Below, in pieces: positions 1-54,515 of a stretch of 54,515 nucleotides of DNA. A program made the position numbers and the translations under genes. The stretch covers positions 1 to 54,515 of the forward strand of contig JAJAPY010000022.1 in the NCBI GenBank assembly GCA_020523885.1, given 5' to 3'. The notes beneath the pieces are model-generated. The model was not told where the DNA came from and did not search any database. It saw nothing but the letters and a program-made list of their open reading frames with translations. The first letter of the stretch is position 1. Each line of letters opens with the position of its first letter. This DNA is from Candidatus Liberimonas magnetica (GTDB lineage: Bacteria; Elusimicrobiota; Endomicrobiia; Endomicrobiales; JAFGIL01).

Positions 1-373
1 AACACCTTGTCAGCATTTGACTAACTGAGTGTCCATACGTAAGGGTACACCCCAAGTTCCGGAATACAAATTGGGACAAAAGGTAACTTTTTAATAAATA
101 AATTGTACCACCAAAGAGTTAAAATTTGTTTTTTAAAGGTATTTTTGATATAATTCTTTAAATAAACGTGAAATAAACTTGAGCTTTTGGCATAGCTCTA
201 AGGATAAAGTCATAAAAAGCCATCTGTAAAAAAATCTGATAAAAATCTGACATTAGGGCAAAAACGGGCCGTTTTTTAAGGTTTCAGGAGTTTGCAGGAA
301 TTGTCATGTATTTTGGTTTTGAAGTGAAATTGCCGTCGATAAATGTTAAACGAACATTATTGAGTCGTAACAT
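1..373. other. Gene-free leader region before tRNA-Ala
   Basis: I see no convincing reading frame in this stretch. It is AT-rich, with a short GC palindrome followed by a T run near 260-277 that could be a weak terminator. Bases 30-90 contain short GTGTCC/GGGAC-like words that might be the edge of a mobile element lying outside the window, but no inverted-repeat pair can be completed here. No clear -35/-10 pair for the tRNA was found. Confidence 0.4.
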
Positions 374-446
374 GGGGCTGTAGCTCAGCTGGGAGAGCGC
401 TTCCTCGGCAAGGAAGAGGCCGACGGTTCAAGCCCGTTCAGCTCCA
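374..446 (+). tRNA. tRNA-Ala (anticodon GGC)
   Basis: A full cloverleaf can be folded: acceptor 374-380 with 439-445, D-stem 383-386 with 395-398, anticodon stem 400-404 with 412-416, T-stem 422-426 with 434-438, discriminator A446. The third acceptor pair is G376-T443, the G3-U70 wobble that is the identity element of alanine tRNAs. The anticodon loop 405-411 reads TCGGCAA, giving anticodon GGC. Position 33 is C rather than the almost universal U. CCA is not encoded, so it must be added after transcription. Confidence 0.93.
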
Positions 447-471
447 CTTTTTATAGAGAGATAAAGATAGA

Positions 472-557
472 GAAAGAACTAAGAACAGAGTTAAAATAAA
501 AGAGTAGAAAGTAAATAGAAAGTGTATATGGTTTGGTAATTTACTTTCTATTTTACT
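472..557. repeat. Short-period hairpin repeat (AGTAAAT/AGAAAGT type)
   Basis: This is an inverted repeat between tRNA-Ala and the YjbQ-family gene. The left arm AGTAAATAGAAAGT (510-523) matches the right arm at 543-557 with one extra T. The left side is built from loosely 7-bp phased AGTAGAA/AGTAAAT/AGAAAGT units. The architecture (short-period arms around an AT-rich loop, ending close to the next gene) is that of the hairpins at 22899, 43653, 49503, 50679 and 53411, although the unit sequence differs. Confidence 0.6.
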
Positions 558-576
558 GGCTGCTCTTGAATTTTTT

Positions 577-1017
577 ATGCGTGCTGGAGGAGTTCCGCTG
601 GATATATTTACTGATGAAATAACGCTTTCTACCAAGGGAAACGGGGATGTATTGAACATAACTGAAGCGGTGGAAAGCGTTATAAAAGACAGCAAAATTG
701 CAGAAGGGCTTGTAAATGTGTCCGTGGTGGGCTCTACGGCTGCTATCACGACTATAGAGTTTGAGCCGGCGCTTGTAAAGGACTTGCAGGAAGTTTTAGA
801 GAAACTCGTTCCTTCAGGTAAAGAATATCACCACGACAAGACATGGGGCGATGCGAACGGATTTTCTCATATTAGATCGGCTTTAATAGGTACAAGTAGA
901 GCATTTTCCTTAAAAGGCGGGGAACTGATGCTTGGCACATGGCAGCAGATTATATTGGCTGATTTTGATAACAGAAAGCGTACGAGAAAAGTTATAGTCC
1001 AGGTAGTGGGAAAATGA
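577..1017 (+). CDS. YjbQ/UPF0047 family protein
   Basis: A 146-residue protein of the YjbQ (UPF0047) family, compact enzymes linked to thiamine-phosphate synthase-like activity whose physiological role is uncertain. Family signatures seen are the conserved stretch after residue 25 (ITEAVESVI), a Glu-rich E-x-E segment near 58-62, the DANGFSH block near 93-99 and the GELMLGTWQQI strand near 115-125. The usual HTTA motif reads GSTA here, a variant I believe occurs in part of the family. The start is uncertain: no Shine-Dalgarno precedes ATG 577, and the N-terminus is about ten residues longer than typical, next to a repeat hairpin. The gene overlaps rsmD by ATGA (1014-1017), so they are probably co-translated. 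Confidence 0.85.
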   Translation: MRAGGVPLDIFTDEITLSTKGNGDVLNITEAVESVIKDSKIAEGLVNVSVVGSTAAITTIEFEPALVKDLQEVLEKLVPSGKEYHHDKTWGDANGFSHIRSALIGTSRAFSLKGGELMLGTWQQIILADFDNRKRTRKVIVQVVGK

Positions 1018-1589
1018 GCGAACTAAGGATAATAGCAGGTACGGCAAGAGGAAGAAAAATAAAGACTTTCAAAGATGACTTGTCAGTAAGACCCATCCTT
1101 GCCAGGATGAAAAAGTCTGTTTTCGATATTTTAAAAACCAGGATATGCGATTCATCTTTTTTAGATCTGTATGCAGGAACAGGCGCAGTAGGCATTGAGG
1201 CCATTTCGAGAGGTGCCAGGCACGCTGTTTTTGTCGATGCAGATAACAAGTGTGTTAATCTCATTAAGGAAAATTTAAAAAATTTGAAGTTTGACGCAGT
1301 CTCGGATGTGTATCAATCTGATGTGTTAAAAGGGCTTGAATGGCTAAGGGCTAAATTCGACCTTGTCTATATGGGGCCGCCTTACAAAGATAAAGATAAA
1401 GTGCCTCTTTCGCTTGTAAACCCGACGCTTGAAGCTATTGAAAAAGCAGGTATTTTAATGCCGGGCGGGATAATCATAGCACAGCATCATAAGAAAGAGA
1501 TGGTGTCTAATATTGGAGCACTTGTAGAAGTAAGGAATGAAAAATACGGAGATACAATAATATCATTTTACGAAAAAGCAGCAGGGTAA
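1014..1589 (+). CDS. rsmD: 16S rRNA (guanine-N2)-methyltransferase RsmD
   Basis: A 191-residue class I SAM methyltransferase of the RsmD family, which methylates G966 of 16S rRNA (E. coli numbering) in the assembling 30S subunit. The N-terminal RIIAGTARGRKI and VRPILARMKKSVFDIL blocks are typical RsmD. The SAM-binding motif FLDLYAGTGAVGIEA lies at about 49-63. Motif IV, normally D/N-PP-Y/F, is GPPY here (about residues 121-124), which removes the acidic/amide residue that holds the target amino group. The start overlaps the preceding stop by four bases. The rest of the protein is full length, so I still call it rsmD, possibly with altered activity. Confidence 0.87.
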   Translation: MSELRIIAGTARGRKIKTFKDDLSVRPILARMKKSVFDILKTRICDSSFLDLYAGTGAVGIEAISRGARHAVFVDADNKCVNLIKENLKNLKFDAVSDVYQSDVLKGLEWLRAKFDLVYMGPPYKDKDKVPLSLVNPTLEAIEKAGILMPGGIIIAQHHKKEMVSNIGALVEVRNEKYGDTIISFYEKAAG

Positions 1590-1593
1590 TAAA

Positions 1594-2346
1594 ATGGCAA
1601 AAAAAATAAACGTAATAAAATTCGGCGGAAGCCTGAGCAAAAATAGGAAAGCCTGGAACAGGTTCCTTGATGACATTGCAGTTTTGTCAAAAAAAAGTAA
1701 ATATGTTATTATTCATGGCGGTGGGCCTGAAATAAACGCCTGGCTTGATAAACTTAATATAAAAACGAAGTTTATAAATGGTTTAAGGTACACGGATGAA
1801 AAGACCCTGGAAGTAGTTGAAATGGTTTTAAGCGGCAAGGTCAATAAAACAATAGTTTCAGAGCTTCTTAAAAGAAAAGTCAATGCCGTTGGTATATCAT
1901 GCAAAGACGGTTTTACCTGCATAGCAAAAAAAAATAAAAAACTTGGGCTGGTAGGCGAGCCGTTGAAGGTAAATACAGGGCTTTTAAATATACTTCTTAA
2001 AAACGGATATTTACCTGTGATTTCATCATTGGCTATATCTGAAGAAGGTGAGACTTTAAATGTCAATGCTGATTCCATAGCGATGGCTGTTTCAAAGGCG
2101 CTGAAAGCGGAAAAACTGATCCTTCTTACTGATGTAGAGGGTATTCTAGATAGGAACAATGAAACTATCCGGTCTATCCGCTCAAAAGATATTAAAGGCC
2201 TTATAAAAAGTAACGTTGTTACAGGCGGGATGATACCCAAAGTCCAAGCTTGTTTTGATTCTATAAGGTGCGGGATAAAACAAGTATGGATCGTTTCGGG
2301 TGTTTTAGGGATAAAAAAACTTAAAGGTACATTGATAACAAAATGA
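1594..2346 (+). CDS. argB: Acetylglutamate kinase
   Basis: A 250-residue amino-acid kinase that phosphorylates N-acetylglutamate, the second step of arginine synthesis. It has the N-terminal KFGGS nucleotide loop (9-13), HGGGP (41-45), the substrate-site stretch with GLRYTDEKTLEVVEMVLSGK, and LLTDVEGI near residue 180. The length is at the short end of the family and close to E. coli ArgB. The lysine-pathway paralogue LysZ is similar, but the linked argD, argG and argH make ArgB the better call. A GCAGGG Shine-Dalgarno lies 7 bp before ATG. The stop overlaps the argD start (ATGA at 2343). Confidence 0.93.
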   Translation: MAKKINVIKFGGSLSKNRKAWNRFLDDIAVLSKKSKYVIIHGGGPEINAWLDKLNIKTKFINGLRYTDEKTLEVVEMVLSGKVNKTIVSELLKRKVNAVGISCKDGFTCIAKKNKKLGLVGEPLKVNTGLLNILLKNGYLPVISSLAISEEGETLNVNADSIAMAVSKALKAEKLILLTDVEGILDRNNETIRSIRSKDIKGLIKSNVVTGGMIPKVQACFDSIRCGIKQVWIVSGVLGIKKLKGTLITK

Positions 2347-3536
2347 GGAAAAATAAAATGAAACATATAATAAAACTTGAAAAAGAATTCGTTTTTCAAA
2401 CATACAAAAGGCACGAGCTTTATCTGATAAAAGGCAAAGATAAGTATGTTTGGGATTACAACGGAAAAAAATACCTTGATTTCTTTGCAGGGATAAGCGT
2501 GTGCAATGTCGGGCATTGCCATCCAAGGGTGGTTAATGCCATAAAAAAACAGGCTGAAAAACTGATACACGTATCTAACCATTATTATGCGCAGCCGTAT
2601 GTAGAACTCGCCAGGGAACTTGCAAAAAAAACATTCCCGGGCAAAGTTTTCTTTTCTAATTCAGGAGCTGAGGCTAACGAGTGTGCTATTAAACTTGCAA
2701 GAAAGTGGGGAAATCCTAGAGGGAAAAATGAGATAATAGTTTTTAGCGGGTCTTTTCATGGAAGGACGATAGCCACCCTTACGGCAACAGGCCAGGTAAA
2801 GTTCCATAAAGGTTTTGAACCGCTTGTACCCGGGTTCAAATATGCGAAATTCAATGATCTGAGTTCTGTAAGAAAGCTTATTAACTCAAAAACCGCTGCG
2901 ATACTGATTGAACCTGTCCAGGGAGAAGGCGGAGTATACCCGGCTTCAAAGGAATTCCTTAAAGGGCTCAAGAAACTTTGCAAAAAGCACGGTCTTATGC
3001 TTATCTTTGACGAGATACAAACAGGAATCGGAAGAACAGGTGAATTATTTGCTTATAAACACTACGGTGTAGTCCCTGATGTTATAACTTTGGCTAAGAG
3101 CCTTGCAGGCGGGCTTCCAATCGCTGCTACTGTAGTGAACAAAAAGTATGAATCTGTATTTTCATACGGTGACCACGGTTCTACTTTCGGCGGGAACCTT
3201 GTTCCGTGCAGTGCTGCCCTTGAAGTCCTTGATATAATTACGCCAAGACTATTGTCTAATACAAGGAATATCGGAAAGTATTTCATTGAAAAGTTAATTA
3301 AATTGAAGCAGAAGTATGATTTTGTTAAAGAAATCAGGGGACTGGGGCTGATGATAGGGCTTGAACTTGCTTTTAACGGAAGAGATATAGTAAAATCTTG
3401 CCAGGATAAGGGATTAATAATAAATTGTACCAACGATAATGTTCTAAGGTTCTTGCCGCCGCTGACAATAAATAAAACTGATGTGGATAAGGCGGTTAGC
3501 ATTTTAGACGATATTTTTGGTAAACTAAATGTATGA
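2343..3536 (+). CDS. argD: Acetylornithine aminotransferase
   Basis: A 397-residue class III PLP-dependent aminotransferase that converts N-acetylglutamate semialdehyde to N-acetylornithine. Seen are the SGAEANE phosphate-binding loop (107-113), FDEIQTGIGRTG (222-233) with the cofactor-contacting Asp, and the PLP lysine in LAKSLAGG (K252). It is full length for the family. It overlaps argB by four bases. A second ATG six codons in (2358) is also possible. The first steps (argA/argJ, argC) and argF are not in this window. Confidence 0.94.
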   Translation: MRKNKMKHIIKLEKEFVFQTYKRHELYLIKGKDKYVWDYNGKKYLDFFAGISVCNVGHCHPRVVNAIKKQAEKLIHVSNHYYAQPYVELARELAKKTFPGKVFFSNSGAEANECAIKLARKWGNPRGKNEIIVFSGSFHGRTIATLTATGQVKFHKGFEPLVPGFKYAKFNDLSSVRKLINSKTAAILIEPVQGEGGVYPASKEFLKGLKKLCKKHGLMLIFDEIQTGIGRTGELFAYKHYGVVPDVITLAKSLAGGLPIAATVVNKKYESVFSYGDHGSTFGGNLVPCSAALEVLDIITPRLLSNTRNIGKYFIEKLIKLKQKYDFVKEIRGLGLMIGLELAFNGRDIVKSCQDKGLIINCTNDNVLRFLPPLTINKTDVDKAVSILDDIFGKLNV

Positions 3537-3547
3537 GAGGATAATAT

Positions 3548-4756
3548 ATGTCTAATGTTAAAAAGATAGTTGTAGCCTATTCCGGAGGCCTTGATACTTC
3601 GGTAATATTAAAATGGCTTCAAGAAACTTATAAGGCGGAAGTAATTGCCTGTGCCGTTGATGTAGGCCAGGGTAAGGAAATAAAGCCGTTAAAAGAAAAA
3701 GCACTGAAAACCGGTGCTTCCAAAGCTTATATAATAGATGCGAAGAAAGAGTTTGTTACTGACTATATTTACCCGGCATTAAAGGCAAATGCTGTTTATG
3801 AAGGTAAATATTTGCTCGGGACTTCGCTTGCAAGGCCTATTATTGCAGAAAAAGTAGTTGAAGTAGCAAAAAAGGAAAAAGCAGATGCGGTGTGCCACGG
3901 TGCAACCGGTAAAGGAAATGACCAGGTAAGGTTTGAACTTGCATTTAAAGCCTTGATGCCGCACGTAAAAATAATAGCTCCCTGGAGAGAGTGGAGCATA
4001 AGGTCAAGAAATGATGCTATGGATTACGCAAAAAAACACGGAATACAGGTTCCTGTCACTAAAGCAAAACCTTATTCATCAGACGCCAACCTTTGGCATA
4101 TTTCTTATGAAGGCGGGATACTTGAAGACCCGAACAAGGAATATGATGAAACAATGTTCCAATTGACCGTATCTCCGCAAAAAGCGCCGAATAAACCGGC
4201 ATATATTACAGTTGATTTTATAAAAGGCATACCTGTTGCGGTTAACGGCAGGAAACTCGGCGCAGTTGAACTTATCCAAACTTTAAATAGAATAGCAGGC
4301 GCCAACGGCGTTGGAAGAGTGGATATTGTCGAGAACAGGTTGGTCGGCATGAAGTCAAGAGGTGTTTATGAAGCACCTGCAGCTACAGTGCTTCTTGAAG
4401 CGCACAGGTATTTGGAATCGATCTGCCTTGACAAGGAAACATCTCATTATAAGTCTTTGATTTCAGAAAAATATGCAGAGTTAGTCTATAACGGGCAGTG
4501 GTTTACCCCTTTAAGAGAAGCTTTTGATGCATTTATCGAAAGGACGCAAAAAAAGGTTTCAGGTACGGTTAAATTAAAGCTTTACAAAGGGAATCTAACG
4601 GTTGCCGGAAGAAAATCTCAAAATTCACTTTATTGGGAAAAACTTGCAACTTTTAATAAAGATGATATTTACAATCAAAAAGATGCCGAAGGGTTCATAA
4701 ACCTGTTCGGCCTGCCTATAAAAGTTGAAGCTTTACTAAACAGGGGAAACAGATAA
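3548..4756 (+). CDS. argG: Argininosuccinate synthase
   Basis: A 402-residue ATP-dependent ligase joining citrulline and aspartate. The PP-loop SGGLDTS is at 12-18, and the family blocks [15 protein letters not shown] and [14 protein letters not shown] are intact. Length is typical. A GAGAGG Shine-Dalgarno precedes the ATG. The stop TAA shares its last A with the argH ATG (4756), so translation of the two is coupled. Confidence 0.96.
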
Positions 4757-6102
4757 TGGATAACAAAGCCAAGACAGTGCAGGATTTTGTCTCTTCTTTT
4801 TCTTATGATCAAAGGCTCGCAGTGTTTGATGTCATAGGATCTATAGCGCACGTGAGGATGTTGGTAAAGTCAAAAATAATACCTGCCGGAGAGGGAAAAA
4901 AGATCATAAAAGGCCTAAATTCTATTCTAATTGATATAAATAAGGGTAAAAAATTACTTAAAGAAGAAGATGTCCATTATGCGGTTGAAAAAGAACTTAT
5001 AAAGAGAATAGGTGTTCTCGGCGGGAAGATGCATACTGCAAGAAGCAGAAATGACCAGGTGGCCCTTGATATAAGGATGTATATAAGAAATGAAATAAGG
5101 GTTTTAATCGATATATTGTCTGACCTGGAAAAATCGATAGCCGCACAGGCAGCCAAGAATATAAAAGCTGTAATGCCTGGTTATACACATATGCAGCATG
5201 CACAACCAGTCCTTTTTTCTCATCATATATTGTCGTATGCCTGGATGTTTGAAAGGGATAAAGAAAGGCTCAAGGACTGTCTAAAAAGGGTGAACATCCT
5301 TCCTTTAGGAAGCGCTGCTTTGGCAGGGACATCTTTTAATATTGACAGGAATTATGTTGCAAGGATGCTTAGTTTCGACGGAATAAGCCTAAATTCAATA
5401 GATGCGGTAAGCGATAGGGATTTTATTATCGAGTTTATATCCGATTTAAGCATTATAGCCACTCATTTATCAAGGTTATCTGAAGAACTGATAATCTGGT
5501 CAAGTTCTGAATTCGATTTTATTAAATTACCGGACGCTTTTACTACAGGTTCATCAATTATGCCCCAGAAAAGAAATCCTGATGTAGCCGAATTAATCAG
5601 AGCAAAAACAGGAAAGGTATACGGCGACCTGATGGCGATACTGACAATTATGAAAGCCTTGCCGCTTGCATATAACAGGGATATGCAGGAAGATAAACCA
5701 ATTTTGTTCAATGCCTTTGACACGGTTATGGATTGCCTTAATGTCATGATTCCTATGGTATCCGGCCTTGAAATAAAACCGGGCAATATGTCAGAGGCAG
5801 CAAAAAAAGGTTTCCTGTGTGCGACAGAACTTGCAGATTTTCTGGTAAGAAAAGGCATGCCGTTCAGGACAGCGCACGGGATAATCAAGAATTTAGTTAA
5901 TTATTGCATTAAAAGAAATAAGGATTTAATAGATTTGTCCGCAAATGAACTCAAGACATTTTCGAAACTGTTTAACAATGATGTCCATTCTTTACTTAAG
6001 CCTGAAAATACTATAAACTTAAAAAAATCCATTGGTGGAACCTCCAGTTCATCAGTAAAAAATCAAATAAGCTCCTTAAGAAAAATATTAAAAAAAATAT
6101 GA
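4756..6102 (+). CDS. argH: Argininosuccinate lyase
   Basis: A 448-residue member of the fumarase/aspartase superfamily that splits argininosuccinate into arginine and fumarate. The HTARSRNDQ block (93-101) and the superfamily signature GSSIMPQKRNPD (265-276) are present. The N-terminus lacks the KLWGGRF motif that usually opens ArgH and starts directly in the helix with SYDQRLAVFDVIGSIAH, so it is roughly ten residues short. It shares one base with argG and overlaps the TolC-like gene by four bases, placing that gene in the same transcript. Confidence 0.95.
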   Translation: MDNKAKTVQDFVSSFSYDQRLAVFDVIGSIAHVRMLVKSKIIPAGEGKKIIKGLNSILIDINKGKKLLKEEDVHYAVEKELIKRIGVLGGKMHTARSRNDQVALDIRMYIRNEIRVLIDILSDLEKSIAAQAAKNIKAVMPGYTHMQHAQPVLFSHHILSYAWMFERDKERLKDCLKRVNILPLGSAALAGTSFNIDRNYVARMLSFDGISLNSIDAVSDRDFIIEFISDLSIIATHLSRLSEELIIWSSSEFDFIKLPDAFTTGSSIMPQKRNPDVAELIRAKTGKVYGDLMAILTIMKALPLAYNRDMQEDKPILFNAFDTVMDCLNVMIPMVSGLEIKPGNMSEAAKKGFLCATELADFLVRKGMPFRTAHGIIKNLVNYCIKRNKDLIDLSANELKTFSKLFNNDVHSLLKPENTINLKKSIGGTSSSSVKNQISSLRKILKKI

Positions 6103-7316
6103 AATATTTATTCAAGACCTGTATGTTTTTCATGTTGATAAATACGCCTTCATTTGCACAAAATGCGGAAAGGATCCTGGATTTAAAGGAATGCCTGTCC
6201 GTAGGGCTAAACAACAGCCAAAAACTCATTGTGTTAAAAGAGCATATTGAGCTAACCAGGCAGGTAGTAAATGAGGCAAGGGCTCTTAACTTTCCGAAGA
6301 TTGATTATAACTTCAGCATGTCACGGTTCAATAATACAAATCCTACGGTACTATCTCCGTCGTTTAATTCGCTTTATTTGCCTGTTAATAACAAAGACCA
6401 GTATTTTGTAACAGGATTTTCGCTATGGCAGTATCTTTACGCTGGAGGCCGTTATACGACAAGCTTAAGGGTCGCAGAAGCAAACAGGTCTCAGACTGAA
6501 AGCAGATACGAAATCGTGAAAAATGAAGTAATCAGGGATATAAAACTGGCATATTACAAAGTTTTGGTCATAAAGGAAAAGATAGGTGTTTTTAATAAAA
6601 CTTTACAAGAAATCCATACTATTGAAGAAAAGAATCCAAATAAAAAAGAATATTATCAATCTTTAAAGAATAAATTAAAAATGGATATGACCCAGATAAA
6701 ACATGAATACGAAATGGCAAAACTCAAGTTTTTGGATGCTCTTGGATTGGAGCTTGATACCGAAGCCGAGATTAAAGGTGAAATTATACTGCCTAAAGAA
6801 AAATATGACCTAAGCAAATGTTTGGCTTGGGGGCTTGAATATAGGCCGGAACTCAGGCAGACGCAATTCCAAGAAACAATTGACAGCCTGCATGTGAATT
6901 TATCTTTATCTGAACGTTATCCAACGATTACTTTGGGCGCAAACTATGAATGGCTGGGGTATCAGTTCCCTCTGGCCGACAAAAACTGGAGTGCGGTAAT
7001 AAATTTGAATGTCCCTATTTTTGACGGCTGGGCTGCCTGGGCAAGGATAAAGCAGAGAAGGCTACAATTAAGGGAAGGAAAGATAAAACGTTCTGAATTA
7101 GAAGACCGGATCCGTTTGCAGGTAAGGCAGTCTTATCTTGACTACAATTATTGGCAGGAAAAAATGCAAAATATAGATACTCAAAAATATACCGGAATTG
7201 AACCTGAAAAGAGGCTTGAGAATACTGTATTAAGCTTTGAAACGACAAATAGTCTGATCGAAAGCCATATAAGGCTAGAATGGGCGATCGGAAAATCTTT
7301 AAATGAATTGAAATAA
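6099..7316 (+). CDS. TolC-family outer membrane efflux protein
   Basis: A 405-residue exported protein with an N-terminal signal peptide (MKYLFKTCMFFMLINTPSFA). It is rich in long helices with the alternating barrel/helix pattern of TolC-type outer membrane factors, including VNEARALNFPKIDYNFSMS and the repeat-half equivalent SLSERYPTITLGANYEW, plus the conserved NLNVPIFDG motif near residue 305. Such trimers form the outer membrane exit duct of tripartite efflux or type I secretion pumps. No membrane-fusion protein or pump subunit is adjacent, so the partner is unknown. Translational overlap with argH is unusual for this kind of gene. Confidence 0.85.
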   Translation: MKYLFKTCMFFMLINTPSFAQNAERILDLKECLSVGLNNSQKLIVLKEHIELTRQVVNEARALNFPKIDYNFSMSRFNNTNPTVLSPSFNSLYLPVNNKDQYFVTGFSLWQYLYAGGRYTTSLRVAEANRSQTESRYEIVKNEVIRDIKLAYYKVLVIKEKIGVFNKTLQEIHTIEEKNPNKKEYYQSLKNKLKMDMTQIKHEYEMAKLKFLDALGLELDTEAEIKGEIILPKEKYDLSKCLAWGLEYRPELRQTQFQETIDSLHVNLSLSERYPTITLGANYEWLGYQFPLADKNWSAVINLNVPIFDGWAAWARIKQRRLQLREGKIKRSELEDRIRLQVRQSYLDYNYWQEKMQNIDTQKYTGIEPEKRLENTVLSFETTNSLIESHIRLEWAIGKSLNELK

Positions 7317-7545
7317 TAAAATACCTATATCCTAATAGAAAGACCCCCGACTCCTTTCGGGGGAAATGAATATCCCGCCATAGCGGGAAGTCATACAATC
7401 AAAGGAGCCTGCGGCTCCTACCGAAGGGACTCCGCTTTCCAAAATGAACCCAGCCCTTACTAAAATGTTTAGAGTTAGAAAATACTTGGGTGTAAATGTA
7501 ATTAAAAGCTCAGAAAAACTATATTTATTTAGGAGGAAGGGCTGG
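7317..7545. repeat. Intergenic stretch with three small GC-rich hairpins
   Basis: Three consecutive palindromes are visible: 7344-7363 (CCCCCGA with its complement), 7374-7387 (CCCGCCATAGCGGG) and 7404-7418 (GGAGCCTGCGGCTCC). The first is followed by A-rich rather than T-rich sequence, so they look more like mobile repeat fragments than terminators. An in-frame ATG at 7444 would extend the next gene, but it lies in this repeat-like DNA without a ribosome site. Confidence 0.55.
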
Positions 7546-8496
7546 GTGAAAAATAAAACACTTTCCGCAGTTATTCTTATTTTCCTCCTTATTTCTCTAC
7601 CTGGTTATTCTTTCGCTCTGGACAATGAAAAAATATTAACGGATCTGTTATGGAGCAGAGTTATAGCCTTAAGGCCGCCCCATAGGCCAAAAGTTGCTTT
7701 AGTCTTAGGCGGTGGCGGTGCCAGAGGATTTGCCCATATAGGTGTCTTAAAGGTCTTAGAAGAGGAAAAAGTACCTATAGATATTGTTACTGGTACTAGC
7801 GTCGGTGCTCTTATAGGAGCGTTATATGCAAGTGGCTTAGACGTTAACCAATTTGAAAAAATGTCGGAAAATGTTGGATGGAACGACCTTGTGAATGCTT
7901 CAGGGCCGGCTCTAGTGAACCTGCTTTTGACTAACCAGCTTCTTTCAAGCGAAAGAATGGAAAAATACCTAAAGAAAAACATTCGTGACCTTCGTTTTGA
8001 TGAGTTAAAAATTAAATTTGCATGTGTAGCGACAGACATAATAACCGGTGAGCGCATTATCTTTAAGGAGGGGGAAATTGTACCCTGTGTCAGGGCGAGT
8101 GCTACGATGCCGGGTGTTTTCGAACCTGTAGAATACAGGCATCGTTACCTTGTGGACGGCGGGCTTGTAGACAATATACCTGTTGATGTGGCAAAGCTAT
8201 TGGGCGCGGATTTTATTATTGCAGTGGCGGTATCAGGAAATTTTAGCAAAAACAGGATATCGAATGTGTTTATGGTATTAACCCAGTCAATAAACATACA
8301 AGGCAAGTTATTGGATAAGGATAATCTGGGAATGTCGGATATTGTGATACAACCGGACGTAGGGGATGTATCTGCCATTGACCTCGGCTGTTCTAACGAA
8401 TGTATAGATGCAGGTATTACAGCAACACGCAAGTCCGTGGCTGTTCTAAAACAAATGTTGATCAAAAAGACTTCAGCTTATTACCTGTTTAGATGA
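7546..8496 (+). CDS. Exported patatin-like phospholipase
   Basis: I choose GTG 7546 because AGGAGG (7531-7536) lies nine bases upstream and the protein then begins with a clean signal peptide (VKNKTLSAVILIFLLISLPG). The mature part is a patatin/RssA-type serine lipid hydrolase: oxyanion loop GGGGARG at 55-61, nucleophile GTSVG with Ser85, and the dyad Asp in DGG at 204-206. At 316 residues it is a catalytic domain with little else and no barrel or POTRA domain, so it probably acts in the periplasm or on the inner face of the outer membrane. The substrate is unknown. It is followed after 4 bp by a TPR protein. Confidence 0.88.
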   Translation: MKNKTLSAVILIFLLISLPGYSFALDNEKILTDLLWSRVIALRPPHRPKVALVLGGGGARGFAHIGVLKVLEEEKVPIDIVTGTSVGALIGALYASGLDVNQFEKMSENVGWNDLVNASGPALVNLLLTNQLLSSERMEKYLKKNIRDLRFDELKIKFACVATDIITGERIIFKEGEIVPCVRASATMPGVFEPVEYRHRYLVDGGLVDNIPVDVAKLLGADFIIAVAVSGNFSKNRISNVFMVLTQSINIQGKLLDKDNLGMSDIVIQPDVGDVSAIDLGCSNECIDAGITATRKSVAVLKQMLIKKTSAYYLFR

Positions 8497-8500
8497 TACC

Positions 8501-9499
8501 ATGAAGAAAACATTGGTTTTGTTAATATTGTTTTTAAGCCCTTCTATTTTAAACGCAGTTGATTCTGATACAGAGTCAAGGTTAATTTCTATCCTGGCCA
8601 ATGCTAAAAATAAAAATAAAAAAATCGAGATATATTTAAAATTGGCAGATCTATATAAATCAAACAAAGACAGCAAGAAAGCTATCGAAGCTTATAAAAG
8701 CATAATTGGACTATATCCCAAAAAAAAGATAAGTTATGAAGTTTTAGTGTTGATAGGCAATACACAGTTGATGGAAAAACAATATGCAGATGCCATAGAA
8801 TCATATAAGGAAGCGATTGAAATAAAACCTAAGAGAGAAGAAGGGAGGCTTTGTCTGGCAAATGTCTACAAACTAAGCGATCTAAATGATTTAGCACAAA
8901 TGCAATATATTGAGATATTAAATAAGAATAGAAGGTCTTTTGACGCAAATTTTGGCCTGGCTAACCTTTACCTGGAAATGGATTTTAACACTAAAGCTAT
9001 CCTATTTTACGATAAAGCGCTGAAAATAAAACCGGATATAGAAGCATTCAGACAGGTAGCTTATTGTTATGAAAAAGCCGGCGATATTGATTCTGCGGTC
9101 CTGCTGCTCTTAAGGATTGAAGAAAAGAACAGGAGTTATCAGGATTTTATTGACCTTGGCAGGTTATATGGTTTAAAAAACATGAAAACCGAATCTCATA
9201 AAAAATATATACAGGCAATCAATTTAAACCCTGAAAAAGCCGAAGCATATATTTATCTTTGTATCTCAAATTTAAATGACAATGATCTTGATAAAGCCTT
9301 GGAATTCATGAGTATTGCAAAAAATAAATATCCTAAAGAAACCTCGGTGCATTTTCTGTCAAGCTATATTTACTATTTAAAGAAAGATGTTAAAATGGCC
9401 GAGGAAGAACTTCGGCTTGCAAAAGAATACTGTAATGACAATGTCCCAGAGAAAGAATACTTAAACAAATTTAAGGGCTATATAAGCGGAAAAAAATAA
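8501..9499 (+). CDS. Exported TPR-repeat protein
   Basis: A 332-residue protein with a signal peptide (MKKTLVLLILFLSPSILNA) followed by back-to-back tetratricopeptide repeats over nearly all of its length, with typical pieces such as DAIESYKEAIEIKPKREEG and KAILFYDKALKIKPD. I see no catalytic domain. TPR arrays act as protein-binding scaffolds; this one is presumably periplasmic and probably co-transcribed with the patatin gene 4 bp upstream. It converges on motB, whose stop lies about 40 bp away. Confidence 0.8.
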   Translation: MKKTLVLLILFLSPSILNAVDSDTESRLISILANAKNKNKKIEIYLKLADLYKSNKDSKKAIEAYKSIIGLYPKKKISYEVLVLIGNTQLMEKQYADAIESYKEAIEIKPKREEGRLCLANVYKLSDLNDLAQMQYIEILNKNRRSFDANFGLANLYLEMDFNTKAILFYDKALKIKPDIEAFRQVAYCYEKAGDIDSAVLLLLRIEEKNRSYQDFIDLGRLYGLKNMKTESHKKYIQAINLNPEKAEAYIYLCISNLNDNDLDKALEFMSIAKNKYPKETSVHFLSSYIYYLKKDVKMAEEELRLAKEYCNDNVPEKEYLNKFKGYISGKK

Positions 9500-9538
9500 A
9501 TGATAAGGTTCAGAAAGGTATTTTAGGTATGAAAGGTT

Positions 9539-10255
9539 CTATTTCGTTTGTTGTACTGCAGCAGGATTTTTCTTCAGGTCACTAACAGAAATCTCTTTTC
9601 GCATTTCTTCAACTAAGAATGAATCAGGACTGATAACCACAACTACTCTCCGGTTTTCAGGATGACCCTTAGACTTTTCGGTTTCCTGTATTAACGGTTT
9701 GGTGTCGGCATAGCCTACGGATTCAAACCTTCTTGAATCCAGGCTGTGAGCGATGAAAAATTTCACGACTTTTGCTGCCCGGGCACTTGATAGTTCCCAG
9801 TTTGAGGGGTATACATCGCTTTTAATAGGAAGGCTGTCGGTATGTCCCTGCACGACTATTTTCCTTCTTGCGATATCCCCTGTGCTTAAAAGCGCGGATA
9901 TTTTTGAAAGGACATCAAAAGCTTGTGGTTTAACATCGGCTTTCCCAACATCAAAGAGCAGCTTATCCTTGAAATTAACCTCCACCCCGTTTGCCGTAAG
10001 TTTTGCATCGATCTGGACCTGCATATTTTCATGCACAATAAAATCTTTTATTTTTAATTCTAACTGCTTTAAAGTCATCCTGTCCTTTTTAGAAAAATAC
10101 TCGGTCATCATTTCAAATTTATTCTTATCAAGGGTTGACATTGACACCATAACTATAAAAAAAGCCAATAAAAGTGTTACCATGTCGGCATAGGAAATCA
10201 GCCATGGCTGGTCATCTTCTTGTTCACTGGTTTTTTTTATTTCAGGTAATTTCAT
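9539..10255 (-). CDS. motB: MotB-like stator protein (OmpA/MotB)
   Basis: A 238-residue MotB-type protein. A short cytoplasmic N-terminus leads into one membrane helix (18-39) holding the ion-carrying Asp of the family, D24 in SYADM. An OmpA-like peptidoglycan-binding domain follows, with GHTDSLPI near 137, NWELSSARA near 152 and NRRV near 201. With MotA it forms an ion channel anchored to the cell wall. It is the last gene of the minus-strand cluster and has no strong ribosome site of its own, consistent with coupling to motA 24 bp upstream. No complete flagellar gene set accompanies it. PomB-like Na+ use cannot be decided from sequence here. Confidence 0.9.
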   Translation of the reverse strand: MKLPEIKKTSEQEDDQPWLISYADMVTLLLAFFIVMVSMSTLDKNKFEMMTEYFSKKDRMTLKQLELKIKDFIVHENMQVQIDAKLTANGVEVNFKDKLLFDVGKADVKPQAFDVLSKISALLSTGDIARRKIVVQGHTDSLPIKSDVYPSNWELSSARAAKVVKFFIAHSLDSRRFESVGYADTKPLIQETEKSKGHPENRRVVVVISPDSFLVEEMRKEISVSDLKKNPAAVQQTK

Positions 10256-10279
10256 ATAGTTTAATTGTTAGGTAGGTGT

Positions 10280-11089
10280 TTATTTGGTTTCAAGTTTCTT
10301 ATACAGTTGTTTTCTCTGGCTCGGAGGCATATATACAGATAGTTTATCTTTTATGTAAATCGGGTGTTGTTTCTTTAAGATGTACATCAAACCTTCAATC
10401 TGCATTCTTCCTATCCTGAAATTATATTCAGCGTGAAATAAGAGTTTGTTGGCCATCGGGTTAAATATCATATTCGCAAAAACTACACCATAAAGAGTGG
10501 CAGTCAATGCTACAGATAAAAATGGGCCCATTTTTTCTGGATTCTCGCTTAATACCCTCATCATAAATATAAGGCCCACCAAAGTCCCTACCATGCCGAA
10601 TGCCGGAGCTGTTTTGCCCATGGTCCTAAATACATAAAAATCTATCATTTCACGGTCATACTTCCTTTGAATATTTGTTTCAAGGTATTCATAGACTTCT
10701 TCCGTCTTGTAGCCGTTCACAAGCATTGTCATCCCGTCTTTTAAAAGGTCGTCATTTTTATAAGTTGTTAATTTTTCTTCAAGCCCTTGAATGCTGTTTT
10801 TTGTATACCTAGCGCTGGCATCACATATCTCTTCGATAGCGTCTACAAAATTATATTCTTTCCGGATAAATACTACAAAGAACGCATAAAAACCGCGTAC
10901 CAGGTGGGAAAGAGGATGTGCTATAAGCGTTGCAGCTACTGTTCCGCCCATAACGATGAGAAAAGCAGGGATGCTCAAATACATCTCCTGTACCCCCATG
11001 ACTTTGGCAGCATTTTGCTGGGTAACTTCGATTATGGCAATCACCATCACCGAAAATCCTACTACAATTCCTATGAGAGTAGTTGGCAT
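10280..11089 (-). CDS. motA: MotA-like stator protein
   Basis: A 269-residue proton/sodium channel subunit of the MotA family. Four membrane helices are visible (about 5-24, 38-58, 158-178, 190-212), with a large cytoplasmic loop between helices 2 and 3. The family signature TAPAFGMVGTLVGLIFMM carries the conserved proline (P162), and a second proline lies in MIFNPMANKL (P211). The cytoplasmic loop, which presses on FliG in flagella, is full size and charged. This makes it MotA rather than the shorter TolQ/ExbB type. A GGAG ribosome site precedes the ATG. Confidence 0.92.
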   Translation of the reverse strand: MPTTLIGIVVGFSVMVIAIIEVTQQNAAKVMGVQEMYLSIPAFLIVMGGTVAATLIAHPLSHLVRGFYAFFVVFIRKEYNFVDAIEEICDASARYTKNSIQGLEEKLTTYKNDDLLKDGMTMLVNGYKTEEVYEYLETNIQRKYDREMIDFYVFRTMGKTAPAFGMVGTLVGLIFMMRVLSENPEKMGPFLSVALTATLYGVVFANMIFNPMANKLLFHAEYNFRIGRMQIEGLMYILKKQHPIYIKDKLSVYMPPSQRKQLYKKLETK

Positions 11090-11116
11090 TGCTTCTGTCT
11101 CCTGTCGATTTGCAGA

Positions 11117-12508
11117 TTATCTTTTATATTTAAAAAGTGCTTTTCTTACTTCTGACATATTGGGGTTAATTCGTAGAGCTGATTCCCAGGAACTAACTGC
11201 AAGGTCAGTATCGCCCATGGTGAAATATATAGACCCTTCAATAGCGTAAGCTAGGGCTGTTTCCTGCTTGGCAAGTGACCTTTGAACTGAATTCAGGGCG
11301 GCATTATATTTTTTTTCATAAAAAAACTTTTGTGCTTTAAGGAGATCATCTAAGGTCTGGGTATCAGCAATTATTGGATTGTCCACATTTTTTGCTTGGA
11401 CATTGTCATTTTGAGTTTGAACTGTTTCAGGAGCCCCGGCATCCGATTGCGGGTTAGCCGTATTATATGTATTCGATGTAGAAGGTGTTTGTGGATTTTG
11501 AAAAGCGGATGCTGTTGTTTGCGCTTGTGAAGTAGTAGTGGATTTTTTGTCCATGAATTGAGAAAGGTACTGCATGATTTTATCTATGTTCGTATTATCT
11601 TTTTTTGAATCTGTTTGCACCGGTTTTTCGGTTTTTTTGGTTTTTGGCAAAGCAAGGTTCATGTCGACATAAGTAGGGTCCAGATATAATTCTACCTCTT
11701 GCCCGTCTTGTAACAATTTCAATTTAACATACTGTTGTCCGGAATATTCTTCAATAGAAGCCTTGGAAGGTACAAGCCCGGGTTTTTTAGTTGAAGTAGA
11801 GGCTCCTGTTGAAAAATTTTTAGTTAACTCGAACTTGTCAAAACTTCCTGATAGATCCGCTACTTTATCTCTTAATTGTTCCTGGTTCTCATTTAATTTT
11901 ATCAGCATTGACATTATGTCTTCCTGTTCTTTTTTCAGGTAAGAGATCTGATTGTCATATGAGGTAGTGCTTTTTAAGTCTTCATATTGGTTTTTTATTG
12001 ATTGTTTTTTGATCGAGTCAATGTCCATTAAAGCACTGTCTTGTTTTTGTTTAATTTCATTTAATTGACTAGCGAAAGTTGTACTGCTGATACTGAGTTT
12101 TATATTAATGGCATTGATCTGTTTTGATAAGTCATCTGTTATTTGTTTTAAATCATTAGGAGTTTGTTTTGAATCACTAGGAATAGGTTGTTTTAAATCG
12201 TTAGGAGCAGTTTGTTTTGTGCCGATAGGAGCAGTTTGTTTTGTCCCATTAGCAGCGGGTTGTTTTACGTCGTTATTAGCAGGTTTGCCATTAGGGGTAG
12301 TTTGTTTTAAATCATTAATAGGAACCACGGGCTCCTGCTCCGGGCTGGTGCTTTGAACAGGCATCGTATCATCTTGAGCATCTTGTACGGATGAAAAAGG
12401 GATAGGTGGAAGCAGGTTTTCATCTGATTTTTCTTGTGTGTATGCGGGGTAAGCAAAAAAAAGAAAAATACTAAGGCTTATAATTAAACCGTAAGAGGGA
12501 TATTTCAT
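11117..12508 (-). CDS. Periplasmic repeat/coiled-coil/TPR protein of the motor cluster
   Basis: A 463-residue exported protein I cannot assign to a named family. The order is: signal peptide (1-24), a Pro/Gln/Asn-rich segment (about 45-120) made of near-repeats of DLKQTxPNG / TKQTAPN, a predicted coiled coil (about 120-215), a Thr/Ser/Gln-rich linker (about 290-365), and a C-terminal pair of TPR-like helices ending in WESALRINPNMSEVRKALF. Coiled coil followed by TPR resembles CpoB/YbgF, the periplasmic partner of the Tol-Pal machine, although there is no clear sequence match. It has its own GGAGG site and overlaps the upstream gene by 38 bp, so it belongs to the same operon as the FliF-FliG fusion and MotAB. 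Confidence 0.7.
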   Translation of the reverse strand: MKYPSYGLIISLSIFLFFAYPAYTQEKSDENLLPPIPFSSVQDAQDDTMPVQSTSPEQEPVVPINDLKQTTPNGKPANNDVKQPAANGTKQTAPIGTKQTAPNDLKQPIPSDSKQTPNDLKQITDDLSKQINAINIKLSISSTTFASQLNEIKQKQDSALMDIDSIKKQSIKNQYEDLKSTTSYDNQISYLKKEQEDIMSMLIKLNENQEQLRDKVADLSGSFDKFELTKNFSTGASTSTKKPGLVPSKASIEEYSGQQYVKLKLLQDGQEVELYLDPTYVDMNLALPKTKKTEKPVQTDSKKDNTNIDKIMQYLSQFMDKKSTTTSQAQTTASAFQNPQTPSTSNTYNTANPQSDAGAPETVQTQNDNVQAKNVDNPIIADTQTLDDLLKAQKFFYEKKYNAALNSVQRSLAKQETALAYAIEGSIYFTMGDTDLAVSSWESALRINPNMSEVRKALFKYKR

Positions 12509-13556
12509 ATGATAATCCTCCGACTTTCACGATGCTATTAGTTTTATTAACCGTAACGTCAGTTATTGGGATATAGTTGATGCCTGCACCTACGGTGATA
12601 TTTTTCGTTATATCGGACTCTATTTTAATGCCGAAAGTATTTACGCCCGAAGCTCCCATACCAAAAAGCCTGCCATAATTTATTTCAGCAGCTATATAAT
12701 CTCTTCCTTGTACAGACTTCACAGGAATTATTGAAATCCTGGCCCCTATTCGGGTAAAGAATGCAATAGACCCATTTGTTACTATAGTGGGATCTAAATC
12801 ATTACCCGAGATACCGTCATATAGATATAAGGCTCCGCCTGCTAAAGTATACCTTACTGAATCGCCTGTAATCGTCTTTTGTGAAATCCTTAGGTCTACT
12901 GTGTAATAATTGGCATAACTTGGGACTGTAAGGTTGCTGCTTGAACTTGTCTGGCCAACGGGGATACCTGCTGTACCTATACCATAATCTACACCGGTCA
13001 ATTTTTTTTCAAGCGAAACAGTTTGAGTAACGCTGGTTAATTCCTGGCTCCAGACAATCGCCATATTATCTGTTTCAAATATCCTTAAGTTCAAATAAAG
13101 TGTCTTATGTGTAACATATAACTCGCCTTCCAGGTAACCGTCTAGTCTCAATTTAGAAGCTATATCTTTTATTTCTTCTGTGCTTTGAAACCCGGAAACG
13201 AGGGTTATACTGTCTTCGCTTGACACAACCTTGATAGGTTTTATTTCAGGAGCATATACCAGGATAGGCCTTTGCACCTTTAAAAGAGCAGCTTCAATAT
13301 TCCCATACATTTGCCTGAAAAGAGGCAAGGGGATATTGCTCCTGTCGACTTTAAGAGAAAAAAAGACTATCCTTCTGACTTTTGGGTCCAGCTGTGCTAT
13401 CTTGTCCGGAAGGCTTTTAAGGCATGAATCAAGCATTTCGATGAGTTTATCATCGGAAATATCACGTACACTTTTTTTTTCAGCTGCAAAGATAAAATTC
13501 GGTATTAAAAGATTTACAACAAAAATCAAAGCAAAAATGCTTCTAAATTTATTCAT
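12471..13556 (-). CDS. Putative outer-membrane component of the motor cluster
   Basis: A 361-residue protein with a signal peptide (MNKFRSIFALIFVVNLLIPNFIFA). Residues about 40-180 alternate strands and helices and end in LDGYLEGELYVTHKTLYLNLRIFETDNMAIVW, which resembles the CsgG/TolB-N/LpoB-like fold used to report on or assemble envelope machines. Residues about 190-361 are amphipathic beta strands with many Gly and aromatic residues, as expected of a small outer membrane barrel. The gene starts 9 bp after the FliF-FliG stop and runs into the next gene by 38 bp. Function is inferred only from fold pattern and position. The PorV-CsgG protein at 32920 has the same two ingredients in reverse order. 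Confidence 0.65.
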   Translation of the reverse strand: MNKFRSIFALIFVVNLLIPNFIFAAEKKSVRDISDDKLIEMLDSCLKSLPDKIAQLDPKVRRIVFFSLKVDRSNIPLPLFRQMYGNIEAALLKVQRPILVYAPEIKPIKVVSSEDSITLVSGFQSTEEIKDIASKLRLDGYLEGELYVTHKTLYLNLRIFETDNMAIVWSQELTSVTQTVSLEKKLTGVDYGIGTAGIPVGQTSSSSNLTVPSYANYYTVDLRISQKTITGDSVRYTLAGGALYLYDGISGNDLDPTIVTNGSIAFFTRIGARISIIPVKSVQGRDYIAAEINYGRLFGMGASGVNTFGIKIESDITKNITVGAGINYIPITDVTVNKTNSIVKVGGLSYEISLLRFNYKP

Positions 13557-13564
13557 TTAATCAC

Positions 13565-15457
13565 CTAAGTTTGTAGTTTTTTTAAGTCCACAAGCCCGCT
13601 TTTTGCCATTTCACGTATTTTTTGGGTTATGGCACGCCTTGCTTTCTGGACTTCATCTATAGGTATTTCACCTGATTCTTCAAAAGCCTTCACTTCGTCC
13701 GTTATCATCAATTTCATTCTTTGAGGCAGATTATTCAGGAATTTTTCTTTTAAGTCTTCGCTCGAATCTATTAAGGCCCTGGTCATAACTTCTCTTTCGA
13801 AGCTTCTTAATATTTCAGCAAGGTTTTTGTCGGGTATCTTTGATATCTCATCAAAAGTAATGTAGACTTTGCGCAATTCTTCGGCAAGTTTTATGTCGTG
13901 TAGAGCGATAGATGCCAAGATCTCCTGTTCTTTTTCGGGTGTTGTATTTTCAAGGAAATTCCCGAGAGTATCTACACCATCGGTAGCGACGTATCTTATT
14001 CTTTCCACTTCTATCGCTTTTTTGGAAAGTTTATCTGCGATATCTCTGTAGGAGGTTGCCGGTATCTTTTTCAATTTTCCTATTTCGACCGGTATTTTTG
14101 ACTGGTGTTCTATGGGCAACTCCTTAAAAACAGCGTTAGCTTTTTCAGGGGAGACTTGAGCAAGAGCGATAGCCATTATGCCGACCGGCTCGTCTTTTAT
14201 TACATGGTATACTTGCTCTGCAGACATATTCTTTAAAAACTCGAACATGTCTTCGCCGGAAGCTTTTTGCGATTGGATCGATTGTTCTTTCTGAAATTCT
14301 TCTCTGAATCTTTTTAATGTCTCGATAATAGATTCTTTGTCAACAGAAGTCATTTGATTCATTGCAAATTTTACTTTTGAAGAGATTTCGCTTCCTAAAT
14401 ATTCCTGTAATATATCAATTAGGCTCGGATCGGTCGCTTTCAAGAAACCCGTGATCTGAAATATGCCATTGTCCTGTTCGGTAGCGGCCCATTTTTTAAA
14501 TATCTCACTTGCAAGTTTCGGGTTCCCGACAAGAGTGGTTACCATTAATTGCCTGAGTTCATAAAATATGTCTTTGTTCTCATCCTGCAATTGTATTGAC
14601 TGTCCTTTTTGGTCAGGGGTGGATGATTCTAAAACTGGTTTGGCTGCCGGCTGTGTTATTCCAGGCGGTATTGGTTGGTTCTGCCCCAGGCCGGACATCC
14701 CGGGAACGGGTGGAAGATATCCGTACGGATACCTTTCATGCTGGCCTCTAGCGCGTATAATGCTTAACCCCAATAAAATTATTATTACGAAAACCAACAC
14801 AGCTATAAAAATTCCGCCAATATATAGATAAGGGTAAACTTCTTTTGGAAAGATCTTATTTTGCTGGTCCTGTTGTGCTTGCTGCTGAGCTTTATCCTTT
14901 TCTTTTTCTTTAAAAACATCAAAAGCATTTGAAGGAGGCGGGAACGGTATTGCTTTTACATTGATCATATCGCCCCGAGATTCATCCAAGCCAATCCGTG
15001 TTTCGGTTACGGTTCTTACGAAATTTACATCATTATTAGAAAATATTTTTTCGTCTAATAGTATTGAAATTTCCATATATTTTATCTTAAATTTATCGGA
15101 GAATGTCCATTTTTCCATTGCAAGGTTATCTGTTTCCTGGTTGTTTACTGAAGAAGGGGGTATCGGAAGACCGGGTAACTCCAGTTCTTCCTTTTCGCTC
15201 TTGTTCTGGGCAGGTGCAGAAGTATCCTGAACAGGTATTCTTTCTAAAAAAGCTTTTATTCCAACAACAAAAGAGTCCTTTTTATAATAACTGCTTAATA
15301 CTTGCTCAAGCTGTGTTTGCAATCTTTCAGAAATGGCTGATTCTCTGCGAGTTAATTCTAGATCACGCTCTTGGACTGGTGCAGATAGCTGAGCGTTAGA
15401 GGTTGGTGTTAAAGTTATTAATATTAGAGATAATAGAGAAATTAGATATGTTCGCAT
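13565..15457 (-). CDS. FliF(C-terminal)-FliG fusion protein
   Basis: About 630 residues. From the ATG at 15457: a signal or membrane helix (MRTYLISLLSLILITLTPTSNA), then a segment like the C-terminal half of the flagellar MS-ring protein FliF, including LSSYYKKDSFVVGIKAFLERI and the FliF-type GLDESRGDMINVKAIPF. A membrane helix and a Pro-rich cytoplasmic linker follow. The last ~330 residues are FliG: the C-terminal block DLKEKFLNNLPQRMKLM and its helix-rich torque domain are unmistakable. The two ring-building domains of the FliF N-terminus are missing. TTG 15478 is an alternative start only 2 bp from AAGGAGG, and the ATG is 24 bp from it, so the exact start is open. Rotor-type protein paired with the MotAB downstream. 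Confidence 0.88.
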   Translation of the reverse strand: MRTYLISLLSLILITLTPTSNAQLSAPVQERDLELTRRESAISERLQTQLEQVLSSYYKKDSFVVGIKAFLERIPVQDTSAPAQNKSEKEELELPGLPIPPSSVNNQETDNLAMEKWTFSDKFKIKYMEISILLDEKIFSNNDVNFVRTVTETRIGLDESRGDMINVKAIPFPPPSNAFDVFKEKEKDKAQQQAQQDQQNKIFPKEVYPYLYIGGIFIAVLVFVIIILLGLSIIRARGQHERYPYGYLPPVPGMSGLGQNQPIPPGITQPAAKPVLESSTPDQKGQSIQLQDENKDIFYELRQLMVTTLVGNPKLASEIFKKWAATEQDNGIFQITGFLKATDPSLIDILQEYLGSEISSKVKFAMNQMTSVDKESIIETLKRFREEFQKEQSIQSQKASGEDMFEFLKNMSAEQVYHVIKDEPVGIMAIALAQVSPEKANAVFKELPIEHQSKIPVEIGKLKKIPATSYRDIADKLSKKAIEVERIRYVATDGVDTLGNFLENTTPEKEQEILASIALHDIKLAEELRKVYITFDEISKIPDKNLAEILRSFEREVMTRALIDSSEDLKEKFLNNLPQRMKLMITDEVKAFEESGEIPIDEVQKARRAITQKIREMAKSGLVDLKKLQT

Positions 15458-15508
15458 TCTTAAAATTCCGGTTATCAAAACCTCCTTGGTTCTACAAATA
15501 ACTATTAT

Positions 15509-15537
15509 ATTTTAAACTATTTTATATGATTTGTCAA
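15509..15537 (-). promoter_or_regulatory. Sigma70-type promoter for the FliF-FliG/MotAB half of the cluster
   Basis: On the minus strand TTGACA (15537-15532) is followed after exactly 17 bp by TAAAAT (15514-15509), about 30 bp before the start of the fusion gene, with AAGGAGG between. It would let the motor genes be transcribed separately from the kinase-phosphatase-FHA genes upstream. Confidence 0.7.
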
Positions 15538-15684
15538 TAAGAATTTGAAAAAATTGAGCCCCGCCCCTTCATCCATCCCGCATTAATAGGGTGGTCTTAA
15601 AAACTGCGGGATAAATCGTGCAGCAAGAAGCTTGATTGTTTATCCCGTGAATTAAAGGCAAGAGTATACGTTGGGTTCAATATA
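15538..15684. repeat. Inverted repeat between the FHA gene and the FliF-FliG gene
   Basis: ATCCCGCA (15575-15582) and TGCGGGAT (15605-15612) form a perfect 8-bp inverted repeat, and a further TATCCCG follows near 15650. There is no T run, so it is a poor intrinsic terminator and looks like a repeat fragment. It separates the signalling and motor halves of the cluster. Confidence 0.5.
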
Positions 15685-16440
15685 CTATTTTACGTCTTTT
15701 AATTGAAACAAAAATTTGATTCCGCCCACTTCAATTAAATCGCCGTCTTTGAGTTCAGCTTGCCCTGAAAGTGTATTACTGTTTAGTTTTGGATACCCGT
15801 CTTTAACTGCGGTTATCAAATAACCTTCAGGCCTTTTGCTTATCAAGGCTGCGATATCAGGTGCAAACATCCCTTTTATTTTAATAGCCGCTGTAGAGGA
15901 TTTTCCAATATAGGTCAAAAGATTTGTCAGGGAATATTCATTCTGTTCTGCTTTACCCTCAATGACTCTAAGAATGCCGGTCTTTCCGTCGGGCTTGGCA
16001 GAGGGCTTTGACGCAGCACTGGAAGCTGGCGGAGCGGCCGGAGCTGCAGGCTGTGCGGCAGCGGCTTTATTGGCTTCCTGCTGTAAGATTTTTTGCTGCA
16101 GGTCCGGCGTCATAATAACTGTAGCTTCGGAATCAACTACTCTCGGCTGTTCTTCCGGATTAATAAATACAAGCGTATGCTGCCCTATCAATATCTGGTC
16201 ATTGTTCTTAAGTGCTGAGTTTAATATTTTTTTGTCATTTAGAAAAGTTCCGTTTGTGCTTTGAGTATCTTCGATAACGTACATGTTTCCCTGCATGGTT
16301 ATACGCGCATGATGGCCTGAAACAGCCATATTGTCGATGACGACATCGTTGTCCGGTTTCCGGCCGATGGTCATAGGAGTTTTTTCGATCGGTATTTCTT
16401 TTATTACCGCTGCATGGAACTTTAGCAGAAATTTTGGCAT
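15685..16440 (-). CDS. FHA-domain phospho-threonine reader
   Basis: A 251-residue cytoplasmic protein. The N-terminal FHA domain (about 22-95) is canonical, with IGRKPDNDVVID, SGHHA (41-45) and STNGTFLNDK (61-70), the residues that hold phospho-threonine. A linker follows with EATVIMTP (T107, T111) and an Ala/Pro-rich stretch (about 125-150). The C-terminal part (about 155-248) looks like a second, degenerate FHA fold lacking the SxxH and NG residues. FHA proteins bind targets phosphorylated by Ser/Thr kinases. The PP2C and kinase genes directly upstream complete such a circuit. A GAGG site lies 8 bp from the ATG. Confidence 0.9.
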   Translation of the reverse strand: MPKFLLKFHAAVIKEIPIEKTPMTIGRKPDNDVVIDNMAVSGHHARITMQGNMYVIEDTQSTNGTFLNDKKILNSALKNNDQILIGQHTLVFINPEEQPRVVDSEATVIMTPDLQQKILQQEANKAAAAQPAAPAAPPASSAASKPSAKPDGKTGILRVIEGKAEQNEYSLTNLLTYIGKSSTAAIKIKGMFAPDIAALISKRPEGYLITAVKDGYPKLNSNTLSGQAELKDGDLIEVGGIKFLFQLKDVK

Positions 16441-16454
16441 GGTTATAACCTCAT

Positions 16455-17234
16455 TTAATTGGTCTTAGCAACTGATTTTAATAACCTGTTAAAAAAATTC
16501 TCTTGTTTATTATACACAACTACTACGGTACAATTGTCTTTACCTCCATTTTCATTCGCCAGATCAACCAATTTATCGCAAATCGCCTGAGGGTCTTTTA
16601 TCGTCATCACTACTTCAAGTATTTTTGCATCGCTTACCGCTCTTGTCAAGCCGTCCGTGCAAAGGATTAAATAATCGTCTTTTAATGAAGGTTTTTCTAT
16701 AACGTCTGCCTCAACTTTTTCAGCTATTCCCAAAGCCCGGGTGAGTATGTTCTTATATTCGGAAAATTCGGCCTGTTCGGGTTTTATCAAACCTTTGCTT
16801 ATTTGTTCCTGTACCAGAGAATGGTCTGTAGTTAACTGTTGAATGTTCTTATGCCTGACCAGATATATCCTGGAATCTCCGACCCAGCCGAGCGTATACA
16901 TTTTATCATGCGATAATACCGCTACCACCGTAGTTCCCATTCCCTGATTTTGTTTATAATTTTGGCTTGCTTCATAGATGGCTTGATTGGCAAGCTGTAA
17001 ACTTGAAAGCAAGTGTTTTGAGTATCCGGTTTGATCGGTTTTTTTGCGCATTAATTGGTTTAAATTATTTTTTATAAGGTCCGTAGCGATCTTGCTTGCG
17101 ACTTCTCCTGAGTTATGCCCGCCCATACCGTCAGCTACAACAAAAAGGCCTATAGCAGGGTCTACAGTAAAATTATCTTCGTTATTCTTGCGAACTTTTC
17201 CAAGGTCTGTTTTGCTTCCGAATTCTAATGTCAT
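16455..17234 (-). CDS. PP2C-type Ser/Thr protein phosphatase
   Basis: A 259-residue PPM/PP2C phosphatase of the Stp1/PrpC type, which reverses Ser/Thr kinase action in the cytoplasm. The metal-binding motifs are complete: NNED (17-20), DGMGGH (35-40), GWVGDSR, the second-half Asp in [11 protein letters not shown] and the C-terminal GGKDNCT. Length is typical, with no extra domains. It lies 12 bp downstream of the kinase gene and 14 bp upstream of the FHA gene, the usual kinase-phosphatase pairing. AGAGG sits 5 bp before the ATG. Confidence 0.95.
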
Positions 17235-17246
17235 TTTTCCTCTTTA

Positions 17247-19817
17247 TTATGATTGTGTGCTCTTAATAGTTATCAAACATTCTCTCAAGTCAGCAGCTAT
17301 TTCACCGCCTCTTTGATAGCGCACATCCGGGTTTTTTTCAAGCATTTTATCTATAACCTTCACGATACAATCCGGTAGATTGGGGTCCTTTTCTTTTGGG
17401 TTCGGATGCTTTTCATTAGCTATCTGGAAAAGCAAAGCCGCGATGCTGTCACCTTCAAAAGGTTTTGAACCGGTCAAGAGTTCATATAGTACAACCCCTA
17501 AAGAAAACAGGTCGCTTCTTCCGTCAACCTTTTTGCCTGCCAATTGTTCGGGAGACATATAACTCGGGGTCCCTAGGACCGTGCCTGTCTGGGTTTTAGA
17601 TGAAGATGTTATTCTTGCTATCCCGAAATCAGCTATCCTTATGGTCCCGTCTTTTAAAAGCATTATATTGCCCGGCTTAATATCTCTGTGAATTATTCCC
17701 TGCTGGTGCGCATAATCCAGGGCGTCAGCACATTTTATTACGTAATCTATCACGGTCTGCCTGGGTAAAAGAGTGTTTTTTTCCGTATATTTTTTAAGGT
17801 CAACTCCGTCAAGAAGTTCCATTGCGATATAGGAAATCTCGTTGTCTTCGCCCGCATCAAAGATCTTAATAATATTAGGATGGTTCAGGTTTCCTGCCGA
17901 CTCTGCTTCACGGAAAAATCTTTCTTTTACGGATTTCATCGCTCCTTCTTCGACATCCTCTTCAAAATGCAGTGTTTTTATAGCCACAAGCCTGTTTATC
18001 TTTGGGTCTTTGCCGAGATATACGATTCCCATAGCTCCTTTGCCAAGCTCTTTGACTATTTCATATCTTCCAAGCGTAGGGGTTGCATTTGCCGCACCTT
18101 CCATTATAACTGTGCCTTCACTGCTGGATTTTTTGCCGCCTACGCTTCCAAATACCGCGCCGTCTGCTGCGGCCTTAAGCTGTTTTATACGTTCATTTAT
18201 CCCTTTATAATTTTGGTCTACAGTCATTATATGCTCATAAACTGAAGCAGCTTTGTTAAATTGGCGTTTCCGTTCAAAATCAAGAGCCAGGTTGTACAAA
18301 AGTTCTTTCATCTGCTCATCCATCGGGCATTTTCTGAATTTCTCAAAAGCCATATCGAGCATCCCCTGCCCCTGGAACGAAAGCCCAAGCATTTTGTTTG
18401 TTTCAATTGCACTGGCCTCTACAAGCTCTTTTTTCTTCTCTGTGATAAAAAATCGTTTGGATGTTATTACGATATAGCCGAAGACAAGCAGGAACGTCGG
18501 GTAAAAGACTTTGACCCAGTAACCGTATGCGACAAAATAATAGGTCCCTGCGCCTATTAAGCCAAAAAATAATATCAATGAAACAAGAGCACCAAATAAT
18601 GCTTTTAAACGCGACAATAAAATAGATATGAACAAGCCTATTATTATGATACTTGCAAGCTCAGCTTTTTTTGCCCAATTCGGGCGAATTATAAAATTTT
18701 GATGCAGTATATCCTGTATGGAATTAGCTGTTAACTCAATACCCGGGAAGTTGTGGCCGAGAGGCGTAACATTCAAGTCGGCGATACCTGTAGCCATATG
18801 CCCTATAAGAACGATTTTGTTCTTAAGAGATTTCGGGTCAACCTTTTCGTTTATAATATCGTAAAAAGAAAAGTATGGGAAAGTCCCTGCGGGCCCGTAA
18901 TAACTAATAAGCATCCTGCCTTCAGTGTCTATCGGAATGACCGCTTTGCCTATTGTTATTGAATCCCCTAGTTTTATTTTTATGAGTTCAATGGGTATAT
19001 TTAGGAACTGCCTGACAATCTGAACGGCAAAGGAAGGATAGTATTCGCTCTGGAACTGGATGACAGGGATTTCAGCCCTTACGACCCCGTCAACATCGGG
19101 GATAGTGTTTACATGCCCGATACCGGATGATTGTTCAGTAAATATTTTTAACGGTATAACAGGTTTGTTACCTTCACTTAAGCGGTATTTTCCTGCATCG
19201 CCGGGGTTCTCTACCTGTTTGATAGTGCTTGAGCTTAGTACTTGTTCTTCTCCGCCCAAAGAAGGCCCAATAGAAAAAAACATGGGAAGTATAACATTTT
19301 TATTTGCTTTTAATGTGTCGGAAAGCTTTGAGTCATTGTCTAACCGGATTTCAGCGTCGCTGAGTTCTTTTATTGTCCTATCTTTAAGTTCCTGAAATGC
19401 TGGGGCGGTTTTTTTCAGAGTTTTATTGGATAAAATGGGTAAAGACACTTCATCAATGGATTTTGAAAGTATATCTTTGAGGTTTTTGATTTCCAATAAC
19501 CCCTGGTTTCTTTCGGGTTCTGTAAAAAGAATATTTAGTCCTATGACTTTTGCCTCATCCTTTGAGATCGTTTCTATAGCTTTTGCGATTAAAGTCCTGG
19601 GCCACGGCCATCTTCCGATCTTAGCGATGGAGTCATCATCAATTGCAACTATGGCTATTTCATTTATAGGCTGGCTCGGCTGGCGGAGTTTTGACCTGAA
19701 GTCGTAAGTTTTAAGTTCTATGGATTCAAAAAAACCAATTTGAAAAAAGAATGAGATTAATACTAATATAGAAAGAATTAACCCTACGGTAATATCAGAA
19801 AGAATGATTTTTTTCAA
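17247..19817 (-). CDS. CHASE2-receptor Ser/Thr protein kinase
   Basis: An 856-residue membrane kinase. Order: membrane helix (about 9-29), an extracytoplasmic CHASE2 sensor (about 35-375, with [18 protein letters not shown] and [15 protein letters not shown]), three membrane helices (about 386-452), a short TPR-like helical pair (about 475-545), a linker with EGTVIMEG (T569), then a Hanks-type kinase domain (585-850). Kinase motifs are complete: GKGAMG, catalytic VAIK (K614), HRDIKPGN (710-717) and DFG (730-732). It should sense a periplasmic signal and phosphorylate cytoplasmic proteins. The start is TTG with GGAGG 4 bp upstream. It is the first gene of the cluster, behind its own promoter. 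Confidence 0.95.
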
Positions 19818-19926
19818 AAAACCTCCAAGAAAACTTCGACGCTCTTAGTGAAAAAATCCCAAAATAACTTCAAGCAGAGTTGCTTAAACGAATCATTTTA
19901 GGCACAATTAGAAATCAACTTCAAAA

Positions 19927-19956
19927 ATTATACAAAAATTATAATTTTTAAGTCAA
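19927..19956 (-). promoter_or_regulatory. Promoter for the kinase-phosphatase-FHA genes
   Basis: Minus-strand TTGACT (19956-19951), an 18-bp spacer and a perfect TATAAT (19932-19927) lie about 110 bp before the kinase start. It is divergent from valS. Confidence 0.6.
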
Positions 19957-19971
19957 GTTAGCTCACCACCT

Positions 19972-20066
19972 TTGATTACATGGATTAAAATAAAAATTAC
20001 AGAAATTACATATAAGAGGTTTTGCTTTTTATCTGTGTAATCGCCGTTAAAAACAGCTGTAATCAG
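19972..20066. repeat. GATTAC-type hairpin repeat, copy 1
   Basis: Left units TGATTACA / GGATTA / ATTACAG and right units CTGTGTAATC / CTGTAATCA form an imperfect inverted repeat in the divergent kinase/valS intergenic region. It has the same unit sequence as the copies at 32651, 39046 and 48279. Confidence 0.6.
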
Positions 20067-20098
20067 TTTAGAATTTTAAATTTTAAACGTTAAGTTGT

Positions 20099-20127
20099 TT
20101 GAAATTTATTTTTTGATTTGCTATGAT
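20099..20127 (+). promoter_or_regulatory. Putative valS promoter
   Basis: TTGAAA (20099-20104), a 17-bp spacer and TATGAT (20122-20127) lie about 28 bp before the valS ATG. This also argues against a start at 20095, upstream of the promoter's own transcription start. Confidence 0.5.
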
Positions 20128-20154
20128 AACCACGAATTAAAAAAAGGAAAAACA

Positions 20155-22896
20155 ATGGTATCTGAAATATCAAAGGTATACGAACCCAAACAAATCGAAG
20201 ACAAGTGGTATAAATACTGGATCGAGCACAGGCTGTTCAACGCCAAAAAGGAAGAAGGGAAAAAACCTTTCACTATAGTAATCCCTCCGCCAAATGTTAC
20301 CGGATCGCTTCATATGGGGCATGCGCTAAATAATACTCTACAGGATATTGCAATTCGTTTTAAAAGTATGCAAGGTTTTAATACGTTGTGGGTGCCCGGG
20401 ACTGACCACGGAGGGATAGCTACACAGAATGTCGTTGAAAAACAGCTTATTTCAAACGGGAAAACACGTCATGATCTGGGCAGAGAAAAATTTATTGAGA
20501 GGATGTGGCAGTGGAGAAAAGAAACGGGCGATAATATACTAAAACAGCTTGAAAAGCTGGGCTGTTCGCTTGACCTGGAACGGACCCGTTTTACTCTGGA
20601 TGAGGTTTGTTCCCGGTCTGTTATGATAGCGTTCGTAGGGCTTTACAAGCGGGGCCTTATATATAGAGGAAAAAGGCTTGTTAACTGGTGCCCGAGGTGC
20701 AACACTGCTTTGGCAGACATAGAAGTCGAGCATGAAGAAGAACTCGGGAAGCTCTGGCACATACAGTATCCGTTGATAGAAGAAAAAGAAGTTAAATATA
20801 TAGTTGTAGCGACCACCCGGCCGGAAACTATGCTCGGGGACACAGCCGTAGCTGTACACCCTGAAGATAAAAGGTACAAAAAACTTATCGGAAAAAAGAT
20901 TAAACTGCCTTTGATAGGCCGTGAAATACCGATAATTTCCGATGAAGCTGTTGACCCGACTTTTGGAACAGGAGCGGTCAAGGTCACTCCTGCACATGAC
21001 CCTACGGATTTTGATATAGGAGCAAGGCACAAACTGTCTCAGATAGTTGTAATAGACTACAAAGGAAAAATGACTGTTGATGCAGGTCCTTATGCAGGGC
21101 TTGACAGATACGCCGCAAGAAAAAAGGTTCTTGAGGACCTTGAAACAAAAAAACTTCTCCTTGAAACTACGAACCATCCTCATTCTATCGGGCATTGCTA
21201 CAGGTGCAACACGGTAATCGAACCCCTTGTTTCGGAACAATGGTTTTTAAAAGTCGAAGATATTTCAAAGCGCGCTATGGAGGTTGTGGAAGAGGGGAAA
21301 ATAAAATTTTATCCGAAGTCCTGGGAAAAACCTTATTTATCGTGGCTTGAAAACCTCAGGGATTGGTGTATCAGCAGGCAAATATGGTGGGGGCACAGAA
21401 TACCGGTTTATTATTGCAAGAGTAATGAGCAAGAGGCAGGAGATAAAATTGAAGGTAAGGAAAACAAAAAGGCGGAGTCTTGTCCGCCGATAGTTTCTTA
21501 TGAAGTACCTACCGCGTGCCCGAAATGCGGCGGGACAAAGATCGAGCAGGACCCTGACGTGCTGGATACCTGGTTTTCTTCAGCTCTCTGGCCGTTCAGC
21601 GTTTTCGGATGGCCTAAAACCGAAAATGAATTTTTTACTTCAGACCTGCATTATTTTTATCCGACATCTGTGCTTGTCACGGGCCACGAGATACTTTATC
21701 TGTGGGTGGCAAGAATGGTGCAGATGGGGCTTGAATTTATGGGAGACGTCCCTTTCAGGGAAGTTTTCATCCACGGAATAGTAAGGGACAAATTCGGTAA
21801 GAAGATGTCAAAATCCCTGGGAAATGTGATAGACCCCCTTGTCGTTATAGATAAATACGGGGCCGATGCCTTAAGGTTTTCTTTGACGCAGTCGGCTGCT
21901 CCGGGAAAGGACATGCAGTTGTCGGATGATTCGTTTGTCGGGGCGCGTAATTTTACCAACAAACTTTGGAATGCAAGCCGTTTTGTTTTTATGAACATGA
22001 AAAATATGTCCTGGGAACGTGAATTCATCATGGCGGTATGGCCGTTGGAACTCGCTGACCAGTGGATATTGTCTGAATACAGGATATTGGTAAAACAGGC
22101 GACAGATGCTTATAATGCTTACGATATGGATACTGCAGCCAGGCTTATTTATGATTTTTTCTGGTCAAAGTACTGTGATTGGTATATTGAAATATCTAAG
22201 ATAAGGTTAAACGGAGAAGATGAAAATAAGAAAAGAGCCGTTTTATCCGTTCTTTCAGAGATACTGTCAGGGGTATTGAAGCTTGCTCATCCGATAATGC
22301 CGTTTATTACCGAAGAATTATGGCAAGCGCTTACGGATATTACGGGGAAAGTCGAACAAAACATCCCGAGTATATTGAAGTCCGCATGGCCGGAAGCCAA
22401 CCAGGATAAAATAGACCAAAATGCTATAAAAAATATAGAGTTGATCCAGGGGATAGTTACATCCGTAAGGACCGTAAGAAGCGAGATGAATGTGCCTCCC
22501 GGAAAAGGTATTGAAGTATTAATAAGTGTAAGTTCTTGCAATAATAAGGATGTACTAACTGCGCACATTGATTATTTAAAGATACTGATGAAAGCAGAGA
22601 ATATTATCATCGGAGAAGGCCTGAGCCGTCCGGAACAGTCAGCAGTTGCAGTTACCGGGGAAACCGAGATATTCATCCCTCTTAAAGACTTGATAGATCC
22701 CGAAAAAGAGAAACAAAGACTAACCAAAGAACTCGGCATAGCGGTTGCAGATGAAGAATTCTGCAAAAAAAGGATGGAAAACATGGAATTCGTAGCAAGA
22801 GCCCCGCAAAAAGAAATAGAAAAGATACAAAACCGTTTGAACGAAGACAAAGCAAAGATAGAGAAACTGAACGAGAACCTGAAAAAACTGGAATAA
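20155..22896 (+). CDS. valS: Valyl-tRNA synthetase
   Basis: A class I aminoacyl-tRNA synthetase of 913 residues from ATG 20155, chosen because AAAGGAAA precedes it and the protein then begins at the family-typical SEISKVYEPKQIEDKWYKYW. The HIGH motif appears as HMGH in PPPNVTGSLHMGHALN, the editing domain includes TRPETMLGDTAV, and the KMSKS loop is GKKMSKSLGN. Two Cys-pair zinc-like knuckles (CPRC; HCYRC) and an insertion with CPKCGG are visible. The C-terminus ends in the coiled-coil arm with KEKQRLTKEL. It is full length. Confidence 0.97.
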   Translation: MVSEISKVYEPKQIEDKWYKYWIEHRLFNAKKEEGKKPFTIVIPPPNVTGSLHMGHALNNTLQDIAIRFKSMQGFNTLWVPGTDHGGIATQNVVEKQLISNGKTRHDLGREKFIERMWQWRKETGDNILKQLEKLGCSLDLERTRFTLDEVCSRSVMIAFVGLYKRGLIYRGKRLVNWCPRCNTALADIEVEHEEELGKLWHIQYPLIEEKEVKYIVVATTRPETMLGDTAVAVHPEDKRYKKLIGKKIKLPLIGREIPIISDEAVDPTFGTGAVKVTPAHDPTDFDIGARHKLSQIVVIDYKGKMTVDAGPYAGLDRYAARKKVLEDLETKKLLLETTNHPHSIGHCYRCNTVIEPLVSEQWFLKVEDISKRAMEVVEEGKIKFYPKSWEKPYLSWLENLRDWCISRQIWWGHRIPVYYCKSNEQEAGDKIEGKENKKAESCPPIVSYEVPTACPKCGGTKIEQDPDVLDTWFSSALWPFSVFGWPKTENEFFTSDLHYFYPTSVLVTGHEILYLWVARMVQMGLEFMGDVPFREVFIHGIVRDKFGKKMSKSLGNVIDPLVVIDKYGADALRFSLTQSAAPGKDMQLSDDSFVGARNFTNKLWNASRFVFMNMKNMSWEREFIMAVWPLELADQWILSEYRILVKQATDAYNAYDMDTAARLIYDFFWSKYCDWYIEISKIRLNGEDENKKRAVLSVLSEILSGVLKLAHPIMPFITEELWQALTDITGKVEQNIPSILKSAWPEANQDKIDQNAIKNIELIQGIVTSVRTVRSEMNVPPGKGIEVLISVSSCNNKDVLTAHIDYLKILMKAENIIIGEGLSRPEQSAVAVTGETEIFIPLKDLIDPEKEKQRLTKELGIAVADEEFCKKRMENMEFVARAPQKEIEKIQNRLNEDKAKIEKLNENLKKLE

Positions 22897-22898
22897 GC

Positions 22899-22995
22899 AA
22901 TAGCGTTCAGCGTAGAGCGTATAGCGAATAGTAAAGTCAAAATAAATTATGTTTTGGTTTTTCTATGCGCTAAACGCTACCCGCTCTACGCTCAT
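22899..22995. repeat. Short-period hairpin repeat (TAGCG type), copy 1
   Basis: Starting 3 bp after the valS stop, the left arm carries phased AGCGTTC/AGCGTAG/AGCGTAT units (22901-22930) and the right arm their complements (22962-22992), with an AT-rich loop between. The right arm ends against the AAGGAG ribosome site of rph. Confidence 0.75.
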
Positions 22996-23007
22996 TAAGG
23001 AGCTAAC

Positions 23008-23706
23008 ATGGGTTTACGGCCAATAAAAGTGGTAAAGAATTATTTATCTCATGCGGAAGGGTCATGCCTGTTTTCCATGGGAGAGACAACAGTGCTGTGT
23101 GTAGCCACGATAGAAAACAAGGTTCCTCCGTTCATAGAGAATGAATCTCTAAATTCAGGTTGGGTTACAGCGGAATACTCACTGCTTCCGCGAGCAGGAA
23201 AAACCAGGACGCCCAGAAACAGAGGTTCCGGCAGCGGGCGCAGCCATGAGATATCAAGGCTTATAGGGCGCTCTTTAAGAGGAGTTGTAGACCTGGAACA
23301 GCTTGGAAAGCGGACTATTATAATCGACTGCGATGTTATTAAAGCAGACGGCGGTACCCGTACTGCTTCAGTAAACGGCGGTTATATAGCTCTGTATCTT
23401 GCAGTAAAAACTTTGTACGATAGTACGGACATAAAGAACTGGCCCATAAAAGATTCTGTCGGAGCGGTAAGCATTGGGATCGTAGACGGCAAAATAGTGC
23501 TTGACCTATGTGCGAAAGAAGACAATAATGCAGAAGTTGACCTGAACCTTGTGATGACGGGGGCCGGAGAGATCATTGAAATTCAAGGGACCGGTGAGAA
23601 AAAGACATTTTCAAGGCCTCAATTGAACAAGATGATAGACCTGGCAAGCGGCGGGATAAAAAAAATAATAGAGATAGAAAAAAAGGTCTTGGGAGATAAA
23701 CGGTAA
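23008..23706 (+). CDS. rph: Ribonuclease PH
   Basis: A 232-residue phosphorolytic 3'-5' exoribonuclease that trims tRNA 3' ends. Family blocks SGWVTAEYSLLPRAGKTR, SHEISRLIGRSLRGVVDL, DCDVIKADGGTRTASVNGGY and the KKTFSRPQL region are intact. The first ~9 residues that usually carry R-x-DGR are missing: an in-frame TAA lies just upstream of AAGGAG and the ATG, so this is the true start. The missing end coincides with the hairpin repeat upstream. It is followed by rdgB after 1 bp. Confidence 0.94.
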   Translation: MGLRPIKVVKNYLSHAEGSCLFSMGETTVLCVATIENKVPPFIENESLNSGWVTAEYSLLPRAGKTRTPRNRGSGSGRSHEISRLIGRSLRGVVDLEQLGKRTIIIDCDVIKADGGTRTASVNGGYIALYLAVKTLYDSTDIKNWPIKDSVGAVSIGIVDGKIVLDLCAKEDNNAEVDLNLVMTGAGEIIEIQGTGEKKTFSRPQLNKMIDLASGGIKKIIEIEKKVLGDKR

Positions 23707-23707
23707 A

Positions 23708-24307
23708 ATGAGAGAAATAGTGCTTTCAACCCGGAACAAACACAAGATAAAAGAGATATGTCAGATTTTAGAAGATACAAAAATAAAAATAGTGTCATTA
23801 AATAATTTTAAAAGGCTTCCAAGAATAATCGAGGACGGAAAGACATTAAAAGAAAACGCAGTAAAAAAGGCTGTAATTATCGCAAAACGGCTTGAAAAGT
23901 GGACCTTAGCGGACGATTCAGGGCTGGAGGTCGATCATCTGGACGGCGAACCAGGCGTTTATTCTGCCCGTTGGGCCGGCAAAGACTGTTCTTATTGTGA
24001 TAATAATAGAAAACTCCTGAAGTTATTGAGAGATGTACCGAAAAACAAAAGAAAAGCCGATTTTAAATGTGTAATCGCTTTATCAAACCCAAAAGGCAAA
24101 ACCTGGACGGTTGAAGGCAAGATTAAAGGATATATAGCAAAAAAAACTAAAGGGATCAACGGTTTTGGCTATGACCCTTTATTTGTGGTTCCCAGATATA
24201 AAAAAACCTTTGCAGAGCTTAGTTCTGTAATTAAGAACAGAATAAGCCATCGTGCAAAGGCTTTAAAAAAAACTGTCAAATTAGTAAATAAGTTGATAGT
24301 TAATTGA
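23708..24307 (+). CDS. rdgB: Non-canonical purine NTP pyrophosphatase (RdgB/HAM1)
   Basis: A 199-residue ITPase/XTPase that removes deaminated purine nucleotides (ITP, XTP) from the pool. The N-terminal STRNKHKIKEI, the ADDSGLEVDHLDGEPGVYSARWAG block and GFGYDPLF match the family. The C-terminal NRISHRAKAL helix is present. The rph-rdgB pair is common in bacteria. Lys-rich overall but full length. Confidence 0.95.
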   Translation: MREIVLSTRNKHKIKEICQILEDTKIKIVSLNNFKRLPRIIEDGKTLKENAVKKAVIIAKRLEKWTLADDSGLEVDHLDGEPGVYSARWAGKDCSYCDNNRKLLKLLRDVPKNKRKADFKCVIALSNPKGKTWTVEGKIKGYIAKKTKGINGFGYDPLFVVPRYKKTFAELSSVIKNRISHRAKALKKTVKLVNKLIVN

Positions 24308-24333
24308 CTTGTTCTCTGAAAGTTAATATAATT
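24305..24333 (+). promoter_or_regulatory. tRNA-Pro promoter
   Basis: TTGACT (24305-24310), exactly 17 bp, then TATAAT (24328-24333). The predicted start falls a few bases before the tRNA at 24345. Confidence 0.8.
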
Positions 24334-24344
24334 TTTATACGTTC

Positions 24345-24417
24345 GGGGATTGGCTCAGTTGGTAGAGCGTTCGGTTTGGGACCGAAAGGCCGACGGTTCG
24401 AGTCCGTCATCCCCGAT
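24345..24417 (+). tRNA. tRNA-Pro (anticodon TGG)
   Basis: The cloverleaf folds with acceptor CGGGGAT (24345-24351) against ATCCCCG (24410-24416), discriminator A, and C1-G72 as usual for bacterial tRNA-Pro. The anticodon loop TTTGGGA gives TGG with U33 present. CCA is not encoded. Confidence 0.96.
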
Positions 24418-24456
24418 ATTTTGTTCAAGCCTGGTGTCCTGAAAAATCAATGAAAA

Positions 24457-25422
24457 TTAAAGGTGCGATTTATCTTTAAGGTAAGTTGTATAGTCTTTTA
24501 TTGCTTCTTTTAACGGGGTGAATTCTTTTTTATACCCTGTTTTCCTCAATTTCGATATCTCTGCTTCAGTTATGTATTGATATTTGTCTTTTAAGACCTC
24601 CGGCATTTCGATGTAATCGATTTTAAGGTGGATGTTAAGCGCGGAAAAAAGCGCATCGGCTAATTCGTTCCAAGTATGGGCTTTTCCTGTGCCTACATTA
24701 AAGATCCCGGCCTTATTTTTATTTTCTACAAAATAATAAACTGCATCGCATACGTCTTTTACATAGATAAAATCCCTTTTTTGCCCGCCGTCTTCATAAT
24801 CTTTCCTGTAAGATTTAAATAAACCTATTTTTTTATCTCTTAATACATCGTCAAACCTTTTGCAGATAAGGCTCATCATCTCTTTTTTATGGTATTCATT
24901 AGGCCCATAAACATTAAAAAATTTAAACCCTACAAATTTTTTCTGAAGCCCATTTTTTAATACCCATAAATCAAAAAGCTGTTTCGAATAACCGTAAATA
25001 TTCATGGGCTGAAGGGTGGGTGTTATTTTGTCGTCATCTGAAAACCCGAGGCTGCCATCGCCGTAAGTAGCTCCGGATGAAGCATATATGAACCGGGTTT
25101 TATTTTTAATAGAAAATTCAGCCAGTTTTCTGGTATATTCATAGTTATTTTTAAGGTAGTAAGCTGCGTCATCTCCAGTAGTGGACGAACACGCTCCCAT
25201 GTGGATTATAAGCTTGTATTCTTTGAGTTTGTTTTTTTCAATTAACTTCAACAGTTCATCTTTGTCAATATAATCCGTATATTTTTTGCCTACGAGGTTT
25301 TTCCATTTAGGCGACTTGTCAAGCTCGTCAACCAACAGTATGTCTTCATGGGCTTCCTTATTCAATTTCCATAAGAGGCAGCTTCCGATAAATCCAGCTC
25401 CGCCGGTCAGTATTATTTTCAC
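24457..25422 (-). CDS. hldD: ADP-L-glycero-D-manno-heptose 6-epimerase
   Basis: A 321-residue short-chain dehydrogenase-type epimerase making the heptose of the LPS inner core. I start it at GTG 25422, which has GGAGGAG seven bases upstream and gives the expected VKIILTGGAGFIGS Rossmann start. HldD hallmarks are IHMGACSSTT and the catalytic Y-x3-K in YGYSKQLFD. The C-terminus with GIFNVGTGKAHTWNELA is typical. It follows a glycosyltransferase on the same strand and supports an LPS-bearing outer membrane. Confidence 0.94.
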   Translation of the reverse strand: MKIILTGGAGFIGSCLLWKLNKEAHEDILLVDELDKSPKWKNLVGKKYTDYIDKDELLKLIEKNKLKEYKLIIHMGACSSTTGDDAAYYLKNNYEYTRKLAEFSIKNKTRFIYASSGATYGDGSLGFSDDDKITPTLQPMNIYGYSKQLFDLWVLKNGLQKKFVGFKFFNVYGPNEYHKKEMMSLICKRFDDVLRDKKIGLFKSYRKDYEDGGQKRDFIYVKDVCDAVYYFVENKNKAGIFNVGTGKAHTWNELADALFSALNIHLKIDYIEMPEVLKDKYQYITEAEISKLRKTGYKKEFTPLKEAIKDYTTYLKDKSHL

Positions 25423-25460
25423 AAATCTCCTCCGAATTTTACTCTGATTGTAGTAATTTA

Positions 25461-26564
25461 TCAAAAATCATTATTTTTGTCAAACTCGCGAATAATTGAA
25501 AGAAAATCTCTGGCTACATTATCCCAGTAGTAATAGGACAAATCAGTCTCAGGGTTATTCTTTTTACGGCTGGTTTCGTATACGTTGCGTATAACGTCGG
25601 ACGCATGGTTTATTTCCGGCAGCGGAATCAGAGGTTTCCTTTTAAGGGATTCATACTCTTCTCCGTTTAACGGTTTCATGGAATAATTAATAAAATGCGC
25701 ATTGTTATCGTTTAAAAAATCGCTTTGCCCGCTGTAGTTTATGCACGCTATTTCAAGCCCACAGGCAAGGGCTTCAAGGAAGCATAACCCGAAACTTTCT
25801 GCCTTTACCATCGAAAAATAACAGTTTGCCTTTTGGTATAAATCACTCATCTGTTGTTCACTTAAGATTTTTGAAATAACGGAGATTTTTGGTGCATTCT
25901 TTCGTTTCTTGAATGAATTTATCAAATCGTTTATATCGCGGTATTCAAATTCCTTGTAATTGGCGCCTGGTATATAGGTTAATTTCAAAATAAGCTGAAC
26001 CCTATCGTTTTTAGAGAATGTCTTTGTATAGCTTTCAAGAAGTAATTCAATTCCTTCCCTTTTATGCGGTGCGGAACAGCAAAGAAAGGTAAAAACATCA
26101 TTCTTTTTGCTCTTTTTTTCCGTAAAATAATAAGCCGGATTAAAACCGAACCTTAAAATTTTGACTTTGGCTGCATCTATACCTGAATTGACAAAAACAT
26201 CCCTTGTAAAAACCGAAGGTACAATAACCATATCCAGGTATTTGTTTATATTTTCTATCCATATTTTAGGAAGCTCGTTAAACTCATAAACAAGAAACCC
26301 TATTTTAAGGCATTCTTCAGGCAAGTAATGATAAACCCTTGGATTTTCAAAAGTAAATACAATGCCGCCTTCAAAGTTATTGTTTATCCTTGATTTTATG
26401 GTATAATCTAACGGGAAGGAAGTGTCATACAAAAAACCTTTTCTTTCGTAGATATTTAAATCTACGCCAAGCTTTAGAAGGGATAGAATAAGCTCCCTTG
26501 AAACCTTTGACCAGCTTGTAATGCTTTTAAGCACTCCAAAATAGGTAATTTTAAGGTTTTTCAT
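25461..26564 (-). CDS. GT4-type glycosyltransferase
   Basis: A 367-residue GT-B fold glycosyltransferase of the GT4 (GT1 Pfam) kind. The N-terminal half has the acceptor Rossmann domain and PSVFTRDVFVNSGI; the C-terminal half has the donor site ESFGLCFLEALACG (the E-x7-E motif), followed by HFINYS. It probably adds a sugar to LPS core or another envelope glycan, given the hldD gene immediately downstream. The ATG is only 3 bp from the divergent start of the radical SAM gene and has no recognisable ribosome site. Confidence 0.85.
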   Translation of the reverse strand: MKNLKITYFGVLKSITSWSKVSRELILSLLKLGVDLNIYERKGFLYDTSFPLDYTIKSRINNNFEGGIVFTFENPRVYHYLPEECLKIGFLVYEFNELPKIWIENINKYLDMVIVPSVFTRDVFVNSGIDAAKVKILRFGFNPAYYFTEKKSKKNDVFTFLCCSAPHKREGIELLLESYTKTFSKNDRVQLILKLTYIPGANYKEFEYRDINDLINSFKKRKNAPKISVISKILSEQQMSDLYQKANCYFSMVKAESFGLCFLEALACGLEIACINYSGQSDFLNDNNAHFINYSMKPLNGEEYESLKRKPLIPLPEINHASDVIRNVYETSRKKNNPETDLSYYYWDNVARDFLSIIREFDKNNDF

Positions 26565-26567
26565 ATA

Positions 26568-27623
26568 ATGAATAGATTATTAAGCTATAAACCTGTAAGA
26601 TGTATTTTAGAACTTAGTTACGCCTGCAACCTGAAATGCAAGACCTGCAATATATGGGAAAAACAGAAGTTTGCAGATAAGAAAAATTGCCGTAAAAAAT
26701 TGAGTTTAGAAAGAATAAAAGAACTTAATAAAGAACTTTCTCAAGCCGGTATTAAACGGGTCACCTTCTTAGGTGGGGAACCTTTCTTAAACAAGGATCT
26801 TTTGGATATATCAGCCCATGCCAAATCGTGCGGCCTGTCAACCGCTGTTGTTACAAACGGGGCACTTATTGACACATCTGCGATACAGGATATAGTTTAC
26901 GAAGCGCCTTTAGATATTATAATATTTTCACTTGACGGCCCGCAAGCTGTGCACGATGGGATACGGGGCGTTCAGGGCACATATAAAAAACTTGAAGAAA
27001 CGGTATCTGCCATACAGAAACTAAAGAAAAAGAACAAGAAGAGATACCCGAAGATATACATTTACGCAACGGTTTCCGGTTTTAACTATAATTATCTTAC
27101 TGATATATTCAATTTTGCCCAAAAAAACGATGTAAATGCGCTCAAATTTATAGCTGTTTCAAAAGTTACTGCAGCTGACATGGAAGAGACAAATAAAAAT
27201 TTTAAACTACCTGCAATAACTTCTCACTCTTATGCAGTAACTGGCGATATAGCGTTAGATAATAAATCTTTAGCTGCTGCACAAAGTCAGCTGGCAATTA
27301 TAAGTGAAAAAGCCAAAAAGATAGGTTTAAAGTTCCTGGTTGAAGAATACTTGCTAAACTCCAAAGGCACAAAAGCCTGTGTTTTTGCAGGCAAAGATTT
27401 TGTAATATCTGCCTACGGAGAAATATACCCATGTCCCATGCTTCCTGATTACTTGATAGGAAACATCAACGAAACTTCTTTAAAAGATATCCTCGAAAGC
27501 CATGTATCTCAGGAGAAATTCAAGGAATTAAACGACTTGTCTATTTCAAGAAGAATGTCCGTCTGCAGAAGCTGCTGTGTTGAAAAACTTTCCTACGACC
27601 CCGTAAATATCAGCAAGGAATAA
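26568..27623 (+). CDS. Radical SAM/SPASM protein
   Basis: A 351-residue radical SAM enzyme. The cluster motif CNLKCKTC is at C20, C24, C27, followed by FLGGEPFLNKDLL and VVTNGALI. The C-terminal SPASM-like region has CVFAGKDFVISAYGEIYPCPML and CRSCC, expected to bind auxiliary Fe-S clusters. SPASM proteins modify peptides or act as dehydrogenases or mutases, and many lie in surface-glycan loci. No peptide substrate is visible next to it, and the flanking glycosyltransferase and methyltransferase suggest an envelope or small-molecule role. The 3' end overlaps the convergent methyltransferase gene by 78 bp. Confidence 0.85.
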   Translation: MNRLLSYKPVRCILELSYACNLKCKTCNIWEKQKFADKKNCRKKLSLERIKELNKELSQAGIKRVTFLGGEPFLNKDLLDISAHAKSCGLSTAVVTNGALIDTSAIQDIVYEAPLDIIIFSLDGPQAVHDGIRGVQGTYKKLEETVSAIQKLKKKNKKRYPKIYIYATVSGFNYNYLTDIFNFAQKNDVNALKFIAVSKVTAADMEETNKNFKLPAITSHSYAVTGDIALDNKSLAAAQSQLAIISEKAKKIGLKFLVEEYLLNSKGTKACVFAGKDFVISAYGEIYPCPMLPDYLIGNINETSLKDILESHVSQEKFKELNDLSISRRMSVCRSCCVEKLSYDPVNISKE

Positions 27624-28382
27624 ATGCTTTATCGGCAGGATGCTATATATAGTATTTAATTTTTTTATAAATACGTCATCTTTAAAGAAATAGTAAGCGT
27701 AGTGAGGGTTTTTCTCAAGCCAGATATTGACAGAATAAAACCCGCTCTTTCTAAAAGTTTTTTTTAAAGAAAATGTTGTCTGTTCATTTACATGGAACTT
27801 GTCTTTCAAACCTTCATGCAGGGATTTTACCATATCCCAATCCAGTTTTTTCCCGTAACACCTTCCTAAAAGATAATAGATTTTTAGCCCGTATTTTATG
27901 AATATTTTGTTAGGGGAGGAATGTAAGATTATCTTTCCATCAGGTTTTAGAATCTTAGATGTCAGATTAAGCACACTTTCCAAATACCTTTGTTCTAAAT
28001 GCTCAACAATATCAGATAAAAAAATAACATCAAAACTGCTTTCATTAAAATTGATTTGGTTGCAGTCAGATAAAATAAAACTGGCCTTATTTTCTATATT
28101 TGGTTTTTTCTTAAGCCAATGGCTATATAATTCTTCCGATATTTTTATAGCGTCTTGAGAGGAATCTATTCCAATTGCAACTGAACCTTTGTCCGCACAA
28201 TGTAGTACAAGTTCTCCTCTGCCGCATCCAATATCCAAAACCCGCATACCTTCTTTAATTTGGGCCAGGTCAAAGACTTTTTTCAGCCTTGGTGAAAGGA
28301 ACATGCTTTTTGAGGAAAGATACTGTTTAAAACCTTCGCAGTCATTAAGGAAATATTCTCTGGTATAAATTTCAGTGTTCAT
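27546..28382 (-). CDS. Class I SAM-dependent methyltransferase
   Basis: A 278-residue methyltransferase. Motif I VLDIGCGRGEL lies at about 47-57, with the acidic loop AIGIDSS, then the FDVIFLSDIVEHLE motif and KPDGKIILHSSPN. The C-terminal half has helices and aromatic strands of the type found in polyketide/sugar O-methyltransferases of glycan loci; the substrate is unknown. The last 78 bp are antisense to the end of the radical SAM gene. Confidence 0.85.
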   Translation of the reverse strand: MNTEIYTREYFLNDCEGFKQYLSSKSMFLSPRLKKVFDLAQIKEGMRVLDIGCGRGELVLHCADKGSVAIGIDSSQDAIKISEELYSHWLKKKPNIENKASFILSDCNQINFNESSFDVIFLSDIVEHLEQRYLESVLNLTSKILKPDGKIILHSSPNKIFIKYGLKIYYLLGRCYGKKLDWDMVKSLHEGLKDKFHVNEQTTFSLKKTFRKSGFYSVNIWLEKNPHYAYYFFKDDVFIKKLNTIYSILPIKHLFLADIYGVVGKFFNTAASADGHSS

Positions 28383-28762
28383 TACACGATTGTTATATCA
28401 AAATTGAATATGCCAAAGCAAGGAAAATATAGCTTATAATATACATTAAATATAGCTTATAAGCTATAAGTATTGACCGAACCATATGCCACCTCCGGAG
28501 TGGCAGTGGTTTTATCCTTTTTGAGTTTGCTATATTAAAATAAAATATAGCAGGCATACATTATGAAAAGAATGATTGAGAGGTTTTTAAAAATAATATG
28601 CTATAATATAAAAAAAGAATGCTATTTTTTTAGACAAAAGATACATTTAATCGCAAAAAATGCTGTCATTCCCGAAATTAGTAATCTGGAATCAATAAAT
28701 AAGTAAATTAAGTAAATCCTGATCGTATACGCATTTCAATTCTATTTGGAGGTTTTTCGAGT
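28383..28762. promoter_or_regulatory. AT-rich intergenic region with clustered GCTATA sites
   Basis: No gene is visible. Six copies of the hexamer GCTATA/TATAGC occur at 28428, 28451, 28463, 28529, 28546 and 28600. They include a perfect 18-bp palindrome (28451-28468), a 15-bp direct repeat AAATATAGCTTATAA (28425 and 28448) and an inverted pair GCTATATT/AATATAGC (28529-28551). A truncated TGTCATTCCCG repeat begins at 28664. The spacing and symmetry suggest repressor binding sites upstream of the accessory genes. Confidence 0.5.
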
Positions 28763-29162
28763 ATGAACAGTAAAATGCCGAATTTGCAAATATCTAAAAA
28801 TGAGGCTAAACAGCGACTTGATGACCAGATAAAAAAAGGTCTAAAACTAAGGGGTAGATCTATTCGTTCTAAAGAAGCATATGATAATGCAATAAATGAC
28901 CATCGTAAGTGGGATAGTTATAATAAAGAGTTATTAAAATTGTTTTTTGATTCTGATGAAATATTGATTAGATGCCGGATGTGCTGATATTGAAATAAAA
29001 TATCCTAATAGTAAGACAATCCTTGAAAAGGGCATGAAAATAGGATCAAGGAAAGAATTTGAATATGGTAATAATGTTTACATTTTAGACTTGCTTGATA
29101 CTGGATATGATGAAAAGGCGCAAAGACGTGCCGCAAAAATCTCTATTATTAAAAAAATATAA
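28763..29162 (+). pseudogene. Frameshifted small gene upstream of the TIR gene
   Basis: The frame from ATG 28763 (GGAGG upstream) encodes a 74-residue Lys-rich helical protein (QISKNEAKQRLDDQIKKGLK ... WDSYNKELLKLFF) that stops at 28985. A different frame, open through this point, continues as DAGCADIEIKYPNSKTIL ... KISIIKKI to a stop at 29160. Joining them by a one-base shift near 28960-28971 gives a coherent protein of roughly 130 residues. So it is either a decayed gene or a base error. I do not recognise the family; the N-terminal helical part resembles leader regions I have seen in TIR-like proteins, but weakly. Base composition is more AT-rich than the housekeeping genes. Confidence 0.5.
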
Positions 29163-29312
29163 ACTAAGGAAAAATGAGCCCGGCTTCACTAAGTACATAG
29201 AATTCTTGAAATCAAACTAGTGGTACTTATGCCACAGTGGCGCAATAAAGCAAAATCGGTTAGAAAAAACGAATGAGTTTTTTGGTTAAATCAATTTAGG
29301 AGGAATTGCATA

Positions 29313-31025
29313 TTGGATATTGAAAATAGTTTAAGCAAAAAATATGTAGAAAGTATAATAAAAGATGCTATACCAAATTGTTCTTTTGATTACTATGAAA
29401 ATCCAATGGAAAGAAATATTGTTTTTAGAGCTATAGTAGGAGAGCATACTTATCCTATTAGTTTTTCTAGATTAGCAATTGAGGGTTTTGAGAATAGTTT
29501 TGATAATAAAACTAGCGAACAACATATTAGGCAGAAAAACTATATAAAATATGCTATTTACTGTATTCTGGGAAAAGAAGGGATATTTAGGTCAGATTTT
29601 AGAATCTCAAAAACAATACTTGAAGAAATAGAAATATGGAAATCTAGCACTACAACAAAGAGTGTCTCCTTTGCTCCATCTTTTACAGAAAATATACTTT
29701 ATGGTTTGAATGTATTAAAAGATTATTTGGATAAGAAATATAATAAAACTCAATCTGATATATTCAAAAAGGATATTAAAGAAATAGAAAATATAATTAA
29801 CTATGCAGGCGAGCACAATGCTTCACTTGCTGACCCCGATGCTACTTATAACTCTTTAGGATTTTTGAAAACCGGTGCTTTTTTAAAAATAATTGAAATT
29901 GAAAAACTAAAAGAGAAAGAAACATCAAAAAGAATGAAGAATCAATATGATATTAAAATATATGAAATTGTTTCTGAGATGCAAAAGTATTTTATGGATG
30001 TTAAACTTCCCGAGTGTGCATCGGAATACTATGCTGATTTAGACAAATCTACTAATGACATTGTTGATTTGTCGTCTAGGACACAAAAACCATTAATTTT
30101 TATAAGTTATGCTACAGAAGAAATAGAATTAGCCGATTTTTTAAAAACAATCATTCAATATTGGGCAAAAGATAAAGTTAATGTGTTTATTGCTATGAGA
30201 GATATTCCAGCAGGTGCCGATCCTTTAAAAACAATGATGTTTGATAATCTTAAATTAGCAGATGCTATAATTCCTATTTGTTCTGAGACATCAAAGGGTT
30301 CTTTGTGGTTGTGGTGGGAAACATCTTCAGTATGGGGAAGGAATAAGTCAGTATTTCCTTTGTTTACTAACATCTCTGCAGGAGCTTTTGGACCACCTCT
30401 AAACCTTGTAAAGCAAGGGAAATTATATTTTAATGAAACAGAATTTAATGAGACATTATCTATACTCCTTAATGAGTTTGAAATAAAGGTAGGAAGTAAC
30501 GCGTTAATAGGAGGGAATAAGACTACTTTCAATAAATTAAAAAATAAGTTTAGCAATGTTCAGTCTAAAATAAAAGTTAATTTGTCATATAACAAAATAT
30601 CTGAAGAAAGCAATGGAAATATTCACAGATATTGGTTAAATTACGATATAACAAATAATAATACAAAGTCATACAATGATATTGTTGCTGAATTGATATT
30701 TCCAAAAGATTATTTGGAAAATCAACAACTGGAATATCCACATCATTTGAATAATAGCAAACTAGATAATATGAAAGATTACATTTTAATAACTTTTAAT
30801 TATAACGGAATGCCAGAAGATGGTAAAAAGGTTCATTCAATAGGGAAACTTCCAGGAAAGACACTAAGAATTTTTGGAGAGCGTGGAATAGTTCCACTAA
30901 AGTATAAAATGACTACACCATTATGGGATAAAAGGCAAAATTATCGAGTATTTTGGAAAGTATTCATTGATGGTATAATTAGTGATGAGGGAAATAAATC
31001 TCTTGATGAACTTCAAGCATTTTAA
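29313..31025 (+). CDS. TIR-domain protein (candidate defence effector)
   Basis: A 570-residue protein starting at TTG 29313, with TAGGAGGA upstream. Residues 1-255 are mostly helical and unrecognised. Residues about 258-392 form a TIR domain: FISYATEE (263-270), a central VNVFIAMRDIPAG, then PICSETSKGSLWLWWETSS with E336 at the place of the catalytic glutamate of NAD+-cleaving TIRs. Residues about 415-560 look like a beta-sandwich (NLSYNKIS ... RYWLNYDITNN). TIR proteins of bacteria commonly deplete NAD+ in phage defence. Whether this one is an effector, and what senses infection, is not shown. AT-rich codon use and flanking repeats suggest horizontal arrival. Confidence 0.8.
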   Translation: MDIENSLSKKYVESIIKDAIPNCSFDYYENPMERNIVFRAIVGEHTYPISFSRLAIEGFENSFDNKTSEQHIRQKNYIKYAIYCILGKEGIFRSDFRISKTILEEIEIWKSSTTTKSVSFAPSFTENILYGLNVLKDYLDKKYNKTQSDIFKKDIKEIENIINYAGEHNASLADPDATYNSLGFLKTGAFLKIIEIEKLKEKETSKRMKNQYDIKIYEIVSEMQKYFMDVKLPECASEYYADLDKSTNDIVDLSSRTQKPLIFISYATEEIELADFLKTIIQYWAKDKVNVFIAMRDIPAGADPLKTMMFDNLKLADAIIPICSETSKGSLWLWWETSSVWGRNKSVFPLFTNISAGAFGPPLNLVKQGKLYFNETEFNETLSILLNEFEIKVGSNALIGGNKTTFNKLKNKFSNVQSKIKVNLSYNKISEESNGNIHRYWLNYDITNNNTKSYNDIVAELIFPKDYLENQQLEYPHHLNNSKLDNMKDYILITFNYNGMPEDGKKVHSIGKLPGKTLRIFGERGIVPLKYKMTTPLWDKRQNYRVFWKVFIDGIISDEGNKSLDELQAF

Positions 31026-31095
31026 ATTGATTTGTAAAGAACGGTGCCAGGCTTGCCTAATAACCCTTATAGGTTTTTGTATTTTACGTCATAAT

Positions 31096-31247
31096 CTATC
31101 ACTACTTCGTTAAGTCGAATATCATACGACACTCTTTCGTCTTCGGTGTCTTTGCGAGGAGCGAAGCGACGTGGCAATCTCCAAAACGTCGAGATTGCTT
31201 CGCCTCTGGCTCGCAATGACAAACCTCACTTAACGAAGTAGTGCTAT
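31096..31247. mobile_element. 144-bp MITE-like element, copy 1
   Basis: The core 31100-31243 begins CACTACTTCGTTAAGT and ends with its exact complement. It is bounded by CTAT on both sides (31096-31099, 31244-31247). The inside carries GCGAGGAGCGAAGCGACG and an inverted pair GCAATCTC/GAGATTGC, a hairpin motif found in many bacterial genomes. No reading frame is present. An inverted second copy of identical length lies at 47996-48139. Confidence 0.85.
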
Positions 31248-31282
31248 AATATGTCTTGAAAAATAAATATTATAACTCGAAA

Positions 31283-31311
31283 TTGACAAAAGAAAAGCAT
31301 TTTAGTATATT
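31283..31311 (+). promoter_or_regulatory. Promoter for the small lipoprotein gene
   Basis: TTGACA (31283-31288), a 17-bp spacer and TATATT (31306-31311) lie about 60 bp upstream of the GTG start. Confidence 0.65.
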
Positions 31312-31368
31312 CGTGTATATTTAGATAAGTATTAACATGTGGAATTTTATAAGAAAGAAGGCACATTT

Positions 31369-31653
31369 GTGAAAAAGTATTCTGCGATAATCGGCTTGTT
31401 TCTGTGTTTTGTTTTTATGATCGGATGTAGCACTTTCAGGAATATGAAACAGAACTTATTCAAAAAGGGCGGCAAGGCGAAAACTGTTGAGGCTGTTAAA
31501 TCAAAACCTAATGCAGTTAAAGCAAAAACTAATGTCATTGATGAAGACAAAGACGATGACGCATACGATGTAGATAAAGACTCGATGACAAAAGAAAGGC
31601 TCGGGATAGGCAATAAGAATGATCTTGAGTTTGACCTTGACGATGAAGAATAG
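31369..31653 (+). CDS. Small acidic lipoprotein
   Basis: A 94-residue protein. I choose GTG 31369 (AAGAAGG upstream), which gives a lipoprotein signal VKKYSAIIGLFLCFVFMIGC with a lipobox (MIGC) and lipidated Cys20. The mature part is a Lys-rich stretch followed by a very acidic tail (DEDKDDDAYDVDKD, LEFDLDDEE). No family is recognised and no catalytic residues are evident. ATG 31339 is an alternative start, but it would put ten extra residues before the signal. Confidence 0.7.
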   Translation: MKKYSAIIGLFLCFVFMIGCSTFRNMKQNLFKKGGKAKTVEAVKSKPNAVKAKTNVIDEDKDDDAYDVDKDSMTKERLGIGNKNDLEFDLDDEE

Positions 31654-31720
31654 ATTATCCAACCGTTTAAATCCTCTAATTGAAAAACCACAAAATATAA
31701 ATGAGCCCTTTATAAAAAGG

Positions 31721-31814
31721 TGTCATTCCCATGAAAATGGGAATCCAGTCCTACGAAGAACTGGATTCCTGCTGGAGTTTACCCTCGAATGCCTTTATCG
31801 GGGGCAGTAATGAC
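31721..31814. repeat. CATTCCC-type palindromic repeat
   Basis: Begins TGTCATTCCC and ends GGGGCAGTAATGACA, with an internal pair AATCCAGTCCT/AACTGGATTCCT. This 94-bp layout is a widespread bacterial hairpin repeat. A truncated relative lies at 28664. Confidence 0.75.
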
Positions 31815-31863
31815 AAAGCCAGGTTTTGTAGAGTGGGCCCATCATTCATAAAAAAGGAGAAAC

Positions 31864-32553
31864 ATGCTTTTAAAGATAGGGCACCGCGGCGCGTGCGGGT
31901 ATGAACCTGAAAATACTCTTTTGTCATTTAAGAAAGCCCTTGCTCTTGGCGCTGATATGGTTGAACTGGACGTCCATCTCTGCAAGTCGGGAGAGCTTGT
32001 TGTTATACACGATGACAGTGTCGACAGGACAACGAACGGCAAGGGGAAAGTAATTTTAAAGAATCTTTCTGAACTTAAAACATATGATGCCGGAAAGAGT
32101 GAAAAAATACCTTCTTTAACTGAAGTTATTGAACTGATAAACAGAAAGGCAAAGATAAACATAGAGCTTAAAGAAAAAAACTCTGTTGAAAAAACTTTGG
32201 CAGTCGTAAAAGAATATGTAACTATAAAAGGTTGGTCGTATAATGATTTCTTGTTTTCATCATTTGACCTGAATATTTTGTATTCTTTAAGAGAACTCTC
32301 CGGAGAAAAAGCTCGTGTAGCCTTGTTAATTGACAAAATTGTTCCGGATATACCTAAGATAGCGGTTGACCTGGATTTATTTTCAATAAATATAGAAAAA
32401 TGTATTGCTACACAAGGTTTTGTTAATGAGATGCATTTAATCAGCCTAAAAGTTATGGTTTGGACTGTCAATGATGTTAATGAAATGAAATTGTACACCG
32501 ATTATGGGATCGACGGCATCTTCTCTGATTTTCCTGACAGGATACACTCCTAA
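31864..32553 (+). CDS. Glycerophosphodiester phosphodiesterase
   Basis: A 229-residue GDPD (UgpQ-like) enzyme that releases glycerol-3-phosphate from deacylated phospholipids. Family motifs seen: GHRGACGYEPENT (6-18) with the catalytic His/Arg, MVELDVHLCKSGELVVIHDD with the metal Glu/Asp and second His, and IELKEK. The C-terminal VWTVNDVNEM and DGIFSDFP close the TIM barrel. It has no signal peptide, so it is cytosolic. AAGGAG precedes the ATG. Length is typical. Confidence 0.93.
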   Translation: MLLKIGHRGACGYEPENTLLSFKKALALGADMVELDVHLCKSGELVVIHDDSVDRTTNGKGKVILKNLSELKTYDAGKSEKIPSLTEVIELINRKAKINIELKEKNSVEKTLAVVKEYVTIKGWSYNDFLFSSFDLNILYSLRELSGEKARVALLIDKIVPDIPKIAVDLDLFSINIEKCIATQGFVNEMHLISLKVMVWTVNDVNEMKLYTDYGIDGIFSDFPDRIHS

Positions 32554-32650
32554 TATTGTATATATGTAAAAATATATATACATCCATTTGCCAAAAAAAA
32601 TAGAATTTAGTAAAATTAATAAATATTTTTAGTATAGGATAACCTATACT

Positions 32651-32760
32651 TGATTACGGTGATTATTAAACACGATAACAATGATTAAAAGCTTAACATC
32701 CAGTAAAATCACAGTAATCTTTGTTTTAATCACTGTAATCAGTTAGCCCCGAAGGGGCTA
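32651..32760. repeat. GATTAC-type hairpin, copy 2, plus GC palindrome
   Basis: Left TGATTACGGTGATTA (32651-) and right TAATCACTGTAATCA (to 32741) form the imperfect hairpin. Directly attached is the perfect palindrome TAGCCCCGAAGGGGCTA (32744-32760). The rest of the gap between the phosphodiesterase gene and tRNA-Thr shows no gene. Confidence 0.6.
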
Positions 32761-32822
32761 AAGTATGCCGAGGCCATCCTTCGCATAAAGCTACGGATGA
32801 CCCCGGTTAAGTTTGAAAGTAT

Positions 32823-32829
<7 letters not shown>
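32760..32829. repeat. 14-bp direct repeat of the tRNA-Thr 5' end
   Basis: AAAGTATGCCGAGG occurs at 32760-32773 and again at 32816-32829, where its last seven bases are the 5' acceptor strand of tRNA-Thr. Between lie CCATCCTTCGCATAAAGC and a GGATGACC word typical of small repeat elements. Confidence 0.6.
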
Positions 32830-32894
<65 letters not shown>

Positions 32895-32919
32895 AATGCT
32901 TATTATTAACGAACATATA

Positions 32920-34296
32920 ATGAAAAAAACTTTATTAGTTTTGATGATCGCTGTTCTCTTTTTTGCTGCTAATTCTTACTGCGCAAGCCCCGGCACAACG
33001 ATATTCCCGATATTGAAAGTTAATCCGTCAGCATATTCTGCGGCTATGGGCGGTGTTAATGGGATAGTAAGTTCTCAGGTAGCTATAGATAACCCTGCTA
33101 TTTTACCTTTGGTCCTGGAAGAAAAAATAGACGTAGAACATTTAGTCTATATTAATGACGTAAGTTACAGCATGATGACTTATGTTTATCCTATCAGCGA
33201 AAACAAAGCATTTTCGGGCTCTATAGGATATGTCGGGATAACCGGCCTTAATCGAACGGTTTATGACAGCACGAGCCCGGATCAATTTGTTGAAGCGGGT
33301 AATTTTAATTTTTCCGATGCTATTTTAAACCTTGGTTACGGCCAAAACCTGACCGATACTTTTTCTTACGGCGTAGGCTTAAAGGGCATAAAAGAAAACC
33401 TTGATACTAAAGATACTTATGATGCGATGATTTCCTTAAGCGGTTATTATGCCCCCAAAAACGATGTGCAGGTTAACTTCGGCGTTATCAATATGGGCCC
33501 TCAGGCTGCGGGGTTTGACGTGCCGAGAGGCGCTTATTTCGGTCTTGGGAATAAAATAAGTTATGATATGATCTGGGCAGGAGAAATTGTAGGCTACAGC
33601 GATCAGATATCTGAATTTCATACTGGTATTGATTATAAGATATCAAAAACATTGTCTTTAAGAGCAGGGTATAAGTACCCGTTCAAAGACCCTGGCCTTG
33701 GAGAATTCCCTAATATTAATTTTTCAGGAGGAGTGGGTTTTAGACTCGGAAGTTTTTCGCTTGACTATGCCTGGGTGCCGTACGGGGATTTCGGATCAAC
33801 GCATAGAGTGGCATTATCTGCCAGGCTGGGAAGAAAATATTTAAAAGAGCAGGATGAACCTATTTTTTCTATAAAGAGATTTGAAAATATTGATGAAGAA
33901 AAGAAAATAACGAGCGTTGCCGTAACTAATTTTATAGCAAAAAGAGTTTCTCTGGTCAATGCTTATGCGGCTGCCAGTTACATAAGAATGAGCCTTAATA
34001 AAAGCGGAAAATTCAGCGTTATGGATTCACAGGAAATGGAATCAGCTTTAGGCGATCAGAAATATCAAGAATGCCAGGAAATTGAATGTGCATTAAGAAT
34101 AGGCAGGATGCTGAAAGTCCAGAAAGTAATTATGGGCTCGGTAACAAAAATAGCGGATGTTTATTATGTGGCAGTGAATGTGTTCGACGTAGAATCCGGC
34201 AGTGTTTCCCAGTCCTTAGTACAGGATATCAGTGAAATAAGCGACCTTAACAAAGCTTGCGGGATCCTTTCAAGTAAAATAATAGGGCCGCACTAA
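32920..34296 (+). CDS. PorV-like outer membrane barrel fused to a CsgG-like domain
   Basis: About 458 residues from ATG 32920, which places the signal peptide MKKTLLVLMIAVLFFAANSYC at the N-terminus (ATG 32896, next to the tRNA 3' end, is less likely). Residues to about 310 form a PorV/PorQ-type barrel: the opening PSAYSAAMGGVNG and DNPAILPLV is characteristic, and many Gly/aromatic beta strands follow. Residues about 330-458 (VAVTNFIAKRVSLVNAYAAA ... KVIMGSVTKIADVYYVAV) look like the CsgG/TolB-N fold. PorV proteins serve type IX secretion and related export, but no other T9SS part is here. It precedes two O-antigen ligases, so it may act in cell-surface assembly. Confidence 0.75.
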   Translation: MKKTLLVLMIAVLFFAANSYCASPGTTIFPILKVNPSAYSAAMGGVNGIVSSQVAIDNPAILPLVLEEKIDVEHLVYINDVSYSMMTYVYPISENKAFSGSIGYVGITGLNRTVYDSTSPDQFVEAGNFNFSDAILNLGYGQNLTDTFSYGVGLKGIKENLDTKDTYDAMISLSGYYAPKNDVQVNFGVINMGPQAAGFDVPRGAYFGLGNKISYDMIWAGEIVGYSDQISEFHTGIDYKISKTLSLRAGYKYPFKDPGLGEFPNINFSGGVGFRLGSFSLDYAWVPYGDFGSTHRVALSARLGRKYLKEQDEPIFSIKRFENIDEEKKITSVAVTNFIAKRVSLVNAYAAASYIRMSLNKSGKFSVMDSQEMESALGDQKYQECQEIECALRIGRMLKVQKVIMGSVTKIADVYYVAVNVFDVESGSVSQSLVQDISEISDLNKACGILSSKIIGPH

Positions 34297-34312
34297 AGTA
34301 AGGAACAGTTAA

Positions 34313-36559
34313 ATGTCAGAATCTTCTAACTTTGTAAACAAGACAATAATTGATGTTACGGATAGAATTATCGCCTACGGGCTTCCTATCCTGTATTTTC
34401 TTATTTCCGTTGCATTTTATTTGCGCACGTATGATTCAGCCCAGATAAAGATTACCTTAATTGATATCGGTGGTGCGATAATCTTAGCTACCTGGCTGAT
34501 CAAAGTAATTGAGGAAGATATTGTTACTTTTATAAAAAACAATATTGTTGTCATGGTTTCTTTGTTTGCTTTCCTGGTTTCCGGTGTAATATCGTATGCA
34601 CTTTCTCCTTTTAAACTTGCTAGTGCTAATGAACTAACCCGCAGGATAATTTATATAGGGTTTGCAGTTATTGTCATAAAAGAGTTCGATAACAAAGAAA
34701 AATTAAGGACGTTATTTAATTGGCTTATTGCTGCAGCTTTTGTGGCAACGATCTATGGATTGATACAGTATTTAGATTCAGCTTTTTTCCCCGGCCCGCC
34801 TGAGCCCGGGCTTGATCCGTTTATATGGAGAAGAGCATTTGGGACCAGGGTATTCTCCACATTCGGGAACCCTAATTTTTACGGCGATTTTTTAGTTATT
34901 ATGAGCCCGATAACGCTTGCTATGTTCATGTACACCAGGAAGCCGCATTTGATGGTCTTATGGTTGTTGATCGTATTGAATGTTTATTGGACCTATTCAA
35001 AAGGTGCGTGGCTTGGATTTGGCGCAGGTGTAGTTATTTTCATATTTCTGGCAGTAGGTTATTTCTTAAAAGCGAACAGGAAAAAACTGCAAAAAATATT
35101 GTTCGCTATGATGATAGGGACATTAATAGTCGTTTCATTCGGGATAGGAAAGAATTTGAAAGGCCGGACGGACAGCGCATCGTTCAGAATATTTACCTGG
35201 CTTTCGACCTGGGAAATGATAAACACCAATCCATGGCTTGGAACAGGGATAGGTACATTTTATATAACCTACCCTTCTTTCAGGCGCCCGCAGATCTTCT
35301 ATATTGAAGGAAAACATAATACCGAGACCGACCATCCCGAAGATGAATATTTAGAAGTCTGGTATGATGAAGGGTATGTCGGGATAGGAATATTCCTTTG
35401 GCTTTTAATGATGTTTATATTAATGGGTTTTAATAATACGAAAACATTCCGGAAAAAAGACGAAGAAACTTCGCAAAATGATGTGCGCTCTTATTACCAG
35501 TTGGGTGTTTTAACTGCACTCCTGGCGCAGCTTGTTCACAACCTTGTATGCGTTTCTCTGAGGTTCGTCTCGTCAGGGGTTTTTTTATGGCTCCTGATAG
35601 GTATCATCGGCGCCTTGAACACACACAATCCTTTGCCAGAAACTCCTAAACCGTTCGTAAATAATACTAACTCGGTCCCGAGATTTATCAGGCAGTTTTT
35701 CCAGATCGCTATTGCCGGCATAGCTGTTTATCTTGTAATAATATTTTATGGATATTTTGATGCTGACATGAATCATAATATGGCTATATACTATTCAAAG
35801 CAGGGCGATTGGACAAATGCGCTTAAGCATTATGAAATGGTCGTAAAGGAAAACCCGTCTTTTATAATGGCGCATTATTTTATGGGGAATGTTTATAATG
35901 ACCGCTGGATGCCGGATGATGTTAACCGCTCTATAGGAAAATATAAGGATGTCTGGAAACTTGCGCCAAATTACGTGCAGTCTCACCATCAGGCAGGCCT
36001 GATATACCTTAAATGGGGTGAAGATGTAGAGCGGATGGCCCAGGAAGCCCAAAAAAAAGGAGATAATGCAAAGGCTGCCGAGCTTAATAAACAAAAGGTT
36101 GAGATTTGGGACAAGGCTCTGCATGAATTTCATTTATATCAGGAGATCGACCCTGTTTTCCCTTTAAATTATTATAGAATAGCATGGATATATATGCAGC
36201 TCGGCCAAAGGGACAAAGCGGAACAGATATACCTGGAACATTTGAATTTCCCTGAAAAATTACAGCATCATCCTCACGATGCATGGGTGGCAGATTGGGG
36301 AATAAGGCGCAGGCGCGAATTATCCGAGACCTGTGTCAATTTAGGGAACCTTCATTTTATGATAAATGACGAACCTAATGCCGAGAAATATTATAAAAAA
36401 GCATTGGAGCTTTATTCGGATTCTGAGATAGCTATGAAAAACCTTGCTGCGATTTACGGCAGAAAAGGAGATATAAAAAATGCTACTGTCTTGTGGCAGA
36501 ATCTGAGAAGAATAAATCCTAACGACCCTGATGTGAAAAGGGTATTTCAGCAGCGCTAA
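34313..36559 (+). CDS. O-antigen ligase-like membrane protein with TPR tail (1)
   Basis: A 748-residue protein of the Wzy/WaaL superfamily. About a dozen membrane helices span residues 15-430; the core Wzy_C region has STFGNPNFYGDFLV, the periplasmic loop with GTGIGTFYITYPSFR and DHPEDEYLEVWYDEGYVGIGIFL. A further helix (about 465-485) leads to tetratricopeptide repeats (about 490-748) that should face the periplasm. Such proteins attach or polymerise sugars on lipid-linked carriers. It starts 16 bp after the PorV-like gene and is 11 bp upstream of a paralogue. Confidence 0.85.
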   Translation: MSESSNFVNKTIIDVTDRIIAYGLPILYFLISVAFYLRTYDSAQIKITLIDIGGAIILATWLIKVIEEDIVTFIKNNIVVMVSLFAFLVSGVISYALSPFKLASANELTRRIIYIGFAVIVIKEFDNKEKLRTLFNWLIAAAFVATIYGLIQYLDSAFFPGPPEPGLDPFIWRRAFGTRVFSTFGNPNFYGDFLVIMSPITLAMFMYTRKPHLMVLWLLIVLNVYWTYSKGAWLGFGAGVVIFIFLAVGYFLKANRKKLQKILFAMMIGTLIVVSFGIGKNLKGRTDSASFRIFTWLSTWEMINTNPWLGTGIGTFYITYPSFRRPQIFYIEGKHNTETDHPEDEYLEVWYDEGYVGIGIFLWLLMMFILMGFNNTKTFRKKDEETSQNDVRSYYQLGVLTALLAQLVHNLVCVSLRFVSSGVFLWLLIGIIGALNTHNPLPETPKPFVNNTNSVPRFIRQFFQIAIAGIAVYLVIIFYGYFDADMNHNMAIYYSKQGDWTNALKHYEMVVKENPSFIMAHYFMGNVYNDRWMPDDVNRSIGKYKDVWKLAPNYVQSHHQAGLIYLKWGEDVERMAQEAQKKGDNAKAAELNKQKVEIWDKALHEFHLYQEIDPVFPLNYYRIAWIYMQLGQRDKAEQIYLEHLNFPEKLQHHPHDAWVADWGIRRRRELSETCVNLGNLHFMINDEPNAEKYYKKALELYSDSEIAMKNLAAIYGRKGDIKNATVLWQNLRRINPNDPDVKRVFQQR

Positions 36560-36570
36560 ATAATGAAATA

Positions 36571-38949
36571 ATGAAAAGAATTTTCTCCTATATACTTTAT
36601 TTAACCTTATTCATACCCCCGCTGATATTTTTTACAGACCTTACACGCAACCCCTATTATTTTCAGATAGTCTTGGTAAACAGCCTGACTCTTTTATTAT
36701 GGATAACCTGGCTGGTTAAAGGCATAAAAGACAGGGAGGTAACACTTTACCGGACACCTCTTGACCTTCAGCTGGGCGCTTTTCTATTGATCGCAACAGT
36801 TTCCTGGCTTGTGATACTTCTTGAGAATTTTAATACCCCTTATTTAAAATACTCTGTTTACAGCGAGGGTTCCAAACGCTGGTTCTACCTTTTAGTCAAT
36901 TCCGTCCTTGTCTATTACATTCCGGTATATTTCTTAAACAAAGAAACCCGTAATAAGTTTGTTAATATAATTATTCTTGCAAGTTTTATAGCTTCGGTTT
37001 ACGGTGTTCTGCAATATTTCGGTATAGAATTTATCTGGTCCAAGGTCCTAAACCCTTTCGGGGGAAGAAGCGTTTCCACATTCGGCAACCCGAATTTCCT
37101 GTCATCATACCTGGTCCTGTTATTCCCGGTAATATTTGTTTTTTATATCCAATCAAAGTCTTCTTTGGCAAGACTTTATTACTTTATAGTATTTTCAAGC
37201 AATTTTGCCGCCCTTCTGTGTACTATGACGCGTTCTTCCTGGCTCGGCGCTTTTATAGCGATGATAATGACACTGTTTTTTATCTGGGTGTACGAAAAAG
37301 AACTCTTTAAGAAAATACAGTCAATGGTAACTGTGATGTCCTTTATTCTGCTCTTTGCGATAATTTTTTGGCCTAAAAGCACTGTTTCTGGTTATAAGCC
37401 TTCAGTGATTGAGAGGTTGACAGAAGCCAAACAGATGAAGACAAATTATTACGGGCCTTTCCATCAGCGAAGGCTTATATGGTCATGCGCCTGGATCATG
37501 ATAGTTGAAAAACCTGTTATCGGAAAAGGATGGGGGTGTTTTGAGTTGTTCTATCCTTTTTATCAGGGCAGGCATTTGTTCTTAAGGGCATATCACGGGC
37601 TCCGTACTCATGCCAACAATTGCCATAATGAGATCCTTGAAATATGGTCTCAAACAGGCACTTTGGGTTTCGGGATCTATTTGTGGCTCATATTCAGCGT
37701 TTTTAGTTTCGGGTATTTTATGATAAAAAACACTCAAAAGGAAGAGCGTCTTTTATCAATAGCGCTGCTGTCTTCTTTGGCAGGAATGCTTTTTGACAAC
37801 CTTTTGAACGTATCTTTGCATTTTGCCATTCCCGGATTTTTATACTGGTGGAACGTGGGGCTTCTTGCAAGCCTTGAACAGAACAGGGGAAGAGAAGTTG
37901 ATCTAAAACCGTTATTTAAACAAATAATGCTTTATTTTATAATAATATTTTTTGTATTTTTTATATTAAGATATGTAGGTAATTTTCTGGGCGAGGTCCA
38001 TTATTTCGCGGGTTTCAAATTATCCAAGCAGAATGAAATCATGGCATCTATACCCGAGCTTGAAAAAGCCCATAATTACCAGCGTTTTGAAGTAAACAAT
38101 AATTATGAACTGGCAAATTCATATGCGAGGTCTAACCAGCGGGATAAGGCAATTTATATGTATAAAGAGTCTTTAAGGGCGAATGCAGGTTATGACGAAA
38201 TATATTTCAACATGGCAACGGTCCTTGTCCAGATGGGAAAGGTGAATGAAGCGCTTCCTGAATATACCCGGGCTCTTTATATAAACCCTGTTTCTATGGA
38301 AGCATATTCTGCCCTGGGCAGTATTTTTTTACAGGACCCGGACCGTTACAATGCTTCAGGGATAGCTTTGTTCAAGCAGTGTTCGACGTTATTTCCCGAT
38401 AACAAAGACGTCTGGAACAACATGGGGTACCTCTATACAAAAACTAACAAATTCGACGAAGCCCTGGAAGCATATAAAAAAGCTATTGCACTCGATCCGG
38501 ATTTTGACCTTGCAAAAAGAAATGCAAGGATAGTGCTTTTAAGAACGAATAAAAAGGATCCTTTCATAGACGATATAGAGAATTCTTTTAACAATATTGA
38601 AATCAACGTAAAATCAAATAACTGGGGAAAAGCGCTGAAGATCTGTCAACACCTGGTAGAGATCGCCCCGAATAGTTTTAAGGCAAGGCTCTACCTGGCA
38701 AATATTTATTTCACATTAAAAGATTTCGACAAAGCCGCAAAAGAATATAACGAGAGTTTACGTCTTAGGCCTAGCAACCCGCTTGCCATGACTAATCTAG
38801 GGCTGTTATATTTTGAGACCAAGAAGTATGACCTTGCAAAAAGAACCTTTGAAGACATCCTCAGGATAGACCCGAAAAATGATACCGCAAAACAGATCCT
38901 TCCAAGGATAAATTCAATCCTCTATACTCCTGTACAGAACAGGCAGTAA
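36571..38949 (+). CDS. O-antigen ligase-like membrane protein with TPR tail (2)
   Basis: A 792-residue tandem paralogue of the preceding protein, with the same plan: membrane domain to about residue 480 with STFGNPNFLSSYLV, the loop GKGWGCFELFYPFYQGRHLF and HNEILEIWSQTGTLGFGIYLW, then at least seven TPRs (about 490-780). The duplicates have diverged strongly, mostly in loops and TPRs, so they probably use different acceptors or one acts as polymerase and the other as ligase. The pattern of TPR-tailed ligases is known from several candidate phyla and delta-type bacteria. Confidence 0.85.
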   Translation: MKRIFSYILYLTLFIPPLIFFTDLTRNPYYFQIVLVNSLTLLLWITWLVKGIKDREVTLYRTPLDLQLGAFLLIATVSWLVILLENFNTPYLKYSVYSEGSKRWFYLLVNSVLVYYIPVYFLNKETRNKFVNIIILASFIASVYGVLQYFGIEFIWSKVLNPFGGRSVSTFGNPNFLSSYLVLLFPVIFVFYIQSKSSLARLYYFIVFSSNFAALLCTMTRSSWLGAFIAMIMTLFFIWVYEKELFKKIQSMVTVMSFILLFAIIFWPKSTVSGYKPSVIERLTEAKQMKTNYYGPFHQRRLIWSCAWIMIVEKPVIGKGWGCFELFYPFYQGRHLFLRAYHGLRTHANNCHNEILEIWSQTGTLGFGIYLWLIFSVFSFGYFMIKNTQKEERLLSIALLSSLAGMLFDNLLNVSLHFAIPGFLYWWNVGLLASLEQNRGREVDLKPLFKQIMLYFIIIFFVFFILRYVGNFLGEVHYFAGFKLSKQNEIMASIPELEKAHNYQRFEVNNNYELANSYARSNQRDKAIYMYKESLRANAGYDEIYFNMATVLVQMGKVNEALPEYTRALYINPVSMEAYSALGSIFLQDPDRYNASGIALFKQCSTLFPDNKDVWNNMGYLYTKTNKFDEALEAYKKAIALDPDFDLAKRNARIVLLRTNKKDPFIDDIENSFNNIEINVKSNNWGKALKICQHLVEIAPNSFKARLYLANIYFTLKDFDKAAKEYNESLRLRPSNPLAMTNLGLLYFETKKYDLAKRTFEDILRIDPKNDTAKQILPRINSILYTPVQNRQ

Positions 38950-39427
38950 AAACCTGAGATTCTTGAAAAACCTCCAACAATCTCTGATTATGACTTCTTT
39001 AGCGTTACTTAATGAAATCCCTTTAGGGTACAAATTTTCAAAAAATGATTACACAGATTAAGTCCTGGCAGTTCATCTATGTAATCCGATTTTACAATCT
39101 GTACAATCAAGATACTCGATGAGTTTTTCAATGATCTTAAATTTCAAATACCTACTTTTAAAATCTTATCATTAGTATTCTTATTCTTCCAAACCTCTCT
39201 TAATTTCTCTAATCAAACCTTAAAAGTTCCCTGTGACTAAGCACGGGGGTGTATCAGGTTCCGCCAAAGGCGGACAGGCTTTAGTCTGCATTCAGATTTC
39301 ATACTACGGGCGTAAGCCCGTAATGGTTGATTTTTGTGGTTTCTAATCACTACAATCCTATTTTTAATCTGCGTAATACCTTTTCTTAAAAGTATTTAAA
39401 AGAATAATAAAATATTATATAATCATC
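38950..39427. repeat. Intergenic region with repeat pile-up
   Basis: No gene is seen. A GATTAC-type hairpin (39046-39109: TGATTACACAGATTA with its downstream complements) is followed by the palindromes TCCGCCAAAGGCGGA (39260-39274) and TACGGGCGTAAGCCCGTA (39305-39322). Confidence 0.6.
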
Positions 39428-39456
39428 TTGACAAACTAAAAAGAATATATTATATT
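39428..39456 (+). promoter_or_regulatory. Strong promoter for the 49-codon gene
   Basis: A perfect TTGACA (39428-39433), a 17-bp spacer and TATATT (39451-39456) leave a leader of about 65 nt before GGGAGG and the ATG at 39528. Confidence 0.75.
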
Positions 39457-39527
39457 ATTACCAATTATAGCTCGGTATTAAATATATTAAGTCTATTTGC
39501 GAAAATATTTATTAAAAGGGAGGTAAC

Positions 39528-39677
39528 ATGGGAATGGTAAGCAAGGCTTTATTCAGATTTCAAGTCGGCGAAATCCATCTGAAACATGAGTTTCATTTGT
39601 TCCTATTTAAGATCGGGAGAAAGATAAAAAAAGCGATAAGGTTAATAAATTTCCATTATAACATCGTAGTGAAATAA
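39528..39677 (+). CDS. Small cationic peptide gene (49 aa)
   Basis: A 49-codon frame from ATG 39528 to TAA 39675-39677. It has the best expression signals in the neighbourhood: a consensus promoter and GGGAGG seven bases before the ATG. The product starts MGMVSKALFRFQVGEIHLKH and is amphipathic and basic (KIGRKIKKAIRLI), with several His and no Cys. It could be a modified-peptide precursor for the radical SAM enzyme encoded two genes downstream, a membrane-active peptide, or a leader peptide. The call that it is a real gene rests on promoter and ribosome site; function is unknown. Confidence 0.55.
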   Translation: MGMVSKALFRFQVGEIHLKHEFHLFLFKIGRKIKKAIRLINFHYNIVVK

Positions 39678-39723
39678 TAAAGTCATGGACAATTTAATTT
39701 ATTGTTAATAATTGGATATAAAA

Positions 39724-39942
39724 ATGGCTATAAAAAAATTTTTTAATGGTGAACTAGAAATAATTGATATTGCCGCATTGGCAAAAGAACTAAATGTACA
39801 TAAGGTGACGCTCTTGAGGAAAATAAGGGAAAACAAACTTGCAGCCCAAAGGATAGGAAGAAGCTATTGGGTTTCTAAGGATTCTCTTAAGACTTTTCTT
39901 GATGACGGGCTTCCAAAAATCTCCGCAAAAACTTCCAAATAA
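39724..39942 (+). CDS. Small helix-turn-helix (excisionase/MerR-like) DNA-binding protein
   Basis: About 72 residues. The pattern IIDIAALAKELNVHKVTLLRKIRENKLAAQRIGRSYWVSKDSLKTFL is the winged helix-turn-helix of the excisionase/MerR family: HTH, a basic GRSYW wing, then a short helix. The ATG at 39724 is preferred over TTG 39712, although neither has a clear ribosome site. No integrase is nearby, so it is more likely a local regulator than a phage excisionase. It lies between the 49-codon gene and the TPR-radical SAM gene, all on one strand. Confidence 0.8.
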   Translation: MAIKKFFNGELEIIDIAALAKELNVHKVTLLRKIRENKLAAQRIGRSYWVSKDSLKTFLDDGLPKISAKTSK

Positions 39943-40099
39943 ACCAAACACACGGTATAAAACCTATAAATAAAGAAGCAGCAACTTTTGGATAATAATT
40001 TGTACGGTGATTTTTGTTTAAGGGTTAAATAAAAATAGCAATATAAGAATATATTTAGTATAATAACAAAAAAACATAAAAATAAATTTAGGTAAAAAA

Positions 40100-42649
40100 A
40101 TGTTAAAACGAAAAAAACAGGTCGGGAATTTACCAATGGGTTTTCAAGAAAACATAGAGCTTGGCAAAAGCTTGCTCAATCAAGGCAAATACGAAGAATC
40201 TGAAAAATATTTCTTACAAGCAATAAAATTGAACCCCAAAAGCGAACAAGGACATTTTGAGCTTGGGAAAGAATATTATATTCAAAATAAAATGCAGTAT
40301 GCAGAAAAAGAGTTGAAAAAAGCAATAAGTATTTGTGATGAGAACAAATATGCATACCTGTTGCTGGCAAAAGTATACAAGTCACAGAGGCATAATATTC
40401 AGGCATTAAAAATACTCTTAGAGTTAATCAAATCAGGGCATGCAATGCTAGAATCTGAAATAGAGATAGACTCTATTTGTGAAAATGCAGGCCATCATAC
40501 CTGTGTGATAGACGGGCATAAACAAACGATAAAAGAATGGGTAGACAAAGTAAGAAAACGGCTTTTATCAGCGCGGGTAAGTAAGATAGACAGGGAGATA
40601 AAAGGTTACAAAAAAGCGATAAATAAAACTACGAATAATGCAGATTTACACCTGGCATTAGCACAGGCATATGATCTAAAGAAAGAATACAGTAAAGCTA
40701 TTGAGGAGTATAAAAAAGCTATGCTTATGGGCATGGCTAATACAGATGTACACCTAATGATAGGCGAGGCCTATTATAGAAGCGGACAATACTCTTCTGC
40801 TGCAGAAGAGTTCAGGTGTGTTCAGGAAACAGCCCCGTCGCAAGACATGCTTTTTAAACTGAACAGGATATATAAGAAGTTGAAAAAATTTGATCTATGT
40901 TTAGAAACAGGTTATAAATTCATCGAGAATGAAAATATTGAGGATAAAGAATATAATAATAAACTTGTTGATTTTTTTAAAAGAACCGGCAAGAAAAAAA
41001 TAGCAGATGAAGAGTTCAAAGTTAAAATAATAAGGACTCCATATTTTGAAAATGAACTGAAAGATGACACGGATTGTTGTTTTCTTATTCCTATAGGCAT
41101 GGGCCGGATAGTTTCGTACCTGAGGTCTAACAGTATAACTATCGATCAGGATGACCTATACGTAAAGATTAACCGCGATAACATGTCGGGTTGTGAAAAA
41201 GACAAGATAGATAAAAATGTGTTCTTTGATGAGAAAAGAATAATTGCATATTCAAACGGCAATAAGGACCGATATATCGATTCTCTGATGGAAAAGATGG
41301 AAGATAAAACTCAATTAAATGGCTATAAAGTCATCCTTCTTTCAATACCTGTTCTCTTCACAAACATAAGCAGTTATATGTTCGCTTTAGCTTTTACTAA
41401 ATATTTAAAAAATAAACATAATCCAATAATAATAGTCGGTGGCCACAACAGTACAACTGCAAAAATACTGACTTATGACCTCGATAATATAGATTTTGTT
41501 ATAGAGGGTAAAGGTGAGAAAACGCTTTTAAAGTTGTTAATGGCATTAAAGTATGGGGTATGCATCGATAATGTCCCTGATATTGAAATAAAGAAGAACG
41601 GTAAGCTGATATCTTCACATCAGCGCGTTAAACTGGAAATTATCCCTGACTATAATGGCCTTCAATTAAGTTATTACGTATATCAAAATCAGCGAAAACA
41701 AAAACTCAGTGATACTCAAAACGGTGTTAAAAGCATATTGGAAGATTTTAATAACAGTGAAATAATAGTGGCACCTTTTATTTTACTGGAAGGTTGTTCA
41801 AATGAATGTGCTTTTTGCGTTGATTCAGCCCCGAACATGTTGCTTTCTTTAAACCCTAAAAAGGTTATTGAATACTTAAAAAATTTCAAGGAAAAATATG
41901 CCGTAAAATACTTTTTCTTTTTGGACAATACGATAAATGTTTCGAAAAAATATATAAATGAACTTTGTGATGGGATAATAAATTCAGAGCTGGACATTTT
42001 GTGGTGCGATTGTGCAAGGGCAGATAATCTTGACAGAGAGACGCTTCTCAAGATGAGGAAAGCCGGGTGCATAAGGCTCGTTTATGGCCTGGAAACGGCA
42101 AGCCCCAGGTTGTTAAGATATATCAATAAGGAGATAAATCTTAAGCGGCTGGAAAAAATACTTTCCTGGACAAATGAAGCAGGGATTTGGTCCGGTATAG
42201 AGATCATATGCGGTTTCCCGCACGAAACAAGAGATGATTTAAAAATGACAATAGATTTTCTTAACAGGAATAAAAGCCTCATTAATACAACCTACTACAA
42301 TATATTCCATTTACAGTTCGAGAGCCGGATGTATTCTGACCACAAATGTTACGGTATTAAGAATATTTCAAAGATAGATACTTATAAATATGTACGGAAT
42401 GAATTGAAAGGGCTGAGTCAGTTTTCTTTTGATGAGACAGAAGGGCTTAAATGGAAATATAAACTGACCGATATGATAGAAGGGTATGATTATGTGCTAA
42501 AAGAGATGGGTATGAATGAAATAGAGCGTTCAAATTATGAGCTAGAACATTTTTTATTTTATTTATATTCAAAATATAGTAATAAAATTGACGTTGCTAA
42601 AGTGTATGACAAAATTAACAAGGCTTATGCGTCAATTATATATAAATAA
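40100..42649 (+). CDS. TPR-containing B12-type radical SAM enzyme
   Basis: An 849-residue protein. Residues about 14-110 and 180-270 are tetratricopeptide repeats. Residues about 325-495 fold like the N-terminal cobalamin-binding domain of class B radical SAM enzymes (IIIVGGHNSTT, FVIEGKGEKTLL), but no DxHxxG lower-ligand motif is visible. Residues about 555-790 are the radical SAM barrel with C566, C570, C573 (CSNECAFC) and RLVYGLETASPRLL. Close relatives methylate unreactive carbons or build modified peptides and lipids. The TPR front end probably captures a protein or peptide substrate, possibly the 49-residue product upstream. Confidence 0.85.
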   Translation: MLKRKKQVGNLPMGFQENIELGKSLLNQGKYEESEKYFLQAIKLNPKSEQGHFELGKEYYIQNKMQYAEKELKKAISICDENKYAYLLLAKVYKSQRHNIQALKILLELIKSGHAMLESEIEIDSICENAGHHTCVIDGHKQTIKEWVDKVRKRLLSARVSKIDREIKGYKKAINKTTNNADLHLALAQAYDLKKEYSKAIEEYKKAMLMGMANTDVHLMIGEAYYRSGQYSSAAEEFRCVQETAPSQDMLFKLNRIYKKLKKFDLCLETGYKFIENENIEDKEYNNKLVDFFKRTGKKKIADEEFKVKIIRTPYFENELKDDTDCCFLIPIGMGRIVSYLRSNSITIDQDDLYVKINRDNMSGCEKDKIDKNVFFDEKRIIAYSNGNKDRYIDSLMEKMEDKTQLNGYKVILLSIPVLFTNISSYMFALAFTKYLKNKHNPIIIVGGHNSTTAKILTYDLDNIDFVIEGKGEKTLLKLLMALKYGVCIDNVPDIEIKKNGKLISSHQRVKLEIIPDYNGLQLSYYVYQNQRKQKLSDTQNGVKSILEDFNNSEIIVAPFILLEGCSNECAFCVDSAPNMLLSLNPKKVIEYLKNFKEKYAVKYFFFLDNTINVSKKYINELCDGIINSELDILWCDCARADNLDRETLLKMRKAGCIRLVYGLETASPRLLRYINKEINLKRLEKILSWTNEAGIWSGIEIICGFPHETRDDLKMTIDFLNRNKSLINTTYYNIFHLQFESRMYSDHKCYGIKNISKIDTYKYVRNELKGLSQFSFDETEGLKWKYKLTDMIEGYDYVLKEMGMNEIERSNYELEHFLFYLYSKYSNKIDVAKVYDKINKAYASIIYK

Positions 42650-42896
42650 TCACAAAACACAAGAGGCTATTTAGTATTTTTTAGTCAAATATTACGCTGG
42701 TATATTGCATTTAGTAAGTATAGTTTTATTGACAATATATATAGAATTTAGTAAAAATATCTAGTTAACAAATGAAAAGTGTAAAGTGTAAAATAAAAAA
42801 TGCAGTTTAAAGAACCGAATTACGTAAAAAAAATAATTACGAATGTCCTTTTAAAAGGATTTGCATTTTGCAATAATTTATTATAGGAGTCTTAAT

Positions 42897-43655
42897 ATGT
42901 CAGGTCATTCAAGGTGGGCAGGTATTAAACATAAGAAGGGCGCAATAGATGCCAAAAGAGGCAAGATATTTACGAAAATAGTGCGTGAAATAGCTGTCGC
43001 TGCAAGAGCGGGCGGTGGAAGCATTGAAAACAATGCACGGCTAAGAAAAGCCATAGAATTAGCAAAAGAGGCTAACATGCCGCAGGACAATATTAAAAAA
43101 GCAATTCAGCGCGGCACCGGTGAAATACCCGGGGTAGTTTACGAAGAATTGTCCTATGAGGGTTACGGCCCGGGCGGGGTCGCGGTCATGGTAGAAATAA
43201 CCACCGACAACAAGAACCGCACATCATCGGAAATAAGAAATATTTTTTCAAAGCGCAACGGTAACCTGGGCGAAACAGGGTGCGTCTCTTGGATGTTTAA
43301 AACTAAGGGTTATATCGCGGTTGAAAAGAAAAATTACGACGAAGAAAAACTGCTCAACCTTATCCTGGAACTCGGAGCCGAGGATATGAAAACCGACGAT
43401 GAAGAGGTCTATGAGATCTTTACAAAACCTGAGAATTTCGAAGAAATAAAAAAAGGGCTTGAAGCAAAGGGAGTCCCTGTCTCAGTGGCAGAGGTGGCGC
43501 CCCAGCCGCAAACCTATATACAGCTTAACGGAAAAGATGCCGAGAATATGCTTAAAATAATTGACGAGCTGGAAGCTCATGATGATGTTAAGAATGTTTA
43601 TGCGAATTTTGATATTTCCAAAGAAGAAATGGAAAGGATAGGAAACCTGGAATAG
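42897..43655 (+). CDS. yebC: YebC/TACO1-family translation/transcription factor
   Basis: A 252-residue YebC-family protein. ATG 42897 is chosen because TAGGAG precedes it and the protein then starts [21 protein letters not shown], the invariant family start (SGHSKW.NI.H.K). Domain pieces [32 protein letters not shown] and [14 protein letters not shown] are intact. YebC proteins ease ribosome stalling on proline stretches and in some species repress quorum genes. Its position before ruvC is a classic gene order. The stop codon TAG is also the first three bases of a TAGCG repeat. Confidence 0.95.
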
Positions 43656-43727
43656 CGTATAGAAAAGTAAAGATCCATCCATATTTTAGTTTTTCTCTAC
43701 GCTCTACGCTAAACGCTATCCGCTGAT
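43653..43727. repeat. Short-period hairpin repeat (TAGCG type), copy 2
   Basis: The left part (TAGCGTATAG, 43653-43662) and the right part CTACGCTCTACGCTAAACGC (43698-43717) plus TATCCGCT are complementary in phased 7-bp units. It begins inside the yebC stop codon and ends 6 bp before the ruvC start. Confidence 0.7.
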
Positions 43728-43733
43728 AAGTAA

Positions 43734-44255
43734 ATGATAGATGAATCTAAAAATAAAAGCACGATTGTTTTGGGGGTAGACCCTGGTTTGTCAATGACTG
43801 GATGGGGAGTAATAATCAGGGGGACGAATGACCGGCTGGTCTTAAAAAATTATGGCTGCATAAAAACAAAACCCTCCTCACCTTTGATCGAAAGGCTTAA
43901 AAACATATATTTTACTTTGAATAAAGTTATTGAAGAGTATTCCCCAGAAGTGATGGCGATCGAGGAATTATTTTTTTCAAAAGAAGCACGGACTATAGCT
44001 TCTGTAGGTCAGGCACGAGGGGCGATACTTATTACAGCGGGCTTGAAGAACCTGCCGGTTTATGAGTATAACCCAAGGCATGTGAAAATGGCACTTACCG
44101 GTTACGGGTCTGCGGATAAAAAACAAATACAGCAGATGGTAAAAATAATCCTGGCCATGAAAGAAATACCTCAGCCGGATGACGCCGCCGACGCCCTGGC
44201 GCTTGCGATATGCCATATTAATACAAGCAATTTCAAATTGAAAGCCAATATATGA
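43734..44255 (+). CDS. ruvC: Holliday junction resolvase RuvC
   Basis: A 173-residue endonuclease that cuts Holliday junctions loaded with RuvAB. The catalytic acids are in GVDPGLSMTGWG (D16), MAIEELFF (E77) and the C-terminal DDAADALALA. The DNA-binding Y-N-P-R-H-V-K region is normal. Length is typical. The first residues before IVLGVDPG are longer than usual and the ribosome site is weak, squeezed by the repeat upstream. Confidence 0.96.
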   Translation: MIDESKNKSTIVLGVDPGLSMTGWGVIIRGTNDRLVLKNYGCIKTKPSSPLIERLKNIYFTLNKVIEEYSPEVMAIEELFFSKEARTIASVGQARGAILITAGLKNLPVYEYNPRHVKMALTGYGSADKKQIQQMVKIILAMKEIPQPDDAADALALAICHINTSNFKLKANI

Positions 44256-44387
44256 AAATCAAAAATAAAAAATCAAAAATCAGAAATTCAGGTGTTCTCT
44301 TCCAGAGAACGAGTTTAAATTATTCGCCGAAAAGGCGAATACCTTAATTTTACATTTTGATATATAATTTTTAATTTAGGTTTAACT
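44256..44387. repeat. A-tract/GC mixed inverted repeats between ruvC and ruvA
   Basis: Left ATCAAAAATAAAAAATC words are mirrored by right-hand TTTGATATATAATTTTTAA. Between are two small hairpins, GTTCTCTTCCAGAGAAC (44293-44309) and ATTCGCCGAAAAGGCGAAT (44322-44340). No gene is present. Confidence 0.5.
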
Positions 44388-44996
44388 ATGATTACGCATC
44401 TAAAAGGCAAGCTGGACAAAAAAAGTTTAAATAAAGTTGTTATCGATGCAGGCGGTGTAGGGTATGAAGTTATGACACCTCAATCTGCAGTCGAAAGACT
44501 TCCTGATATAGGCCACGAAGTAAAGCTGTATATAGTCGAGTCTTTTTCAATGTATGCAGGGGGAACGACTTTGTACGGTTTCTTATCAGAAGAAGAGCGC
44601 GAGATATACCTGCTTTTAAAAGAAGAGATACCCGGAGCAGGTGCAAAGAAAGCCCTTGATTACCTGGACAAAGTATCAAAATCTCTTCCTGATTTCCGGC
44701 AGGCAATTGTAAGAAAAGATATATCTATCTTAACAGGTGTTTTTGGTTTTACGAAAAAGACGGCAGAAAAAGTAATATCCAGCCTTAAAGATAAGATAGC
44801 AGAGATTCAAATCAGCGGCAAACAAAAATGGCCTTCTTCGATCGATTCAAGCATTGAAACAGAAGCTATTTTTGGGTTGATAGCACTGGGCTACAAAGAA
44901 GGCCAGGCAAGAGATGCTGTTGAAAGGTCCTTAGACAAAAATAAAAAAGCTGTTCCCGTAGAGGAAATAATTAAAAGAGCGTTAAAATATTTATGA
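44388..44996 (+). CDS. ruvA: Holliday junction helicase subunit RuvA
   Basis: A 202-residue RuvA. The N-terminal OB domain (MITHLKGKL ... GGVGYEVMTP), central domain with tandem helix-hairpin-helix motifs, and the C-terminal UBA-like domain (EAIFGLIALGYKEGQARDAV) are in order. The first HhH reads IPGAGAKKAL; the second reads VFGFTKKTAE where most RuvA have PGIGKKTAE, so the second glycine of the hairpin is lost. The protein is otherwise full length and linked to ruvC and ruvB. RuvA holds the four-way junction for RuvB. A GC-rich inverted repeat begins at its stop codon (44996). Confidence 0.93.
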   Translation: MITHLKGKLDKKSLNKVVIDAGGVGYEVMTPQSAVERLPDIGHEVKLYIVESFSMYAGGTTLYGFLSEEEREIYLLLKEEIPGAGAKKALDYLDKVSKSLPDFRQAIVRKDISILTGVFGFTKKTAEKVISSLKDKIAEIQISGKQKWPSSIDSSIETEAIFGLIALGYKEGQARDAVERSLDKNKKAVPVEEIIKRALKYL

Positions 44997-45050
44997 CCCG
45001 CCTGCACTGGACGTTCGCCTTTGAATCTTTGGCGGACAGCTTAGGCGGGT
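44996..45050. repeat. GC-rich inverted repeat flush with the ruvA stop
   Basis: ACCCGCCT (44996-45003, sharing the A of the stop codon) pairs with AGGCGGGT (45043-45050), enclosing a second pair GTTCGCC/GGCGGAC. There is no T run, so it is unlikely to be a terminator. Confidence 0.6.
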
Positions 45051-45135
45051 CACCTGAGATTTGATAGAATTTAACTTATATTTTGAAGTTACAATATTAT
45101 TCAGCATCTAAAAGCAATTTAAGAGGTATTTTCAG

Positions 45136-46167
45136 GTGAAACAAGAAGATAAAAGGATCATTGACGGCGAAGTAACAATAGAAGAAGTTAAAGTTGAAAA
45201 TACTTTAAGGCCGCAAAGCCTTGATGAGTTTATCGGGCAGGAAAAGCTTAAAAGTAATTTAAAAGTCTTTATAGAGGCGGCAAAGAAACGAAAAGAGCCT
45301 CTTGACCATTGTCTTTTTTATTCTCCACCCGGGCTTGGTAAAACCACGCTGTCTCATATAATATCCCGTGAAATGGGGGCAAATTTACGTTCCACATCAG
45401 GCCCTGTCTTGGAGCGTGTGGGAGACCTTGCCGCAATCCTTACAAACCTTTCCGAAGGAGATGTCCTGTTCATCGATGAGATACACAGGATGAATCATCT
45501 GGTAGAAGAATCATTGTATCCTGTTATGGAAGATTTTGAACTAGATATAATTATCGGACAAGGCCCGTCGGCAAAAACCCTCAAACTTCCTATCCCAAAA
45601 TTTACATTGGTCGGCGCAACAACCCGTTCAGGCCTTCTTTCAAGCCCATTAAGAGAACGCTTCGGGATAGTCAGCCATCTTACTTTTTATGACCTTGAAG
45701 AGTTAACTAAGATAGTGGACCGCTCAAGCAGGATCCTAAATATTGAAATCGAACAAGATGCCAAGACGGAAATAGCTCAAAGGTCAAGGGGTACACCAAG
45801 GATAGTCAACAGGCTTTTACGCAGGATCAGGGATTTTGCCGATGTAAAGTCAAATGGCAGGATAGACAAAGATATCGCTTCCAGTTCTCTGAAAGCCCTT
45901 GATATTGACGAAGCAGGCCTTGATTATATGGACAGGCGGATACTTGAAACAATAATCAAGAAGTTTTCCGGCGGCCCAGTCGGGCTTGAAACTATAGCGG
46001 TGGCGGTCAGTGAAGCGGTTGATACTATAAGCGATGTTTATGAGCCATACTTGATTCAGTCAGGTTTTTTAGCGCGTACCCCCAGAGGCCGTATCGTTAC
46101 TGAAAATACCTACAACCATTTAGGATTAAAAAATCCTAATGTGCCTAAAGGCGAGTTGTTTACATAG
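45136..46167 (+). CDS. ruvB: Holliday junction helicase motor RuvB
   Basis: A 343-residue AAA+ ATPase that drives branch migration. Walker [10 protein letters not shown] (63-71), the Walker [11 protein letters not shown], sensor [19 protein letters not shown] and the C-terminal winged helix (GPVGLETIA ... [13 protein letters not shown]) are intact. The start is GTG 45136. The usual LLYGPPG reads LFYSPPG, which still keeps the P-loop. It lies in the conserved ruvC-ruvA-ruvB order. Confidence 0.96.
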
Positions 46168-46231
46168 TTACCTTTAAAAAGACAGCTTATATTTTCATGT
46201 TTTTGATATAAACTGTCTTTATCATTTTATT

Positions 46232-47098
46232 ATGGAAAAAATTGATTTTATAAAATGCGGTTCATGCCTTAATGTCCTAAAAGACATCCATTCTGTATTT
46301 AAGGTATCTGCGACATTAAACCCTTATATAAACTGTATGTATAGTTGTGTTTATTGCCCGTTTGCCAAAACGAACAGGGTGGGAGTAAAGACAGATTATT
46401 TGCATTTTCTTGAAAAGAATTTGTCGGAAGGAACGCAAAAATATCCTATAGGATTTGGATCTATGACTGAACCCTATAGTGACCTTGAGAAAAAATATAA
46501 TCTAACCCACCACAGCCTTGAGATCATAATAAAGCATAAATATCCGGTCCATATTTTTACTAAATCAAATACCATCCTTCGGGATATTGAGCTGTTAAGG
46601 AGTTATTCTGGAGAAGGCCTATTGGCTGTCACCGTTTCTATTTCTACCTCTGACAATAAACTTTCTCAATTATTGGAGCCGGATATTAATATCCTTGAAT
46701 TACGGTTGAACCTTTTGCAGGAATTAAAAAAGCAGGGCATTTTAGCCGGGATTACGCTTGCTCCTATAATTCCTTTTATAAATGATTCAGCATCAGCACT
46801 TGAAGAAGTTTTCGACTTTGTAAAAAGTGATGCCCGGTATATTTTACCTGGAGTTTTTAATATTGATTCAAATGTCCATAAAGAAAAAATAACTGAATTT
46901 ATCAGCAACAAATATCCAAAGCACAAAGATGAATTCCTTGAGCTTTACAACGGGAAAATAATACCCGATAGCTTATACTCAAGCCGGATAAATGAGGTTT
47001 TAGACAAGCTTTCAAAGGAATATAATATACCTCTAAACATGCCGTTGGAAAATGAAGTTCCCTGTCATACCGACATAGCTCAGGAGCTTTTGAAATGA
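46232..47098 (+). CDS. SPL-like radical SAM protein (COG1533 type)
   Basis: A 288-residue radical SAM protein with C35, C39, C42 in CMYSCVYC, an ATLNPYINC lead-in and a substrate side with GSMTEPYSDLEKKYNLTHHSLEII. These are hallmarks of the spore photoproduct lyase-like/Rv2578c group, often annotated as DNA repair photolyase. The SPL-specific extra Cys near the C-terminus cannot be assigned with certainty. Overlap with queH by four bases suggests a shared transcript. The role could be tRNA or DNA modification; I would not claim photoproduct repair. Confidence 0.75.
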   Translation: MEKIDFIKCGSCLNVLKDIHSVFKVSATLNPYINCMYSCVYCPFAKTNRVGVKTDYLHFLEKNLSEGTQKYPIGFGSMTEPYSDLEKKYNLTHHSLEIIIKHKYPVHIFTKSNTILRDIELLRSYSGEGLLAVTVSISTSDNKLSQLLEPDINILELRLNLLQELKKQGILAGITLAPIIPFINDSASALEEVFDFVKSDARYILPGVFNIDSNVHKEKITEFISNKYPKHKDEFLELYNGKIIPDSLYSSRINEVLDKLSKEYNIPLNMPLENEVPCHTDIAQELLK

Positions 47099-47682
47099 AG
47101 ATACTCCTGCACCACTGCTGTGTACCTTGCTCTCCTGCAATTGTCGAAGATTTAAAAAAAGATTTTGAAATAACCAGCTTTTGGTTCAACCCGAATATCC
47201 AGCCTAAAGAAGAATACGATAAAAGAAAAATATCTTTCGAGTTGTATATTAAATCCTTGGATATCCCTGTGTATTTCGGATCCTTGGTGTCATGCGATAT
47301 CTGGGATCAGGGAAGATGGAAAGACAAAGCCTCCAGATGCAGGGCTTGTTACTTAGTGAGGTTAAACGAAACTGCACTTACGGCAAAAAAAATGAATATT
47401 GATTATTTTTCAACAACGCTTCTTTCAAGCCCTTATCAAATGCACGATCTTATCCTTGAGGCAGGTACCGAAGCATCAAAAAAACACGGCTCTAACTTTG
47501 TTTACAGAGATTTAAGGAAAAGTTATTATAAAGGCAAAGACCTATCAAGGAATCAAGGTTATTATATACAAAAATATTGCGGTTGCCTCCTGTCAAAGAA
47601 GGAAAGAGAAGAACAAAGGCACAGAGATAAAGGTGGAAATCCTTCGGCAAGAGCCGTCCCGTCTCGGCGGGACTTTAAATAA
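47095..47682 (+). CDS. queH: Epoxyqueuosine reductase QueH
   Basis: A 195-residue DUF208/QueH protein, which carries out the last step of queuosine synthesis in tRNA in place of the cobalamin enzyme QueG. Metal-cluster cysteines are visible: HHCCVPC (C8, C9, C12) and CRACY (C82, C85), plus the late YCGC. With queA and tgt nearby, most of the late queuosine pathway is here. The last ~15 residues (GGNPSARAVPSRRDFK) are encoded by GC-rich palindromic repeat DNA and are probably a repeat-derived extension. Confidence 0.92.
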   Translation: MKILLHHCCVPCSPAIVEDLKKDFEITSFWFNPNIQPKEEYDKRKISFELYIKSLDIPVYFGSLVSCDIWDQGRWKDKASRCRACYLVRLNETALTAKKMNIDYFSTTLLSSPYQMHDLILEAGTEASKKHGSNFVYRDLRKSYYKGKDLSRNQGYYIQKYCGCLLSKKEREEQRHRDKGGNPSARAVPSRRDFK

Positions 47683-47752
47683 TGTGACATCCTGCCTCCG
47701 ATGCTTCTATACGGAGTCCGACAGAATAATCGGACTTGGCGGGAGAAAGGTA
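47640..47752. repeat. GC-rich repeat covering the queH 3' end
   Basis: CCCGTCTCGGCGGGAC (from 47657) is a hairpin inside the last codons of queH. Downstream, CTCCG/CGGAG (around 47696-47718), TCCGA/TCGGA (around 47720-47737) and GCC/GGC words form nested pairs reaching 47745. Confidence 0.6.
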
Positions 47753-47776
47753 TAAAGGAAAAGGGTAATAAAAGTT

Positions 47777-47995
47777 ATGCCACAGGTTATAGGTAAGGTT
47801 TTTATAATTATAGGATTAGTTACTGCCGGGATAGGGTTTGTTATAATGTTTTTTGACAAGATCCCGCTTGTTGGCAAGCTGCCCGGTGATATTCTTATAA
47901 GAAAAGGTAATTTCACGTTTTATTTTCCGCTGGTTACCTGTGTAGTATTAAGTATAATTTTGACGGTTATTTTACTGGTTTTCAAACATAAATAG
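47777..47995 (+). CDS. DUF2905 small membrane protein
   Basis: A 72-residue protein with two membrane helices (about 8-28 and 48-69) joined by DKIPLVGKLPGDILIRKGNFTFYFPL, the signature of DUF2905. The family has no known function and is frequently encoded beside ruvB and queA, as here. The stop TAG (47993-47995) coincides with the ATAG flank of a MITE-like element, so the insertion landed exactly at the gene end. Confidence 0.9.
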   Translation: MPQVIGKVFIIIGLVTAGIGFVIMFFDKIPLVGKLPGDILIRKGNFTFYFPLVTCVVLSIILTVILLVFKHK

Positions 47996-48143
47996 CACTA
48001 CTTCGTTAAGTGAGCTTTTACCATTGCGAGCCAGAGGCGAACAATCTCGACGTTTTGGAGATTGCTACGTCGCTTCGCTCCTCGCAAAGATACCGAAGAA
48101 GAAAGAGTTTCGTATGATATTCGATTTAACGAAGTAGTGATAG
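47992..48143. mobile_element. 144-bp MITE-like element, copy 2 (inverted)
   Basis: The core 47996-48139 is the reverse complement of the element at 31100-31243 with scattered differences and the same 144-bp length. Ends CACTACTTCGTTAA / TTAACGAAGTAGTG are flanked by ATAG on both sides (47992-47995, 48140-48143). No reading frame is present. Confidence 0.85.
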
Positions 48144-48282
48144 GGCTTACTGAAAAATGAAATTACTTATTGAATATTCAATTAATAGTTTGATAAAAAT
48201 GTAGTCATAAGTGCACGGTTTTTGCATAGTTTTTGTTTAAGAGCTTGCACTTTTTCTTATCTTTAATTTTTCATTAAGCCCT
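48142..48282. mobile_element. 141-bp element with 17-bp terminal inverted repeats
   Basis: AGGGCTTACTGAAAAAT (48142-48158) is mirrored with one mismatch at 48266-48282. The interior is AT-rich with no gene. It abuts the MITE-like copy 2 on the left and a GATTAC hairpin on the right. Only one copy lies in the window, so mobility is inferred. Confidence 0.5.
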
Positions 48283-48346
48283 GATTACACAGATTTACTG
48301 CCAAGTGTAATCAGAGTAATCTGAAGTTCAATCTCCGTAATCAGGG
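48279..48346. repeat. GATTAC-type hairpin repeat, copy 4
   Basis: Perfect 10-bp outer arms CCCTGATTAC (48279-48288) and GTAATCAGGG (48337-48346) enclose further TGTAATCAGA/GTAATCTGA units. It ends 11 bp before the SpoIID-type gene. Confidence 0.7.
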
Positions 48347-48357
48347 TTTTAAAAAAT

Positions 48358-49500
48358 ATGATATATAAATTGGTTGTATTATTTTATTTCTTCAACTTTT
48401 TAGCTGTTAATGCATACTCCAAACAATTTCCTGCAACAACAGTTAAAATAGGGATACTGCAAGATCAGAAATCATTTAATGTGAGTTGTGAAGGCGATTA
48501 TTATGCTTCTGAACTTAAAAGCGGTAAAAGGGAAGATGTAAAGTCATCCGATATTTACCTGGTGCGCGGCCAAGGCGCAAAAATTAGATTTAACGGTTTT
48601 AGTTTTGAATCACCAGTAAGGCTGATGGCAAAAAATCCCAAGGACAGGGTAACCATAGACGGCAAGCATTACCGCGACAGCCTTTTGATCTTATGTAAAG
48701 ACGGCAGGCTTTCTTTAGTCAATGAGCTGGGGCTTGAAGATTATATTTACGGTATACTGCCGAGGGAAGTAAGCCCGGAGTGGCCGCTTGAATCCTTAAA
48801 GGCTCAGGCTGTTATAAGCAGGACCTATGCCCTGCAGAACATAGGCAAGCACGAGAAAGATGATTTTGACCTTTGTAACACGGTCCATTGCCAGGTTTAC
48901 GGCGGAGTTGAATCGGAAGATTCAAGGTCCAACAAGGCCGTTGAAGAAACAAGGGGAGAGGTCATTATTTTTAAAGATAAGCTTGCTCATGTTTTTTTTC
49001 ACGCTGCCTGCGGAGGGCATACTGAAGACCCGAATGAAGTATGGAATTACGGAGAAGAAGTGCCGAAGTACCTTATGGGACATACATGCAGGTTTTGCAA
49101 GAACAGCCCTCACAATAACTGGAAAAATGAGCTTAGCGCGGAATATATAAGGAAAAAATTAAATACAGCAGGTTACGATGTAGGTGAAATAAAAAGAATA
49201 AGCGGCGCAGGCAGGACAGGTTCCGGCAGGGTTAGAAATTTAAAGGTAACAGGCGAGAAAAAAAGTGTGGCTATAAATGCTGCAAAGTTCAGGCTTTTCG
49301 TAGATACGTACCTTATAAAAAGCACTTATATAGATTCAATAAAGAAAAAGGGCACGAAATTTGTCTTTGCAGGTTCAGGCTGGGGCCATGGGGTAGGTAT
49401 GTGCCAGTGGGGGACAAAAAAGATGGCTGAAAAAGGATACGATTATAAACAGATATTAAAATATTATTTCCCAAAAACTAGTATCGAGAAGTGGAAATAG
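48358..49500 (+). CDS. SpoIID/LytB-domain protein
   Basis: A 380-residue exported protein (signal MIYKLVVLFYFFNFLAVNA) with a SpoIID domain. The family blocks LVNELGLEDYIYGILPREVSPEWPLESLKAQAV and SRTYAL, then YVFFHAACGGHTED-like and the C-terminal FAGSGWGHGVGMCQWGTKKMAEKGYDYKQIL, are intact. In Bacillus, SpoIID is a lytic transglycosylase acting on stripped peptidoglycan. Outside spore formers such proteins trim the cell wall during division or envelope remodelling. No clear ribosome site precedes the ATG, and a repeat lies directly upstream. Confidence 0.9.
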   Translation: MIYKLVVLFYFFNFLAVNAYSKQFPATTVKIGILQDQKSFNVSCEGDYYASELKSGKREDVKSSDIYLVRGQGAKIRFNGFSFESPVRLMAKNPKDRVTIDGKHYRDSLLILCKDGRLSLVNELGLEDYIYGILPREVSPEWPLESLKAQAVISRTYALQNIGKHEKDDFDLCNTVHCQVYGGVESEDSRSNKAVEETRGEVIIFKDKLAHVFFHAACGGHTEDPNEVWNYGEEVPKYLMGHTCRFCKNSPHNNWKNELSAEYIRKKLNTAGYDVGEIKRISGAGRTGSGRVRNLKVTGEKKSVAINAAKFRLFVDTYLIKSTYIDSIKKKGTKFVFAGSGWGHGVGMCQWGTKKMAEKGYDYKQILKYYFPKTSIEKWK

Positions 49501-49502
49501 GA

Positions 49503-49600
49503 ATTAGTGTTTAGCGGATAGCGTAGAGCGTATAGAAAAACTAAAACTTAAATGGAGTTTGAAGTTTCATATAAGCTATCCGCTCTACGCTCTACGTTAA
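49503..49600. repeat. Short-period hairpin repeat (TAGCG type), copy 3
   Basis: Left arm: TTAGCGGATAGCGTAGAGCG (49511-49530) and TATAG. Right arm: CTATCCGCTCTACGCTCTAC (49576-49595). It starts 2 bp after the preceding stop codon and ends about 20 bp before queA. Confidence 0.8.
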
Positions 49601-49619
49601 AATAGAGTATATTAACAAA

Positions 49620-50678
49620 ATGGAAACTGAAACGGATTTATTGCTTGCATCATACGATTACACTCTTCCCAAGGAACTTATAGCTCAAAAACCTTTGGAA
49701 AAAAGAGACGAAGCAAAACTGCTGGTGTTAGGCCGTCATACCGGAGAAATAACACACAGGTCATTTAAGGATATAGCAGACTACTTAAATCCCGGAGATC
49801 TGTTAGTCATAAATAAAACAAAGGTCGTGCCTGCCCGGATTTTTGGAAAGAGGGAGACGGGCGGCAGGGTAGAGGCCTTATTCCTCAATGTAAATGAAGC
49901 CGATATGAATGATAGAAAAGCTTTAGCTCTACTAAAACCCCCGATTCCTCTTAATAAAAAAATAATATTCCCGGATAATTTAGAGGCTGTTGTATCGGGA
50001 AAAAATGAGTTAGGTGAATATGTAATAAAACTATCTGGCCCGTTTTTAAAACAGGTCCTTAGTGAATACGGACAAATGCCGTTGCCTCCTTATATAAAGC
50101 GCGATAAAGTTAATAACAGCCCTTTAAAAAACTTTGATGCTGAAAATTATCAGACCGTATATTCAAAAGAAGACGGGTCTATCGCTTCGCCTACTGCAGG
50201 GCTTCATTTTACCAAAGAACTTTTAAAGGATATCAATGAAAGGGGAATTGAGATAATTGAGGTAATTCTTCATGTAGGCTGGGGAACATTCCGGCCCGTC
50301 AAAGCGCAGGATATTACCCGGCATTTTATGCTGCCGGAACATTATTCTATCAATCAAAAAGACATAGACAAAATAAAAGAAGCAAGAAAAAAAGGTAAAA
50401 AAGTTTTTGCAACCGGAACTACCGCGGTTAGAGCGCTTGAATCCGCATTTTCAAGGGGCAGCGAAAAAAGTTTCGGTGAAACCGATCTTTTTATCCATCC
50501 AGGGTATAAATTTGGTGTTGTGGATGCCCTTATAACAAATTTCCATCTGCCGAGGTCAACACCTTTATTACTTGTTTCTTCGTTTGCGTCAAGAAAAACG
50601 ATACTTGATGCGTACAAAAAGGCGATACAATTAAGTTACAGATTTTATTCTTATGGCGATGCGATGCTTATTCTTTGA
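49620..50678 (+). CDS. queA: tRNA preQ1(34) S-adenosylmethionine ribosyltransferase
   Basis: A 352-residue enzyme that adds the ribosyl part of SAM to preQ1 in tRNA, making epoxyqueuosine. Start YDYTLPKELIAQKPLEKRD, the VINKTKVVPARIFGKRETGG block, GSIASPTAGLHFTKELL and HVGWGTFRPV are all typical. The C-terminus DALITNFHLPRSTPLLLVSSF is complete. It is followed by tgt, the usual order. The stop TGA is immediately followed by a TAGCG repeat. Confidence 0.97.
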   Translation: METETDLLLASYDYTLPKELIAQKPLEKRDEAKLLVLGRHTGEITHRSFKDIADYLNPGDLLVINKTKVVPARIFGKRETGGRVEALFLNVNEADMNDRKALALLKPPIPLNKKIIFPDNLEAVVSGKNELGEYVIKLSGPFLKQVLSEYGQMPLPPYIKRDKVNNSPLKNFDAENYQTVYSKEDGSIASPTAGLHFTKELLKDINERGIEIIEVILHVGWGTFRPVKAQDITRHFMLPEHYSINQKDIDKIKEARKKGKKVFATGTTAVRALESAFSRGSEKSFGETDLFIHPGYKFGVVDALITNFHLPRSTPLLLVSSFASRKTILDAYKKAIQLSYRFYSYGDAMLIL

Positions 50679-52928
<2,250 letters not shown>

Positions 52929-53025
52929 TAAAATCATCAACAGTTTTGATTACGACAATTGATAACTGTTATTATGGTGATGTGGCGGCCCCGCCTTGGC
53001 GGGACAAAACATACGGGAGGAATTA

Positions 53026-53400
53026 ATGAAAACCAGGTTTTTTTTATTGATTAGCACGATATTGAGTTTCAAGGCCAGTCTTTTTGCGCAGGCGGCTCAA
53101 TCGCCCCAGAGCGCATTGGGAAGTTTCTTCCCTTTGATAGTAATTTTTATAATTTTTTATTTTTTGCTGATAAGGCCGCAGCAGAAAAAAGCTAAAGAAC
53201 ACCAGGCAATGTTAAATGCATTGAAAAAAGACGATAAAGTAATAACGAGCGGCGGGATGTACGGCGTAGTATCAAGCGTTAAAGGAGAGATAGTAGAATT
53301 AAAGATAGCAGAAGGCGTAAAAGTCAATATGACAAAATCGTCAATAACCACCATAATCACTCATGACCAGGAAATTGTAACCCCGGAAATAGTAAAATAG
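53026..53400 (+). CDS. yajC: Preprotein translocase subunit YajC
   Basis: About 124 residues from ATG 53026, chosen because GGGAGGAATTA precedes it. After an N-terminal hydrophobic leader, the single membrane helix FFPLIVIFIIFYFLLIRPQQKKAKEHQ and the following VITSGGMYGVVSSVKGEIVELKIAEGVKVNMTKSSI are the YajC signature. It joins SecDF at the translocon. The common order is queA-tgt-yajC-secD-secF; here no secDF follows within the window. Confidence 0.95.
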   Translation: MKTRFFLLISTILSFKASLFAQAAQSPQSALGSFFPLIVIFIIFYFLLIRPQQKKAKEHQAMLNALKKDDKVITSGGMYGVVSSVKGEIVELKIAEGVKVNMTKSSITTIITHDQEIVTPEIVK

Positions 53401-53410
53401 ATTTATAAAA

Positions 53411-53505
53411 GGTAGAGGGTAGAAGGTAGACGGTAAATGGTTTTTTGTAAAAATCTTGAGGTGTTTATCAATCCGTTTACCATCTACCGTTTCCCGTCTC
53501 CCATT
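53411..53505. repeat. Short-period hairpin repeat (GGTAGAC type)
   Basis: The left arm is made of GGTAGAG/GGTAGAA/GGTAGAC/GGTAAAT units (53411-53440). The right arm carries their complements (53473-53505) after an AT-rich loop. It has the same layout as the TAGCG hairpins but a different 7-mer, between yajC and the glycosyltransferase gene. Confidence 0.75.
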
Positions 53506-53517
53506 AAGTTGAATATT

Positions 53518-54480
53518 ATGAATATTAATTGGGAAAATGTTGCTGGAAATAAACGGGTATTGTTTGTATTTCTTACGATAGTTTCTTTTTTTGTGATATT
53601 TCACAGGTTAAATGAAGCATATTTAGGCGGGGACGATTGCTACTATTCTGAAGTTTCAAAAGAGATGGCAAGAACCGGCGACTATCTTACGCCAAAATAT
53701 AACTATGTAAAAGATTTTCATACCTCCAAGCCTCCGATGCTGTTTTGGATGAACGCCCTTTCCGGAAAGGTTTTCTCATTTAATAATTTTGCTATGCGGC
53801 TCCCGTCTGCGATACTTGGTTTTATCGGCGTAATTTCTTTGATGTTTTTTGTAAGCAAATACCTGAATTTCTATACAGCCTTTGTTTCCGGGTTGATACT
53901 TACATTTACACAGCAATATTTATACCATTCAAGGAGTGCGGTAACTGACGGGCCATTCAGCGTATTTTTTGCTCTTTCGCTGATGTCGTTCTGGGTTGCA
54001 AAATCCCGGGACAAATGGCAGTCCTATTATCTGATGGGTTTCTTTGCGGGCCTTGCCGTAATGACAAGGCAGATTCCAGGGCTATTTATATTGGCTGTTA
54101 TCTTTGCATATATCTTTTTATTGAAAGAATTTAGTATTTTAAAGAATATACATTTTTACGGCGGTATAATACTTTCTTTTATAGTTTTTATGCCCTGGCA
54201 TATAGCCGTGTATTTAAAGTACGGCAATGAGTTTATAAGCCAGTATTTCAATGTCGCTCTCATGACTGCTTTCAAAGGATACCCTGTTGAATATTCAGGG
54301 AACCCTTCTCTTAACCCCTGGTATGCATATTTTCAGATACTTATAAACAATTACTGGCCCTGGCTTCCATTTTTAGTTATCGGGCTGTATCAATTTGTTA
54401 AAAGATTTAAGGAAAATAAATCGGAAAATAACAACTTCATATTTTTCGTTGTTTTATGGGCACCAAGTTCAAGTTGCTAG
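53518..54480 (+). CDS. GT39/ArnT-like glycosyltransferase, apparently truncated
   Basis: ATG 53518 gives 320 residues of a polyprenyl-phosphate-sugar glycosyltransferase of the GT39/ArnT (PMT_2) superfamily. It has a first membrane helix, the GGDDCYYSEVSKEM acidic loop, the HTSKPPMLFWMNA motif, then about seven membrane helices. Family members usually run to about 500 or more residues, including a C-terminal periplasmic domain. Here the frame ends abruptly in LWAPSSSC at 54480, just after the helix where most members continue. The break could be an insertion, an assembly edge or a true pseudogene; the window ends 35 bp later. Confidence 0.75.
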   Translation: MNINWENVAGNKRVLFVFLTIVSFFVIFHRLNEAYLGGDDCYYSEVSKEMARTGDYLTPKYNYVKDFHTSKPPMLFWMNALSGKVFSFNNFAMRLPSAILGFIGVISLMFFVSKYLNFYTAFVSGLILTFTQQYLYHSRSAVTDGPFSVFFALSLMSFWVAKSRDKWQSYYLMGFFAGLAVMTRQIPGLFILAVIFAYIFLLKEFSILKNIHFYGGIILSFIVFMPWHIAVYLKYGNEFISQYFNVALMTAFKGYPVEYSGNPSLNPWYAYFQILINNYWPWLPFLVIGLYQFVKRFKENKSENNNFIFFVVLWAPSSSC

Positions 54481-54515
54481 TGCAAAATTGACATGGTTTG
54501 TAGTGGGTTTGTTAG

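Follow-up and report, generated by a model that had tools for sequence, protein, structure and literature searches.

An open reading frame of Candidatus Liberimonas magnetica (Elusimicrobiota), in which FliF-like sequence runs directly into FliG-like sequence, raises the question of whether a flagellar rotor can be encoded as a single chain and, if so, what it turns. The frame lies in a contig of 54,515 nucleotides, here called the window, which is the whole stretch of DNA that was analysed.

A single-chain FliF-FliG gene and its operon

Frame reading gave 637 uninterrupted codons at 15478..13565 of the minus strand, and the plus strand over 13565-15478 is stop-rich. Translation likely starts at ATG 15457 rather than at TTG 15478, since the family profile match begins there. 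Profiles, solved-structure sequences and AlphaFold/Foldseek agree on the layout of the product: signal peptide, RBM3 domain, transmembrane helix, proline-rich linker and full FliG. The gene opens a minus-strand operon (15478..9539) that continues with an outer-membrane barrel, a coiled-coil/TPR protein, MotA and MotB; the gaps are 8 to 27 nt, apart from the overlap of 12508..11117 with 13556..12471, and the gene beyond MotB is convergent. The features are as follows.

13565..15478, minus strand: fusion gene of FliF(RBM3) and FliG that opens the operon, with ATG 15457 as its likely start
15389..15457, minus strand: signal peptide, residues 8-30 (sequence, model helix 2-23, hydrophobic N-terminus retained in homologues)
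14939..15373, minus strand: RBM3 / S-ring domain with shortened collar, residues 36-180 (Pfam YscJ_FliF_C, Foldseek, profile matches to FliF)
14741..14833, minus strand: transmembrane helix, residues 216-246 (AlphaFold model)
14570..14740, minus strand: proline-rich disordered linker, residues 247-303 (pLDDT mostly <50 in the model)
13586..14569, minus strand: FliG N, M and C domains, residues 304-631 (Pfam, solved-structure sequences, Foldseek)
13586..13909, minus strand: FliG_C torque domain, within the FliG part
12471..13556, minus strand: outer-membrane protein with signal peptide, LpoB/CsgG-like periplasmic domain and 8-stranded barrel, 8 nt after the fusion (alignment, model, Foldseek)
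11117..12508, minus strand: periplasmic coiled-coil / low-complexity protein with C-terminal TPR, overlapping 13556..12471
10280..11089, minus strand: MotA, flagellar-type stator subunit, 269 aa
9539..10255, minus strand: MotB, with plug and OmpA peptidoglycan-binding domain (profile and structure matches)

A sequence-only reading of this DNA had proposed a natural FliF-FliG fusion, and Pfam profiles, structure matches and homologues bear this out. Where that reading had allowed that FliF_C or FliG models might fail, the Pfam search returned YscJ_FliF_C (residues 114-179; E 1.9e-5, above cut-off), FliG_N (1.2e-9), FliG_M (residues 421-491; 1.1e-10) and FliG_C (residues 524-631; 4.9e-23), and the expectation of a full FliG with a torque domain thus held. 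The same fusion, here termed type A, recurs in five further genomes (34-62% identity), and among the FliG_C matches listed for the phylum most lie in fusion-sized frames; sequencing error was dismissed on these grounds, and 15478..13565 is a real gene encoding a genuine single-chain FliF-FliG fusion, not an artefact.

The N-terminal part had been assigned to the FliF C-terminal region; its FliF identity stands, and it is more exactly the S-ring domain RBM3, at about residues 36-180. It bears the marks of RBM3, namely a collar motif LPGLP (compare GVPG of FliF), the end motif GLDESRGD and an alpha-beta-beta-alpha-beta fold. Against the sequences of solved structures, the family profile matched the FliF entry 9yh6 over the RBM3 stretch (profile positions 37-181; E 3.4e-4); the single fusion sequence matched FliG only, either as a separate protein or within the FliF-FliG construct 8z4d (best 5.8e-17). 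An AlphaFold model built from 20 aligned fusions (mean pLDDT 75.8) consists of a signal helix, a helix-strand-strand-helix-strand unit (40-177), a membrane helix, a disordered linker and an all-helical FliG, as the earlier mention of a membrane helix and a proline-rich linker had it. From this one model Foldseek gave matches both to FliF S-rings (8z5v, 3.9e-4; 8ftf, an RBM3 33-mer, 1.3e-3; also 6sd1) and to FliG in the C-ring (8wiw, 1.9e-11); whole-chain TM scores were low, as expected with flexibly linked domains. N-terminal profiles of this and of two further fusion types, B and C, matched true FliF proteins over RBM3 (in E. coli FliF, about residues 230-435) and not over RBM1/2. The match clearly exceeded shuffled controls for FliF of one relative (G215) and was weak for that of E. 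coli. Since the profiles fall on RBM3 and not on RBM1/2, and since the structure matches are to S-rings, the FliF part of the fusion is RBM3.

The reported absence of RBM1/2 was likewise upheld, PF01514 having no match in the gene or in the whole genome; the smaller ring suggested from it is not supported, because the domain retained is the one that forms the S-ring, and a full-sized S-ring is equally possible. In flagella, RBM3 with its collar builds the 33-35-mer S-ring (PMC11481574), which makes ring assembly without RBM1/2 plausible by analogy.

The FliG part scored 93.4 bits against TIGR00207 (fliG, NCBIfam; E 1.7e-26), under the cut-off of 226.7, and is thus divergent. Charges of the torque helix were examined at K264, R281, D288, D289 and R297, in E. 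coli numbering checked on NC_000913. R281 and D288 are retained in all six type-A proteins and K264 and R297 are lost; in types B and C it is R281 that is lost. MotA E98, the contact partner of FliG R281, is kept in 6/6 type-A sets, and MotA R90 is replaced, with a lysine at the next position in most. With K264, R297 and MotA R90 missing from type A and R281 from types B and C, torque contacts differ from those of E. coli. The channel residues (equivalents of MotA P173 and P222 and MotB D32) are intact in all six type-A sets. Among solved structures MotA matched MotA/PomA only, over its length (5.2e-33), with TolQ at no better than 0.0024 among NCBIfam models, and the best matches of MotB were MotB/MotS/PomB (2.5e-36). 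We interpret MotAB as a working stator that would act on the FliG ring through changed contacts. In FliG, the EHPQ motif that binds FliM has become EPV, EPE and similar, a change that fits the absence of FliM.

By sequence alone the second gene remained unnamed, the FlgO model touching it at only E 0.052. Its structural model comprises an alpha/beta domain followed by eight strands; Foldseek matched the first part to LpoB (4.1e-5) and also to GNA1162 and PelBC, and the barrel to OmpA/NspA (5.4e-5/8.8e-5) and also to OmpX. In the coiled-coil protein that follows, the TPR end is conserved.

Upstream of the operon, a CHASE2 Ser/Thr kinase, a PP2C phosphatase and an FHA protein stand in a row (19817..15685). 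They were weighed as possible members of the system and rejected, because about 200 bp separate them from the fusion and because they have no match next to the type-A loci of the other genomes with examined flanks. Elsewhere in the window, an AT-rich gene (29313..31025; 29% GC) reads like a TIR-domain protein and is possibly a defence gene.

Flagellar genes and fusion types across the phylum

The source genome (3.39 Mb, 97.8% complete) holds exactly two FliG_C genes, and the second (C10:26338) is likewise a fusion; a search for an intact fliF or fliG elsewhere in the genome, which the sequence-only reading had suggested, found none. Whole-genome profile searches detected no FlhA, no YscJ_FliF (RBM1/2, PF01514) and no FliM/FliN (PF01052). 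Among 50 genomes picked for matching the fusion (the source genome and 49 others), FlhA, RBM1/2 and FliMN were missing from 49, the source genome included, and positive controls were detected; the exception, G032, carries a flagellum-type set and a normal-sized FliG. The missing export gate (FlhA) suggests that flagellin, rod and hook genes are absent as well. On this gene content, we conclude that the type-A system is in all likelihood not a flagellum.

FlhA was found in 3 of 295 Elusimicrobiota genomes (G032, G215 and G246; E <1e-200), at G032:C2, G215:C78 and G246:C208. In G032 and G215, FliF and FliG also have the size of flagellar proteins; G215 has a type-B fusion in addition to its flagellar-type FliG. 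These genomes contradict the published statement that the phylum lacks flagellar machinery (PMC11257099). FliG_C occurs in 120/295 genomes and MotB_plug in 124/295: 118 have both, 2 FliG only, 6 MotB only and 169 neither, a pattern in which joint presence and joint absence are both seen across many families. Shared descent, which Fisher's test ignores, inflates any p value for this association, and none is used as a probability. Among the matches listed, MotB lies within 8.5 kb at 79 of 150 FliG places.

Three fusion types were distinguished. Type A occurs in 6/341 genomes from five families, with the same five-gene order in all six at identities down to about 30%; named relatives of the protein are Elusimicrobia/Endomicrobiales records, and a type-A profile scan of the genome collection found four loci, all in Elusimicrobia, with peptide patterns strict enough that absence elsewhere is weak evidence. 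In type B, a giant protein, ending in an FlgD_ig domain where tested, and a PorV/FadL-like TPR protein are encoded ahead of FliFG, and a proline-rich protein, MotA and MotB follow it in most loci read. Type C comprises FliFG-MotA-MotB, joined in several loci by a TPR protein and another MotB-like gene. In a FliG tree, support was 100 for A, 100 for B, 91 for C and 99 for B+C; with long branches and a backbone value of 39%, the tree is compatible with one or two fusion events for A versus B+C. A 346-aa FliG-like gene adjoining a ParA-like gene (L039, G037:C15, 10375..9335) is apparently without RBM3.

The second fusion of the source genome (L033, G000:C10:16001-36000) is of type B, 622 aa long with a C-terminal TPR, and has a PorV/FadL-like TPR protein, FlgD_ig proteins and a 1854-aa protein beside it; a B-like MotAB pair lies on a separate contig (C19, the fusion being on C10). 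The PorV/FadL-like and FlgD_ig-ended giant proteins of type B prompted us to consider a type IX-like identity, which was rejected when SprA_N was not found in the source genome; SprA_N gave weak partial matches in 8/25 genomes of the phylum. The frames so matched (L076, L077 and others) are 1729-1864 aa long and may encode a type IX-like component.

Chemotaxis genes accompany some of these loci. The source genome, without a flagellum, carries CheA, CheB (by sequence only), two CheC, CheD, CheW and an MCP (L084, L085, C4). In G102 (L082-L083, C40) a cluster of CheW, CheA, two CheC, CheD and response regulators runs on the same strand directly into a type-B FlgD_ig-PorV-FliFG locus, and in G205 roughly 5 kb separate CheW from a FliFG-MotA pair of type C. 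This linkage favours surface motility for types B and C; control of type IV pili is an alternative use of the che genes. The type-A locus lacks che and adhesin neighbours, and CheW had no match in four type-A genomes (G120, G006, G009 and G159); surface motility could be extended to type A only tentatively. The G102 cluster (L082) also includes an MreB/FtsA/PilM-like gene, and a similar-looking gene occupies the same place in the source genome (L084). Separately, in two distant families (L037 of G004 and L038 of G159), the type-A operon adjoins genes that resemble those of type IV pili (pilin and PilB/PilT/PilC-like by sequence).

The proposed motor and its alternatives

We consider it probable that the operon at 15478..9539 encodes a flagellum-independent, ion-driven rotor-stator motor that transmits torque through the envelope, with surface motility or delivery as its likely output. 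The motor part of this reading is well supported; we infer ring formation, rotation and coupling, and the output is the most speculative element. About 30 copies of the fusion would assemble into a ring, with a periplasmic S-ring from RBM3, one membrane-crossing helix and a cytoplasmic torque ring from FliG. MotA5MotB2 units, held to peptidoglycan by MotB, would push FliG by ion flow, and the turning S-ring would act on the operon's coiled-coil/TPR protein and LpoB-like outer-membrane barrel. Lacking an export gate and, presumably, a rod, hook and filament, the motor must have its load in the envelope, which points to these two proteins as the partners; with FliM and FliN missing, there is no known switch. 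The output would most likely be movement or the energised delivery of surface components, as in gliding-type motility. For the phylum at large, we lean slightly toward a class of flagellum-less MotAB-FliG motors with at least three RBM3-FliG rotor lineages (A, B and C), each with its own stators and envelope partners and some controlled by chemotaxis, that would drive surface motility or secretion.

The alternative that survives best, though we think it rather unlikely, is a Tol/Ton-like transducer, in which MotAB nudges the RBM3-FliG ring and so drives the barrel as a device for transport, secretion or envelope constriction; rotation would not be continuous and the cell would not be moved. 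The coiled-coil/TPR protein recalls CpoB/YbgF of Tol-Pal, the LpoB/PelC/CsgG-like domain of the outer-membrane partner has a fold of cell-wall and export machines, and the lack of an adhesin or che neighbour in type A would suit such a device. However, the stator subunit belongs with flagellar MotA rather than with TolQ/ExbB, such a device would have no need of a full FliG torque domain, and the other fusion types adjoin che genes and giant surface proteins.

It is very unlikely that the operon is a degenerate flagellar remnant with a structural role, comparable to the FliF-FliG protein of Chlamydiaceae. Loss of several torque residues, the sub-threshold TIGR00207 score and the patchy distribution of type A would fit decay, yet the ion channel residues are intact, FliG and MotB co-occur strictly, genomes hold several paralogous motors and the operon has acquired new conserved partners. 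Less credible still is a true flagellum so divergent that the models miss its remaining parts: the very weak FlgO match of the outer-membrane protein and the FlgD_ig domains of type-B loci, which could be taken for such parts, are sub-threshold or generic, the highly conserved FlhA was readily found in three relatives and nowhere else in the 295 genomes, and FliMN and RBM1/2 occur in only one of the 50. An error of sequencing or assembly that ran two adjacent genes together, of which the sequence-only reading had named the former as a danger, can be set aside as next to impossible, the same fusion being present in five other independent assemblies and types B and C across the phylum.

Comparison with known systems

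Models of flagellar evolution take the rotor, the stator and the export apparatus to have been separate modules at one time; we know of no description of a FliG rotor working without an export gate. If the phylum-wide reading is true, a free-standing flagellar engine would either have survived from a pre-flagellar module or have escaped from the flagellum, and bacteria thought non-motile would contain motors. Status as a new class hinges on rotation and output. The loci provide an actual operon to study, with a minimal rotor reduced to one polypeptide and no FliM/FliN, and they single out a phylum in which motility can be sought; the single-chain rotor is also convenient for structural work on torque generation. 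Flagellar machinery has been stated to be missing from all Elusimicrobiota genomes, and all isolates to be non-motile (PMC11257099); a phylogeny of MotAB makes no mention of the phylum (PMC12505986), and a 2025 survey found rotor proteins in 11% of non-motile species and left them unexplained (PMC12199754). No description of these motor loci was found in the open-access PMC literature.

To our knowledge, neither the T9SS/GldLM nor the Agl-Glt motor has a FliG or RBM3 rotor, and the SpoIIIAG sporulation complex has neither FliG nor MotAB. The gliding motors of Bacteroidota (T9SS/GldLM) and Myxococcus (Agl-Glt) are alike in that ion-driven stator-like units act on envelope proteins without a flagellum, and GldLM is described as non-homologous to MotAB (PMC13104615).

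FliF-FliG fusion is not in itself new, being known from laboratory mutants and, as a natural case, from Chlamydiaceae. In Chlamydiaceae, FliF is naturally fused to FliG_M (Bergeron 2016, PMC4768692); as here, a membrane-ring protein is joined to FliG sequence in a host not thought to be flagellated, but that protein has RBM2 and a second putative RBM, no SpoIIIAG-like RBM3 and FliG_M only (PMC4768692), whereas the present fusion has RBM3 only, FliG N, M and C (FliG_C E 4.9e-23), an accompanying MotAB and no FlhA. Chlamydia has flagellar-type FlhA and FliI (PMC2830194). Laboratory fusions of Salmonella and Vibrio contain full FliF and derive from a normal flagellum, unlike the gene described here; they resemble it in that fusion allows ring assembly (PMC6079021, PMC11481574), and the Salmonella fusion mutant is motile (PMC6079021). 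The earlier remark that fusion is compatible with rotation was sound.

The closest comparison is with the flagellar rotor-stator itself, which shares the FliG M and C domains, the RBM3 domain and a MotA/MotB pair with intact channel residues. It differs in that FliF and FliG are here one chain, in a genome without RBM1/2, FliM, FliN or FlhA, and that the operon adds new partners, an outer-membrane and a TPR protein. All core parts can be recognised as flagellar, and the system is most likely the flagellar engine in a form without a flagellum; the related engines across the phylum suggest that the motor drives something other than a flagellum.
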